Of a stretch of 64,000 nucleotides of DNA, positions 1 through 64,000 are shown piece by piece. Location: assembly GCF_036884655.1 (NCBI RefSeq), contig NC_088356.1, positions 18,221,001 through 18,285,000 of the forward strand, written 5' to 3'. Each line of letters opens with the position of its first letter. The stretch's first letter is position 1. The stretch is from Musa acuminata AAA Group. Lineage: Eukaryota; Streptophyta; Magnoliopsida; Zingiberales; Musaceae. The notes below the pieces were generated by a model. That model was not told the origin of the DNA and did no database searches. It worked only from the letters and a program-made list of their open reading frames with translations. The position numbers and the translations under genes are program-made.

Positions 1-610
1 CCAAATGGATTAATTGTAATGGTCTAGTAGTGCTAATTTGATTTTTTGGTTTGAAGCTTGTTTTTATTTGTTTGCCTAGTTGACATGCATCGCATACTTT
101 GTCCTTAATAAACTTTATATTTGGAATTCCTCGTACTAATTCTTGAGATGAGATCTTAGATATTGTTTTCATGCTTGCATGGCCTAATCTCCTATGCCAA
201 AGCCAAGCATCATCATTTACGACGGAGAAGCACATTTCATTACTTAGTTCATCAAGATTGATAGTATAGACATTATTTTGTTTTAAAGCAATCATAGTCA
301 TGTTATGATTTGGTTTTTCAATAATGCACATATTTGATTCAAATCTAACGATGTAACCTTTATCGCATAGTTGACTAATACTCAAGAGATTATGTTTCAA
401 TCCATCAACTAGTAAGACATCATCAATGAAAAAATTAAATTTGTTACCAATAGTTCCCTTGCCAATGATTTTGTCCTTGTTGTTGTCTCCGAAGGTAACG
501 TACCCTTCTTCTTTGCTAGTGAGCATAGAGAAATGAGATGGATCTCCAGTCATATGTCTTGAGCATCCACTATCGAGATACCATCTCTTGCTCCTAGCTT
601 GTGGGTTTGT
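1..610 (-). CDS. S1 copia pol, N-terminal part (protease to start of integrase), cut by window edge
   Basis: The minus strand is open for all 203 codons from the gag amber at 611-613 to the window edge. In order it encodes the copia aspartic protease motif (tryptophan-tyrosine-leucine then DSGCSRHM), a GAG_pre-integrase domain with the HHCC zinc-binding pattern (HRRLGHA, then CDACQLGK), and the first residues of the integrase core. It would cleave the polyprotein and begin the integrase. It lies in the same frame as the gag upstream, separated only by the amber codon. The rest of pol and the 3' LTR are outside the window. The absence of stops suggests a fairly recent copy. Sirevirus-type placement comes from similarity to S2. 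Confidence 0.88.
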
Positions 611-2164
611 CTACAAAAGAGGATAATTTTTAGGTACCCATTTGATTTTGGGTGCCTCAAAAATTGACCCACTAACTTTGTTATTTATTATTGAATTCTT
701 TATAGTTCCTTTAGGAACCCATATTAATTTTTGTGAACTAATTTTCCTAAATGGGCATTTGTAGGCAATATGTCCGGATTTGCAACAAAAGTTGCATTTC
801 ATATAAGAGGAAACATGTAATGTAGGTCCTTTTATGAAAGTGATAGGATTTTGATGTAATCCTTTTACAAATCCAATTCCATTTCTATTTGCGATGTGAC
901 CCTTGTGTGCAAGGATCATATCTAATCCTTTGCTACCAACCTTAAACTTGTTTAAGGTTTCCTTAAGAAGTAAATTTTCATTTTTTATTGCTTCTAAGTG
1001 CTCACACTTAGAGCATGGAGGAGTTTGAAGACTATCAAACTTATCTTGTAGCAAAGCATTCTCTTTCTTTAAGATACTTAACTTCTTGCTAACAGCTCTA
1101 CATTCATCAAATAATTCATGAAAAGCGATAGATAGTTCTTCAAAAGATAACTCTTCATTAAATAAATCACATACCTCTTCTCCTAACGCCATTAGCGCGT
1201 AATGAGCAACTTGCTCGGTGTTGGACTCCTCTTCTTCGGATGCGCTTAAATCATCCCACGTTGCCTTGAACGCCTTCTTCTTCGATGTTCTCTTTTTGGC
1301 TTGAGGACAATCGTTCTTGTAGTGTCCCGGTTTTTTGCATTCATAGCAAATCACTTGGTCCTTCTTTTCTTCAAATTTGTTTTTAAATTTGTTCTTTCTT
1401 AAGTATTTCTTAAATTTTTGAGTCAAAAGTGCAATGTCATTATCACTGTCCTCATCACTTGATGTTCCTTTCAAGTGGTCTTCTTGTGATTTGAGTGCCA
1501 TATCCTTCCTGTTCTTTGGAAGGGGGTTCTCGAGCTCGTCATGAGCTTGACATGTCATTTCGTAGGTCATTAGAGACCCAATGAGTTCTTCAAGAGGGAA
1601 TGCTTTAAGGTCTTTGGCCTCTTGAATGGCCGTAACTTTTGGATCCCAACTTTTAGGGAGGGATCTTAAGATTTTAGTTACTAGTTCAAAGTTAGTAAAA
1701 TCTTTACCAAGAGCTTTGAGTCCATTGATGACATCCGTAAACCGGGTGTACATGTCTCCGATGGACTCACTTGGTTTCATTCAGAAAAGTTCGTAAGAGT
1801 GCACAAGGATGTTGATTTTGGACTCTTTCACTCGGCTAGTGCCTTCATGAGTGACCTCAAGAGTTCTCCAAATATCAAAAGTCGAATCACACATTGAAAC
1901 ACGATTAAATTCGTTTTTGTCTAGTGCACAAAACAAGGCATTCATAGCCTTTGCATTTAAAGCAAAAACCTTCTTCTCCGATTCATCCCATTCGCTCATC
2001 GGAAGAGAAGATTTTTGAAATCCATTCTCGACAATAGACCAAAGCTCAAAGTCCATAGAAATGAGGAAGATTCTCATGCGAGTCTTCCAATATGTGTAAT
2101 CCGACCCATTAAACAAAGGTGGTCGTGCAATAGAATGGCCCTCTTGCATGCCGGAGTAAGTCAT
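611..2164 (-). pseudogene. S1 copia gag, one nonsense codon
   Basis: Gag (capsid/nucleocapsid) of a Ty1/copia element. It starts at the ATG at 2164, just downstream of the PBS, and runs in one frame to an amber at 611-613. One in-frame TGA at 1781-1783 breaks it. The other copies have arginine there (ELF-R-MKPSE), so a CGA to TGA change is likely. Seen in order: UBN2-type gag domain, a charged linker, a CCHC knuckle (CYECKKPGHYKNDC), a coiled region, and a second CCHC knuckle (CNFCCKSGHIAYKC) about 45 residues before the amber. Apart from the single nonsense codon the gene looks complete. Confidence 0.88.
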
Positions 2165-2202
2165 CTCCCTTGGGTATTAAACCAAATATGAGAGATAACC
2201 TT

Positions 2203-2214
2203 GCTCTGATACCA
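2203..2214 (-). other. S1 primer binding site
   Basis: On the minus strand this reads TGGTATCAGAGC, complementary to the 3' end of plant initiator methionine tRNA. It is two bases from the end of the 5' LTR. It marks where minus-strand DNA synthesis would start. Confidence 0.9.
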
Positions 2215-2216
2215 AT

Positions 2217-3453
2217 TGTTAGGATCGAAGCGGCACTAATAGGGGGGGTGAATTAGTGCAGCGGATTAAAACTTCGATTTTAATCAAATTTTTCGTACGA
2301 TAAGAATGGAACTTGAAAAGTTTAACTTGAAAGCGTATTCTTAAAGTTGCGCAGCAAGAGTAATAAGGAACTAAAGCAGTAAGAAGATTTGCAGTAATGT
2401 AAATGACAATAATGAAATGCAAACCAGAGATTACGCCGATTTAGAGTGGTTCGGTCAAATGACCTACATCCACTTGCGAGGCCCCTCTTCGATGAGGCTC
2501 CCACCTTCCACTAGCAAATCTCTTGAAAGGGAAGGGTAAATACCCCTCTTACAACTCTTTACAAGCGGTTCACTCTCTTACAAATTTTTAGCAAGAATGA
2601 AGGAGGTGAACACTAGCAAAATGAAAACAAGATTAGCTAGGACTTTTCTAATGCCTTTCTCTCAAACACTTGCTGCTCAAAAAGTTATTCTCTCAGCTGA
2701 GATTAGAGGGGTATTTATAGGCCTCAAGAGGATTCAAATTTTGGGCTCCAAAATTTGAATTTTCTTAGGGTTTCCGGTGCTGGAGGTGCCACCGCCCAGC
2801 GCTCGGGTGCTGGACGGTGCAACCGCCCAGCCAAGGAGGTGTCACCGCCCAGCTCTCGGGTGCTGGGCGGTGCCACCGCCCAGCTAGGCGGTGCCACTGC
2901 CTACAGTGTTTTCAGCCACTAGTTGGGCTTCAATCTTGGCTCTCTAGTTCGCTGGTTTAGCTTAATTTTTAGCCTAAACCAACTCTGACTTTGGGCCCAG
3001 TTGGCCCCTAACCAGGATATAGGATTATCTCTTAATCCTAATCCTAATTACAAGTGAACTACATAACAAAAACACATCCTAAGCAAGTTTTTTAACCGCG
3101 AACGTCGAGTCTTGTTCCGGCGAGCTTTCCGACGAACTTCTTCCGACGGACACCCTGCAAGCTCCCAATCTTTGTGATGACTTTAACGAGTAGCCGAGCC
3201 TTCTCGGTGATTTCCGCGAGCCTCCGACAATTTCTTCGGCGAACTTCCGACACGTTCCCGATTTCTTCTCGGATGGTTCCGATAGCATCTCTGATGATTC
3301 TTCGGTCTCTTAAACGTCCATCGAGCTCGACTCCGGTATCCTTGCTTTATGTTTTCTGGTTATCGTAGTTAATCCTGCACACTTAACTCAATAATATGGA
3401 TTAGATCAATTAACCCACCAATTGATTATATCATCAAAATCCGAGATTCAACA
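2217..3453 (-). repeat. S1 5' LTR
   Basis: LTR of 1237 bp with TGTTGAATCTCGG and CTAACA ends, read on the minus strand. U3 is CpG-rich with repeated GTTCG/CCGGAA words. A block of GGCGGTG/ACCGCC palindromes (about 2766-2895) precedes a TATA box (2712-2719, reverse complement TATAAATA). The LTR ends in a C-tract followed by TCTTAGTG-like sequence. Only this LTR of S1 is in the window. Its outer edge abuts the R1 leader at 3454, so S1 inserted into R1. Confidence 0.87.
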
Positions 3454-4155
3454 TATGCTTGTTTTGTGGCTGTTTTATAAGAGTAGAATTGTCATCGAAG
3501 AAGCAGCAATTTCATGACGAAATTCCCAACAAAAATCAAGAGATTTGAGGAAGAAATTTAACAACAAAATCTCGGTTTAGATAACAGCAATGATGAAAAT
3601 TTTGATCAAGAAGATTTCGGCAGTATAACAGCAAGGAAATCAGTGCAAGTTACGATAGCATAATTCTCGTCGAAAAATTCCAATGGTTTGTGACAAAAAA
3701 TTGCAGCAACACAAGAACATTTTAGAGATGAATTCATCAATAGATCAATCTCATATGAAAGCCAAGATGATCTATGAAGCGTAAAAGAAATTTCGTTCAA
3801 AAAAGATAGCAAATAGATCAGTTAAAGGCAATAATATGCGGTTGAAATTTTCTATAGAAAATCCTTCGTTCGCAAAGATGATAACTTTTACGACAAAAGG
3901 AACTCGCAGCACATGATAGATAAAAAGACTTCTTATTGATATTTTGAATGAAAAATTACAGCATCAAAAGGTATTGGTGATAGGAGAATACAAAATCTCT
4001 GATGCAATTGGCGGTGACTACAGTAGATTGATTTGATCGACGACAGAAGATGACGGTGAAGATGGCGACGTCAAGAGCAATTGTGGAAATTGCTTGGCTG
4101 GTGATGGGCGGCAGGGGTGGCAGCAAAAGAGCAAGATCGTTGCTCTAATACCAGA
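3454..4155 (-). mobile_element. R1 gypsy leader with primer binding site
   Basis: Untranslated leader of a Ty3/gypsy element on the minus strand. Its reverse complement matches long stretches of the G leader at about 12300-12450, for example the shared words CGACGAGAAT and CTTGCTGTTATACTGCC. A PBS (reverse complement TGGTATTAGAGC, 4142-4153) lies just inside the LTR. The leader stops at S1, so the R1 coding part, if kept, lies to the left of the window. No gene is seen here. Confidence 0.75.
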
Positions 4156-4551
4156 TGACAGAGCCCCAAAGGAATTCTATGTAGATTGATCTTTGAGGGG
4201 AATAAACTCTTGGAACGCTATAGGTGTTCCTCCCTCCTAGAAGTCGGCCAAATAGCTATAATTGTAGATAGATCTTGTTCCCAAAGAGATGAAGGCTACA
4301 TTTTTATATAGGGCTCCAAACCCTAACCCTAGGGGCTGCTTCCTAAGTGAGTTACCCCTTTTGCCCTCAACCCTAACCGACCAGCTCAAAAAAGGGGGGC
4401 GACGGCTAGGAAGCCTAAAGGCCCAAATATAAACCCTAGCCACTCTTCTTTATAGTATAGAGGCGACTATGTGAGGTTTATTACAATATCACAAGGTTTT
4501 TATTAGTTGCTTCTTGATTGAGTAGGACCCAACCCTACTAGGGTCCTATCA
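4156..4551 (-). repeat. R1 gypsy 5' LTR
   Basis: A 396-bp LTR that on the minus strand starts TGATAGGACCC and ends GGGGCTCTGTCA, followed by the PBS. It has a TATA-like CCTATATAAA (minus strand, near 4300). The half next to the PBS resembles the G LTR (GGAGGGAGGAAC, then CCTATAG.GTTCC), but the U3 half does not. This suggests a sister family with a replaced U3. Confidence 0.75.
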
Positions 4552-4860
4552 GGTTCCATATGTTGGATCACTATTTGGGCCTTTCACTTGGCCTAATACA
4601 ACCCAAACTTGGACCCAATTGGCCCCTAATTGAGTTGGCATAATTTCAACCCAATTACACCTAAAACCTACTTCGATCTAGACAATTATTACAAAGCTTG
4701 AATCAAATGTTGTTTGGCATGTCATTGGCTCATCGACACTTCGTCCTATTCTTCGACGCATCGTCCTCTCTTGTGGCCTATTGCCCAATCGGCCAGTTGA
4801 CCTCTGCAATTTTGATTTTCTTAGTGTAATTTTCGCTCTTCTTGGCCTCTACAACTTGAG
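4552..4860 (-). repeat. Copia LTR fragment
   Basis: Resembles the middle of the C LTR (about 20820-21110) on the same strand: CCCCTAATTGAGTTGGC, GGCATGTCATTGG, then TCGTCC and CGCATCGTCCTC. Both ends are truncated, by the R1 LTR on the left and by element E sequence on the right. Confidence 0.65.
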
Positions 4861-5639
4861 ATTTTTTATACATGAACAAGATCTTTGATCTCCTAAGAAT
4901 TCTTTTTATTATTTGCTAAAAAGGAGAGTTGTCAAAGTGAATTATGTATTTTGGTATTGACAAATTTATCTTTCTTGATCCTTCATATTAATAACTTTCA
5001 TGCCATGATTTTCATATGTACAATTTTTTGTATTGGTTGTATACCTTATGTCATGTTCGAAAATTGATGTAAAGGAAAAATATTTATAACATTGTATTAT
5101 TCCCTTCCTTTGGACAATGATAAAGGGAGAGAAGGTATTGCTAGCTTACACATTTCAAGAAGAAACACTTGTTAGGAAGCAAAATTGCTAGCTTACACTT
5201 CTCAAAAGAGAAGAAAGAACTTGCTATCTTGAACATCACCAAGAATTGCTAGCTTGCAATCTCAAGAGAAGCAAATATGCTATTTTGCCTATCTCAAGAA
5301 GCACAACTTGCAAACTTCCATATCTAAAAAAAAGCAAAATTTGCAAACTTGTACAACTCAAAATTGTTGCTAGCTTGTATATTGTAAAACTTGCATATCT
5401 CAAAAACTTGCTAGTTGCATTTCTCCTTTTTGTTGATGATAAAGGGGGAGAAGTTATAATGATGATCATGTATGGAATGATGTATTAAAATTTATGATGT
5501 ATTTATTTATGAATTCAAAAGTTGCTTAGATTCACAATTTATTTATGAATTCAAAAGTTCTATCAATATGACATATTGATAGGGGGAGTTAAGGTTAACT
5601 CTATCATCAATTGGTTGTCATTATCAAAAAGGGGAAGAT
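4861..5639 (+). mobile_element. Element E: 3' noncoding region with GCTAGC repeats and polypurine tracts
   Basis: This is the region between the coding part and the 3' LTR of a Sirevirus-type element. It contains a degenerate array (about 5138-5430) of units like TTGCTAGCTTGCACATCTCA joined by AAGCAAAA. Then come a TTTTTGTTGATGATAAAGGG purine tract, an AGGGGGAGTTAAGG tract, and the PPT AAAAAGGGGAAGA just before the LTR. The same order is seen in N, S2 and N2. No credible gene is present. Confidence 0.7.
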
Positions 5640-6869
5640 TTTTTAATCTCATATTTTGATGATGAAACCAATTGATAATTTTATGATCTAATTTGTGTTT
5701 TGAGTGACGTAGGACTAGCTTCGATCAAGGAGAGGCAAATTAATTGAAGTAGGAGGAATCGGATGTTGGGCCGGAGTTGAACATGTTAGGAGATTGGACG
5801 TCGGGCCGGAGGATTGATCGATGTGCCGGCGGAAGACTTCATGCCGTGAGTTCGAGCATCGGGCCGAAGGATCGGACATTGCGCTAAGGAGATCGGAAGT
5901 TGCGGGTGTTAACATGCCGATTGGGCAATACACCGAAAGAGAGAGCGATGCGCCGAAGGATCAGACGAAGCGTCGGAAGAACCAATGGCATGCCGGACAA
6001 CAAATGATTTGTGCCTTTTAATAATTTGTCTAGATTGAGTTAGTTTAGGTCATAATTGAGTTGGTTTCGGATGTAACCATTCCAACTCAATTAGGGGCCC
6101 ATTGGGCCTAAGTTTGGACTGTTTTGGGCCAAATGAAAGGCCTATTCAGTCACCCAAGGTAAGGAGGAACCACTCATGAGCTAGAAAAGTCAATAGCACA
6201 CTTTTCCATGTTGTCAGGCGGTGGTACCACCCAATGTCAGTGTGTTAGGCGATAGTATCACCAGACTACGCGGTGGCACTGCCCAGTGTCAAATTGGTAG
6301 GCGGTGGTACCGCCCATACCCCAAAAACTCGAGGATTTGAATTTTGACTCCAAGTTTTGAAGTCATTTAGGGTATATAAATACCCCACAAATTTCTGTTT
6401 GGAATACACACAAACATAGAGCAAAAACTATGTTATTCCAAGGTTGTAAACTCTTTTATGTATAGAGTCCCTCCTCCAAGAGCTTAGTGATAGTCCTAAA
6501 GGAGGTATGTGAGGGAACACTTGTAAAAGAGGGGTGTAAAGATTTTCTCCTGAACCTATGAAAATGAGAAAAAGTGTAAAAAGATAATTGGTCTTTGCCT
6601 ATTGAAGGAAGACTGTTAGTGGATGCTGGTGGCCTCGACGGAAGAGGAATCATGAGTGGATGTAGGACACGACGATCGAATCACTAAAAAACTTTGTTTG
6701 CATTTCTTTCATACTTTTTCTTTATATTGCAAACTACTTTACTTCCTCATTACTTTAGCTGCACACTGTTCCAATATGAGCTTTTATCATACGAAGATTT
6801 CCAACTCGACGTAATTTTTATGAAAGCACTAATTCACCCTCCCCTCTTAGTGTCATATTGATCCTATCA
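5640..6869 (+). repeat. Element E 3' LTR
   Basis: LTR of about 1230 bp. The first bases are mutated (expected TGTTGAATCTC, here TTTTTAATCTC) and it ends ATCCTATCA. It shows the palindrome block (about 6220-6320), a TATA box (GTATATAAATACCCC near 6371), the conserved GCCTATTGAAGGAAGAC word of the transcribed part, and the AATTCACCCTCCCCTCTTAG terminus. The 5' half of this element is not in the window. It truncates the gag of C at 6869/6870. Confidence 0.78.
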
Positions 6870-7373
6870 ATGTGAGCCATACTTTTTGAATAGATATTTA
6901 TATGCAAAATGACTATGTCTATCATAAAAATTATATTTATTTTCAAGGGAACATGTAATATGGGTCCTTTAACAAAAGTGGTTGGCTTTTGTTGAATGTT
7001 ACTCACAAAACTGATTCCTTCTTTTCTATGAACATGACTCTTATTAGCAATACTCATGTTTAAATATTTGCTACTAATTTTAAATTTATCTAATGTTTGT
7101 TGAAAAAATATTTTTTCTTTTTTAAGTGAGTCTAACTCTTCACACTTAGTGCAAGGAGTTAACATGAATTATCATGCTAATTTTTTAATTTTTTAAATTT
7201 ACTAGCAAGAGAAGAATGATCCTTTTTTAACAACTTAATTTTTTTATCAACTAGCATACATTCATCAAATAAATCAAGGAAAGAATCAAGCAATTCATTG
7301 TAAGACAAATGAGATTCGATTGAGTCATCGAAAGCCATTAAGGCGTAGTTCACCACCTTGCCTTTGATGATTT
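6870..7373 (-). pseudogene. C copia gag, 3' half
   Basis: On the minus strand this encodes the C-terminal half of a copia gag: NYALM, NELLDSF, LFDEC, then TKCEELDSLKKE and FVKGPILHV. These are collinear with S1 and S2 gag. The second CCHC knuckle is badly decayed. Stops and a frameshift are present. The other half of the same gene is at 19063-19944. Element N separates them, and C is cut on the left by element E. Confidence 0.78.
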
Positions 7374-8559
7374 TGTTGAATCTCGGATTTTGATGATGAA
7401 ACCGATTGATAGTGTTTATGATTTAATCTGTGTTTTGAGTGATGCAGGATGCGTCGATCGGGGAGAGATAATTAAAGCAAGAAGAATCATGTTGGGCCGG
7501 AGAAACATGTCAGAAGATTGGACGTCACGCCGAAAGATCGATCGACGTATCGATAGAAGGCTTCGGGCCACAATTTCGGGCATCGGGCCAAGAAGAGCAG
7601 ATATTGTACCAATGATATCGGAGTTGCGGAGGTCAACTAGCCGATTGGGCAATAGGCGACAAGAAAGGATGATGCACCGAAGAATTAGATGAAGCATCGA
7701 TGGACCAATGACATACCGAACAACATGATTCATGCTTAGTAATAATTCTCTAGATCGAAGTGTGCTTTACATGTGCAGGATTAACTACGATAGCAAGGCA
7801 TAAAGCAAAATGAAGTCCCAGAGTCAAGAACGCGATTTCGTTGGGAGTTTGAGAGTTCGTCGGAAGTCTGAACGTTTGTCAGAAGTTCTGCCGGAATTGA
7901 CCGAGAAGTCCAGGAGCTTGCCAAAGAAGCTCATCGGAACTCACTAAGAAGATCGTCGTGAAGTCCAGGAGCTTACCGGGAGTCCGTTGGAACATTATCG
8001 AGAGATCGTTGGAAGTTAGGCTCCAAGTTTGAATCAACTTGAGGCTTATAAATATCCCTCTCATCCCTGGTTAAGAAACACAAGACTTGAGAGTAAAAAC
8101 GAAAAGAAACACTGCTGCAATCTTGTGCGAACTCCTCTCCTTCTTCTAAGTGTTAGAATAGTTTGAGAGAGGAGTAACTGGGGGTGTAAGGGTTATCTCC
8201 TAAACCCAGTAAAAAGAGAATCAAGTTGTAAAAGGTGGTTGATCTTCACCTATTGAAGGAAGACCGATAATGGATGCCGGTAGCCTCGACGGAAGAGGAA
8301 TCGGCAGAGTGGATGTAGGTCATGACGACCGAACCACTATAAAATCTAGTTTGCGTTTTGTCTTGAGCAATTAACTTTAACTGCAAACCACTTTACTTGC
8401 TTACTGCTTTCAATACATTTACGAACGTGTTTCAAGTTAAGATCTTTACGAAACGGTTTTCGTCAGAATCGGTTTTAATCGAAATGAAACGATTTGAATC
8501 AGTGATTTTACCGCTACACTAATTCACCCTCCCCTCTTAGTGTTGACTCGTTCCTAATA
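7374..8559 (+). repeat. N 5' LTR, shortened
   Basis: LTR of 1186 bp from TGTTGAATCTCGG to TTCCTAATA (expected CTAACA). Compared with the 3' LTR at 17510-19062 it lacks about 350-370 bp holding the whole GGCGGTGGTACCGCC block. The junction is near 8014, where GATCGTTGGAAGTT runs directly into AGGCTCCAAG. The TATA box (CTTATAAATATCCC near 8048) remains. Confidence 0.83.
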
Positions 8560-8561
8560 GT

Positions 8562-8573
8562 TGGTATCAGAGC
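8562..8573 (+). other. N primer binding site
   Basis: TGGTATCAGAGC, complementary to initiator methionine tRNA, two bases after the LTR end. Confidence 0.88.
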
Positions 8574-8609
8574 CTCATAATTTCTCATTTGGTTTAACAC
8601 CCAAGAGAA

Positions 8610-9551
8610 ATGGCCCTTTTCAGCTTTCAAGAGGGTTACTCTCTCATTCATCCTCCCTTGTTCAATGGGACGAACTACACATATTGTTAAACTCAAATGA
8701 GAGTTTTCCTGCTTTCCTTGGATTTAAATTTATGGAATATTATTGAAAACAGTTTTTGAAGGTTTTCTCTTCCAAGAAACCATTGGAATGATTTGGAGAA
8801 GAAGACATTTTCTTTAAATGCGAAAGCTATGAATGCTTTGTTTTGTGCCTTAAACAAAAATGAATTTAATCATGCTTTTATTTGTGAAACTACGCACGAT
8901 ATTTGGTATACTCTTGAAATCACACATGAAGGCACTAGCAAAGTTAAAGATTCAAAAATCAACATTTTGATGCATGATTTTGAACTATTTCAAATTAAGC
9001 CGAGAGAAACTATTGTTGACATGTACACCCGTTTTATGGATGTCGTCAATGGTTTAAAAGCTCTTGGTAAAATTTTTTCGAATTTTGAACTTGTTAGTAA
9101 AGTTTTACGATCACTTTCTAAAAATTGTAATTCGAAAGTAACGGCTATTCAAGAATTAAAAAATTTGAATAATTTTTTGATCGAATAACTTATCGGGTCT
9201 TTAATGACCTACGAAATGACCAATGTGGTACAAAATAAACTTGAGGACAACCTTCTAAAGAATAGGAAGGATTTTGGACTTAGAACAATTGAAGACCACT
9301 TGAGCATAAGCTCAAGTGATGGTAAATTTGAACTCCTCACTATGAAATTTAAAAAGCTCATGAAACAAAAATTAAAGAACAAAAAGAACGGAACTACTTA
9401 CTATAAACGCAAGAAGAAGTTGCCAAAAGACGAATCGAGCTCCTCCAAAGACAAGGAGAAAGTCAACAAAAGCGAGGTGGCAAACTACATCTTAACGGCT
9501 TTCGATGTTGAGGTAATCAAAATGCCCTTAGTTTACTTTGAAATTACATAA
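8610..9551 (+). pseudogene. N copia gag, C-terminally shortened
   Basis: Gag in one frame from the ATG at 8610 to TAA at 9549-9551, with internal stops: TAA and TGA in the first 55 codons, and TAA at 9186-9188. The UBN2-type core is clear (LEKKTFSLNAKAMNALFCAL, FELVSKVLRSL, IGSLMTYEMT). The CCHC knuckle is gone: where S2 has CYECKKPGH..., this copy has YYKRKKKLPK. The protein would end in VYFEIT, with the sequence leaving homology to S2 at GAGGTAA. The gag of N2 ends the same way, so the short form is a family trait and not a chance truncation. Confidence 0.82.
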
Positions 9552-11105
9552 TGTTTTTCATGAGTTATTGTTATTTTAGTTTAGAAAAATTATTTTTCTT
9601 GAAAATTACATGTTTAATAATGTAATGAAAATACAAAAAATTGGGATCATGCTTATCTTTCTAGTAATTTTAAAAATGATCATAAAAATTACATATTTTA
9701 TGATAAATAAACAAAAATATTTGTATCATACTTGATAATTTTTATGCATGAAGACTTGAAGTAATGATTTGAAATCATATGTTTTGGAATTATACGTTAC
9801 ACTTTTTGATCTTAATGATTTTTTATCTTTCCGTTGATGCATGGTTTTGACATAAGAAAAAATATTTGGGCATACTAATATAAAGTCAATCAGACAAATT
9901 GAAACTAAAGAAGTTTAGATATCTTTAAGAATCATTCAACATAATGTTAAACGAAACCATGATTGAAGTCTTAATGAAAATATAATAATGATTTGAAAGT
10001 ATGCTTAACGAGTTTATATTTCAAACTTATGCATGATAATTTTTGCAATCTTTTGAAAGTTCTTTTTTGGTATTAGTGAATGATGCAAGGATTTGAAAGA
10101 AAAGAACATGTATGTATGAAATCAATCAATAAGTTGAAACAAAAGGAGGAAAGCATTTTTCTTGAAAATTTCCTTTTTCTTTATCTAATCGATTTTTCAC
10201 TAAGAGACCAATAAAATTATTTATGCTATTTTGAATCTCTTGAAAGAAATGTTGAGTTTTTAATGATTTTAACGATTTGAATTTAAATGAATTTTATCAA
10301 AATCATGATCTTGGTTTCTTGGAATTACCTGAGATTTTTTGAATCAAGGTCTCTTCTTTGTACATCTATAATTTTTTATTCTTGGTATTTTATTTATAGA
10401 AAAGATCTACTATATGAATTATGTCTTTTGGTATTCAAATAGTATTATCTTTGATGACATGATTTCTTTGTATTTATGGCACGTATGCCTTGAAATGATT
10501 GAAATATTTTACACTATTATGTTCTTCCCTTATTCTTTCTTATTTATAATAATAAAAGGGGAAAAAGTTATGATCATGCATGGTAGGATGTCATTTGACA
10601 AATTGATATCATCATGATATGAAATATTTATGATATGGAATGATGCATGCAATACTTATGCTTTTTATTATGATGATGTATGTATTGTATTGCATATGAA
10701 GTGAATCAAGATTAAAATTGCTTTGATTTGAATTCAAGGTTTATCTCAATTATGGTACTTTGAAATAAGAATGATTACTTATCTTTGTGATGCTTTGAAA
10801 ATTATTGTAAAGGAAAAAAGAGATACAAAATTATATTCTTCCCTTCTTTTTGATAATGATAAATGGGGAGATAGCTAGCTTGATAGCTAGCTTGCACAAG
10901 TCAAGAAGATGCAAAAACTTGCTTGCTTGCTTGCACATCTAAAAGAAGCAAAAATTGCAAACATACATATCACAGAAAGAGGCAAAACTTTTTAGTCTGC
11001 TCATCTTAAAAGCAAAAGTGCTATCTTGCTAATCTCAAGAAGCAAAATTTATAACTTGCACATTGCAAAAGGAAGAAAGAATCGCTAGCTTGCACACTTC
11101 AACAA
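9552..11105 (+). mobile_element. N noncoding region, first part
   Basis: AT-rich DNA of about 1.55 kb without a credible gene; open stretches are short and unlike known proteins. It is homologous to the N2 region at 47190-50279, for example the shared ATGATGCATGCAATACTTATG word (10642 here and 49042 there). It ends in a GCTAGCTTGC repeat array (about 10870-11100), where G inserted. Confidence 0.7.
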
Positions 11106-11110
11106 GAATG

Positions 11111-11533
11111 TGTTAGGACTCTAGCTAGGAGAGTCCTAATTGAGAGGGACATTCATGTAAAACCTACCTAAGCCAACCCCTATTAAAGAGGTGAAGTGGC
11201 CGGCTAGGCTTAGGAGATTAATTCTTAGAGAAGAATAAGGAGTTGTAAAGGAATAAGAGTCTTGAGTAGGAGTCCTATTAGGAGTTGATTATAAGTAGGA
11301 GTCTTGAGTAGGAGTCCTATTAGGAGTTGGTTAGAAGTAAGAGTCCTATTAGGAGTTAGGGTTTAGAAGCCCTATAAATAGACATGTATTCCACCTCTTT
11401 TTATAAGCAATAGATGAATATTTTCTGCAGCCTTTGAGCAGCAACTTGGAGGGAGGAACCCCTATAGAGTTCCAAGGAGGCCGATCCCCTAAAGAGATCA
11501 ACCCCAAGTTTAGAATCTGCAAGGGTTCTAACA
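11111..11533 (+). repeat. G 5' LTR
   Basis: 423 bp, TGTTAGGACTCTAGC to GGTTCTAACA. It contains short direct repeats of AGGAGTCCTATTAGGAGTTG and a TATA box (CCTATAAATAGAC near 11372). The 3' LTR is about 15 bp longer, from one extra internal repeat segment (AGGAGTCTTAAGTA). Confidence 0.92.
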
Positions 11534-12795
11534 CCTGGTATCAGAGCAGCGTTCTTGGCATCTCGCTGCCCTTCCATAGCCATCCATCAACCCTCCACAA
11601 CCGCTCAAAGCAATTCCCACAATTGCTTAAAAGATCGTCATCAAATTATGTCGTCATCTCCACCACCACGAATCATCCTTTGATCTCCCCGTGAATTGCA
11701 ACAGGTTCTGGTTTTCTACCTTACTGCTGCAGCAATTTAGTTATCCTTATTTGAAAATCCCAAAAAAACTATTCCTATATTTTTGCATAAACTTTTCGTC
11801 ATAAAGTTTTCATCTCTACGACGAAAGATACATTGTAGAATTCCAACCGTATAGCACCGTCTGTTTGATCTTGCTACTGTGTTTTTTCTATCCAAATCTC
11901 TACGAAATTTTTATGACATCTTTGACACTTCCTAACATCAGATTTTCCTTTGGTTTTATCAAAAAATTCTCAATATAAACCATTGATATTTTACATCTAA
12001 TCTGCTATACTTGAAAATTTGCACTGTAAAATTTCCGTTGCATAGCACTGTTTTTTGATCTTGATACTATATTGTTTCTATCCAAATCTCTACGAAATTT
12101 TTAAGATAGCTTTGATACTTCCTAACAGTGGATTTCCCTTTGGTTTCATCAAAAAATTCTCAATATAAACCACTGATCTTTTACGTCCAATCTGTTATAC
12201 CTAAAAATCTGTGCTGCAGAAAATTTCAGCCGCATATTGTTGCCTTAACCCATCTATTTGCAATCTTTTTTGAATGAAATTTCTTATACACTTCATAGTT
12301 CATCTTGGCTTCCATCTAAAATTGATCTATTAAGAAATTCATCTCTAAAAACGATTTTATGTTGCTGCAAATTTTCGTCGTAACCCGCTGAAATTTTTCG
12401 ACGAGAATTCTGCAATCGTAACTTGCACCAATTTCCTTGCTGTTATACTGCCAAAATTTTATTTTAAATTAGATATCCTTGCTGTTATATAAACTGTGAT
12501 TTTGCTATCAATTCCCTCCTCAATTCTCTCAAGTTTTTGGTGGAAATTACGTCGAGAAACCGTTGTTTCTTCGACGACAATTCTACTCTTACAAGACAAC
12601 ACATACTTGCTACAACTTCCACTGATTTCTATCAAACCTTTGCTACCATCTACCACAGATCCAAAACATTCATCCACAGCCCTAAAACTCCACCAAACCA
12701 CACCCTCAAATTGCACCCAAAATAGCCACAAAACAATCCTAAACCGTAGCCTACATCCACCAACCCTTTCGACCATCACCTCTCTCAACCAATAC
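11534..12795 (+). mobile_element. G leader with PBS and 191-bp tandem repeat
   Basis: The PBS TGGTATCAGAGC is at 11536-11547. The leader has a tandem duplication with a period near 191 bp: ATAGCACCGT...TATCCAAATCTCTACG at 11851 recurs at 12042, with a third partial start near 12230. No convincing gene precedes the gag ATG. Homologous to the R1 leader at 3454-4140. Confidence 0.75.
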
Positions 12796-13887
12796 ATGCC
12801 TTTAACCCGACAACAAAAGAGAGATCTTAACATCACAGATTTGGCAGCATATACTATGGCATCTGAGGAGGTAATCAATGCTAAATTTGAAGCCTTCAAG
12901 GTGCGAATGGAGGATAAGATTCGGATGCTCTTTACCGAACTCAGATTGGGCCGACCACTAAGCCCGAAGAAATCACATCATGGAGAGAGCTTTGCCCAAT
13001 CACACCAAGCCCGAAAATATGACTTCCAAAAGAGGGGAAGCTCTATGACCAACCCCAACTATCCATGCATGAGAGTGGACTTCCCTAGATGGGAAGGAGA
13101 CCCAATTGGTTGGATCTCGCGTGCGGAGTGATATTTTCGGTACCATAAAACCGCGGATGCATCTATGGTGAAAATTGCAGCTATACATCTTGAGGGGGAT
13201 GCTATACAGTGGTTTGACTGGTTTGAACATACTTATGGAGTCCTTTCATGGCGACAATTCAAAGAAGGACTGCTGATCCGCTTCAAACCAACCGATTACG
13301 AGAATATTGACGGACAACTAGCAAAGATCCGACAAACCTCTACCATTCAAGAGTACCAAACTAGGTTGGAAAGGTTATCTAATCAAACTCATGATTGGTC
13401 TCAAAAACAGCTAGTGAGGACCTTCATTGAGGGCTTGAAGCCGGAGATCCGAGGAGAAGTTAAAGCGTGACAACCGTATACGCTTATGGCAGCCATCTCT
13501 TTCGCACAACATCAAGAGGAGCAATTGAACCATGAAGCTCGGAGGACTAGGGTCGCTCCTCAACCAATAATATTGAAGCCCTTAGCCCCCCCTACTGTCG
13601 ACCAAGTCCCTACACCAAAGAGGTTAACAAGAGAAGAGCTTCGGGAGCGATATGCGAAGGGGTTATGTTGGCATTGTGACGAGCCGTGGAGCCGTGAGCA
13701 TCGCTGTAGTAAAGGGGGACTTCTTATGATTGAACCGATAGAAGAAGAGGTCATTGAACATCCAAAAGAGAGCCTTGAACATGAAGAAGAAGATGCAAAA
13801 GAAGAGCCACAACCGACCGAAGTAACGGTACATACAGTAGCTGGCTACTCAAACCCGCAAACGATGAAAGTTGGAGGCCTTCTCAAA
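12796..13887 (+). pseudogene. G gypsy gag
   Basis: Gag read in one frame from the ATG at 12796 (MPLTRQQKRDL). It contains a Retrotrans_gag core (MRVDFPRWEGDPIGWISRAE, AIQWFDWFE, FKEGLLIRF, Q.RLERLS) and a CCHC knuckle (CWHCDEPWSREHRC, 13669-13710). In-frame TGA codons at 13129-13131 and 13468-13470 break it. Both breaks, and most others in G, fit C-to-T or G-to-A decay of a single frame. An acidic linker follows the knuckle, and the protease follows in the same frame, so gag and pol were one long polyprotein. Confidence 0.85.
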
Positions 13888-14163
13888 TAACAACCGATCA
13901 CTGTTCTCATCGACACGGGCAGTACTAATAACTTCCTAAACAGTAAGGTTGCTGTCCATATGAACTTACCTATTGAGAATTGCAGCAGGTTTGTCATTAA
14001 GGTCGCCAACGGATGGATTTTGAAGTGTGATCATAGGTGCCCGCAGGTGAAACTATTGCTGCAGGACCAAGAGATAATTGCATATTTCTTCCTCCTCCCT
14101 CTTGATGATCATGAGGCCATACTCAGAATTAAATGGTTGATGACATTAGGTGATATTTCTTGA
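13888..14163 (+). pseudogene. G gypsy aspartic protease
   Basis: After a TAA at 13888-13890 the same frame continues with ITVLIDTGSTNNFL, the retropepsin DTG active site, then VANGWILKC and PLDDHEAILRIKWL. A TGA at 14161-14163 ends the open stretch. The active-site triad residues are kept, but the stops make it non-functional as read. Confidence 0.8.
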
Positions 14164-15500
14164 AATTTTATGCAACTAATTATAAAATTTTACAGTAAGG
14201 AGAAACAGGTGATATTGCACGGGAAACGTGAGGGCGACGTAACGACGATTTGCACACAACAAATGGATAAGGTTTTGCATAAAGCATGCAGTGGCTTTTT
14301 GGTACAACTTGAGCAGCAAACTAAGGGAGAGCTAACAAAATTTGAAGATCCAAATCTACTTCCTTTGCTTGCTGAATTTTCAGATATATTTGACGAACCG
14401 CGCAACCTACCTCTTACCCGTCGGCATGATCATTGTATAACGATTCTTCCAAACAAATCTCCAGCAAATGCTCAGCCATATCATTATCCACATCTCCAGA
14501 AGGATGAAATAGAAAGGATTGTAAACGAGGTGCTCAAAACAGGAGTTATTCGGCCATGTTGCAGCCCCTACTCTTCATCGGTGCTCCTCATACGAAAGAA
14601 GGATGGAATATGACGATTATGTGTTGATTACCGAGCTCTCAATGGCATAACCATCAAGGATAAATACCCTATTCCAGTAGTAGATGAGTTGCTAAGGGAG
14701 CACAAATCTTTGCAAAGCTGGATCTTCGATCCGGGTATCATCAAATACGAGTATGCGAAGAAGACATACCGAAAACCACCTTTTGAACACACAACAACCA
14801 CTATGAATTTTTACTTTCTTCAAAAGAAAGTGGAATATCTTGGGCATATCATATCAGAGGAAGGTGTGGCAGTAGACCCCTTCAAAATTGGAGCAATGCA
14901 AAACTGGCTGACCCCGAGGAAAATAAAATTGCTACATGGCTTTTTGGGTTTAACAGGCTACTACTACAAGTTTGTGAAAAACTATGGAGAGATCAGTGCA
15001 CCACTTACTTCCTTACTGAAAAAAGATGTCTTCCAATGGTTGGACAGAGCCTCCGCTGCCTTCGACAAACTTAAGGTAGCCATGACGACGACGCCAGTGC
15101 TAACACTACCAGATTTCAACCGACCCTTTATTATTGAGGCCGACGCATCTGGAGTCGGAATTAGAGCCATTCTCATGTAAGATGGTCGACCACTCACATA
15201 CACTAGCAAGACATTATCTCCCTTCCATCAAAATAAGTCAACATATGATAAGGAGATGCTCGCCATTGTGCGCGCAGCAACGAGGTGGAGACCCTACTTG
15301 ATTGGCCGACGATTTCAAATTAAAACCGACCATAAAAGCCTCAAGTACTTTTTGGAGCAAAAAATATCATCCTCTGAGCAGCAAAAATGGGTAATAAAAC
15401 TTCTTGGATTTGATTATGAAATAACTTACAAAAAGGGGAAAGAGAATGTTCCTGCAGATGCGCTTTCGCAGCTACCCGAGCAAGTTAAAGTTTCGATCGT
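14164..15500 (+). pseudogene. G gypsy reverse transcriptase and RNase H, catalytic core deleted
   Basis: Recognisable RT start (GVIRPCCSPYSSSVLLIRKKDG, then [18 protein letters not shown]), the thumb and connection (VEYLGHIISEEGVAVDP, FLGLTGYYYKFVKNYGE) and RNase H (FIIEADASGVG, KEMLAIV, FQIKTDHKSLKYFL, ENVPADALS). A small frameshifting deletion near 14695 puts about 35 codons ([11 protein letters not shown]) in another frame, with a TGA. A large deletion near 14822 then joins HYEF directly to the QQKVEYLG region, removing the palm with the double-aspartate motif. TGA at 14611-14613 and TAA at 15178-15180 are further breaks. Confidence 0.83.
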
Positions 15501-16023
15501 TTCACTTCCGACCAGCGACTTTCTTAAGGATATTAAGATGGTATGGCAGGAAGATTCAAAGACTAGTAAGATTATAAAAAAATTGGAGGAAGCACCAAGC
15601 CCCATAGCTCATTACAATTGGGACTCAAAAGAATTACACTATAAGGGACGCATTGTGCTTATGATAAATTCTACTTGTATCTTCATGAGCAGATTTTGGA
15701 CAAAGTTATTCCATATGCAGGGTACTAAATTAAAAAGGAGTATGGAATATCACCCACAAATCGACGGCCAGACGAAAGTTGTAAATAGGTGCTTGGAGAT
15801 AGCCCAAAGCCACCCACCAAATATGACTACCCAAGGAGAACTTCAAACTCAGCCAAGTGCCATTATTGATCGATGGATCATGACTCGACGACGACGATCC
15901 ACTATTGAATTGCTAATACAATGGGCAAACCTACTAACAGAAGATGCCACTTGGGAGAACTATGATGACTTGAAGATCAAATTCCCAAAATTCATGAATC
16001 GTCAGCCTCGAGGACAAGACTGA
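15501..16023 (+). pseudogene. G gypsy integrase remnant and chromodomain-like tail
   Basis: Most of the integrase is missing. Only pieces remain (YKGRIVL, then SMEYHPQIDGQTKVVNRCLE) before an intact-looking C-terminal segment ending ATWENYDDLKIKFPKF. This matches the chromodomain-like module of chromoviruses, which in the family directs integration towards heterochromatin marks. The stop at 16021-16023 is 17 bp before the 3' LTR. The DDE catalytic core is not present, so the copy cannot encode an active integrase. Confidence 0.78.
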
Positions 16024-16040
16024 TTTGAAGAGGGCGGGTT

Positions 16041-16478
16041 TGTTAGGACTCTAGCTAGGAGAGTCCTAATTGAGAGGGACATTTATGTAAAACCTACCTA
16101 AGCTAGCCCCTATTAAAGAGGTGAAGTGGCCGGCTAGGGTTAGGAGGTTATTTCTTAGAGAAGAATAAGGAGTTGTAAAGGAATAGGAGTCTTGAGTAGG
16201 AGTCATATTAGGAGTTGATTATAAGTAGGAGTCTTGAGTATGAGTCCTATTAGGAGTTGGTTAGAAGTAGGAGTCTTAAGTAAGAGTCCTATTAGGAGTT
16301 AGGGTTTAGAAGCCCTGTAAATAGTCATGTATTCCACCTCTTTTAAAGAAAGCAATAGATGAATCTTTTCTACAGCCTTTGAGCAGCAACTTGGAGGGAG
16401 GAACCCCTATAGAGTTCCAAGGAGGCCGATCCCCTAAAGAGATCAACCCCAAGTTTAGAATCTGCAACGGTTCTAACA
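16041..16478 (+). repeat. G 3' LTR
   Basis: 438 bp, same ends as the 5' LTR (TGTTAGGAC to TTCTAACA), preceded by the purine-rich PPT near 16028-16040 and followed by the GAATG target duplication. Differences from the 5' LTR are a small indel and scattered substitutions. Confidence 0.92.
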
Positions 16479-16483
16479 GAATG

Positions 16484-17509
16484 CTATCTTGTATTTGTTT
16501 TTGAAAACTTGCTAGCTTGCACGCTCTTAAATAATATAAAATCTGCTAGCTTGCATGTTCTAATATGATGTAACACTTGCTAAATTTGCTATCTTACAAA
16601 TTGCATGGTGATAAAACTGAAGATTATGTTTAGTATACGATGATTTGAATTGTAATATGTCCTAAACACGTGATAGTTGAACTTCTCCTTTTTGTTGATG
16701 ACAAAAGGGGAGAAGTATGATGTTATGCATAAGTTTATGATAACATATTGCTTGGATTTTTGAATCCAAGAGTTCTATCAATATAATATATTGATAGGGG
16801 GACTTAAGGTTAACTCCATCATCAATTGGTTATCATCATCAAAAAGGGGGAGATTATTGAATCTCAGATTTTGATGATGAAACCAATTGATAGTGTTTAT
16901 GATTTAATCTGTGTTTAGAGTGACGTAGGATGCTTCGATCAGGGAGAGACAATTAAAGCAGGAAGAATCATGTTGGGACGGAGAAACATATCAGAAGATT
17001 GGACGTCGCGTCGAAGGATCGATCGACGTATCGATAGAAGGCTTCGGGCCATGGTTTCGGGCATCGGGCCAAGAAGAGTAGATATTGTACTAAGGATATC
17101 AAAGTTGCGGATGTCAACTGACCGATTGGGCAATATGCCGCAAGAAAGGATGATGCGCCGAAGAATCGACGAAACATCGATGGACCAATGACATGTCGGA
17201 CAACATGATTCATGCTTAGTAATAATTGTCTAGATCGAAGTGTGTTTTACGTGTGCAGAATTAACTATGACAGCAAGGCATAAAGCAAAATGAAGTCCCA
17301 AAGTATGATTTATGTCTTAAACACTTGATAGTTGAACTTCTCCTTTTTGTTGATGACAAAGGGGGAGAAGTACGATGTTATGCATAAGTTTATGATAACA
17401 TGTTGCTTGGATTTTTGAATCCAAGAGTTCTATCAATATGACATATTGATAGAGGGAGTTAAGGTTAACTTTGTCATCAATCGGTTGTCATCATCAAAAA
17501 GGGGGAGAT
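16484..17509 (+). repeat. N 3' noncoding region with a 655-bp tandem duplication including PPT and LTR start
   Basis: The GCTAGC array continues to about 16590. The last 200 bp of noncoding DNA, the PPT (AAAAAGGGGGAGAT) and the first 450 bp of LTR (16855-17304) are then followed by a second copy of the same noncoding end and PPT (17305-17509), leading into the full 3' LTR. Matching words lie 653-655 bp apart, for example TTCTCCTTTTTGTTGATGAC at 16684 and 17338. No gene. Confidence 0.82.
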
Positions 17510-19062
17510 TGTTGAATCTCAGATTTTGATGATGAAACCAATTGATAGTGTTTATGATTTAATCTGTGTTTTGAGTGACACAGGATGCTTCGATCAGGGA
17601 GAGACAATTAAAGTAGGAATAATCATGTTGGGCCGGAGAAATATATCAGAAGATTGGACGTCGCGTCGAAGGATCGGTCGATGTATCGACAGAAGGCTTC
17701 GGGCCACGGTTTCGGGCATCGGGCCAAAAAGAACGGATATTGTACCAAGGATATCAGAGTTGCGGAGGTCAACTGACCGATTGGGCAATAGGCAGCAAGA
17801 AAGGACGATGCACCAAAGAATTGGACAAAGCGTCGATGGACCAATGACATGTCAGATAATATGATTCATGCTTAGTAATAATTGTCTAGATCGAAGTATA
17901 TTTTACATGTGTAGGATTAACTACGATAGCAAGGAATAAAGCAAAATGAAGTCCCAAAGTCAAGAACTCGATTTCGTTGGGAGTTTGAGAGTTCGTCGGA
18001 AGTTCTGCCGGAATTGACCGAGAAGTCTAGGAGCTTGCGAAAGAAGCTCATCGAAACTCGCCAAGAAGATCATCGTGAAGTCCAGGAGCTTACCGGGAGT
18101 CTGTTGGAACATTGCCAAGAGATCGTCGGAAGAATCTCCGGAAGCTTGCCGAAAGAAACTAGATTTACAGACTTGTTTAGCTTAGTAAATGTCTTAGAAT
18201 TCGTAGTTAGCACATAATTGGGATTGGAATTGGGCTAACCCAATTAGGGGCTAGTTGGGCCCATGTATGAACTGTGTTGGGTACAATGAAAAGGGCCAAA
18301 TAGTGACCCAAGAGGTGACACCGTTATGGCATAGTCTCCGAGACTATATCAGGCGGTGGTACCGCTGGTCTGGGCGGTGGTATCGCCTAGACATAGTCTT
18401 CGAGAGGCTGCAGGCAGTGGTACTGCCCAGTGGCAAGGTGCTAGGCGGTGGCACCGCCCCTGTTAGGCGGTGGTACCGCCTAGTGTTAGATTGACACTGG
18501 TTTTAGGCTCCAAGTTTGAATCAACTTGAGGCCTATAAATATCCCTCTCATCCCTAGTTAAGAAACACAAGACTTGAGTAAAAAAGGAAAGAAACGCTAC
18601 TGCAATCTTGTGTGAACTCCTTTCCTTCTTCTAAGTATTAGAATAGTTTAAGAGAGGAGTAAGTGGGGGTGTAAGGGTTATCTCCTAAACCCGGTAAAAG
18701 GAGAATCAAGTTGTAAAAGGTGGTTTGTCTTCGCCTATTGAAGGAAGACCGATAGTGGATGCCAGTGGCCTCGACGGAAGAGGAATCGGCAGAGTGGATA
18801 TAGGTCACGATGACCGAACCACTATAAAATCTTATTTACGTTTTGTCTTGAGCAATTTACTTTAACTGCAAACCACTTTACTTGCTTACTACTTCTAATA
18901 CATTTACAAACATGTTTCAAGTTAAGATCTTTACGAAACGGTTTTCGTCGGAATCGGTTTTAATCGAAACGATTTGAATCCGTGATTTTATCGCTACACT
19001 AATTCACCCCACCCCCCCCTCCCCCCCACCTCCCCTCTCTTAGTGCCGACTCGTTCCTAACA
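17510..19062 (+). repeat. N 3' LTR
   Basis: 1553 bp from TGTTGAATCTCAG to GTTCCTAACA. Unlike the 5' LTR it keeps the palindrome block (18352-18482, for example GGCGGTGGTACCGCC) before the TATA box (CTATAAATATCCC near 18534). It ends in a long C-tract (about 19006-19035). Confidence 0.87.
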
Positions 19063-19944
19063 AGTTTGCTCCTCATCTTTAGATATACTTGATTCATCCC
19101 ATATCGCCTTGAATGCTTTCTTCTTCTTTGGTAGCTTCTTCGATTTATAGCAAGTTGTTGTGTCATTTTTAAGTTCGTTTTTAAAATTAGTCTTTTTCAT
19201 GAACTTTTTAAAATTCTTTCTCAAAAGTTCTATGTCATCTTCACTTGAGCTCTTACTCAAGTAGTCTTCTATTGTTTGAATTGCCAAATCCTTCATATTC
19301 TTTGGAAGGTAGTTCTCATGTTCAATACAAGTCATTTTATAGGTTATTAAAGACCCGATAAGTTCTTCAAGTGAAAAATAGTTTAAACCCTTTGTCTCTT
19401 GTATTGCCATCACTTTCAGATCCCAACATTTTGGAAGGGATCTTAGTTGTTTGTTAACAAGTTCAAAATTAGAAAAATATTTACCAAGACTTTTTAGGCC
19501 ATTGATGATATCCTTAAAACAAGTGTACATGCCTCCAATGGTTTCGCTTGGTTTCATACGAAACAATTCAAAATCATGCATCAAAAAATTAACTTCAGAA
19601 TCTTTAACCCTACTTGTGCTTTCGTGGGTGACTTCAAGAGTGTGTCAAATATCATGTGCAGTTTCACAAGTCGAAATATGATTAAACTCATTTTTATCTA
19701 AAGCATAAAATAAAGCATTCATAGATTTCATATTTAAATAAAACGATTTTTTCTCAAAGTCATTCCATTCATTCATAGGTTTATAGGGGGTTTGAAAACC
19801 ACATTCAACGATATTCCCATAAATCAAAGTTCAAATAAAGCAAGAAAAAACTCTCATCCGAGTTTTTCAATAAGTGTAGTCCGTCCCATTGAACATATGA
19901 AAACGAGTGATAGAAAGACCCTCTTGAAAGTCGAAAAAAGTCAT
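19063..19944 (-). pseudogene. C copia gag, 5' half
   Basis: Minus-strand gag from the ATG at 19944 to the N insertion point at 19063. The UBN2-type core is clear (MNALFYALDKNEFNH, FELFRMKPSETIGGMY, SLEELIGSLITYKMT). The CCHC knuckle is reduced to TTTCYKSKKLPKK, missing its second half. Several stops are present, including a Trp codon changed to TAG near the start and one after AHDI. It continues at 6870-7373 across N. Confidence 0.84.
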
Positions 19945-19980
19945 CTCTCTTGGGTGTTAATCCAAATAGAGATAAACGTG

Positions 19981-19992
19981 GCTCTGATACCA
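19981..19992 (-). other. C primer binding site
   Basis: Reverse complement TGGTATCAGAGC, two bases from the LTR end at 19995. Confidence 0.88.
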
Positions 19993-19994
19993 AC

Positions 19995-21301
19995 TGTTAG
20001 GACCAAGTCAGCACTAAGAGGGAGGGGGAGGGGTGAGTAAGTGCTTGCAATAAAATCACATCGGTTTGAAAATTCTCGTTCGATGAAAACCGATCGGAAA
20101 GATGTTAACTTGAAAACACATTCGAAAGCGTAGTGAAAGTAAGAAATTAGTTTGCAATGTGAGAATGAAAAGTAAAATAGAAATACAAACCATATTTATA
20201 GTGGTTCGGTCGTCGTGACCTACATCCACTCTCAATTCCTCTTTACTCGAGGCCATCGATTTCCATTACCGATCTTCTTTCAATGGGCGAAGACCAACTA
20301 CCCTCTTACAACTCTTTCTCATTTTCACAAGTTCAGGAGAGAATATTTACACTTCTCTCTTTTACACTTAGACCTCACTTCTCCCTTTAGAAAAACTACT
20401 AAATACTAGGAAGAGGTGACTCTATACTGAAAGAGATTCATAACTTTTTTCACAATAATTCTTTCACCTTTTTTCAACTCAATTTCATGCTATTCTAATC
20501 AGAAATATCTGGGATATTTATAGACCCCAAATAGATTAAAAAATGGAGCAAAAAAAGATCTCATCTTGGGTTTCCCGGGTCCTGACGGTACCATCGCTTG
20601 TGTTGGGCGGTACTACTGCTTGTAGCACTGACACTGGGTGGTACCACCGCCTAGTCTAGTGGCCCTACCACCTGACAGAGCCTTGGAGACTGGGCTTTGG
20701 TAGTACCACCGCCTGACAGTATTAACTATCGACGATACCACTACCCAATCTGAGCGGTACCACCGCCCACCCTAGGCGATGCCACTACCTAGCATGGCTC
20801 CAAGTAGCCAAGTGGGCTATCTATCTGACCCAACTTAGCCCTAACTTAGGCCCAATAGGCCCCTAATTGAGTTGGCCTAATTCTAACCCAATTACAACTT
20901 AAAACTACTTCGATCTAGATAATTATTAAAAAACATTAATCTCATGTTATTCGGCATGTCATTGGTTCATCGGTGCTTCGTCCGATATTTCGGCGCATCG
21001 TCCTCTTTTGCTGTCTTTTACCTAATCGACATGTTGAGCTTCACAATTCCGATCTCTTTGGCGCAATGTCCACTCTTCTAGGCCCGATGACCGAACTCAT
21101 GGCATGAAGCCTTCTATCGACACGTCGACCAATCCTCCGACTCGAGGTCTAATTTTTTGACGTATTCCACTCTGGCCCAATATTGATTCTTCTTACTTTA
21201 ATTGTCATTTCATGATTGAAACTAGTCCTACATCATTCAAAATACAAATTAGATCATAAACTCTATCAATTGATTTCATCATCAAAATCTGAAATTAAAC
21301 C
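19995..21301 (-). repeat. C 5' LTR
   Basis: About 1.3 kb on the minus strand. The inner end reads CTAACA; the outer end is mutated (expected TGTTGAATCTC, here close to GTTTAATTTCAG). The palindrome block lies at about 20580-20790 and the TATA region near 20515. It is more diverged than the S2 and N2 LTRs, consistent with an older insertion. Confidence 0.8.
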
Positions 21302-21600
21302 GTATGAGGTAAAAAATCTTATATAAAAAAAGAATATGTAGGTTATCTCCATAGTTAAAAAAAAATTGTAACAAGGATAGTTAATTTTCACCTATTGGAA
21401 AGAAGATCGATAATGAAAATCAATACCTCAAGAGGAATCTATAATGAACATAAATTAGGAAGATCACACCACCATAAATAATGTTTTTTTTATTTATTTA
21501 TTTGTGACTTAATTTTATTATCTTTACTTACGATTTTAACATGATCACTCAAAATTTGAAAACATATTAATTTATCAAGATTTTAGACAAAATAGTATTC
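21302..21600 (+). repeat. Strongly decayed copia LTR remnant
   Basis: Words of the transcribed part of copia LTRs can still be aligned in order: GGTTATCTCC, TTTTCACCTATTGG, GAAGATCGATAATG, GAGGAATC, GATCACACCACCATAAA, then a T-rich stretch. Ends are not definable. It is probably the oldest repeat here, against which C inserted. Confidence 0.5.
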
Positions 21601-22552
21601 AACAATTAAGAAAACCCATGTTCAACTAAGCCATTGTACTCTCTTCTGCATGACACGATTGCTTCTTTGGCATCTTGCTCAACAGTTCTCGGATCAGCTT
21701 TGGACGGTACTGGCAAGTATTTCTTTGATCACTTTGATTCACTAAAGGCATCTTAATCTTTCCCTGATTTGCTAATTGGAATGCATGATTTGATAACGCA
21801 TCAGATTATATCTAAAGTCTGATTTCATCTAAATCCAGAATTTGAATCTACATATCAGCTGATGGTATATGAAGCCGATATTCTCAGTTCTAAACTATGC
21901 CAAGTAAGCAGGGAAGGTACCTGAATAAACACCAACATCAATCAAATTATAAGCCAGTTAAAGATGACATGACATTGATATTTTTTGTTGTTTATGCCTA
22001 TTTGTATCTTACTTTACTTTACTATAACAGTGAAAATGTGATGGTTATAATCAGCATCCTGCACAAGGATGTATCTATTGAGTTAAGAACCACGAATTAT
22101 AAGGAGAATCAAGGGCCATGTAACATCTAATTCAGAATACCTCTCTCTCATATTATGTTCAAGTCTAGTAACTCAAACGAGCAAGCAGAGAACAAGAGAG
22201 CCATTAGAAATCATGAGCAAAATCATCCTGCTAAAAGAGGAAGCTCAAAAATATATATATATTTTAATTTCATGTGTCTATAGTAAGTTATACTAAGCAA
22301 GCCAGCTGAAAATGTAGAGCACTTCTACATGCATACAAGATCCCAAGGAATTGTCATATTGTGTTTTTGCTGAAGGATCACATACAAAATCACAAACCTT
22401 ATATGAACCAACATTATTTAATTGAGCTATTTACAAAATTGTACCTTTAAACTCATTAATCATCATATGAGGCAAACTAACAAAGAGGTCACTAATTTGC
22501 AATCACAGGCTTAACAGGCATCCTTAAGAGAAAGAAACACAAGGGCATAACC
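21601..22552. other. Intergenic region downstream of the PILS gene
   Basis: No gene, RNA or clear repeat is visible. The sequence is AT-rich with a short ATAT run near 22250. Part of it next to 22552 should be the 3' UTR of the minus-strand PILS gene; no poly(A) signal can be placed with confidence. Confidence 0.5.
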
Positions 22553-23893
22553 TCAAACATAGGAGACCAGCTTGAAGTAAATAACAATATAAACTGAGAG
22601 AGACACCACAGCACATATATGCTGCCAGAACAAGAGTGCCGAAGCTTCCTTCACGGCATAATTCCTCAAGCTAGCAATGGCTCCCAACAAAATAGCACTT
22701 GGTGTGGTGTACTGCAACAAAAGAACGAATCGGTACATCTGGTCTCCTTCAATCAAAAGATGCAACTTATTAGCCAAAGCGACCACTCCAATCCCAATCA
22801 ATGGAAGCACCAAAAGCCTTGCAACAATGATTCCGATTGTAGTTCTAGTGCCAAGAGCTGAATCATTAGGACCTTCTGCCAACATTCCTCCAAGAATTAA
22901 CATTACTGAAGGAACCACTGCTCCTGCTAGGATGTCCAAACTATCAGTGATGAAAGAAAGTGGCGCATCATACCCAAATACAAAATCTTTAAACACTGGA
23001 ACCATTCCCACTATAAGTGCCAATAAAGAAGCAATCGTTGGGGGCTGAAGGATGTGCTGAATTGGAGTTTGCTCAGCCACAACTCTAATCCTTCGGACAA
23101 CCTTTGGTTCTGCCAAGCACCTAAGGGACTTTGGACTACTAGGCCCAGCAGCAACACCTCCCTCCTCAGAGAAATCAATGTCTGGGAAAGTATTTTGAGA
23201 TGACCCAGAAATGCTCGTGAACACTCTGGCTATAAATGGTGTCTTGGAATGTGCTGTTTCTTTATCTACCATTCCTGGCCATTCAGCTTCATGAAGCAAT
23301 GGCCTACTGATATTACTAATCAGTTCTTCCTCAATCTCATTCTCTTCAGAGACAATCTCATAGTACTCCATTGGCGGCTCCATCATGTGATAAACGAATG
23401 TGTAAACTAGGATGACTGCAACCCACTGGGCAAATGACACATATGCAATGCCAGTCCGATGGCAATCAGGTCCGAACGGATTATCCGAGCCATGGCACAC
23501 TGATCCAACTATGGCAATTGGGAGGTTACCCGTGTTGCCAAAACCGGACATGATGATGGTGAACCGGAAGAATTGGGGCGGTGGACGGCAAATGAGAGCG
23601 ACTATGTATCCAAGAAAACAGCCTGTCGCTGTGGTAATGAGCACATTGACCGGCACGAACCACCAAAGCAAGACGTCATTAAGGGTGACCGACTGGCCGA
23701 GGTGGACAAAGATGAGGCAGGGGAGGAAGAGGGCGAAGACCAGCTTGCTAAGGAGTTTGAAGGTGGCCCGAGGAACGATTTGGATTCGAGGGTGTGCGAG
23801 GATGAGACCTATGACAGTGAGGCACAACAGTTTCAACAAGGGCAGCACTGCTGACAGCAAATTATCGCTTCCATTGGCCATTCCTCGAGCCAT
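22553..23893 (-). CDS. PILS2: PIN-LIKES auxin transport facilitator, PILS2 type
   Basis: Membrane protein of 446 aa in a single uninterrupted reading frame. PILS proteins sit in the ER membrane and are proposed to move auxin into the ER lumen, lowering nuclear auxin signalling. The Mem_trans architecture is complete: five hydrophobic segments at about residues 12-33, 47-67, 73-103, 110-131 and 149-171, a hydrophilic loop at about 172-285, and five more from about 286 to 443. Typical motifs are GFGNTGN (117-123), NPFGPDC (138-144), CLAEP (259-263), RVVAEQTP (270-277), GYDAPLSFITDSL (307-319) and TPSAILLG (397-404). Length and motifs match Arabidopsis PILS2 as recalled. The ATG at 23893 is chosen because no ATG occurs upstream before an in-frame TAG at 23939-23941; a second ATG lies four codons in. 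It is the only intact host gene in the window. Confidence 0.95.
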   Translation of the reverse strand: MARGMANGSDNLLSAVLPLLKLLCLTVIGLILAHPRIQIVPRATFKLLSKLVFALFLPCLIFVHLGQSVTLNDVLLWWFVPVNVLITTATGCFLGYIVALICRPPPQFFRFTIIMSGFGNTGNLPIAIVGSVCHGSDNPFGPDCHRTGIAYVSFAQWVAVILVYTFVYHMMEPPMEYYEIVSEENEIEEELISNISRPLLHEAEWPGMVDKETAHSKTPFIARVFTSISGSSQNTFPDIDFSEEGGVAAGPSSPKSLRCLAEPKVVRRIRVVAEQTPIQHILQPPTIASLLALIVGMVPVFKDFVFGYDAPLSFITDSLDILAGAVVPSVMLILGGMLAEGPNDSALGTRTTIGIIVARLLVLPLIGIGVVALANKLHLLIEGDQMYRFVLLLQYTTPSAILLGAIASLRNYAVKEASALLFWQHICAVVSLSVYIVIYFKLVSYV

Positions 23894-24700
23894 TCTAACA
23901 AAAATCACCAAGAATCCTCCTCTCTTGCTTGAGTATATCTAATACTCTGCAAGAATCACCAAAAATTTTTCTTTCCTCCTATAATATATCCAATACTTTG
24001 CACAAATACCAGGCATTACAGAACGCGATGCTCAAGCTACAATTGGCGCGCAGCTGCATAAGGATTTTTCTTCACAGATTCTGTAAAAGGATTTTTGAAT
24101 AGCATGTAAACAATTTCTGATCCAAGTTCCACGAAATATATCTAGAAAACAAAGCATTGATTCTTATACGCAGATATAAGATATGGCACAGAATATTCAG
24201 TTAAATATTTGCACATAACATGAGAAGCAAAGATCCATAAAAAATAAAATAAAATCAGATCTTTCGTATAAAAACAAGCTATTCTATTCTACATCATGAA
24301 TCTTCAATATCTCGGATCAGCATCAGAACTTTGTTGAGAATCAAAGCAGAAGGAAGGATACAACAAATCTACCAGGAAAAGCCCATAAGATAGCATCGGA
24401 AAGCTAACACCACCTTCAAATAGATGAACGAAGGTCGAGGCTTTTCATGGAATCTGGACTGGTTTCGCAGTTGCAGACTAAAGATCTTTAATCGGTTTCT
24501 AGATTCATCAACGCAACTGGATGGTTGGAGAGATCGAAAAGCATCCAAGAATCAGTGGCCTGAGAGGTGTAGGTGCCCTTACTTCCCCTACCTGCGGTTA
24601 CTACGCAATGAGGAAAGGGGGCCGATGGTTGGCATTACTTTATGTTTTCGTCTTGACAAAATTAAGAAGATGAATAATTAGCGAACATTGTTTTGATTGC
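23894..24700 (-). promoter_or_regulatory. PILS2 5' UTR with probable intron
   Basis: On the minus strand a good acceptor (TTTTTGGTGATTCTTGCAG, ending at 23947) lies 53 bp before the ATG, and a good donor (CCGCAG/GTAGGGG) lies at 24591. Together they would give a 5' UTR intron of about 645 bp. The segment also has an imperfect tandem duplication of about 50 bp (23911-23950 and 23951-24000, both starting AGAATCACC and ending AATACTYTGC). The intron is inferred from splice consensus only. Confidence 0.35.
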
Positions 24701-25828
24701 GAAAGCTGCTCTTAATCTGTTTCCAAAAGTATTTATTAAAGAGGAACACTCAAAAAAGTTTCAGAAGAGGAGCGTTGTTGTGCTCAAATTGTACCTGAAA
24801 CACAAAATTGGAAACCAGGAAGGATAACATAATCTTCAGCCACGGCCGTTCGTACAAAATCAGACGGCTGTCGTAGTCACAAGGAAACAAGAATTTGTGG
24901 TTTTCCTTGTATTATGTTGTCGGAGAGGGGAGACATGGTTGATGGCATTGATTGGAGTCTTTGACCAAGGAAGAAGCACATGATTTAGTACTGCCTGTCG
25001 TGTTTCACAGACGCTTGTTCTTATCCGCAAAGCATGATGCGATTTCGTGTAGGCGACAGCTCAATGTTATTTGACATAATTTTATTTCTCATTTGACAAG
25101 GCAACAGATTTGATGGACGAAGCACGCGCCGGGACGTACCTGAATGCTATGTGGACGGAGCTCATTGGGTCACTTCCTGCTGACCCATAGTCCATGGGTT
25201 GGGCCGGTGCTTTTGTAAGACCGGCATTTGTAAGGCGGTCTACCACCGGTTCAAGCTCACGACAATATGATTGAACCACTATATTTATTGTCTGATTTTG
25301 TCAACAAAATCCATCATCGATAATTAAAAGAGATAATTTTTCAGGAAACTTTTCTTTTTGAGTTTTTTTTCCGAATAGCGCTCCTACACTCACACAGCTG
25401 TTTCTTTAGAAGTCCTTCAAACAATTGTTTTCTTATCTAAGCTCACGTGGCCAAATCGATTGAATCGGATCAGTTAACCGATTCAATGTTTCTTAACGGA
25501 GTTATGGTGTTTCAATTCAATAGTCGAAAACACTTTCGCTCACTATTTTATTATTATTATTTTTCTTCTTCTACGATTAATGAATATAAATATTATGATT
25601 TTTAAAATATATAAACATAAACTTAAGATAAAATGTGAAAATTTTAAAATTTTTCATTTTAAAAAAATATGTGAGAACATTCTTAATTTCCATAAAGATC
25701 ACATAAACTCTCAAAGAAATTATCTTATAGAATCTTAAAACTTATAATAAAATTAATAATTATAATTAATGGGGACTTAAATTAATTAAAACTTAGTTAA
25801 AGTATTTGTAAATATTATAGGTAGGTAA
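24701..25828. other. Upstream region of PILS2, no gene
   Basis: Probable promoter and intergenic DNA. A G-box CACGTG lies at 25444-25449, about 1.5 kb upstream of the ATG. From 25550 the sequence is very AT-rich without recognisable coding or repeat structure. Confidence 0.4.
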
Positions 25829-26512
25829 CGTTAGAATCATGATGACATTAAGAGGAGAGGTAAATGAGTAGTTCTATAGTGAATTTTAATCGATTTTAAA
25901 GTTTAATAAAAAATATAAATAAAAAATATAATTAACAAAATATTAAGTGTGTGTGAGGGTTACAAGTAAAGTGGATAATAATAAGTAAGCAATCACAAAT
26001 AAAAGTTACAAGCAAAAGAAACTATGCAAATTGATTTATATTTATTTGATCTTTTCGACCTACGTCCACTCTTAGATTCATTTTCTTTTGAGGTTATTGG
26101 CTTTTATTGTTGATTTTCTTTCCAATAAAGGAAAATCAACTATCTTTGTTATAATTTTTTCTATTTTAAAGGCTTAGCGAAAAACCTTGATACATTTTCT
26201 ATAAGATATCTCTTACCTCCTATAACATAGTATCACAACTAAACTCAAAAGAGATTTAAAAAAAACTAAAAAAGAGAGCTATAATACTTTATAAACTTAG
26301 GAACGAATGCTCCATCAACTTAAGCCTAAGTAGGGTATTTATAGGCCCCAAAAGACTTCAAAAATGAAGCCCAAAAATCTAAAGTCCCTAAAATTTTGAG
26401 GTATGAGCGGAACTACTACTAGCATTGGACGGTATCACCGTAGTAACTTTTGACATTACAATTCTAGACTTTGATAGAACTACCATTATAAAGTTTGAAT
26501 TCTAAGCGATAA
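25829..26512 (-). repeat. Decayed copia LTR, minus strand
   Basis: Begins near GTTAGAATCATG and follows the order of a minus-strand copia LTR: GACATTAAGAGGAGAGGT (decayed terminus), CGACCTACGTCCACTC, the decayed GAAAATCAACTA word, and GTATTTATAGGCCCC (TATA region near 26335). It is cut on the right by U copy A. Confidence 0.65.
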
Positions 26513-28192
26513 TGCTAGTCATAGGTGCCCTACAAGCCGATCACGTGAGTGATAACACATGTGACACGATACATACTTTTTTTGCTTATTATTATTTATT
26601 GATATTTTCTCACTTTATGTTGCATATTGCATATATGGTGATGTCTATGGATCTGTGCAATGAGAATCAGATCGTAATGAGATCACAATAATGAGACAAT
26701 TCGTCTTTAAATACAGACCCTAAATAATCTCGGTCATAGGTTACTTGAGAGGGACATCGAGATAACCAAAAAGACTAATATACTATATACCCATCCATAT
26801 GATGGATGTAGTTAGTCTTATAGCTGCTCATATGGAGACACTAGGAATACAGTGCAGATACTCATTGGAGAATGAGTTCATTGATCGATCAAGAAATATT
26901 GGATGATTGATGACACTTCATTGTCAGACAACATTTCCATCATTCCAATAGTATATTTGGTCCTTAGACTTGAGACACCAAGGATATCTTGTATAAGTAC
27001 TCCTATTTTTGATACTAGACTTATAGGTCAAGAAGTTTCAAATCTAGCATAACCAATCATCGGGAGTGACAACTAATTTTACGAGGACAATTAAGTGTTG
27101 ATAGAGGACCATCCACTCTCAATTTCATGAGAGGAATATCCTATATATTCTTACTCAAGCAAATCTTTAGCTAGGGTCCTTCGGATTGAGAGAGAAAGAT
27201 TTCTCTAAGAGAATATGACTAGAGCGAGACTCGAGTAGAAACATTATGGGTCTGATAGTACCAAGCCCGATATACAGTATCTAGAATATTAGATAGATGA
27301 GGGACTATAGATATATGGTAATTGAGAATAGACATGTCAAATGGATTGAATTCTCATATATAATTTGAGGATTACGACATAGTAACCTAGTACATCTATA
27401 GTCGATGAGTCGAGTGAATAATTAAAAGAGATAATAATTCATTAAATTAGAAGGAGTTTTGATAGGTATGACTCATGGCCAACTCAATATTGGGCCTAGA
27501 GGGTTACACATATATGGTTGGTGTTGTGAGGAATAGGGGTTTGGATCTGAGATATCCGTTGGAGCCCCTATCTTATTGTATATCCAGTAAGCCCCTGAAT
27601 TATTGGATCTTGTGGAAAAGATCCAATAAGAGCCAATGAGAGATTATTGGGTAGAGATATACTAATCCAAGAGGCTTGGATAGTTAGATGGAGATCTAGC
27701 ACCTAATAGGGAAAGATCTATTAGGGTTAAGTTGATAGGGGGCCTCTATAAATAGGAGGGAATCAAAGGGTCATAGGTTAGACACTTTTAGTTGCCACCT
27801 CCTATACTTCTCTCTCCCTCTTCACCTCAGCCAACATCCATTGTTTAGGGCATGTGGACAGCAAGAAGGGTCGACCCCTTATTGATCGCGTGGTGTATGT
27901 GAAAAGGAGGATTATGTAGTGATTTAAGGAGCATCCTCGTAGCCCCTACCATGTGGATCACTGCGAGAGAGGAGGACAATTGACCTCCTTTATCCTTTCC
28001 CATAGATCTATAAGATTTTAAGAATATACAATCTCCCTAGGTAACACATCTTTCATATACGTGTAGTTTTTCGGTTTTATAGTTTTTGCGCACTAATCTT
28101 CGCACGATGATGAAACATTTTCTAAGAAAAATCTGAGATTTTATTTTTTGTTCTTCCATTGTGCATATGATGTTATCCCAAATTTTCTAATA
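26513..28192 (+). repeat. LTR of family U, copy A
   Basis: About 1680 bp from TGCTAGTCATAGGTG to AATTTTCTAATA, followed by a degenerate PBS (GTAGTTTTAGAGC, compare TGGTATCAGAGC). A TATA box CTATAAATAGGAGG lies near 27744. It is the inverted homologue of copies B and C, which define the ends. Superfamily cannot be told because no coding part is present. Confidence 0.7.
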
Positions 28193-28662
28193 GTAGTTTT
28201 AGAGCTAAGTTGTTCATGCGAAAGATTGACTTTTAAACTACATGTGTTGTATTAAATCATATAGAATTGCTTTTGCACGATTGTTGTGATTTTTGCCATA
28301 GTTTTGAAATCTAGACAGCACACTTTTTCTTGCTATTAAGAGGTGTTTAAGGGAGGTCTTTTGATGTTAAAATAGTTAACGCAAAAGGGCAGAAAACGAT
28401 AGTAATTGTTGCTACCCTATAAGTTGGCCAAAGGCTACTTGCAGCCTTGGCCGAGAGCTCTCAAGGGAGCTCTCAGCTTGGCCACCTATAGCAAAACGAG
28501 AGCAGCATGGTTGCTCTTGGCCTGAGTAGGTAGAGTTCCTGCAACCAGGGATTCCTAACTATAAGGGGCACCCCTAGCAGCTAGGGTTTCCTAGCCACAT
28601 AAGGCAAGTAGTCAGCCAGGTTTCCTAACTACAAAGGACTCTTTAGCCATACAAGGCTGCCC
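28193..28662 (+). mobile_element. Family U internal leader fragment
   Basis: Sequence directly after the LTR and PBS of copy A, with no gene visible. It contains short direct repeats such as AGGTTTCCTAACTA / GGATTCCTAACTATA and an inverted pair GAGAGCTCTCAAGGGAGCTCTC near 28450. It ends where copy C begins. Confidence 0.5.
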
Positions 28663-29232
28663 TGTTGTAGGGAAATCTAAGGGTGAAATCACTTGCATAG
28701 TAGAAGAACAAAAAATAAAAAACCCTAGATTTCCCATAAATTGTGTTCATCATTAGTGCGCAAAGTCTGTAAAACTGTAAAACTACATATATAAAAGATT
28801 ATGTTTTACCTAGGGAGATTGTATATCCCTGAATTCCTGCAAATCTATAGGAGAGGATGAAGGAAGTCAAGCATCCTCCTCTCTAGTGGTGATCCACACA
28901 AAAGGGCCGCGACAATACTCCTCAAATCTCCAGGCCTACTATCTGAGGAGGAGAAAGGGAGAGGAGAATAAGAGATGACAACCAAGAGAAGCTCTAGCCT
29001 ATAAACCTTTGGATCCCTCCTATTTATAGAGGCTCTCTATCAACTTAACCCTAATAGATCATGTCCTATTGGGTATTGGATCTTCGTCCAACTACCTAAG
29101 CCTCTTAGATTAGTGGATCTCTTTCCAATAATCTCTCGTTGACTCTTATTTGATTTCATTCATATGATCCAATAATTCAGGGGCTTATTGGATATCTAAT
29201 AAGATAGGGGCTCCGGTAGATATCTCATATCC
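28663..29232 (-). repeat. Family U LTR copy C, piece 1
   Basis: Minus-strand U LTR from its 3' end (plus-strand start TGTTGTAGGGAAATC) to the point where copy B inserted. It carries the reverse of the TATA region (TCCTATTTATAGAGG near 29017). It continues at 30843. Confidence 0.72.
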
Positions 29233-30842
29233 AAGCTATTGGAAATTTTAGGGGCGACATCATATACACAGTGGAAGAATAAAAAATAAAATCCTCAAAT
29301 TTTCCAAAGATGTGTTTGTCATCGTACGAAGATTGGTGCATAAAATCTACAAAACTGAAAATCACGCATGAGATAGTTGTGTTACATAGGGTGATCGTAT
29401 ATCCTAGAATCCCTACAAATCTGTATAAGAGGATGAAGGAGGTCAAGTGTCCTCCTCTCTAACGGTGATCCACACAATAGGGCTACGATGACGCTCCTTA
29501 AATCTCTAGGCCTACTATTTGAGGAGGAGAAGGGGAGAGAAGAATAGGAGGTAACAACCAAGAGAAGCTATAACCTATGAATTTTTGGTTCCCTCCTATT
29601 TATAGAGGCCCCCTATCAACTTAACCCTAATGAATCCTACCATATTGGGTATTAGATCTCCATCCAATTACCCAAGTTCTTAGATTAGTGGATCTCTATC
29701 CAATAATCTCTCATTGACTCTTATTATATCTCATCCATAGGATCCAATAATTCAGGGGCTTATTGGATATCCAATAAGATAGGGGCTCCGACGGATATCT
29801 CATATCCAAACCTCTACTTGTCATAACACCTACCATATGTGTGTGACCCTCTAGGCCCAATATCGAGCTGGGCATGAGTTATATCTGTCAGAATTCCTTA
29901 TGGCTTAGTGAATTATTATCTCTATAATAATTCACTCGACTCATCGACTATAGATATATAAGGCTACTACGTGCAATCCCTAGATGATACAAGGGAATCA
30001 AATCCTTTGGATCTATCTGTCCTCAATTATCGTGTATCTATAGTCCCTCATCCATCTAATACCCTAGAGACCGTGTACTGGGCATGGTACTGTCTAGCTC
30101 ATACAGTTTCTACTCGAGTCTCTCTCTAATCGGATTCTCCCGGAGAACTCTTTCTCTCTCAATTTAAATGACCATGGCTAGGGATTTGTCTGAGCAAGAA
30201 CACATGGGATATTCCTCTAATGACACCGAGAGTGGAGGATCCTCTATCGACACTCAATAGCCCTTGTAAGGTCAGCTACCACTCTCGATGACCAATTGTG
30301 CTAGATATAAAACTTCTAAACCTATAATTCTGGTATCAAAGAGTGGAGTACTCATATAGAACATCCTTGGTGTCTCAAAGTCTAAGGACTAAGTACACCA
30401 TTGGGACAGCAAAATTGCTATCTGATAATGAGGCATCATCAACCATCCAGCATTCCGTGAGCGGATCAATTAGTGAACTTATTCTCCAATAAGCACCTGC
30501 ACCATATCTTTAGTGTCTCCACGGAGCAGTTATGAGACTAGACACCTCCATCATATGTATGGATATACAGTACACTAGTCTATTCAGTTATCTCAATGTC
30601 CCTCTTGAGCAACCTATGACCGGGATTATTTATGATCTATGTTTAAAAGCAAGTCGATCTCATTATCGTGATCTCATCATGATCTGATTCCTATTGCATA
30701 GATCCATAGATATCACAATATATTCATACAACAAGCAATATAAAGTGATAAAATGTCAATATATAATAAGCAAAAAGAGTGCGTGTCATGTCATACATGC
30801 CATCACTCACGTGATTGGTTTGTAGGACACCTATGACTAACA
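29233..30842 (-). repeat. Family U LTR copy B, inserted in copy C
   Basis: About 1610 bp on the minus strand, plus-strand start TATTGGAAATTTTAGGGG and end CCTATGACTAACA. It aligns inverted to copy A over its whole length. Copy C sequence resumes right after it, which shows the nesting. No internal region is attached, so it is probably a solo LTR. A target duplication is not clear. Confidence 0.7.
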
Positions 30843-31097
30843 TGAACCTCTACTTATCGTAATGCCTATCATATGTGTGTGACCCTCTAGGCCCAATATC
30901 GAGTTGGCCATGAGTCATACCTGTCAAAACTTCTTCTAGCTCAGTGAATTATTATCTCTATAATAATTCACTTGACTCATCGATTGTGGACGTACTATGT
31001 CACTATGCCATAGTCCCTAGAAGATAAAAGGGAATCTAATCCATTTGGACTTGTTTGTCCTCAGTTACTATATACCTATAGTCCCTCATCCATCTAA
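30843..31097 (-). repeat. Family U LTR copy C, piece 2
   Basis: Continues copy C (CCTCTACTTATCG, GTGTGTGACCCTCTAGG) up to CATCTAA, where N2 inserted. The last five bases TCTAA are the target duplication of N2. Confidence 0.75.
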
Positions 31098-32885
31098 TGT
31101 TGAATCTCATATTTTGATGATGAAACCAATTGATAATTACGTTTATGTTTTAATCTGCATTTTGAGTGACATAGGATGCTTCGATCAGGATGAGACAATT
31201 AAAGCAGGAAAAATCATGTTGTGCCGGAGGAACATGTCAGAAGATTGGACGTCGGGCCGATGGATTGGTCGACGTATCGACAGAAGGCTTCGGGTCATGG
31301 ACTCGGGCATCGGGCCAAGAAGAGTGGGTATTGTGCCAAGGATATCAGAGTTGTGGAGTCAACTAGCCGATTGGGCAATAGGCCGCAGGAGAGGACGATG
31401 CGCCGAATAATCGGACGAAGCGTCAAGGGACCAATGACACGCCGGACAACTTGGTTAATTGCTTAGGATTAATTATCTCGATCGAAGTTTTATTTTACAT
31501 GTGCAAGATTAACTACGATGGAAGTAAGACATACAACAGGAGTTGCACCGGAGTCAAGACTATGATCACGTTGGGAGTTCGAGAGTTCGACAGAAGTCCG
31601 GACGATCGTCGGAGGTTCTACAGGAACAAATCCGAGAAGTCCAGGAGCTTGCCAAAGAAGCTCATCGGAACTCGCTAAGTGGATCGTCGCAAGTCCAAGA
31701 GTTTGCCGGAAGTCCGCCGGAGCATCGCCGAAGGTTCGTCGGATGTTCATCGAAAGTTCACCGAAAGCTTGCCGGAAGAAGTGATTGACGCACCGGAGAA
31801 AGTTGCCGTAAATGTCTTAAGAAATATCGTAGTTAGCATGTAGATTAAGTTAGGAATGGAAGGTGATCCTATTAACTTAACCTGGGGGCAATTATGCTCT
31901 TGATAGACCTAAATTGGGCCGAATGGATCAACCCATTCGGACCAGAATTCCTGTCAGGCGGTGGCACCGCCAGGGTCAGCGGTGGCACCGCCCAAGAGAT
32001 AGTCTCCTAGGAAAGCTGGGCGATGCAACCGCCCAGGTTAGGCGGTGGCGCCGCTTGGGCTCAGTCTCCGAGCGAGATTGGGCGGTGCAACCACCCTAGT
32101 TAGGTGGTGGCATTGCCTAGGCTCAGTCTCCGAGCGAGACTGGGTGATGCAACCGCCCCTGTTAGGTGGTGGCACCGCCCAAAGGCTTAGTCTCTGAGTT
32201 TCCAAGCGGTTGTTGTCACGCCCCTCAAAAAATATCGATAATATTAAAATTTTCATCACAAACCAATCCAGGATCCAAACTAACATTTGAGGACACTGAA
32301 AAACATTCTATCAAATTCACATCTATAAAACTTATGCAGTTTATAATCATATATCACATCACTCGATAATTCACATTTATGGCAACCCAAGCCAACTTGA
32401 CAAACATGAACAACATTTATAAATCCACAAGCTAAGTAATTTATACAATTATAACTCCAACCATTTACCACAAGTTCATATCATTGTAAACTAGACTTAA
32501 CATTCCGAAATTCCAAATAAGAGAGATCTTCTAACACTTTTACAAGGTATATCCATTTCGATTCATCGACAACATTTCATTACATATAAAATATGCTTAT
32601 ACAACAATAACATAATAACCAACAAGACCTGCCCATAATTCTGAATAGCTCTCCACTGCCTCAGCTCAATTCAAACATATCAAAGAATGACAAGCTGACC
32701 TAAAAGATTTATATAATAACGGAGTGAGCTAAAAACAGCTTAGCAAGTGACAAAGCATATCTAACACAAGAAGGGACAGTTTCAAACAAACAAGATATCA
32801 CAATGCAAGACATAATTCAAGAGATTCAAGGATATCATCTCATTAGATACAAAATCACAAATGTCATTTTATTCATAACATATTT

Positions 32886-33190
32886 AGTTCATAACAAATG
32901 AAGCATAGAGTAATTAGAGCATATCAATAGCGTATGAGATGTTCCGGAGCATATCAATGGCAAATAGGATATTTCATAACATATCAGTTTATAGCAAATG
33001 AATCACAGAGTAATTGGAGCATATCAATAGCGTACGAGATGATCCGGAGCATATCAATGGCAAATAGGACATTTCAGAATATATTAGTTCATAGCAAATG
33101 GAGCACAGAGTAATTGGAGCATATCAATAGCATACGAGATGTTCCGGAGCATATCAATGACAAATGGAACATTTCGGAACATATCAATGG
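32886..33190. repeat. 100-bp tandem repeat in the solo LTR
   Basis: Three units with a period of 100 bp, starting at 32886, 32986 and 33086. Each contains AGTTYATARCAAATG, GTAATTGGAGCATATCAATA and CCGGAGCATATCAATG words. A shorter, more diverged continuation runs to about 33250. Confidence 0.85.
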
Positions 33191-34469
33191 TATGTGAAGC
33201 ATTTGAAGTATATCAATGGCATAGGAAACATTTTGGAGCATATAAATATAAAATACGAAACAGAAGCTCAGACGTCGTACCCTAGCATAGTGCATGTGAG
33301 GTTTAACTCAGTGGTGGCTCCACGCCGTGATGAGTTCTCGACTCCATCCATGGGTAGCCCTTTCCTACTCTAGCCCTCTCACCTTGCCCAAGTGCTAGGT
33401 CGGCTCTGAATTTAATTTCAAATAAATAGATGGTGAAGTGGGATTCCAAACATAATATGGACCATCCATTTCTGAATGACCACCAAACATAATCTAGAGC
33501 ATCGCGGGCTCTAAGCACATACCCTTTACCATTTCTGGCAAAGGTCCAAATAATCCCACAAACACCAGAGTACAAAAGGTATTGTGAACAATAAATTGGG
33601 ACATATCGGAAGCACATGCGGAACAACGAAATGTACAGGTGCCTTTATGAGTCAATATGATGCAAACATAATCCTTCACAAATGTATTCAGATTTGAAAG
33701 GAAATGAAAGCAAGAGCGTATAAGGATTCCAAGCAATCACATATAGCTAAATTCAAATAAGAAGGTTAGATAAAATCAATTTTTAAAGGAATGAAACCAG
33801 AATATGCGAAATCGACCAAAGCTCTATTTCTAGCAGAATTCAAGAGGCACATTGAATAAATAATTCAAACTATCAATCGTGCTCCAATTTTACTCAGAAA
33901 ATATATCATTGAAAAGATATTTAAATCTAGTTTCTGATGAAATAAGTTTCGTATGAATCAAGGTTTCCAACAAGGAGTTACCATTGATTTAGTAACCAAA
34001 AGTCAAAAACAAAATTACTGTTTTACAGAATCTATAGGCTCATTTGAAATAGAAGTTTTGGGCAGGCAAACTTACTCCAAATTCTTAAAATAAGCTATCA
34101 AAAGAAAGGTTTATGAGTCTACATTCTGATCAAATAAGTTTTGTCCAAATCAGAGGTCAATACATGAAGTTATAATCATAACAAGGTAGAAAGGTCAGAA
34201 TCTCGAAAGTTTCACATATTCAAATCATTACATCTAAATAGGAGATATATCAAATGCAAGGCTAGAACAATTCAAAGTTCCTCGTATTCAAAGCAAATGT
34301 AGAGATAAAATTACAATAAGGAAAGATCAGGACACTTGCAATAGGAAAGATTAGAAAGCTTTCAATAGGAAGGATCGGAACACTTGCAAGAGAAAAGATT
34401 AGAAAGCTTGCAATAAGAAGAATCAGAACACTTGCCTTTCAAAGATTTTGATCCGAAGATCCAAAGAAG

Positions 34470-35820
34470 GTGTCAGCCCAAATCCTTCTACTTTTCCTTT
34501 GTGTCCTCTTCCTGTTTCATTTTCTACATGTTTTCTCTTTTTCCTCCACAATTGCAGCTCATGCAGAACATAGAGGCATAGTCACCTGCTCTCTCTTACT
34601 CTCATTCCTTCGTTTTCTTTCCCAAATGCAGCTGCCACAACCACCACCGCTGCTGCTGCCACAATCGCAACCCTTTCCATTGCAATGCCTTCTTCCTCCC
34701 CTTCTTTCGCAGACACAGCTGCTGCATACGTAGTCGCTGCCGCCGCGGCCGCAATCCCGTCCGCAGCCCCTTTTTCCCCCTTTCCTTTCTTTTCTTTCCT
34801 AGCTGCAACTGCTACAGTCGCAGTCGCAGCCATGGCCACAGCCACCACAACCGTAGCCTCTTCTTCCTCCCCTGCTTATCTTCCTCTCCTTCTTCTCTTC
34901 CAGCTGCACCTGCCATCGCCGCAGCCGCAGCCCCTTCTGCCCCTTCTCTTCTTCCTCTCCTTCCCTTCTTCCTTCCTCTTCCTCTTTCCCTGCCACAGCT
35001 GCAGCTGCTACAGCCGCAGCTGCTTCTTTCCCTTCTCCTCTTCCTTCTCCTTCCTTTCTTCTTCTTCTCTTCTTCCTCACCTTCTCTTCCTCTCCTTCTC
35101 TTCCAGCTGCAGCTGCCACCGCCGCAGCTGCAGCTCCTCCTTTCCCTTCTCTTCTTCTTCTCCTCTTCTTCTTCCCTCCTCCTCCCCGGCGTCACACACA
35201 CCCTCTCCTCTGTTTCCTCTGTAGGAAACAGAGGTATCACAACCTCTTCTCCTGCTTCCTCTTCTTCTTCTCTTCCTCTTCTTCTTCTTCTCCTTCCTTT
35301 CTTCTTCTTCTTCTCTTCTTCCTCACCTTCTCTTCCTCTCCTTCTCTTCCAGCTGCAGCTGCCACCGCCGCAGCCGCAGCTCCTCTTTTCCCTTCTCTTC
35401 TTCTCCTCTTCTTCTTCCCTCCTCCTCCCCGGCGTTACACACACCCTCTCCTCTGTTTCCTCTGCAGGAAACAGAGGTATCACAACCTCTTCTTCTTCTC
35501 TTCCTCTTCTTATTCTTCTCCTCTTCGAACGCCCCACACCTCTCCTCTGTTTCCACCTACAGGAAACAGAGGTGCTGCAGCCCTAGCTGCTGCCACCTCT
35601 CGCTCCTCTCCCTCTTCCCTCTCTTTTCCCTCTGCTTCTTCGTCTCTTCTTCTCCTCTTCCCTTTTCCTCCCCAACGCCACACACCTCCTCGCTGCAGCC
35701 TTGCCGCAGCTATCCTCCTCTCTTCTTCTTCTTCTTCTCTTCTCCCTCTTCTTCCTCTCTTCTTCTCCCCACGCCCCACCGCTCCTCTCTCTGTTGAAGA
35801 GAGTGGGAGGCGGTGGGATA
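34470..35820. repeat. Pyrimidine-rich low-complexity expansion with hairpins
   Basis: A 1.3-kb run rich in CTT, CTTCCT and GCAGC/GCCGC words. It includes a tandem duplication with a 243-bp period (about 35000-35245 and 35246-35490). Three copies of the perfect 11-bp inverted repeat CCTCTGTTTCC/GGAAACAGAGG lie at 35207-35234, 35450-35477 and 35544-35572. A longer imperfect hairpin ends the run at about 35777-35818. Long open frames here (up to 241 codons on the minus strand) encode only Glu/Lys/Arg-rich or Ser/Pro-rich low-complexity text and are not called as genes. Confidence 0.8.
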
Positions 35821-36597
35821 AAACCGAAATTTTTGGTTTTCTTTATTTTGTTCTTTTTGCAACTTAACAGTTTAGTCCTTGAAATTTTTATATTTACATA
35901 TAGGTCCTCCAATTTACATATAAATCTTTATTAATAAATTTTTAAAAGTGAGGGATATTACAGTTGTACCGCCCCAGTTAGGAGGTAGTACCGCCAGGAC
36001 CCCAAAAATCCAAGAAAAGATACTTTGAGCTCCAAATTCAAACCAGTTTGGGGCCTATATAAACCCCACACTTTCCTGCATAAAAGGGCAACTAAAGGCA
36101 CTGAAAATCCAATCTTACTCTGTGATTTTTAGAGCTCAAAAGTGTTGTAAAGGCTAGAAGTTCTCCTCTCTCTTTTCTTCCAAGTTTTGATCTTTCACGA
36201 GAGGAGAGAAAACTCTGTAAGGGTTGTCTCCTAAGCCCGTCAAAAGGAGTAAAACTATAAAAGGGTAGTTGGCCTTCGCCTATTGAAGGAAGACCTCTAG
36301 TGGACGTCGGTGACCTCATCGGAGGAGGAAGCCAAAAGTGGATGTAGGTCAAGATTGACCGAACCACTCTAAATCTCGGTTTGCATTTACTTTCTGTTCT
36401 CTATCTTAACTACAAACTGCCTCTATAGCTTTACTTTAACTGCACTTCACCTAATCTAAGTTAAAGCAATTTTCGAATCGGCTTTTATACCGAAATCGCT
36501 TTTATCGTACGAACGTCGTTTTAATTCGTCGAAAGTTTTCTGCTGCACTAATTCACCCCCCCCCCCCCCCCCTCTTAGTGCTCTTGATTCTAACAAT

Positions 36598-36609
36598 TGG
36601 TATCAGAAC
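36598..36609 (+). other. N2 primer binding site
   Basis: TGGTATCAGAAC, one change from the usual TGGTATCAGAGC, two bases after the LTR end. Confidence 0.85.
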
Positions 36610-36645
36610 TCGGTATTTCTCATTTTGGATTTACACCCGAGAGAA

Positions 36646-37281
36646 ATGGCTCTTCCTAGCTTTCAAGAGGGCTTATCGGTTGTTCGTCCACCGTTGTTTA
36701 ACGGAATGGACTTCACTTATTAGAAAACTCGAATGAGAGTTTTCTTGATTTCTATGAATTTGGATTTAGGGAATATTGTTGAAAATGATTTTCAACTTCC
36801 CTCTAAACTGATGAACGAATGGTTGGATTTGGAGAAGAAGTATTTTTCTTTAAACACAAAGGCTATGAATGCCTTATTTTGCGCTTTAGACAAAAATGAG
36901 TTCAATTGAATTTCTACGTGCGAAACGGCTTTTGATATTTGGCAAACACTTGAAATCACACACGAGGGAACTAGTAGAGTCAAAGACTCAAAAGTTAACA
37001 TTTTATTGCATGATTTTGAGCTTTTTCGAATGAAACCAAGCAAGACTATAGGCGACATGTACACCCGTTTCACGGATGTCGTCAATAATCTAAAATTTCT
37101 TGGGAAATCTTTTTCGAATTTTGATCTCGTAAGCAAGATCTTAAGATCCCTTCCAAAAAGGTGGGATCCTAAAATAACCGCAATACAAGAGATAAAAAAT
37201 TTAAATGATTTTCCATTAGAAGAATTAATCGGGTCATTAATGACCTATGAAATGACACTTTTGGAACATTTTGAACCCGAT
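36646..37281 (+). pseudogene. N2 copia gag, first part
   Basis: Gag from the ATG at 36646 in one frame to the S2 insertion at 37281. The UBN2-type core is kept (MNALFCALDKNEFN, FELFRMKPSKTIGDMYTRF, PLEELIGSLMTYEMT). Two nonsense codons are seen: TAG in place of the conserved Trp before KTRMR near 36721, and TGA after KNEFN near 36907. It continues at 46879 after S2. Confidence 0.85.
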
Positions 37282-39314
37282 TGTTGAATCTCGGATTTTG
37301 ATGATGAAGTCAATTGTCATTTGTTGTCTAATCTATGTGTTGAGATAAGTGTGCAGGATTAACTACGATGAAAGTTAGACAAGCAGCAGGAGTTGCGCCG
37401 GAGTCAAGTTCATGATCACGTTGGAAGTTCGAGAGTTCGACGGAAGTTCGGACGGTCGTCGGAGGTTCTGCGAGAATAGATCCGAGAAGTCCAGAAGCTT
37501 GCCAAGCGAAGCTCGTCGGAACTTGCCAAGTGGATCGTCGCAAAGTCCAGGAGTTTGCCGGAAGTCCGCAGGAGCATCACCGAGGGTTCATCGGATGATC
37601 GACGGAAGTTCGCCGGAAACTCGCCGGAAGGAGCGATTGACGCACCGAAGCAAAGCTGCAGAAATTGTCTTAGATCTAATCGTAGTTAGCACGTTGATTA
37701 AGTTGGAAAATGGGAGGTGATCCCATTAGCTTAATCTTGGGGCAATTGGACCCCTGAAAGACTGAAATTGGGCCGAATGGAGCTAACCATTCGGACCCTG
37801 ATTGCACCAGGAGGTGCAACCGCCTAGGCCAGGAGGTGGCACCACCTGGGCTAAGCCTCCCAGCGAGACTGGGCAGTGCAACCTCCCCAGCTGGGAGGTG
37901 GCACCGCTTGAGCTCAGTCTTCGAGCAAGACTGGGCGGTGCAACCTCCCTGACAGAGAGGTGGCACCGCCTGAGCTCAGTCTTCGAGCAAGACTAGGCGG
38001 TGCAACCTCCATGACAGAGAGGTGGCACCGCCTGAGCTCAGTCTTCGAGCTCTACCAGGCGGTGCAACCTCTCCAGTCAAGAGGTGCAACCGCCTGATCC
38101 CAGAATTCCGGGATTTGATTGTTTTGAGCTCCAAATTTGAATTGGGTTGGGGCCTATAAATATCCAACCCATTCAGCACTGAAAAGATACAGACCTACAC
38201 CGAAATCTTGATCTTTTCTGTGATTCTAAGAGCTCAAAAGTGTTGTAAAGCCTTTAAGTCTCCTCCTTCTGTTCTTCAAGTTTTTGAGTTGTAAAGTGAG
38301 GAGAGAAAGGTCTGTAAAGGTTGTCTCCTGAGCCTGTCAAAAGGAGAGAAACTGTAAAAGGGCAGTTGGCCTTCGCCTATTGAAGGAAGGCCTCTAGTTG
38401 ACGTCGGTGACCTCGTCGGTGGAGGAAGCCAAAAGTGGAGTAGGTCAAGACTGACCGAACCACTCTAAATCTCTGGTTTGCATTTATTTTGAACACCTTA
38501 TCATTACTGCAAATCTCCTTCATAACTACTACTCTCTGCGCTTTTACGAACAAGTTCTAAGTGCTGTTCTTTCCGAATCTGCATTCAGACGCAAATCGGT
38601 GTTTTCGTACATTACAGTTTACGTTTACGTTTTAACTCTGCAAAACTGTCTTCTACGCCTTCACGAACAAGTTTTTAAGTGCTGATCTGTCCGAATCTAC
38701 TTTCAGACGTAAACCAGCGTTTTCGTACGATATTTACATCGTAGTTTACGTTTACGCCTTGATTCTGCAAAACTGTCTTCTGCGCTTTTATGAGTTTCTA
38801 AAGTTCAGATCCCTTTGAAACTGCGTCTAGACGTAAAATTGCGTTTAGACGTAAAACTGCTCAAACTGTGTAAAGACGTTTTAGACGTAATCTGAGTTTA
38901 GACGTAAATCTGCGTTTAGACGTAAAACTGCGTTTAGACGTAAATCTGCGTTTAGACGTAAAACTGCGTTTAGACGTAAATCTGAGTTTAGACGTAAATC
39001 TGCGTTTAGACGTAAAACTGCGTTTAGACGTAAATATGCGTTTAGACGTAAAACTGCATTTAGACGTAAATCTGCGTTTAGACGTAAACTGCGCTTAGAC
39101 GCAATCTGCGCTTAGACGCAAACTGTGTTTAGACGCAAACTGCGCTTAGACGCAATCTACGCTTAGACGCAAACTGCACTTAGATACAAACTGAGAATTA
39201 GCTTTTTCATCATAATAGTTTTTATTGAACGAACGCAGCTTTTCGTTTTAATCGCTGTAAGATTTCCGTTGCACTAATTCACCCCCCCCCCTCTTAGTGC
39301 TCTCGATCCTAACA
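37282..39314 (+). repeat. S2 5' LTR
   Basis: 2033 bp, TGTTGAATCTCGG to CGATCCTAACA. U3 is CpG-rich with GTTCGCCGGAA words. The palindrome block is at 37800-38095 (GGCGGTGCAACCTCC / GAGGTGGCACCGCC units spaced by CTCAGTCTTCGAG). TATA box CCTATAAATATCC near 38152. A GTTTAGACGTAAA minisatellite fills about 38820-39195, after the conserved GCCTATTGAAGG word. A C-tract lies near the end. Confidence 0.93.
38820..39195 (+). repeat. Minisatellite in S2 5' LTR (GCGTTTAGACGTAAANCT)
   Basis: About twenty units of about 18 bp. Units alternate AAACTGC and AATCTGC endings, giving a partial 36-bp higher-order period. The last units change to GCGCTTAGACGCAATCT. The array lies downstream of the TATA box, so it would be in the transcript. 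Confidence 0.9.
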
Positions 39315-39316
39315 AT

Positions 39317-39328
39317 TGGTATCAGAGC
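39317..39328 (+). other. S2 primer binding site
   Basis: TGGTATCAGAGC, two bases after the 5' LTR. Matches the initiator methionine tRNA 3' end. Confidence 0.92.
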
Positions 39329-39365
39329 AAGGTTAACTCTCTAACGGATTAAAACCCAAAGAGAA

Positions 39366-40948
39366 ATGGCATACGCCGGAAACCAAGAGGGGCATTCTAT
39401 TACGCGTCCACCCATGTTCAGTGGGACGGACTACACCTATTGGAAGACCCGAATGAGGATCTTTCTTATTTCTATGGATTTTGAACTGTGGAATCTTGTC
39501 GAAAACGGATTTTCGAAGTCTTCTCTTCCAATGATCGATTGGAATGATTTGGAGAAGAAGGCTTTCGCTCTTAATGCAAAGGCTATGAATGCCTTATTTT
39601 GTGCACTTGATAAAAACGAGTTTAACCGTGTTTCAACTTGTGAAACTGCATTTGATATTTGGCACACACTCGAAGTGACCCATGAGGGCACAAGTAGAGT
39701 AAAAGAGTCAAAAATCAATTTGCTGTTACATTCTTTCGAACTTTTTCGGATGAAACCGAGTGAAACCATTGGCGACATGTTTACCCGTTTCACGGATGTC
39801 GTCAACGGTCTAAAAGGACTCGGAAAGAGCTTTTCGGATTTTGAGCTTGTTAATAAGATACTAAGATCCCTTCCTAAGAGTTGGGATCCTAAAGTCACTG
39901 CTATTCAAGAGGCAAAAGATCTGCGAAATTTCCCTCTTGAAGAACTAATCGGGTCATTAATGACCTACGAAATGACTTGTAAAGCTCATGAAGAGCAAGA
40001 AGACATCCTTCCAAAGAACAGGAAGGATATGGCACTCAAAACTTCTGAATGCCACTTGAGAGAAAAATCAAGTGATGAGGACTGTGATGATGACTTGCAC
40101 TTCTAACAAGAAAGTTTAAAAAGTTCTTTAAAAGAAACAAGTTTAAAAATGATGCAAAAAATAAACTTGAACCCAAGAAGGACCAAGTAATCTGCTATGA
40201 ATGCAAAAAGCCGGGACACTACAAGAGTGATTGTCCCCAAGTCAAGAAGAGAACATCAAAGAAAAAAGCGCTTCAAGCAACATGGGATGACTCAAGCGCA
40301 TCCGAAGAAGAGGAGTCCAACACCGAGCAAGTTGCTCATTACGCCTTAATGGCCATCGAAGATGAGGTAACAAATTCAATAGATGCAGATTTATCTTTCA
40401 ATGAATTATTAAATGCTTTCCATGAATTGTTTGATGAATGCAAAAATATCAGTAGAAAATACAAATTGCTGAAAAAGGTGCATGATAGTCTTACTTGTGA
40501 GTTTGACAAGTTAAAAGTTGAACATCATGATAGTTTACATTCATGTATCAAATGTCATGATTTAGAAACTTTCCAAAAAGAAAACCTGCTACTCAAGGAC
40601 ACCTTGAAGAAATTCGAGGTTGGTAGCAAGTCATTGAACATGATCCTTGCAAACAAGGGTCACGTTCCTAAAAGAAGTGGAATTAGATTCGTGAGAAGTC
40701 CTCACCAAAATCCAACCACCTTCATAAAAGGCTCCATCTTACATGTTCAACACCAAACCAAGTGCAACTTTTGTTGCAAATCTGGACACAAGACACATTG
40801 TTGTCCATTCAAGAAAATAAGTCCAAACAAATTGATTTGGGTTCCTAAAGGAACCATGAAAAATTCTATGCAACTTGATAAGAAATGTAGATCTATTTGT
40901 GAGGCACCCAAAAGCAAATGGGTACCTAAACATCATCCTTTCTTGTAG
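39366..40948 (+). pseudogene. S2 copia gag, one 1-bp deletion
   Basis: Starts at the ATG at 39366 (MAYAGNQEGHSI), 38 bp after the PBS. The first 246 codons are open. A single missing base near 40097, in an otherwise conserved DDL-T-LL stretch, shifts the frame and gives TAA at 40104-40106. The shifted frame then stays open to the amber at 40946-40948. Domains: UBN2-type gag (about residues 10-210), charged linker, CCHC knuckle (CYECKKPGHYKSDC, about 40194-40235), a helical region, and a second CCHC (CNFCCKSGHKTHCC, about 40760-40801). S1 and S3 do not share the deletion, so it is private to this copy. Confidence 0.9.
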
Positions 40949-43900
40949 AAAACTAAACCATCGCAAGCTAGGAGCAAGAGATGGTACCTTGATAGTGGAT
41001 GCTCAAGGCATATGACCGGAGATCCATCTCAATTCTCTAAGCTCACTAGCATAGACGAAGGCTATGTCACCTTCGGAGACAACAACAAGGGTAAAATCAT
41101 TGGCAAAGGAACCATAGGTAACAAATCCAACCTCTTTATTGAAGATGTTCTGTTAGTTGATGGTTTAAAACATAACCTCTTGAGTATTAGTCAATTATGT
41201 GATAAAGGATATACTGTCAAATTCGAATCTAATGCTTGCATCATTGAAAAACCACATAAAAATATGTCTATGATTGCATTAAAACAAAATAACGTATACA
41301 CTATTGACATCAATGACTTATGTGATGAAATATGTTTTGCGGTTATGAATGAGGATGCTTGGCTATGGCATAGAAGATTAGGTCATGCTAGCATGAAACT
41401 AATCACTCAAGTATCATCTAGAGAACTTGTAAGAGGAATTCCTCATATCAAGTTCATCAAAGATAATGTATGCGATGCTTGCCAATTAGGTAAACAAATT
41501 AAGGGTAGTTTCAAAGCTAAGAATCAAATAAGCACCTCTAGGCCCTTACAATTGATCCATATGGACTTGTTCGGACCAATCTCTACATCGAGTCTAGGAG
41601 GTAGCAAATACGCATTTGTCATTGTTGATGACTATAGCAGATATACATGGACCTACTTCTTAAAACAGAAAAATGAATGCTTTAGATATTTTACCAAGTT
41701 TTGTAAACTTGTTCAAAATGAGAAGGGATCTATGATTTCGTCAATTAGAAGTGATCATGGTGGAGAATTTCAAAACCATGATTTCCAAGAATTCTGTGAA
41801 CTCAATGGATACAACCATAATTTCTCTACTCCAAGAAATCCTCAACAAAATGGGGTAGTAGAAAGAAAAAATCGAAATCTACAAGAAATGGCAAGAACCA
41901 TGTTGAATGAACATAGCCTACCCAAATATTTTTGGGCCGAAGCTGTAAACACTGCATGCTATATTTTGAATAGAGTTCTAGTAAGACCCTTACTCACCAA
42001 AACTCCTTATTAGTTATGGAATAACAAAAAACCCAATTTCTCATATTTTAAAGTCTTTGGGTGTAAGTGCTTTATCTTGAATGAAAAGGATAACTTAGAA
42101 AAATTCGATGCTAAATCTGATGAAGGAATCTTTCTTGGTTATTCTTCGGTTTCTAAAGCTTTTCGTATTTTCAATAAAAGAACTTTAATTATTGAAGAAT
42201 CCATCCATGTTGTTTTCAATGAGATTTCCGAAATTAAGAAAAATGATCTTGATGACGATGTTAACTTTGATTCTTTGAATTTAAACGAAACCCCGTCTCC
42301 AACTAGCAACTTGGATGCATCCACTTCCTTACCCAAGGATTGGAAGTATGTAGATGCTCATCCTAAGGAGCTAATCTTAGGAGACACGTCAAAGGGGGTT
42401 CAAACACGATCTTCTCTTAAAACTTTTTGTGCAAATGCCGCCTTTCTCTCCCAAATTGAACCCAAATGCGTTGACGAAGCCATGAAAGATGATTCATGGA
42501 TTATCGCAATGCAAGATGAATTGAATCAATTTGAGAGAAATGAGGTGTGGACGCTTGTTCCTAGGCCAAATGACCATTTAGTTATTGGTACTAAATGGGT
42601 CTTTAGAAACAAGCAAGATGAAAATAGTATCGTGGTTAGAAACAAGGCTAGATTAGTGGCCAAAGGTTTCAACCAAGAAGAAGGTATCGATTACGAAGAA
42701 ACCTTCGCACCTGTGGCTCGATTGGAAGCCATAAGGATGCTCCTTGCCTACGCTAGTTGTAATAATTTTAAGTTATTTCAAATGGATGTTAAAAGCGCTT
42801 TTCTAAATGGCTTTATTTCCGAAGAAGTCTATGTTGAACAACCTCCTGGATTTGAAAATAATAGTCTCCCTAATCATGTGTTTAGATTAACTAAAGCTCT
42901 CTATGGTTTAAAACAAGCTCCAAGGGCTTGGTATGAGAGACTTAGTTCTTTTCTCATTGAAAATAATTTCATAAAAGGCAAGGTTGATACTACATTATTC
43001 ATCAAGAATTTTAAAAATAATTTTCTCATTGTTCAAATTTATGTTGATGATATTATCTTTGGTTCTACGAATGAATCTCTCTGTGAATCTTTTGCTAAAA
43101 CTCTGAGTCTTGAATTCGAAATGAGTTTAATGGGAGAGTTAACATTCTTCTTAGGTTTACAAATCAAACAACTAAGCAATGGCATCTTTATTAGTCAAAC
43201 TAAATATGCCATGAATCTACTCAAGAAGTTTAATATGGAGAACTCAAAAGCCATTAACACTCCTATGAGCACCTCCACTAAATTAGAAATTGATGAAAGT
43301 GGAGAAAGCTTTGATCAAAAAACTTATAGGGGTATGATAGGAAGTTTACTTTACCTCACTGCAATAAGACCAGACATCATGTTCAGTGTAGGACTTTGTG
43401 CTAGATTTCAATCAAACCCTAAGATATCTCATCTCAAAGCAGTTAAAAGAATACTCAGATACCTTAATGGTACCACAAATCTAGGATTATGGTACCCAAA
43501 ATCAGAGAATCTTGAGTTAATTGCTTATGCTGATGCGGACTTTGCTGGTTGTAGATTAGATAGAAAAAGCACATCAGGAACATGTCAATTTTTAGGACAT
43601 GCTCTTGTTTCCTGGTCATCTAAGAAACAAAGCTCGGTTGCTCTATCAACAACCGAAGCTGAATATATTGCAGCAAGTGCATGCTGTGCACAAGTTGTAT
43701 GGATGAAAAACACTTTAGAAGATTACAAAATTAATCTTAAAGATATTCCCATTAAATGTGATAACACGAGTGCAATATGCTTAACAAAGAATCCTATACA
43801 ACACTCAAGAACAAAACATATTGATATCAGACATCACTTTATACGAGATCATGTTGCGAATCATGATATAATCATAGAGTTCATTGATACTAAACATCAA

Positions 43901-43990
43901 CTAGCTGATATCTTTACAAAACCTTTAAGTGAAGAACAATTTGATTTCATTCGAAGAGAATTAGGAATGTTGATGTGTCCGAATAGATAA
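40949..43990 (+). pseudogene. S2 copia pol: protease, integrase, RT, RNase H; one nonsense codon
   Basis: Same frame as the 3' part of gag, directly after the amber. In order: protease (WYLDSGCSRHM), GAG_pre-integrase with HHCC (HRRLGHA, CDACQLGK), integrase core with the DDE set (MDLFGP, SDHGGEF, QQNGVVERKNR), RVT_2 reverse transcriptase ([12 protein letters not shown], catalytic YVDD near 43040), and RNase H ([23 protein letters not shown]). One TAG at 42011-42013 replaces a Glu codon (TPY-E-LW in S3). Otherwise open to TAA at 43988-43990. No env-like gene follows. Motifs fit the SIRE/Maximus lineage. Confidence 0.93.
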
Positions 43991-44844
43991 ATTTGTTAAA
44001 ATTATTTTTCGGACTTTATTAAATGATCAAATCACTTGATTGCCATGTTTCCATGATTATATGTGAAAATCTGAAACAAAATCTTATCCGAATGCATCTT
44101 ATTTATTCGAATGCTATACACCAGATTTTCTCGTACACCTTCATGAAAAATAAGTTTCTGAAATAAATTTGATGAAGTGATTCATGTGTATGTATTCCAT
44201 CCTGCAAAATCTTTACATAGACAATGGATTATAACAAAAAGGGGAAGAAGTATTTAAAATCTTCTATGTAAAATTCCTCTATAAGCTTGCTATTATTATT
44301 TTCCTGGTATCATAATTACTATGCTTTTTGTTGATGACAAAGGGGGAGATATATGAATTGATAAACACTGCCATGATTAGAAATACTATGAGTGATGCTA
44401 TAAACACACTGCTATGATTATGCCATCCTTGCATCACCAAGAGATATATGAACATGTGCTAAAGTTTGCATTATGCCTTGAGTTGATATCTTATCATGTG
44501 AAGAAAATGCAAAACTTGCTAGAATATTTCAAATGTGTGCATCATGTAATAGTGCTTCACAGCTTTATATGATAATGTTCAAACTACATGATGAATAGTT
44601 ACAAACACAATCATACAAACTTGATGATGTATGTCAAGCCTTGACATCATCCTTGAAGAGATACATCATGATGAGTATCATGATGGGAGTATTGATAAGT
44701 TTAACTGATCTAACTTATCAATACGTCACTTGAATTCTTAGGTCTTGAATTCAAGGTTGACTTATCTCAACTATGGCATATAGACAGGGGGAGTTAAGGA
44801 TAACTCCATTATCAATTGATTGTCATCATCAAAAAGGGGGAGAT
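43991..44844 (+). mobile_element. S2 3' noncoding region with repeated purine tracts
   Basis: No gene. Contains AAAAAGGGGAAGAAG (44237), TTTTTGTTGATGACAAAGGG (44328), AGACAGGGGGAGTTAAGG (44782) and the PPT AAAAAGGGGGAGAT (44831-44844). Multiple purine tracts before the 3' LTR are a known Sirevirus trait. Only one remnant of the GCTAGC repeat unit (near 44515) is visible, unlike N, N2 and E. Confidence 0.8.
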
Positions 44845-46878
44845 TGTTGAATCTCGGATTTTGATGATGAAGTCAATTGTCATTTGTTGTCTAATCTATG
44901 TGTTGAGATAAGTGTGCAGGATTAACTACGATGAAAGTTAGACAAGCAGCAGGAGTTGCGCCGGAGTCAAGTTCATGATCACGTTGGAAGTTCGAGAGTT
45001 CGACGGAAGTTCGGACGGTCGTCGGAGGTTCTGCGAGAACAGATCCGAGAAGTCCAGAAGCTTGCCAAGCGAAGCTCGTCGGAACTTGCCAAGTGGATCG
45101 TCGCAAAGTCCAGGAGTTTGCCGGAAGTTCGCAGGAGCATCACCGAGGGTTCATCGGATGATCGACGGAAGTTCGCCGGAAACTCGCCGGAAGGAGCGAT
45201 TGACGCACCGAAGCAAAGCTGCAGAAATTGTCTTAGATCTAATCGTAGTTAGCACGTTGATTAAGTTGGAAAATGGGAGGTGATCCCATTAGCTTAATCT
45301 TGGAGCAATTGGGCCCCTGAAAGACTGAAATTGGGCCGAATGGAGCTAACCATTCGGACCCTGATTGCACCAGGAGGTGCAACCGCCTAGGCCAGGAGGT
45401 GGCACCGCCTGGGCTAAGCCTCCCAGCGAGACTGGGCGGTGCAACCTCCCCAGCCGGGAGGTGGCACCGCCTGAGCTCAGTCTTCGAGCAAGACTGGGCG
45501 GTGCAACCTCCCTGACAGAGAGGTGGCACCGCCTGAGCTCAGTCTTCGAGCAAGACTGGGCGGTGCAACCTCCCTGATAGAGAGGTGGCACCGCCTGAGC
45601 TCAGTCTTCGAGCTCTGCCAGGCGGTGCAACCTCTCCAGTCAAGAGGTGCAACCGCCTGATCCCGGAATTCCGGGATTTGATCGTTTTGAGCTCCAAATT
45701 TGAATTGGGTTGGGGCCTATAAATACCCCACCCATTCAGCACTGAAAAGATACAGACCTACACCGAAATCTTGATCTTTTCTGTGATTCTAAGAGCTCAA
45801 AAGTGTTGTAAAGCCTTTAAGTCTCCTCCTTCTGTTTTTCAAGTTTTTGAGTTGTAAAGTGAGGAGAGAAAGGTCTGTAAAGGTTGTCTCCTGAGCCTGT
45901 CAAAAGGAGAGAAACTATAAAAGGGCAGTTGGCCTTCGCCTATTGAAGGAAGGCCTCTAGTTGACGTCGGTGACCTCGTCGGTGGAGGAAGCCAAAAGTG
46001 GAGTAGGTCAAGACTGACCGAACCACTCTAAATATCTGGTTTGCGTTTATTTTGAGCACCTTATCATTACTGCAAATCTCCTTCATAACTACTGCTCTCT
46101 GCGCTTTTACGAACAAGTTCTAAGTGCTGTTCTTTCCGAATCTGCATTCAGACGCAAATCGGTGTTTTCATACATTACAGTTTACGTTTACGTTTTAACT
46201 CTGCAAAACTGTCTTCTACGCCTTCACGAACAAGTTTTTAAGTGCTGATCTGTCCGAATCTGCTTTCAGACGTAAACCAGCGTTTTCGTACGATATTTAC
46301 ATCGCAGTTTACGTTTACGCCTTGATTCTGCAAAACTGTCTTCTGCGCTTTTATGAGTTTCTAAAGTTCAGATCCCTTTGAAACTGCGTCTAGACGTAAA
46401 ATTGCGTTTAGACGTAAAACTGCTCAAACTGTGTAAAGACGTTTTAGACGTAAACTGAGTTTAGACATAAATCTACGTTTAGACGTAAAACTACGTTTAG
46501 ACGTAAATCTGCGTTTAGACGTAAAACTGCGTTTAGACATAAATCTGAGTTTAGACGTAAATCTGCGTTTAGACGTAAAACTGCGTTTAGACGTAAATAT
46601 GCGTTTAGACGTAAAACTGCGTTTAGATGTAAATCTGCGTTTAGACGTAAGCTGCGCTTAGACGCAATCTGCGCTTAGACGCAAACTGTGTTTAGAGGCA
46701 AACTGCGCTTAGACGCAATCTGCGCTTAGACGCAAACTGCACTTAGATACAAACTGAGAATTAGCTTTTTCATCATAATAGTTTTTATTGAACGAACACA
46801 GCTTTTGGTTTTAATCGCTGTAAGATTTCCGCTGCACTAATTCACCCCCCCCCCCTCTTAGTGCTCTCGATCCTAACA
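44845..46878 (+). repeat. S2 3' LTR
   Basis: 2034 bp with the same order of parts as the 5' LTR: palindrome block 45365-45657, TATA CCTATAAATACCCC near 45716, minisatellite 46385-46760, and C-tract end. Substitutions against the 5' LTR are few and mostly at CpG, for example GCGGTG here against GCAGTG there. Confidence 0.93.
46385..46760 (+). repeat. Minisatellite in S2 3' LTR
   Basis: Same GTTTAGACGTAAA array as at 38820-39195, with nearly the same unit order. Variants include GTTTAGACATAAA, GTTTAGATGTAAA and GTTTAGAGGCAAA. The kept register shows that both arrays descend from one reverse-transcribed LTR. Confidence 0.9.
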
Positions 46879-47189
46879 ATGAGCACTTGAACCACCTTCC
46901 AAAGAATAGGAAGGATTTGAAACTCCGGACAAATGAATACCACTTGAGCGATGACTCAAGTGATAAGGACAATGATGAACTTAAACTTCGAACACTAAAT
47001 CTTAATAAATTTATTAAACAAAAATCTAAAATAAATAATGAACTTGAATGGAGGAAGAGGCCAAAGAAGAGGAAGGCAACCAAGGATGAATCAAGAACTT
47101 CGAAAGGTGAAACGACGAATTAGGCTTTGACGGGCTTCGACTACAAGGTAAGTAACTCAACTCTCTTGAATTATTTTGAAATTACTTGA
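46879..47189 (+). pseudogene. N2 copia gag, last part
   Basis: Continues the gag interrupted at 37281: EHLNHLPKNRKDLKLRT, then SSDKDNDELKL and a Lys/Arg-rich stretch. One TAG at 47121-47123 replaces a conserved Tyr (NYAL). The frame ends at TGA 47187-47189 after NYFEIT. No CCHC knuckle is present. It leaves homology with S2 gag at AAGGTAAGT (about 47144-47152), a perfect splice-donor consensus. Confidence 0.8.
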
Positions 47190-50100
47190 AGTTTTTCATG
47201 AGTGCTTAATTTAGATAGTAGGAATAGGAAATAAAAAATTATTTTTTAAAAATTATATCATGATTTTCTTTTTAGCATCTTTGAAAAATTAAAAATTTTG
47301 ATCATGAAAAGTATATTGCTAAGGTTTCATGCATGTTATGTTTTGAAATGTTGAATGATGTATGCAACATTAGGAATGATAATTATATGATATGTGATAA
47401 TGCTTAGGATTAATCTATGCATGTGTATATTGATGATTTTATGTCATGCATGAGTTTTTGAAGTAAATGTTGATTTGAAACTCTCATTTTAGATTAACAT
47501 GTTTTTGGTCTAATCGTTTTTATGACAAATTAAATGATATTCTCATGACATATTAAGATGACATAGTGCATGTACATCTATGTATGAATTTCTTGATAGT
47601 CTTTTGATGATAGATGTGATATCATGATGTGTTTGGTCTTGACGGTTTCATGACGAAACTTATATTTCGATTTTAAATGATGATACATGTTTTCACAAAA
47701 GACTTGAATACCCTCACATGAAATCAATGAAATGGAAATGAATTTTCTATCCTATTGAGATTAATGAATTTATTAAACCAATCTTGTGAATCTCATGAAA
47801 ATAAACATGAAAATAAATGAGTGTATCATGCATTTGGTCTTAATGATTTCTCTTGAACATACTTTTTGAAATCATACTTGATGATGAATATCAAGATATT
47901 AAAAGGATGTTAACATGAAATCATGCTTGATGATTTGTTTTATGAAATTTACCTTTTCATCTTAAATGTTGACACTTGTTTTATTAAAGGTAAAGACATG
48001 CTTATAAGAAGCAAATCACATGAATATAAATTTATAAAAACGAAATGCGATCCTCTATCTTATCGACTTTTCAATAAATCTATGCTTGTCATGTATGAAT
48101 TTATTGAATGTGCTTTGAGGATGATTTCGGATTTCACAAATGCTTGATTCATACTTATGATATGAGACACATTTTAAATATGAATCATGTTCAATGCTTC
48201 AATCATGTTAAATATGATAAAATGAGGAAAAATTTTGATCATGCATGGTAGGATATAATTGCTATAATGAGAATTTTACACTATTACATGCCTTAATAAC
48301 ATGTTGGAAATTATGTGTTTTGGATGCAAAAATTTCCATGATCATGAGCATGTTTTATCTTCATGATTGTGTTTGAAAATCTATAGCAAAACCATGTCCG
48401 AATGCATGAAAGTGTTAAATTTTATTTTTGGATTTCTTGATCCTAACAATTCATTTTTGAAAATCTATTGATCTTGATTTAATGATTTAAATGAGCTTTA
48501 TCTTGATTTTTTGAAATTTATAAATTGAAATTTCTTAGGCTTAAATCAAGATTTTATATGCATGAATTAATATCTTGTTCTCTTACAAGATTGAATGAAT
48601 TCTATCTTTTTCATGATCTCCTAAGAATTCTTTATGTTATTTATTTAAGAGGAGATTTGTTAAAATGAATCACAGTTTCTCTTGATTTTTCGAAATTAAA
48701 ACTTGAGTATTCATTTTATAAATCAAGATTGTTTATATATTCTCTCATGACATCTTTTAAAGCTTATGACTTGAATTTTGTTATGTAAAATTCTTTGAAT
48801 GAATGAAATACATCTCATCACATAATAATTCTTCTTGATATTCCTTATGTGATGATATGAATACATGAAATATTCATTAATTTGTTTTGATGTATACAAA
48901 TAAGAAGTTTCGATCATGCATTGTAGGATGTAATTTGACAAAATTGGTACCATCATGATGTGAAATAAATGATGATTTGGAATCATGCATTAATGATGAT
49001 TTTATATTTTATGATTTGGTATGATGCATGCAATGATGAAATATTCATGAATTTGAAATGATGCATGCAATACTTATGACAATGATGTACATAATGTATT
49101 GCATATGATGTGTATCATGAATGCTTTAAATGATGAATGTTTGGTATCATGATCAACATGTTGATAAATGCTTAAAAATTTTAATGTTTGAGTATCATGT
49201 AAGATATGCTCATTAATGATGATTGATTTATTTTTCGATATCGTGCATGAAAAATAAGGTTTTTGAAATTATGTATGTTTTAATTTGAATATATAATGAT
49301 GTACAAATAAGATTGATACTTATCATTGTCATAATATTAAAATTGATATAAAGGTCTTCCCTTCTTGTTGACAATGACAAAGGGGGAGCAAGAATTTCTA
49401 GCGTGGACATCATGAAAAGAGGCAAACTAGCTAGCTTGCACAATTCAAGACGAAAGCAAAAATTGCACTTCTCAAAAGAGAAGAAATTGCTATCTTGAAC
49501 ATTACCGATAATTGCTAGTTTGAAATCTCAAGAAGAAGCAAAACATGCTAACGTGCACATCTAGCAAACTTGCATATTTCAAGAGGAAAGAGTTGCTTTC
49601 TTGAACATCTCTAAATTGCTAGCTTGCATGTTCTAAAATGTTGTAACATTGCTAGCTTGCAAGATGTAGAGCTTGCTATCTTGAACATCTTAAGAAACAA
49701 AAATTACAAAAGTGCTATCTTGCCTATCTTAAAAAGCAAAACATGCTAACTTGCGCATCTAGCAAAGTTGACAAAATTTACATATTTCAAGAAGCAAGAG
49801 TTGCATTCTTCAACATCTCTAATTTGCTAGCTTGTATGATGTAGAAGCTGCTATCTCAAAAGAAGCAAAAGTGCTATCTTGTATGTTGTAAAACTTGCTT
49901 ATCTAAAACTTGATAGCTTGAATGTTCTAAGCACGATGTAACCCTAGCTAAATTTTCTAGCTTCAAAACTGCATGATGATAAAACTTGATATTATGTTTT
50001 TCATGAAATAAGTTAAATTAATACTACAAGCACATTAAAGTTGGACTTCTCCTTTTTGTTGATGACAAAGGGGGAGAAGTATGATGTTATGCATAAGTTT

Positions 50101-50279
50101 ATGCATATGTTCATGATGACGTGTTGCAAGAATTCATGATGAATATTGCAATGACTTGAATTCAGTTTGAATTCAAGGTTCTATCAATATGACATATTGA
50201 TAGGGGGAGTTTGTTTAAACTCTGGGAGTTAAGTTTAACTCCGTCATCAATTGGTTGTCATCATCAAAAAGGGGGAGAT
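47190..50279 (+). mobile_element. N2 noncoding region
   Basis: 3.1 kb of AT-rich DNA, rich in ATGATG, CATGAT and TTGATTTG words, homologous to N 9552-11110. No credible gene; the longest open stretch is under 90 codons and unlike known proteins. GCTAGC/TTGCATATC array at about 49395-49960. Purine tracts at 49377, 50063 and 50200, then the PPT AAAAAGGGGGAGAT (50266-50279). Confidence 0.75.
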
Positions 50280-51936
50280 TGTTGAATCTCGTATTTTGAT
50301 GATGAAACCAATTGATAATTACGTTTATATTTTAATCTGTGTTTTGAGAGACGCAGGATGCTTCGATCAAGATGAGACAATTAAAGCAGGAAAAATCATG
50401 TTGTGCCGGAGGAACATGTCAAAAGATTGAACGTCGGGCCGGTGGATCGGTCGACGCATCGACAGAAGGCTTCGGGCCGTGGACTCGGGCATCGGGCCAA
50501 GAAGAGCGAGTATTGTGCCAAGGATATCGGAGTTACGGAGTCAACTGGCTAATTGGGCAATAGGCCGCAGGAGAGGACGATGCGCCGAATAATCGGACGA
50601 AGCGTCGAGGGACCAATGACATGCCGAATAAATTGGTTAATTGCTTAGGATTAATTGTCTCGATCGAAGTTTTATTTAACATGTGCATGATTAACTATGA
50701 TGGAAGTAAGACATATAGCAGGAGTTGCACTGGAGTCAAGACTATGATCACGTTGGGAGTTTGATAGTTCGATAGAAGTCCGGACGGTCGTCGAAGGTTC
50801 TACGGGAACAAATCCGAGAAATCCAGGAGCTTGCCAAAGAAGCTCGTCGGAACTTGCCAAGTGGATCGTCGCAAGTCCAGGAGTTTGCCGGAAGTCCGCT
50901 GGAGCATCGCCGAAGGTTCGTCGGATGTTCGCCGGAAGTTCGTCGGAAGCTCGCCGGAAGAAGCGATTGACGCACCGGAGCAAGTTGCAGTAAATGTCTT
51001 AAGAAATATCGTAGTTAGCATGTAAATTAAGTTAGGAATGGGAGGTGATCCCATTAACTTAATCTGGGGGCAATTGGGCCCTTGATAGACCCAAATTGGG
51101 CCGAATGGATCAACCCATTCGGACCAGAATTCCTGCCAAGCGGTGGCACCGCCCAGGAGATAGTCTTCCAGGAAAGCTGGGTGGTGCAACCGCCCCAGTC
51201 AGGCCATGGCACCGCCTGGGCTCAGTCTCCGAGCAAGACTGGGTAGTGCAACCACCCCTGTAAGGCGGTGGCACCGCCCATAGGCTCAGTCTCCGAGCTG
51301 CCAGGCGGTTGTACCACCCTAGTCAGGAGGTAGTACCGCCAAGACCCCGGAAATCCAGGAAAAGACACTTTTGAGCTCCAAATTCAAACCAGTTTGTGGC
51401 CTATATAAACCCCACCCTTTCCTATATGAAAGGGCAACTAAAGGCACCGAAAATCCAATCTTACTCTGTGATTTTTAGAGCTCAAAAGTGTTGTAAAGGC
51501 TAGAAGTTCTCCTCCCTCTTTTCTTCCAAGTTTTGATCTTTCAAGAGAGGAGAGAAAACTCTGTAAGGGTTGTCTCCTAAGACCATCAAAAGGAGTGAAA
51601 TTGTAAATGGGTGGTTGGCCTTTACCTATTGAAGGAAGGCCTCTAGTGGACGTCGGTGACCTTATCAGAGGAGGAAGCCAAAAGTGGATGTAGGTCAAGA
51701 TTGACCGAACCACTCTAAATCTTGGTTTACATTTACTTTCTGTTCTCTATCTTAACTACAAACTGCCTCCATAGCTTTACTTTAACTGTACTTCGCCTAA
51801 TCTAAGTTAAAGCAATTTCCAAATCGGCTTTTATACCGAAATCGCTTTTATCGTATGAACGTCGTTTTAAATCGTCGAAAGTTTTCCACTGCACTAATTC
51901 ACCACCCCCCCCCTCCTAGTGCTCTTGATCCTAACA
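50280..51936 (+). repeat. N2 3' LTR
   Basis: 1657 bp, TGTTGAATCTCGTATTTTG to TTGATCCTAACA, followed by the TCTAA target duplication. Palindrome block 51137-51350, TATA CCTATATAAACCCC near 51402. Somewhat shorter palindrome block than in the 5' LTR. Confidence 0.92.
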
Positions 51937-52424
51937 TCTAATACCCTAAAGACCATATATCAGGCATGGTATCGTTAGGCCTATATGGTTTCTCCTCGAG
52001 TCTTGCTCTAATCAGATTCTCCCGAAGAACTCTTTCTCTCTCAATTCGAATGACCCTAGCTAGGGATTTGTCTGAGCAAAAACACATGAGATATTTTTCT
52101 TATAACACTAAGAGCGGATGATCCTCTATCGATACTCAATAGCCTCGTAAGGTTGGCTACGACTCCTAATGACCGGTTGTGCTAGATTTGGAACTTCCAA
52201 ACCTATAAGTCCGGTATTAAAGAGTGGCGTACTTATACGAGACATCCTTAGTACCTCAAGTCTAAGGACCAAATATATGACTAGAACAACAGAATCGTTA
52301 GTTGACAATGAGGTATCATAAACCATCCAACATTTCGTAAGCGGATCAATTAGTGAACTCATTCTCCAATGAGCACCTGCATTATAGCCCTAGTGTCCCC
52401 ACATGAGTAGCTATGAGACCAACC
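51937..52424 (-). repeat. Family U LTR copy C, piece 3
   Basis: Resumes exactly where piece 2 stopped (CTAATACCCT, then CAGGCATGGTA), collinear with copy B 30052-30540. It ends at S3 near 52424 (CTATGAGACCAACC). Confidence 0.78.
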
Positions 52425-53667
52425 GCTTGAATCTCGGATTTTGATGATGAAATCAATTGTAAATTATTTGATCTAATCTATATATTGAGAAAAGTGTGTA
52501 GGATTAACTATGATAGCAATAAGATACAAAGCAAGTGTTGTGCCGAAGTCAAGATCGAGATCTCGTTGGGAGTTCAAGAGTTCGTCGGAAGTCCGGACAT
52601 TCATCGGAAATTCTACCGAAATCAATCGAGAAGTCCAGGAACTTGCCAAAGAAGCTCATCAGAACTCGCCAAGAAGATTGTCGTAAAGTTTAGGAGCTTG
52701 CCGGGAGTCCGCCGGAACATTGCCGAGAGTTTGTCGAAAGTTCGTCGAAAGATCGTCGGAGGAGCAATTGACGTACCGGAACAAGAGTGCTTTAATTATG
52801 TCTTAGTTATTGTAGTTAGATCAAAAATTGAGTTAGGATTAAGAGGTAATCCCACTAACTTAGTTAGGGGCCAATTGGGCCCTTAACGGGTTGAATTAGG
52901 CCAGATTGAACAGCCTATTCAGCACCTGAAATCATGGTCGGCGGTGGCATCGCTTGGGAGACCTAGTCTCCCAGGTGGTCTGGGTGATGGTACTACTAGA
53001 ACTCGATCTTTGAGCTCTGTCAAGCGGTGGTACCACCTAGTGTCAGGTGTTAGGCAGTGGTATCGCCTAGTAATGGCGGTGGTACCGACAGTACCCTGAA
53101 ATCTGGGGATGTGACACTTTTTAGCTCCAATTCTAAACCCAATTGGGACCTATAAATATCCCACCCTTTACTGTATAAAAGGGCATGAAAGCATTGGCAT
53201 AATCCTGAATTCTTGTGTGTTAAAGTATTGTAAAAAGTGCGAGAGTCCTCCTCCTCCCTTTCTAAGTGTTGAGATCATTCAAGAGAGGTGTGAGACTTGT
53301 AAAGGTTATCTCCTAAGCCCGTAAAAAGAAGAAAGCGCTATAAAAGGTGATTGGTCTTCGCCTATTGAAGGAATGCCATTAGTGGACGCCGGTGACCTCG
53401 ACGGAGAAGGAATCCGAAAGTGGATGTAGGTCACAACGACCGAACCACTTTAAATTATGGTTTGTATTTCATCTTGAGTAATTTACCTTTCTTGCAAGCT
53501 ACTTTACCTTCTTACTGCTTTCTCTACGCTCTTATACGCTTTTAAGTTAAAATCTTTACGAAACGATTTTCATCGGAATCAGGATTAATCGAAACGAAGA
53601 CTTTTGAAATGGGTAATTTTTCCGCTACACTAATTCACCCCTTTTAGTACCGTTCTTGATCCTAATA
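52425..53667 (+). repeat. S3 5' LTR
   Basis: About 1243 bp. Start slightly changed (GCTTGAATCTCGG), end TTGATCCTAATA. Palindrome block 52935-53095, TATA CCTATAAATATCCC near 53150. The C-tract is short here (CACCCCTTTTAG). Confidence 0.83.
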
Positions 53668-53669
53668 AT

Positions 53670-53681
53670 TGGTATCAGAGC
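53670..53681 (+). other. S3 primer binding site
   Basis: TGGTATCAGAGC, two bases after the LTR. Confidence 0.9.
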
Positions 53682-53716
53682 AAGGTCACTCTCATTTGGT
53701 TTGAAACTCAAGAGAG

Positions 53717-55091
53717 ATGGCATTTGTCGGCAACTAAGAGGGTCACTCAATTACACATTCGCCCTTATTCAATGGAACGTATTACACATATTGGAAGACT
53801 AGAATGAGGATTTTTCTAATTTATATGAATTTTCATGGAAAATTGTCGAAAATGGTTTTCAAAAGTCTTCTCTTCCAATGAACAATTGGAATGAGTTGGA
53901 CCATTAGAGACATGTACACCCGATTTACGGATGTTGCCAATTGTCTAAAAGGACTTGGTAAAGGTTTCTCGGATTTTGAACTTGTTAATAAAATCTTAAG
54001 ATTCCTTCTAAAGAGTTGTGATCCTAAAGTAACGACCATTCAAGAGGCTAATGATTTAAATAACTTTCCTCTCGAAGAACTAATCGGGTCACTAAAGACC
54101 TATGAGATGACTTGTAATGCTCATGAAGAGCTTGAGAACAACCTTCTAACGAACAAGAAGGATATGACACTAAGAAGTCAAGAAGACCACTTGAAAGAAA
54201 ATTCAAGTGATAAGGACTTTGATGATGACTTGACACTCTTGATAAGAAAGTTTAAAAAATTCATAAAAATGAATAAATTTAAAAATGACACTAAAAATAA
54301 ATTTAAACCCAAGAAAGAATAAGTAATATAATATGAATACAAGAAGCCAGGACATTTCAAGAGCGAATGTCCCCTAGCAAAGAAGAAGCAACCAAAGAAG
54401 AAGAAGACTTTTAAAGCAACATGAGATGACTCAAGTGCATCCGAAGAAGAGGAGCAAACTAACACCAAATAAGTTGCTCACTATGCGCTAATGACTATTG
54501 GAGATGAGGTAAGCAATTCATTAGATGCAAGTTTATCTTTTGATGAATTACTATACGCTTTTCATGATTTATTTGATGAATGTAAATTAGTTAGTAAAAC
54601 ATATAAATTGTTAAAAAAGGAATATGCTTTCTCTTGTTAGTGATTTTGATAGACTAAAAATTGAGCATGATGATAGTTTAGCTCCTTGCACAAAATGTGA
54701 TCAATTAGAAATGCTTAGAAAGGAAAACTTACTACTCAAAGAAACCTTAGAAAAATTTGAGGTTAGTAGCAAGTCCTTGAACACGATCCTTGCCAATAAG
54801 GGTCACATTCATAAAAAAAAAGATGGAATCGGCTTTGTGAGTAACACTCATAAAAATCCAATTATCTTTGTTAAAGGCCCTGTTTTGTATGTTTCACCCC
54901 AAAATATATGTAACTTGTTACAAATTTGGATATGTTGAGTACAAATGTCCATTTAAGAAATATAGTCCACACAAATTGATTTGGGTTCCTAAAGGAACCT
55001 CAAATGACTCGATACAATATGATAAGTTGTATAGATCGATTTTTGAGGCACTCAAGGTCAAATGGGTACCTAAAAATCACCCTTTTTGTAG
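53717..55091 (+). pseudogene. S3 copia gag
   Basis: Begins at the ATG at 53717 with an early TAA (CAA in S2), then a frameshift and a deletion of about 210 bp near 53904 that removes the middle of the UBN2-type domain. Later parts are recognisable (GSLKTYEMT, LLKETLEKFEV, FVKGPVL). First CCHC decayed (YEYKKPGHFKSEC). One base lost just before the amber at 55089-55091 puts that amber out of frame with the last gag stretch. Confidence 0.85.
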
Positions 55092-58000
55092 AAATATTTA
55101 CCATCACAAGCTAGGAGCAAGAGATAGTACCTTGATAGTGGATGCTCAAGGCATATGACTAGAGATCCATCTTAATTCTCTATGCTCACTAGCCTAGACG
55201 AATGATATGACACCTTCGGAGACAACAACAAGGGTAAAATTATTGACAAAGGAACCATATGTAATAAATCCAACTCTTTTATTTGTTGGTTGATGGCTTA
55301 AAACATAACCTTTTGAGCATTAGTCAATTGTGTGATAAACAATATATCATTAGATTTGAATCAAATGCTTACATTATTAAAAAACCACACAAAACATATC
55401 TATGATTGCCCTAAAATAAAATAATATATACATTATCGACATTGATGTTCTTTGTAATGAAATGTGTTTTTCGGTTTTGAATGACGATGCTTGGCTTTGA
55501 CATAGAAGATTAGGTCATGCTAGTATGAAACTAATATCTCAAATCTCATCTAAAGAACTTGTAAGAGGAATTCCTCACATTAAGTTTGTTAAAGACAATG
55601 TGTGTTATATATGTCAACTAGGAAAATAAATAAAAGGTAGTTTCAAACCAAAGAACCAAATAAGCATCTTTAGACCATTGCAATTGATGCATATGGATTT
55701 GTTCGGACCAATTGCTACATCAAGCATAGGAAGTAGCAAATACGCCTTTGTCATCATCGATGATTATAGTAAATATACTTGGACTTACTTTATGGCATAC
55801 AAAAGTAATTATTTTAGGTATTTTTCTAAGTTTTGTAAACTTATTCAAAATAAAAAGGGTTTTATGATTTCATTAAATCGAAGTGATCATGGTGGTGAAT
55901 TTTAAAATTATGATTTTCAAGAATTTTATGAATCTAGTGGATACAACCACAATTTCGCTACTCTAAGAAATCCTTAACAAAATGGAGTAATAGAAAGAAA
56001 AAATAAAAACTTATAAGAAATGGCTAGAACCATGTTAAATGAACATAACCTTTCCAAGTATTTTTGGGCCAAAGCCATAAATATGACATGATATGTCATG
56101 AATAGGGTTCTAGTAAGACCATTACGCTCCAAATCTCTTTATGAGTTGTGGAACAACAAAAAACCCAATGTTTCATATTTTAAAGTTTTCAGGTGTAAAT
56201 GTTTTATCTTGAATGAAAAAGATGCCTTAAGAAAGTTTGATGCAAAATCCGATGAAGGAATTTTTCTTAGCTATTCTTCTATTTCTAAAGCATTTTATAT
56301 TTAAAAAAAAAAAACATAGGTTATAGAAGAATCTGTTCATGTTATTTTTAATGAAGTTTTTAGAGCTAAGAAAAATGACTTTGATGATGATCTTAATTTT
56401 GATGCTTTGAATTTAAATGAAACCCTTTCTCCATATAGCAACTTGGATGCATCTTCTTCTGAAACATCCTTACCCAAGGAATGGAAGTATATAGATGCTC
56501 ATTCTAAGAAGCTAATCATAGGAGACATATCAGAAGGGGTTCAAACTCGTTCTTCTCTTAAGAATTTTTATGCCAACGTCGCTTTTCTCTCCCAAATTGA
56601 ACCCAAATACATTGACGAGGCCTTGAAAGATGATTCATGAGTTATCGCAATGAAAGAAGAGTTGAATCAATTTGAGAGAAATGAGGTGTAGAAGCTTGTT
56701 CCAAGGTCAAATGACCATTTAGTTATTGGTATTAAATGAGTCTTTAGAAACAAGCAAGATGAATTTGGTATCGTGGTTAGAAACAAGGCTAGATTAATGG
56801 CCAAGGGTTTCAACCAAAAAGAATGTATCAATTATGAAGAAACCTTCGCTCCTATGGCATGATTAGAAGCCATAAGGATGCTCCTTACCTATGCTAGTAG
56901 TAATAATTTTAAGTTATTTCAAATGGATGTTAAAAGTATTTTTCTTAATGGCTTTATTTCCGAAGAAGTTTATGTTGAACAAACTCCTGGATTTAAAATG
57001 ATAATTTTCTAAATCATGTGTTTTAATTGACTAAAGCTCTTTATAGATTGAAACAAGCCCCAAGGGCATGGTATGAGAGACTTAACTCATTTCTTATCCA
57101 AAATAATTTCTCTAAAGGCAAGGTCGATACCATATTATTTATCAAAAGTTTTGAAAATAATTTTTTTATTATTCAAATTTATGTTGATGATATTATTTTT
57201 GGTTCCACGAATGAATCTTTATGCGAATTGTTTGCAAAAAGTATGAGTCTAGAGTTTGAAATGAGTTTGATGGGGGAATTAACCTTCTTTTTCGGTTTAC
57301 AAATCAAACAACTTAATGATGGTATTTTTCTGAGTCAAACAAAGTATTCATTAGACTTATTAAAACGGTTTAATATGGATAGTTGAAAGGCTATGAGTAC
57401 CTCCACTAAATTAGACATTGACGAAAGTGGAGAAAGCTCTGATCAAAAAGCTTATAGGGGCATGATAGGTAATTTACTATACCTCACAGCAACTAGACCG
57501 GGCATCATGTTTATCGTAGGACTTTGTGCTCAGTTTCAATCTAATCCAAAGATATCTCATCTTAAAGTAGTTAAAAGAATTCTAAGATATATTAAATGAA
57601 CCACTAATCTAGGATTATGGTATCCAAAATCTAAAAACTTCGAATTAATTGCTTATGCTGATGCGGATTTTGCTGGATGTAGATTAGATAGAAAAAGCAT
57701 ATATGGAACATGTCAATTATTAAGTCATGCACTTGTCTCTTGGTCTTCCAAGAAACAAAACTCGGGTGCACTATCTATAATTGAAGCCGAATACATAGTT
57801 GCGAGTGCATGTTGTGCACAAGTTGTGTAGATGAAAAACACTTTAGAGGATTATAAGATTCGCCTTAAGAACATTCCCATAAAATGTGATAACACAAGTG
57901 CAATATGTTTAACAAAAAATCCCATTCAATACTCTTGAGCTAAACATATTGACATTAGGCATCATTTTATACAAGATCATGTTAATAATCATGATGTAAT

Positions 58001-58112
58001 TTTAGAATTCATTGATACAAAATATCAATTGGCTGATATCTTTACAAAACCATTAAATGAACAATTTGATTTTATAAGGGAGTTACGAATGTTAAGTTGT
58101 CTAAATGCATGA
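55092..58112 (+). pseudogene. S3 copia pol
   Basis: Collinear with S2 pol but with more than a dozen stops and several small indels. Recognisable: protease (LDSGCSRHM, in a frame with stops), pre-integrase (RRLGHASMK), integrase (MDLFGPIATSSIG, SDHGGEF), RT ([19 protein letters not shown] near 57180), RNase H ([18 protein letters not shown]). Ends TGA 58110-58112. At the site of the S2 nonsense codon this copy keeps Glu (LYELW), which identifies the S2 change as derived. Confidence 0.88.
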
Positions 58113-58508
58113 ATTTGATGTATATCTTTTCTGAACTTTCTCGATTCTTTAAAACTCTTATGAAATTATTTCATAAATAAGTCTTTCATGAAATCTGAAA
58201 TATAAATATACTAAGTATCAAATTTTTTAATGAGAAATGGATTTGATTTATGAAGGTTTATTCATGGAATTTCTCTTTCATATGATGCTTCTTTCATATA
58301 AATTCTTCCTTACTCTTCTCATGAAAGAAGAATTTATAAGAATTTTTAAGTATGAGATGATCACTTGCAAGAATGAGGATTTGATTTCACATGAATATTT
58401 TGATCCTTTTTCATGAATCCCTTCTTTTTGTCAAAATTAAAGCATGATTTAATGAAACTTATTTACTATTTTTGACTTAGTTCAAATCATTTCACAAATT
58501 TGGTTCTT
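58113..58508 (+). mobile_element. S3 3' noncoding region, truncated
   Basis: AT-rich, no gene. A deletion joins it (TTTGGTTCTT at 58500) to a point about 130 bp inside the 3' LTR, so the PPT and the LTR start are lost. Confidence 0.7.
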
Positions 58509-59798
58509 AGATCTCGTTGGGAGTCCAAGAGTTCATCGGAAGTTCGGACATTCATCAGAAGTTCTACCGGAACCAACCGAGAAGTCCAGGAGCTAGCCAA
58601 AGAAGCTCGTCAGCAGAACTCGCCAAGAAGATCGTCATAATGTTTAGGAGCTTGCCAGGAGTCCGCTGGAACATTATCGGGAGTTCGTCAGAAGTTCGTT
58701 AGAAGATCGTCGAAAGCTCATCGGAAGAGCAATTGACGTACTGGAACAAGAGTGCTTTAATTATGTCTTAGTTATTGTAATTAGATAAAAAATTGAGTTA
58801 GGATTGGGAGGTAATCCCACTAACTCAGTTATGGGCCAATTGGGCCCTTAACAGGCTGAATTGGGCCGGATTAAATAACCCATTCAACACCTGAAATCAT
58901 GGCTGGCGATGGCATCGCTTGGGAGACCCAGTCTCCCAAGTGGTCTGGGCGGTGGTACCGCCAGAGCTTGGTCTCCGAGCTCTGTCAAGCGGTGGTACCA
59001 TCCAGACTAGGCGGTGGTACTGCTTAGTGTCAAGTGTCAGGCGGTGGTACTACCCAGTAATGGTGGTGGTACCACCAGTATCTTGAAATCCGGGGATGTG
59101 ACACTTTTTTGCTCTAATTATGAAGCCAATTGGGGCCTATAAATACCCCACTCTTTTATGCATGAAATACCCTAGTATCCTAAAATTCGGGGATGTGACA
59201 CTTTTTTGCTCTAATTCTTAAGCCAATTAGGGCCTATAAATACCCCACTCTTTTCTGCATGAAAGGGCATGAAAGCATTAGCATAATCCTGAATTCTTGA
59301 GTGTTAAAGTGTTATAAAAAGTGCTAGAGTCCTTCTCCTCCCTTTCTAAGTGTTGAGAACATTCAAGAGAGGTGTGAGACTTGTAAGGGTTGGCTCTTAA
59401 TCTCATGAAAAGGAGAAAGCACTGCAAAATGTGGTTGGTCTTCGCCTATTGAAGGAAGGCCATTAGTGGATACTGATGACCTCAACGGAGGAGGAATTCG
59501 AAAGTGGATGTAGGTCACAACGACTGAACCACTCTAAATTTTGGTTTGCATTTCTTCTTGAGAAATTTACCTTTCTTATAAGCTACTTTACCTTCTTACT
59601 ACTTTCTCTACACTCCCATATGCTTTTAAGTTAAAATATTTACGAAATGATTTTCATCGGAATCAGGTTTAATCGAAATGAAGACTTTTGAAACGTACAC
59701 TAGTCTATCCAGTTAATTTTTTCAGGTTTAATTGGTTTGCATTAATTTTTTCGCTGCATTAATTCATCCCTCTCTTAGTGCTGCTCTTGATCCTAACA
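58509..59798 (+). repeat. S3 3' LTR, 5'-truncated, with TATA duplication and filler insertion
   Basis: Starts at AGATCTCGTTGGGAGT, which corresponds to 52555 of the 5' LTR, and ends TTGATCCTAACA. It contains a 97-bp tandem duplication around the TATA box (59077-59173, 59174-59270) and an insertion of about 45-50 bp at about 59695-59743. Confidence 0.85.
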
Positions 59799-59848
59799 TC
59801 TCCATCATATGTATGGGTATACAGTACACTAGTCTATCCAGTTATCTT
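59799..59848 (-). repeat. Family U LTR copy C, piece 4
   Basis: Fifty bases (CTCCATCATATGTATGGG, CTAGTCTATCCAGTTATCT) collinear with copy B 30546-30595. Interrupted at 59849 by a copia LTR. Confidence 0.75.
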
Positions 59849-60283
59849 TGTTAGGAACGAGTTAGCACTAAGACGGGTGGGGGGGTGGGGGGTGGTGTGA
59901 ATTAGTGCAGTGGATAAAAATGTTGGTTTTGAAAATCTTATTCAATAAAATCATTTTGACAAAGTGAGTTTAACTTTGAAAGCATACAGAAGGGTGTGCA
60001 GCAAAAGTAATGAGGAAATAAAGTAGTTTGCAATAAAGATAAACATCAAAATAGAAATGTAAACCGTTTTATAGTAGTTCGATCATCGTGATCTACATCC
60101 ACTCCCCCGATTCCTCTTCCGTCGAGGCAATCAACATACACTAACGATCTTCCTTCAATGGGCGAAGATCAACTACCCTTTTATACCCCGATTCTCCTTT
60201 AAATAGGTTCAGGAGAGAACCTTTACAACCCCCTTCACTCCTCTCTTAAAGAAGACTAATACTTAGAGCTTGAGATGAGTTAT
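59849..60283 (-). repeat. Copia LTR fragment, minus strand
   Basis: Begins TGTTAGGAACGAG and carries the minus-strand order of terminal LTR parts: G-tract, GTGAATTAGTGCAG, CTACATCCACTC, GGGCGAAGATCAACTACC. Cut at 60284 by a second LTR of the same type. Confidence 0.8.
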
Positions 60284-60925
60284 TGTTAGGAACAAGTCGA
60301 CACTAAGAGGGGTGGGGGGGTGAATTAGTGTAGCAGATAAAAATACGTCGGTTCAAAAATCATCTTAGGATAAAAACCAATTTTGACGAAGTGAGTTTAA
60401 TGTGAAAGTTAAGCAAGGAAGGCAGTTTGCAATAAATGTAAATAGCAAAGCATAAATGCAAACCAGATTTTATAGTGGTTCGGTCATCGTGACCTACATC
60501 CACTCTATTGATTCCTCTTCTATCGAGGCCACCGACATCCACTAACGATCTTCCTTTAATGGGCGAAGATCAACTACCCTTACAACTCGATTCTCCTTTT
60601 GACAGGTTCAGGAGAGAACCTTTACAAACCCCCTTCACTCATCTCTTAAGCAAAACTAACACTTTATCACATAAGATTACAACAACATTTTATTTTCTTT
60701 TTGCTCTCAATTGTGTGTGTGTTAACTAGGGATGAGAGGGGTATTTATAGGCTTCAAGTGGATTCAAACTTGGAGCCTAAAAGTGTCACATCCTGGGTTT
60801 CCCGGGTTCTAGCGGTACCACTACTTGTGTTAGGCGGTACCATCGCTTGTAGCACTGACACTGGGCGGTACCACCGCCTAGTCTGGCGGTACACCATCGC
60901 TTGGGGGACTATATTTGGGCGGTAC
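60284..60925 (-). repeat. Second copia LTR fragment, minus strand
   Basis: Begins TGTTAGGAACAAG. Includes the TATA region (GGGTATTTATAGGC near 60738) and part of the palindrome block (GGGCGGTACCACCGCC near 60866). Cut at 60926 by the gypsy element. Confidence 0.82.
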
Positions 60926-63662
60926 TGTAACATCCCTCATTTTTTTGAAAAGTTATAAGGACTTATTTGTAAATATGAGGATTTTTTAAAATAATTCTTT
61001 AGCACTAAATATTTTTTTTATATATTGAAAATATTGTGAGGGACCAAAATGTGAATCTCAATAATTGAAGGTGATTTATGAAAGATTCACACTAAGAAAA
61101 AAATAAAATAAAATGTAGGACATGTGTCATTAGCAAGGATGAGCCACTTACATTTATTCTAAAGATGACACATAAACCTCCATGCATGCTTGCCACCTCA
61201 CTATTTTAGTATGAGCCAAACCTAAGTAATTTAAGGCACAATTGAGGGAAACTTTGCAACCAACATAACTTGAGAAGAGGAGAAGGAATTGAAGGAGAAG
61301 AGAAAGAGAAAGAATTGAAGAAGAAGAAGTTTTATCTTGGTTTAAGGCTTTGCATCAAATCCCTCACATTTGGAAATTAAAAGTTTTTAAGGCAAGTGTT
61401 CTAACCCATCCTAGAGATAAATTTTAATCCTTGTTTTTACCATGATTTTGAGAAAATTAGGAGATTGTGGCTGCATGTAAGATATCTATACCGTTTATAC
61501 ATCAAATGTTGAATATGAAATTTTTCATATTTTGACCTTTCAATACTCGTGTGGCCATAACTTTTTTGCACCAAATCGGATTGAGGAAAAAACCTATTTC
61601 ATACGAAAGGAGACTTATAGAGCTTTCATTTGACATAAAAATTGAAAGATTTGGAGTAAATTTACCTATCCAAACACATGAATGAAAAGACCTCATGTAT
61701 TTGGTAAAATAGATACTATGAATTATGACCTTCTATTACTAAATTGCTTATAACTCTCTAGTGGAAATTCTGAATTATGTAAAGCTTAGTTCTTTGGAAA
61801 CTAAATTCGCATATCTTTCTTTTGACACCTAATTTGGAAATTTTGAAGTATGTTTGCCTTCTGAAACATCTATTTAAATTGATTCTATCAATTCTACAAA
61901 ACAGAGATGATCAATTCTGACATTCTATTACTAAATTGCTCATAACTCTCTAGTGAAAATTCTAAATTATGCAAAACTTAGTTCTTTAGAAACTATATTC
62001 GCATATCTTTCTTTTGACACCTTAGTTGAAAATTTTGAAGTACGTTTACCTTCTAAAACATCTATTTAAATTGATTCTATCAGTTCTATAAAACAAAGAT
62101 GATAAATTCTAACCTTCTGTTACTAAATTGCTAATAACTCTCAAGTAAAAATTCTGAATTATGCAAATTGGAAACTAGATTCGCATATCTTTCTTTTAAC
62201 ATATAATTTAGAAATTTTGAAGTATGTTTGCCTTCTGAAACATAAGTTTAAATTGATTCTATCAATTTTGCAAAAATAGAGATGATCAATTCTGACATTC
62301 CTTTACTCTATTTGTTGTAACTTCCTGTTTTTAGTTCATCTAAAAATAGATTGATACAGCTTTACAATGACACCTATTTTTAGTGAATTGGAGCATGCTT
62401 GGTTACTCAAACAATTCAGGAAATGTACCATTCAAATTCTATCAGAATTGAAAACTTTGTTGGGTTTTGCCTATTCAATTTTCATCCTATTGGAAATTTG
62501 ATTTCTGCTAAATTCTTCTTCATTTAAGCTTTATATTAGTCCTTTGAAATTCTTGTATTGTTCATCCTGAAATTATTCTATGTCTGAAATTTATTATGTA
62601 ATGCTTCGTTTGCATTTCCTTGTTTGATAAAGGCACACGCATATTTCCATTGTTCCGCATGTGCTTCCGATATGTGTCAATGTTATTGTTCATACTACCC
62701 TTTTGTACTATGGTGTCTTGTGGGATAATGTGAACCTTTGCTAGAAATAGTAAAGGGAGTTATGCTTAGAGCCCGCGATGCTCTAGATTATGTTTGAGAT
62801 CCCACTTCACCTTCTATCTATTTGATATGAAATTCAGAGCTGACGTAACACTTGGGCAGGGTGAGAGGGCTCATGTAGGAAAGGGCTACCCATGGATGGA
62901 GTCGAGAACTCATCACGGCGTGGAGCAACCACTGAGTTAAACCTCACATGCACTATGCTAGGGTATGACGTCTGAGCCCCCATTAACTTCACTTAGACGC
63001 GGGTGGCTGGAGCTCCCAAACGTGGGAGACTTATGCTTGGTGGTCATCCAGAAATGGATGAATCACATTATGTATGTGGTCCCACAGCGCCCTCTATGTT
63101 TTTGATATGATATCCAAAGCTTTGCTTATGATTTTATATTTATGCTTCGGATAAAAAAATGGAATGCGTGCTACATCAAAAATGACATACAAGCTTGTGT
63201 TTATTATTCAGTTCACTTATTATAGGTTTTTGTTGGATGATAGGTTTTTGTTGTATAGTATACTTTACTTCTGATGTAATGTTAAGGATATATTGATACT
63301 TATGTGTTGTAAAAGTTTAAAGGACCGCTCATGTTTATGAAATGATAAGTTTAAGTTATATAAGGATAAGAACTCATGGTAAATAATTATCTTTTTGTGA
63401 TTGTATATATTTCTACAATTATGGATTTGTGTTGTGGTTTATGTTTGGTTGAGTTGCCTTTGAATTTTGTGAATCTCTGAGTGAAGTGGATTATGATTTA
63501 TGTAACGTACAGGTTTATGAATTGTGAATATTGATTTTGAATGATTCTTAGTATCCTCAAATTGTTAGATTGGATCCTGGATTGAATTGATGATGAATTA
63601 TAATATTATTGATTTTAGACAAGGTCACACCTCCTAAATGTGATAATTCAGGGGGCGTGACA
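60926..63662 (+). repeat. Element T: 5' LTR of a Ty3/gypsy element
   Basis: 2737 bp, TGTAACATCCCTCA to GGGGGCGTGACA, followed by a decayed PBS (TTGATATTAGAATG, compare TGGTATCAGAGC). Same family as the solo LTR at 32214-35962, opposite orientation. It contains a tandem repeat (61727-62300) and a conserved block (about 62640-62985). Long LTRs fit the Tekay/Del lineage, but this is not certain. Confidence 0.87.
61727..62300. repeat. About 190-bp tandem repeat in the T LTR
   Basis: Three units starting at 61727, 61919 and 62111 (period 192), with a partial fourth at 62294. Shared words include TTCTATTACTAAATTGCT, CGCATATCTTTCTTT and GAAGTATGTTTGCCTTCTGA. Confidence 0.88.
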
Positions 63663-63796
63663 GAGTTGATATTAGAATGTGATTTGAGGATTTCTAAGAA
63701 TTTTGATATTCTAGATGTGTAATAAATTTTGAGTTTTAGTGATTTCTATTTAGTGACTGATCAAAAGTTTTCTTTTGCTATTTTTAGGATGGAAGG
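63663..63796 (+). mobile_element. T leader with decayed PBS
   Basis: Short leader between the LTR and gag, starting with the decayed PBS at about 63666-63679. Nothing else is visible. Confidence 0.6.
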
Positions 63797-64000
63797 ATGA
63801 CGAGATCATCTGTTTCTCCTATTGCATCTACTTTTGATCAATTGAGTGGAATTATGAAAACTCTAGAGGTTATGACATAAGTAATGCAACAATAAGTCTG
63901 ACAAGGAAGAAATGATGAAACGGGAAATTCAAACCAGACTGGGTTGGGAATTGAATAGTTTAAGAAGCTTAGTCCTCCTAGTTTTAGTGGTGAGCCTGAT
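63797..64000 (+). pseudogene. T gypsy gag, N-terminal part, cut by window edge
   Basis: From the ATG at 63797 (MTRSSVSPIA) one frame leads to FKKLSPPSFSGEPD, the conserved start of the Ty3/gypsy gag domain. Four in-frame stops (TAA twice, TGA, TAG) lie between; each can come from CAA, CGA or CAG by C-to-T change. The rest of the element is outside the window. Confidence 0.8.

What the first reader, a model, noticed from the sequence alone, without database searches (positions are those of the whole stretch)
40946..40948. Conserved in-frame amber codon between gag and pol in three independent copies
Seen: S1 (611-613, minus) and S2 (40946-40948) both have a TTG-TAG exactly between the second CCHC knuckle and the protease, with gag and pol otherwise in the same frame. 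S3 (55089-55091) keeps the TAG, with one base lost just upstream. These copies differ strongly in LTR length and in their other mutations, and other nonsense codons are not shared. The amber therefore looks ancestral. Known: Sirevirus SIRE1 uses stop-codon bypass before its env-like gene, and some retroviruses use it between gag and pol. Inference: this family may set its Gag to Gag-Pol ratio by amber readthrough. The next codons are AAA or ACA, not a classic plant readthrough context, so a structure or a splice could be involved.
Basis: partly seen in the sequence, partly recalled or inferred. Interest (0 to 1): 0.75.

Follow-up and report, generated by a model that had tools for sequence, protein, structure and literature searches.

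The report
Amber codon is a splice site
A stop codon that separates the two main genes of a banana-family jumping gene turns out to be the end of a hidden intron: cutting it out joins the genes in frame, and the genome holds many copies that look as if made from such spliced RNA.

Summary
In detail: S1, S2 and S3 share TAG between gag and protease, and it is ancestral. The readthrough reading is not supported. TAG is the last three bases of a GT-AG intron. The donor lies in gag after the first zinc knuckle (GAG|GTATGT, GAG|GTAACA, GAG|GTAAGC); the acceptor is a pyrimidine-rich TTGTAG; both cut at codon borders. Removing 564-583 nt fuses about two thirds of Gag in frame to protease; unspliced RNA ends Gag at the TAG. 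The host genome gives direct evidence: 66 places carry the exact S1-family exon-exon junction and 14 the S2-family one; reversed control patterns give none. Of 39 such loci read, 38 lack precisely the predicted intron with both exons present. Two are recent LTR-flanked insertions with target duplications. The element is a Sirevirus. Plant Gag and Pol relatives keep donor and acceptor as codon constraints, and many gene models join there. A conserved UAG at this boundary was a published puzzle; my searches found no report of an intron. No RNA data were available.

The parts
40367..40948 (+). S2 intron, 582 nt, GT...AG, phase 0; holds the Gag C-terminal part, second knuckle and WVPK hairpin
   Evidence: site ranking; 14 genomic places with the exact spliced junction, 5 of 5 read lack exactly this stretch
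40364..40372 (+). S2 5' splice site GAG|GTAACA, in gag ...ALMAIEDE|V
   Evidence: rank 2 of 69 GT in gag; identical in 20 of 20 fetched S2-family copies
40946..40948 (+). TAG: Gag stop codon in unspliced RNA and last three bases of the intron
   Evidence: acceptor rank 1 of 145
40919..40948 (+). S2 3' splice region: TGGGTACCTAAACATCATCCTTTCTTGTAG, with possible branch point CTAA and pyrimidine tract
   Evidence: branch point inferred by eye
40898..40932 (+). Hairpin at the end of gag (GAGGCACCCA / TGGGTACCT); its 3' arm reaches the possible branch point
   Evidence: the same core hairpin is in the MFE fold of S1, S2 and S3; z -3.30 for S1, -0.76 for S2, -1.36 for S3
39345..40106 (+). S2 gag N-terminal open frame; a frame change near 40094-40106 parts it from the rest of gag
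40949..42013 (+). S2 exon 2 begins at 40949: protease-like domain, gag-pre-integrase, integrase core; ends at a stop codon
   Evidence: Pfam PF22936, PF13976, PF00665
42014..43990 (+). S2 pol continued: SH3-like domain, reverse transcriptase
   Evidence: Pfam PF25597, PF07727
37282..39314 (+). S2 5' LTR; PBS TATCAGAGC follows
   Evidence: 98.1% identity to the 3' LTR; ends rechecked
44845..46878 (+). S2 3' LTR, preceded by the Sirevirus polypurine octamer AGGGGGAG (44835) + AT/TG
611..1174 (-). S1 intron, 564 nt: donor GAG|GTATGT at 1174, acceptor TTTTGTAG ending at 611
   Evidence: donor rank 1 of 64, acceptor rank 1 of 150; 66 genomic places with the exact junction
611..613 (-). S1 TAG: Gag stop codon and intron end
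54509..55091 (+). Spliced S3-family copies not tested
   Evidence: donor rank 1 of 57, acceptor rank 1 of 129
55089..55091 (+). S3 TAG: intron end

Best explanation
The element is a Sirevirus (Ty1/copia). Its gag gene contains a conserved, alternatively spliced intron. The donor follows the first zinc knuckle and acidic stretch (...LMA..DE|V); the acceptor is the YAG just before protease. Unspliced RNA makes full Gag, which ends at the acceptor's own TAG. Spliced RNA loses the Gag C-terminal part and joins the rest of Gag in frame to Pol, so splicing, not readthrough, sets the Gag to Gag-Pol balance. Shown: removal of exactly this GT-AG stretch in many genomic copies of two families, best read as reverse-transcribed spliced RNA. 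Inferred: that the spliced RNA is the main mRNA for Gag-Pol; that the hairpin at the end of gag tunes the acceptor by covering the branch point; that the scheme is general in Sireviruses.
For: (1) Intron-less genomic copies: L083 and L084 join GAG|ACAAACC exactly. The S1 junction occurs at 66 places and the S2 junction at 14, reversed control patterns at 0. Loci read: L083 and L084, 12 of 12, 19 of 20 (L165 keeps only a short exon-1 end) and 5 of 5 of the 14 S2 places. (2) Two are LTR-flanked insertions, LTR identity 99.75% over 1217 and 99.5% over 1135 aligned nt, target duplications TTGCC and AGGCG. (3) An exon-1 tree rejects one origin of the spliced S1 copies (12 changes, at least 3 forced by well-supported branches; AU p 4.6e-60, four rows left out). 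(4) Splice-site strength: acceptor first in all three window copies, donor first, second, first. (5) Phase 0 at both ends in S1, S2 and S3 although intron lengths differ. (6) In 39 of 42 thinned plant Gag relatives the donor interval holds a V after E, K or Q, against 10.1 +/- 2.6 in shuffles; 11 of 11 readable Pol frames (of 51 listed, three of the 11 near-identical) have Q before the acceptor border. (7) 41 of 45 fused gene models join after that E (sorted by eye; 25 of the 41 are Citrus).
Against: No RNA reads were available: splicing is read from DNA copies and from gene models, which may be ab initio. Copies without a good donor exist: P0001 (Gag, 104 members) has E-I, L079 GCG|GT, L116 GTG|GT, L126 GAG|AT. 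L096 has TAA: stop kept, acceptor lost. Recombination between RNAs could scatter an intron-less junction, so the tree does not count splicing events; its bootstrap had not settled. A deletion at the shared AG could make one such copy, though hardly 80 with the same borders in two families. The S2 donor scores below one other GT in gag. The 100 nt after the S1 TAG fold better than shuffles (z -3.62; S2 -1.56), which a readthrough model would like. No spliced S3-family junction was looked at.
Confidence: 0.9

Rival explanations
1. Amber readthrough: ribosomes read TAG as an amino acid in a few percent of passes and make Gag-Pol from unspliced RNA.
For: TAG in frame between two constrained frames (dN/dS 0.21 and 0.06); TAG in 37 and a stop in 38 of 38 scorable copies of the protein-query sample; folded RNA after the TAG in S1 (z -3.62).
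Against: Next codons AAA or ACA, no known plant readthrough context (context recalled). In 11 of 11 readable relatives the place reads Q, which readthrough does not explain. The codon lies in a strong 3' splice site, and copies with the intron cut out exist.
Confidence: 0.05
2. Internal ribosome entry or ribosome bypass at the conserved hairpin, as proposed in print for Sireviruses with pol in +1 or in a separate frame.
For: The hairpin is present in S1, S2 and S3; a hairpin is reported as conserved at this boundary in Sireviruses (PMC5009743 and PMC2829016, passages).
Against: No in-frame ATG before the protease active site in S1 or S2; splicing restores the frame whatever the intron length, and its product is seen in the genome.
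Confidence: 0.03
3. The intron-less copies come from one old deletion in each family that spread by transposition and recombination; the splice sites are coincidence.
For: The junction shares AG on both sides; intron-less copies are partly clustered on the tree (12 changes against 17.1 in shuffles).
Against: The same borders in two families that differ at dS about 1.4; one origin in the S1 family rejected; the borders are the best or second-best donor and the best acceptor; the same join in gene models of other plants.
Confidence: 0.02

Closest known systems
Sirevirus gag/pol boundary (Gao et al. 2003; paper not held; known here through passages of PMC5009743 and PMC2829016)
   Same: Same genus by PPT, PBS and LTR marks; [quoted passage not shown] a conserved hairpin at the end of gag.
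   Different: Discussed there as +1 frame, internal entry or bypass. Here the UAG is the 3' splice site of an intron, and gag and pol share a frame.
Ogre (Ty3/gypsy) intron (passage of PMC12786077)
   Same: A functional intron in a plant LTR element.
   Different: Other superfamily; the intron position of Ogre is recalled, not read. Here the unspliced form still makes a complete Gag.
EVADE (Arabidopsis), BARE (barley) and other shGAG splicing (passages of PMC8892269, PMC12786077, PMC7730604 and PMC7765848; PMC3735527 seen in listings only)
   Same: Alternative splicing sets Gag against Gag-Pol in plant LTR elements, mostly Ty1/copia.
   Different: There the spliced RNA makes Gag alone and the unspliced RNA Gag-Pol; here it is the other way round.
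Gammaretrovirus UAG readthrough (start of abstract of PMC4178896); Tca2 UGA (start of abstract of PMC2194720)
   Same: Gag and pol parted by a stop codon; in the gammaretroviruses in one frame.
   Different: No splice-site role for the stop is claimed there; here the codon is removed with an intron.
Foamy viruses (starts of abstracts)
   Same: Pol made from a spliced RNA (recalled).
   Different: There Pol is a separate precursor, not a Gag-Pol fusion; here Pol stays fused to most of Gag.

Membership tests
Sirevirus (SIRE lineage, Ty1/copia) | PPT octamer AGGGGGAG 10 bp before the 3' LTR, then AT/TG | tested here: met
   AGGGGGAG at 44835, then AT, then TGTTGAATC at 44845; definition from passages of PMC2829016
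Sirevirus (SIRE lineage, Ty1/copia) | Several identical PPT octamers in the linker | tested here: met
   AGGGGGAG at 44341, 44786 and 44835
Sirevirus (SIRE lineage, Ty1/copia) | PBS TATCAGAGC and poly-C signal at the LTR end | tested here: met
   CCCCCCCCCC...CCTAACA|ATTGGTATCAGAGC
Sirevirus (SIRE lineage, Ty1/copia) | Copia domain order and enlarged gag with a central CCHC knuckle | tested here: met
   Pfam domains; relative Gag P0001 521 aa (paper's mean 660 against 330 for classic elements) with CCHC at 276-292. Coiled coil not tested.
Sirevirus (SIRE lineage, Ty1/copia) | 11-bp hairpin motif of 27 nt at the gag/pol boundary | tested here: inconclusive
   a hairpin is there in S1, S2 and S3; the published motif itself could not be read
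UAG readthrough system | Pol reached only through the decoded stop | tested here: not met
   copies with the stop spliced out and gag joined to pol in frame exist
EVADE/BARE shGAG splicing | Spliced RNA encodes Gag alone | tested here: not met
   the spliced form joins Gag to Pol in frame
Ogre-type intron | Ty3/gypsy element | tested here: not met
   RVT_2 and copia gag domains
Splice-controlled Gag/Gag-Pol balance | Spliced mRNA in cells and its protein | not testable with these tools
   no RNA or protein data on hand

The most novel reading that the evidence does not exclude
Sireviruses as a genus, in monocots and eudicots, make Gag-Pol by splicing a conserved gag intron. The conserved UAG and the hairpin at the gag/pol boundary, known since 2003 as a recoding puzzle, are its 3' splice site and a regulator of its branch point. 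The spliced product drops the second knuckle and the rest of the Gag C-terminal part, and the intron's length mod 3 alone decides whether an element looks in frame, +1 or split.
Probability: 0.65. Interest if true: 0.87.

Novelty: new variant of a known kind. Interest (0 to 1): 0.82.

Why it matters
Sireviruses fill about a fifth of the maize genome (PMC9073684, passage). How they make Pol was listed among unresolved puzzles in a 2016 review (PMC5009743, passage). A hidden intron would settle it, explain several gag/pol layouts at once, change how intact copies are counted (gag and pol look separate), and add splice control as a host handle on a major plant transposon group. Intron-less copies give a built-in record of past transcription and reverse transcription.

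Tried and rejected
Readthrough structure downstream of the TAG: fold z -1.56 (S2) and -3.62 (S1), kept as evidence for the rival. A short 28- or 108-nt intron at the two WVPK codons: weak donors, the short one too short; dropped by inspection, no call. C-to-T decay of CAG in three copies: made unlikely by TAG in 37 of 38 scorable copies of the protein-query sample. Viral contigs gave no relative; genome contigs gave 6 distant loci, not used. The exon-1 dN/dS line is wrong (frame slip in my script) and was dropped. A first Gag alignment placed the V column badly and was replaced by anchored intervals: 75 of 348 proteins anchored, 42 after thinning; the three without V are P0001, P0089 and P0248. 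In one search, 51 short Pol frames were listed and 11 could be read by the motif. In one search the E-join was judged by eye: 41 of 45; the other four are P0281, P0286, P0314 and P0342. Of 62 proteins with a WVPK-like motif, 54 end within 20 aa of the last one, 8 do not. Splice matrices are approximate plant frequencies recalled, from no call. The tree used 55 of 56 pieces (L147 not anchored; L083 and L084 not given); one search left out L133, L165, L174 and L181. Not obtained, tool busy: genome counts of unspliced S1 sites, S3 spliced junctions, CAG and TAA variants and a cryptic-donor control.

Full report
WHAT WAS CHECKED. In S1 and S2 the codon closes a Gag frame with two zinc knuckles and the ending ...KWVPK(N/H)xPxL, and the next codon opens the protease frame. 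S1 and S2 are old relatives: dS is about 1.4 to 1.5, dN/dS is 0.21 for the Gag part upstream and 0.06 for the Pol part downstream. Both sides were therefore kept as protein while the stop stayed between them.

THE ELEMENT. S2 has LTRs of about 2.03 kb, 98.1% identical, the primer site TATCAGAGC, a poly-C tract at the LTR end, and the octamer AGGGGGAG followed by AT/TG at the 3' LTR, with two further octamers in the linker. These are marks that Bousios et al. give for Sireviruses (PMC2829016, passages). Pfam finds copia gag, zinc knuckle, Pol_BBD, gag-pre-integrase, integrase core and RVT_2. The closest named proteins are from Musa textilis, so the host is taken to be of the banana family; its assembly has 1.53 Gb in 1060 contigs.

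RELATIVES. Of 62 Gag relatives with a WVPK-like motif, 54 end within 20 residues of the last such motif, so a Gag stop near this place is common. Pol frames, where they can be read upstream of protease, run ...Q|(V/I/E)CL...W(Y/F)LDSGC: 11 of 11 readable, out of 51 short frames listed. TTG-TAG here and a glutamine codon there are what a YAG acceptor would allow.

THE INTRON. With an approximate, recalled plant consensus the TAG is the best acceptor in each window copy (rank 1 of 150, 145 and 129 AG). The best or second-best donor of gag (1 of 64, 2 of 69, 1 of 57 GT) lies at one homologous place, after ...ALM(A/T)..(E/D)E. Window-wide on both strands the three donors lie in the top 0.1, 1.7 and 0.07% and the acceptors in the top 0.7, 1.4 and 1.4%. 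Both cut between codons. Intron lengths are 564, 582 and 583 nt; the base that S3 lost lies inside. In 39 of 42 thinned plant Gag relatives the interval at the donor holds a V after E, K or Q, against 10.1 +/- 2.6 in shuffles, although D makes up 16% of the residues there. E and K codons can share AG at the end. Elsewhere in the same proteins 324 of 926 V follow E, K or Q. Gene models fused from Gag to protease join after that E in 41 of 45 cases: Citrus 25, Manihot 4, Rubroshorea 4, Fagus 3, Ulmus 2, Trifolium 1, unnamed 2 (sorted by eye, names). Vitis and Cephalotus models look the same. Uncut relatives of the same genus were seen for Manihot, Citrus, Ulmus and Cephalotus. Other models, such as Hevea, Daucus and Malania, seem to use the same acceptor with another donor. 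These are predictions and prove nothing alone.

THE HOST GENOME. A Pol protein query whose matches begin downstream of the codon listed 87 places. Pol's stop-to-stop frame is exactly 1012 aa in 61 of 87 and longer than 1014 in two. I fetched 40 of the 87, those two included on purpose. Thirty-seven have TAG, one TAA, none a sense codon, two lack the region; where the donor aligns (37) it is GAG|GTATGT in 34, GTATGC in 2 and GCG|GT in 1. All 40 fell in the S1 family. DNA-similarity samples gave TAG in 40 of 40 (S1 and S2 families) and 20 of 20 (S3 family), but those queries contained the codon; the donor lay outside them and was identical in 40 of 40, and AG|GT was kept in 16 of 18 aligned S3-family copies. 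The two long-frame copies, L083 and L084, lack exactly the predicted intron: GAG|ACAAACC, ALMALGEE|TNPQARSKRWYLDSGC.

COUNTING SPLICED COPIES. The S1 exon-exon junction occurs at 66 places, L083 and L084 among them (reversed control pattern 0), the S2 junction at 14 (control 0). These are exact-match lower bounds, and the assembly may hold more than one haplotype. Of 32 further S1 places read, 31 have gag exon 1 ending at the donor and exon 2 starting at the acceptor (12 of 12; 19 of 20). Of 14 S2 places, 5 were read and all 5 agree. The S1 places range from 84% to 99% identity to S1. Two copies have LTRs 99.75% and 99.5% identical over 1217 and 1135 aligned nt and 5-bp target duplications TTGCC and AGGCG: recent LTR-flanked insertions; the rest of their pol was not fetched. 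A tree of exon 1 puts intron-less copies in several places: 14 changes in 55 rows, 12 in 51 rows, of which well-supported branches force at least 3; a single group is rejected at p 4.6e-60. The bootstrap had not settled, and recombination between packaged RNAs could also scatter the junction, so I claim at least one splicing event in each of two families and probably many. The number of intron-bearing sites could not be counted for comparison (tool busy).

HOW IT MOST LIKELY WORKS. Unspliced RNA is the genome and the Gag mRNA; its Gag ends at the TAG. Part of the RNA is spliced by the host and encodes the capsid part and first knuckle of Gag fused to protease, integrase and reverse transcriptase. 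The ratio is set by splice efficiency. The hairpin at the end of gag folds in all three copies (z -3.30 in S1, -0.76 in S2, -1.36 in S3), and its 3' arm reaches a possible branch point CTAA about 20 nt before the intron end, so it may hold the acceptor back. That last step is inference, as is the use of the spliced RNA for translation.

WHAT IS KNOWN. [quoted passage not shown] PMC2829016 repeats the ideas of internal entry or bypass. The original 2003 paper is not held. A 2025 review says that plant LTR elements generally lack introns and names Ogre and EVADE as notable exceptions, with BARE1 for a short Gag RNA (PMC12786077, passages). My searches and passages of three transcript papers showed no intron in a Sirevirus; most subscription papers are not in the library, so a prior report cannot be excluded.

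VERDICT. The amber is real, ancestral and functional, but as the end of an intron. The kind (splice control of Gag and Pol) is known in other elements; its use by a Sirevirus, its direction (spliced form makes Gag-Pol) and its answer to the boundary puzzle appear new within what I could search.

Noticed in passing
window 36475-37256 and 46895-47018: S2 sits inside another gag copy of the same kind; the 5-bp flanks of S2 (CCGAT and ATGAG) do not match, so no target duplication is seen.
   Followed up: partly
window 8508-9321 (+), 36475-37256 (+), 19168-20044 (-): Further gag remnants whose aligned part does not reach the gag/pol boundary.
   Followed up: partly
window 6949-7323 (-): A 375-nt piece that matches only the stretch just downstream of the S2 donor.
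   Followed up: no
window 37752-39210 and 45315-46773: Tandem arrays of 62-, 18- and 17-nt units inside the S2 LTRs.
   Followed up: no
P0001 (protein, 104 members): A Gag close to S1 with isoleucine in place of the donor valine: a copy that would make Gag but could not be spliced at this site.
   Followed up: no
L096: A copy with TAA in place of TAG: stop kept, acceptor lost.
   Followed up: no
P0039, P0049 (Elaeis guineensis models): Gene models that leave gag at the same donor but end a few residues later, as if another acceptor were used.
   Followed up: no
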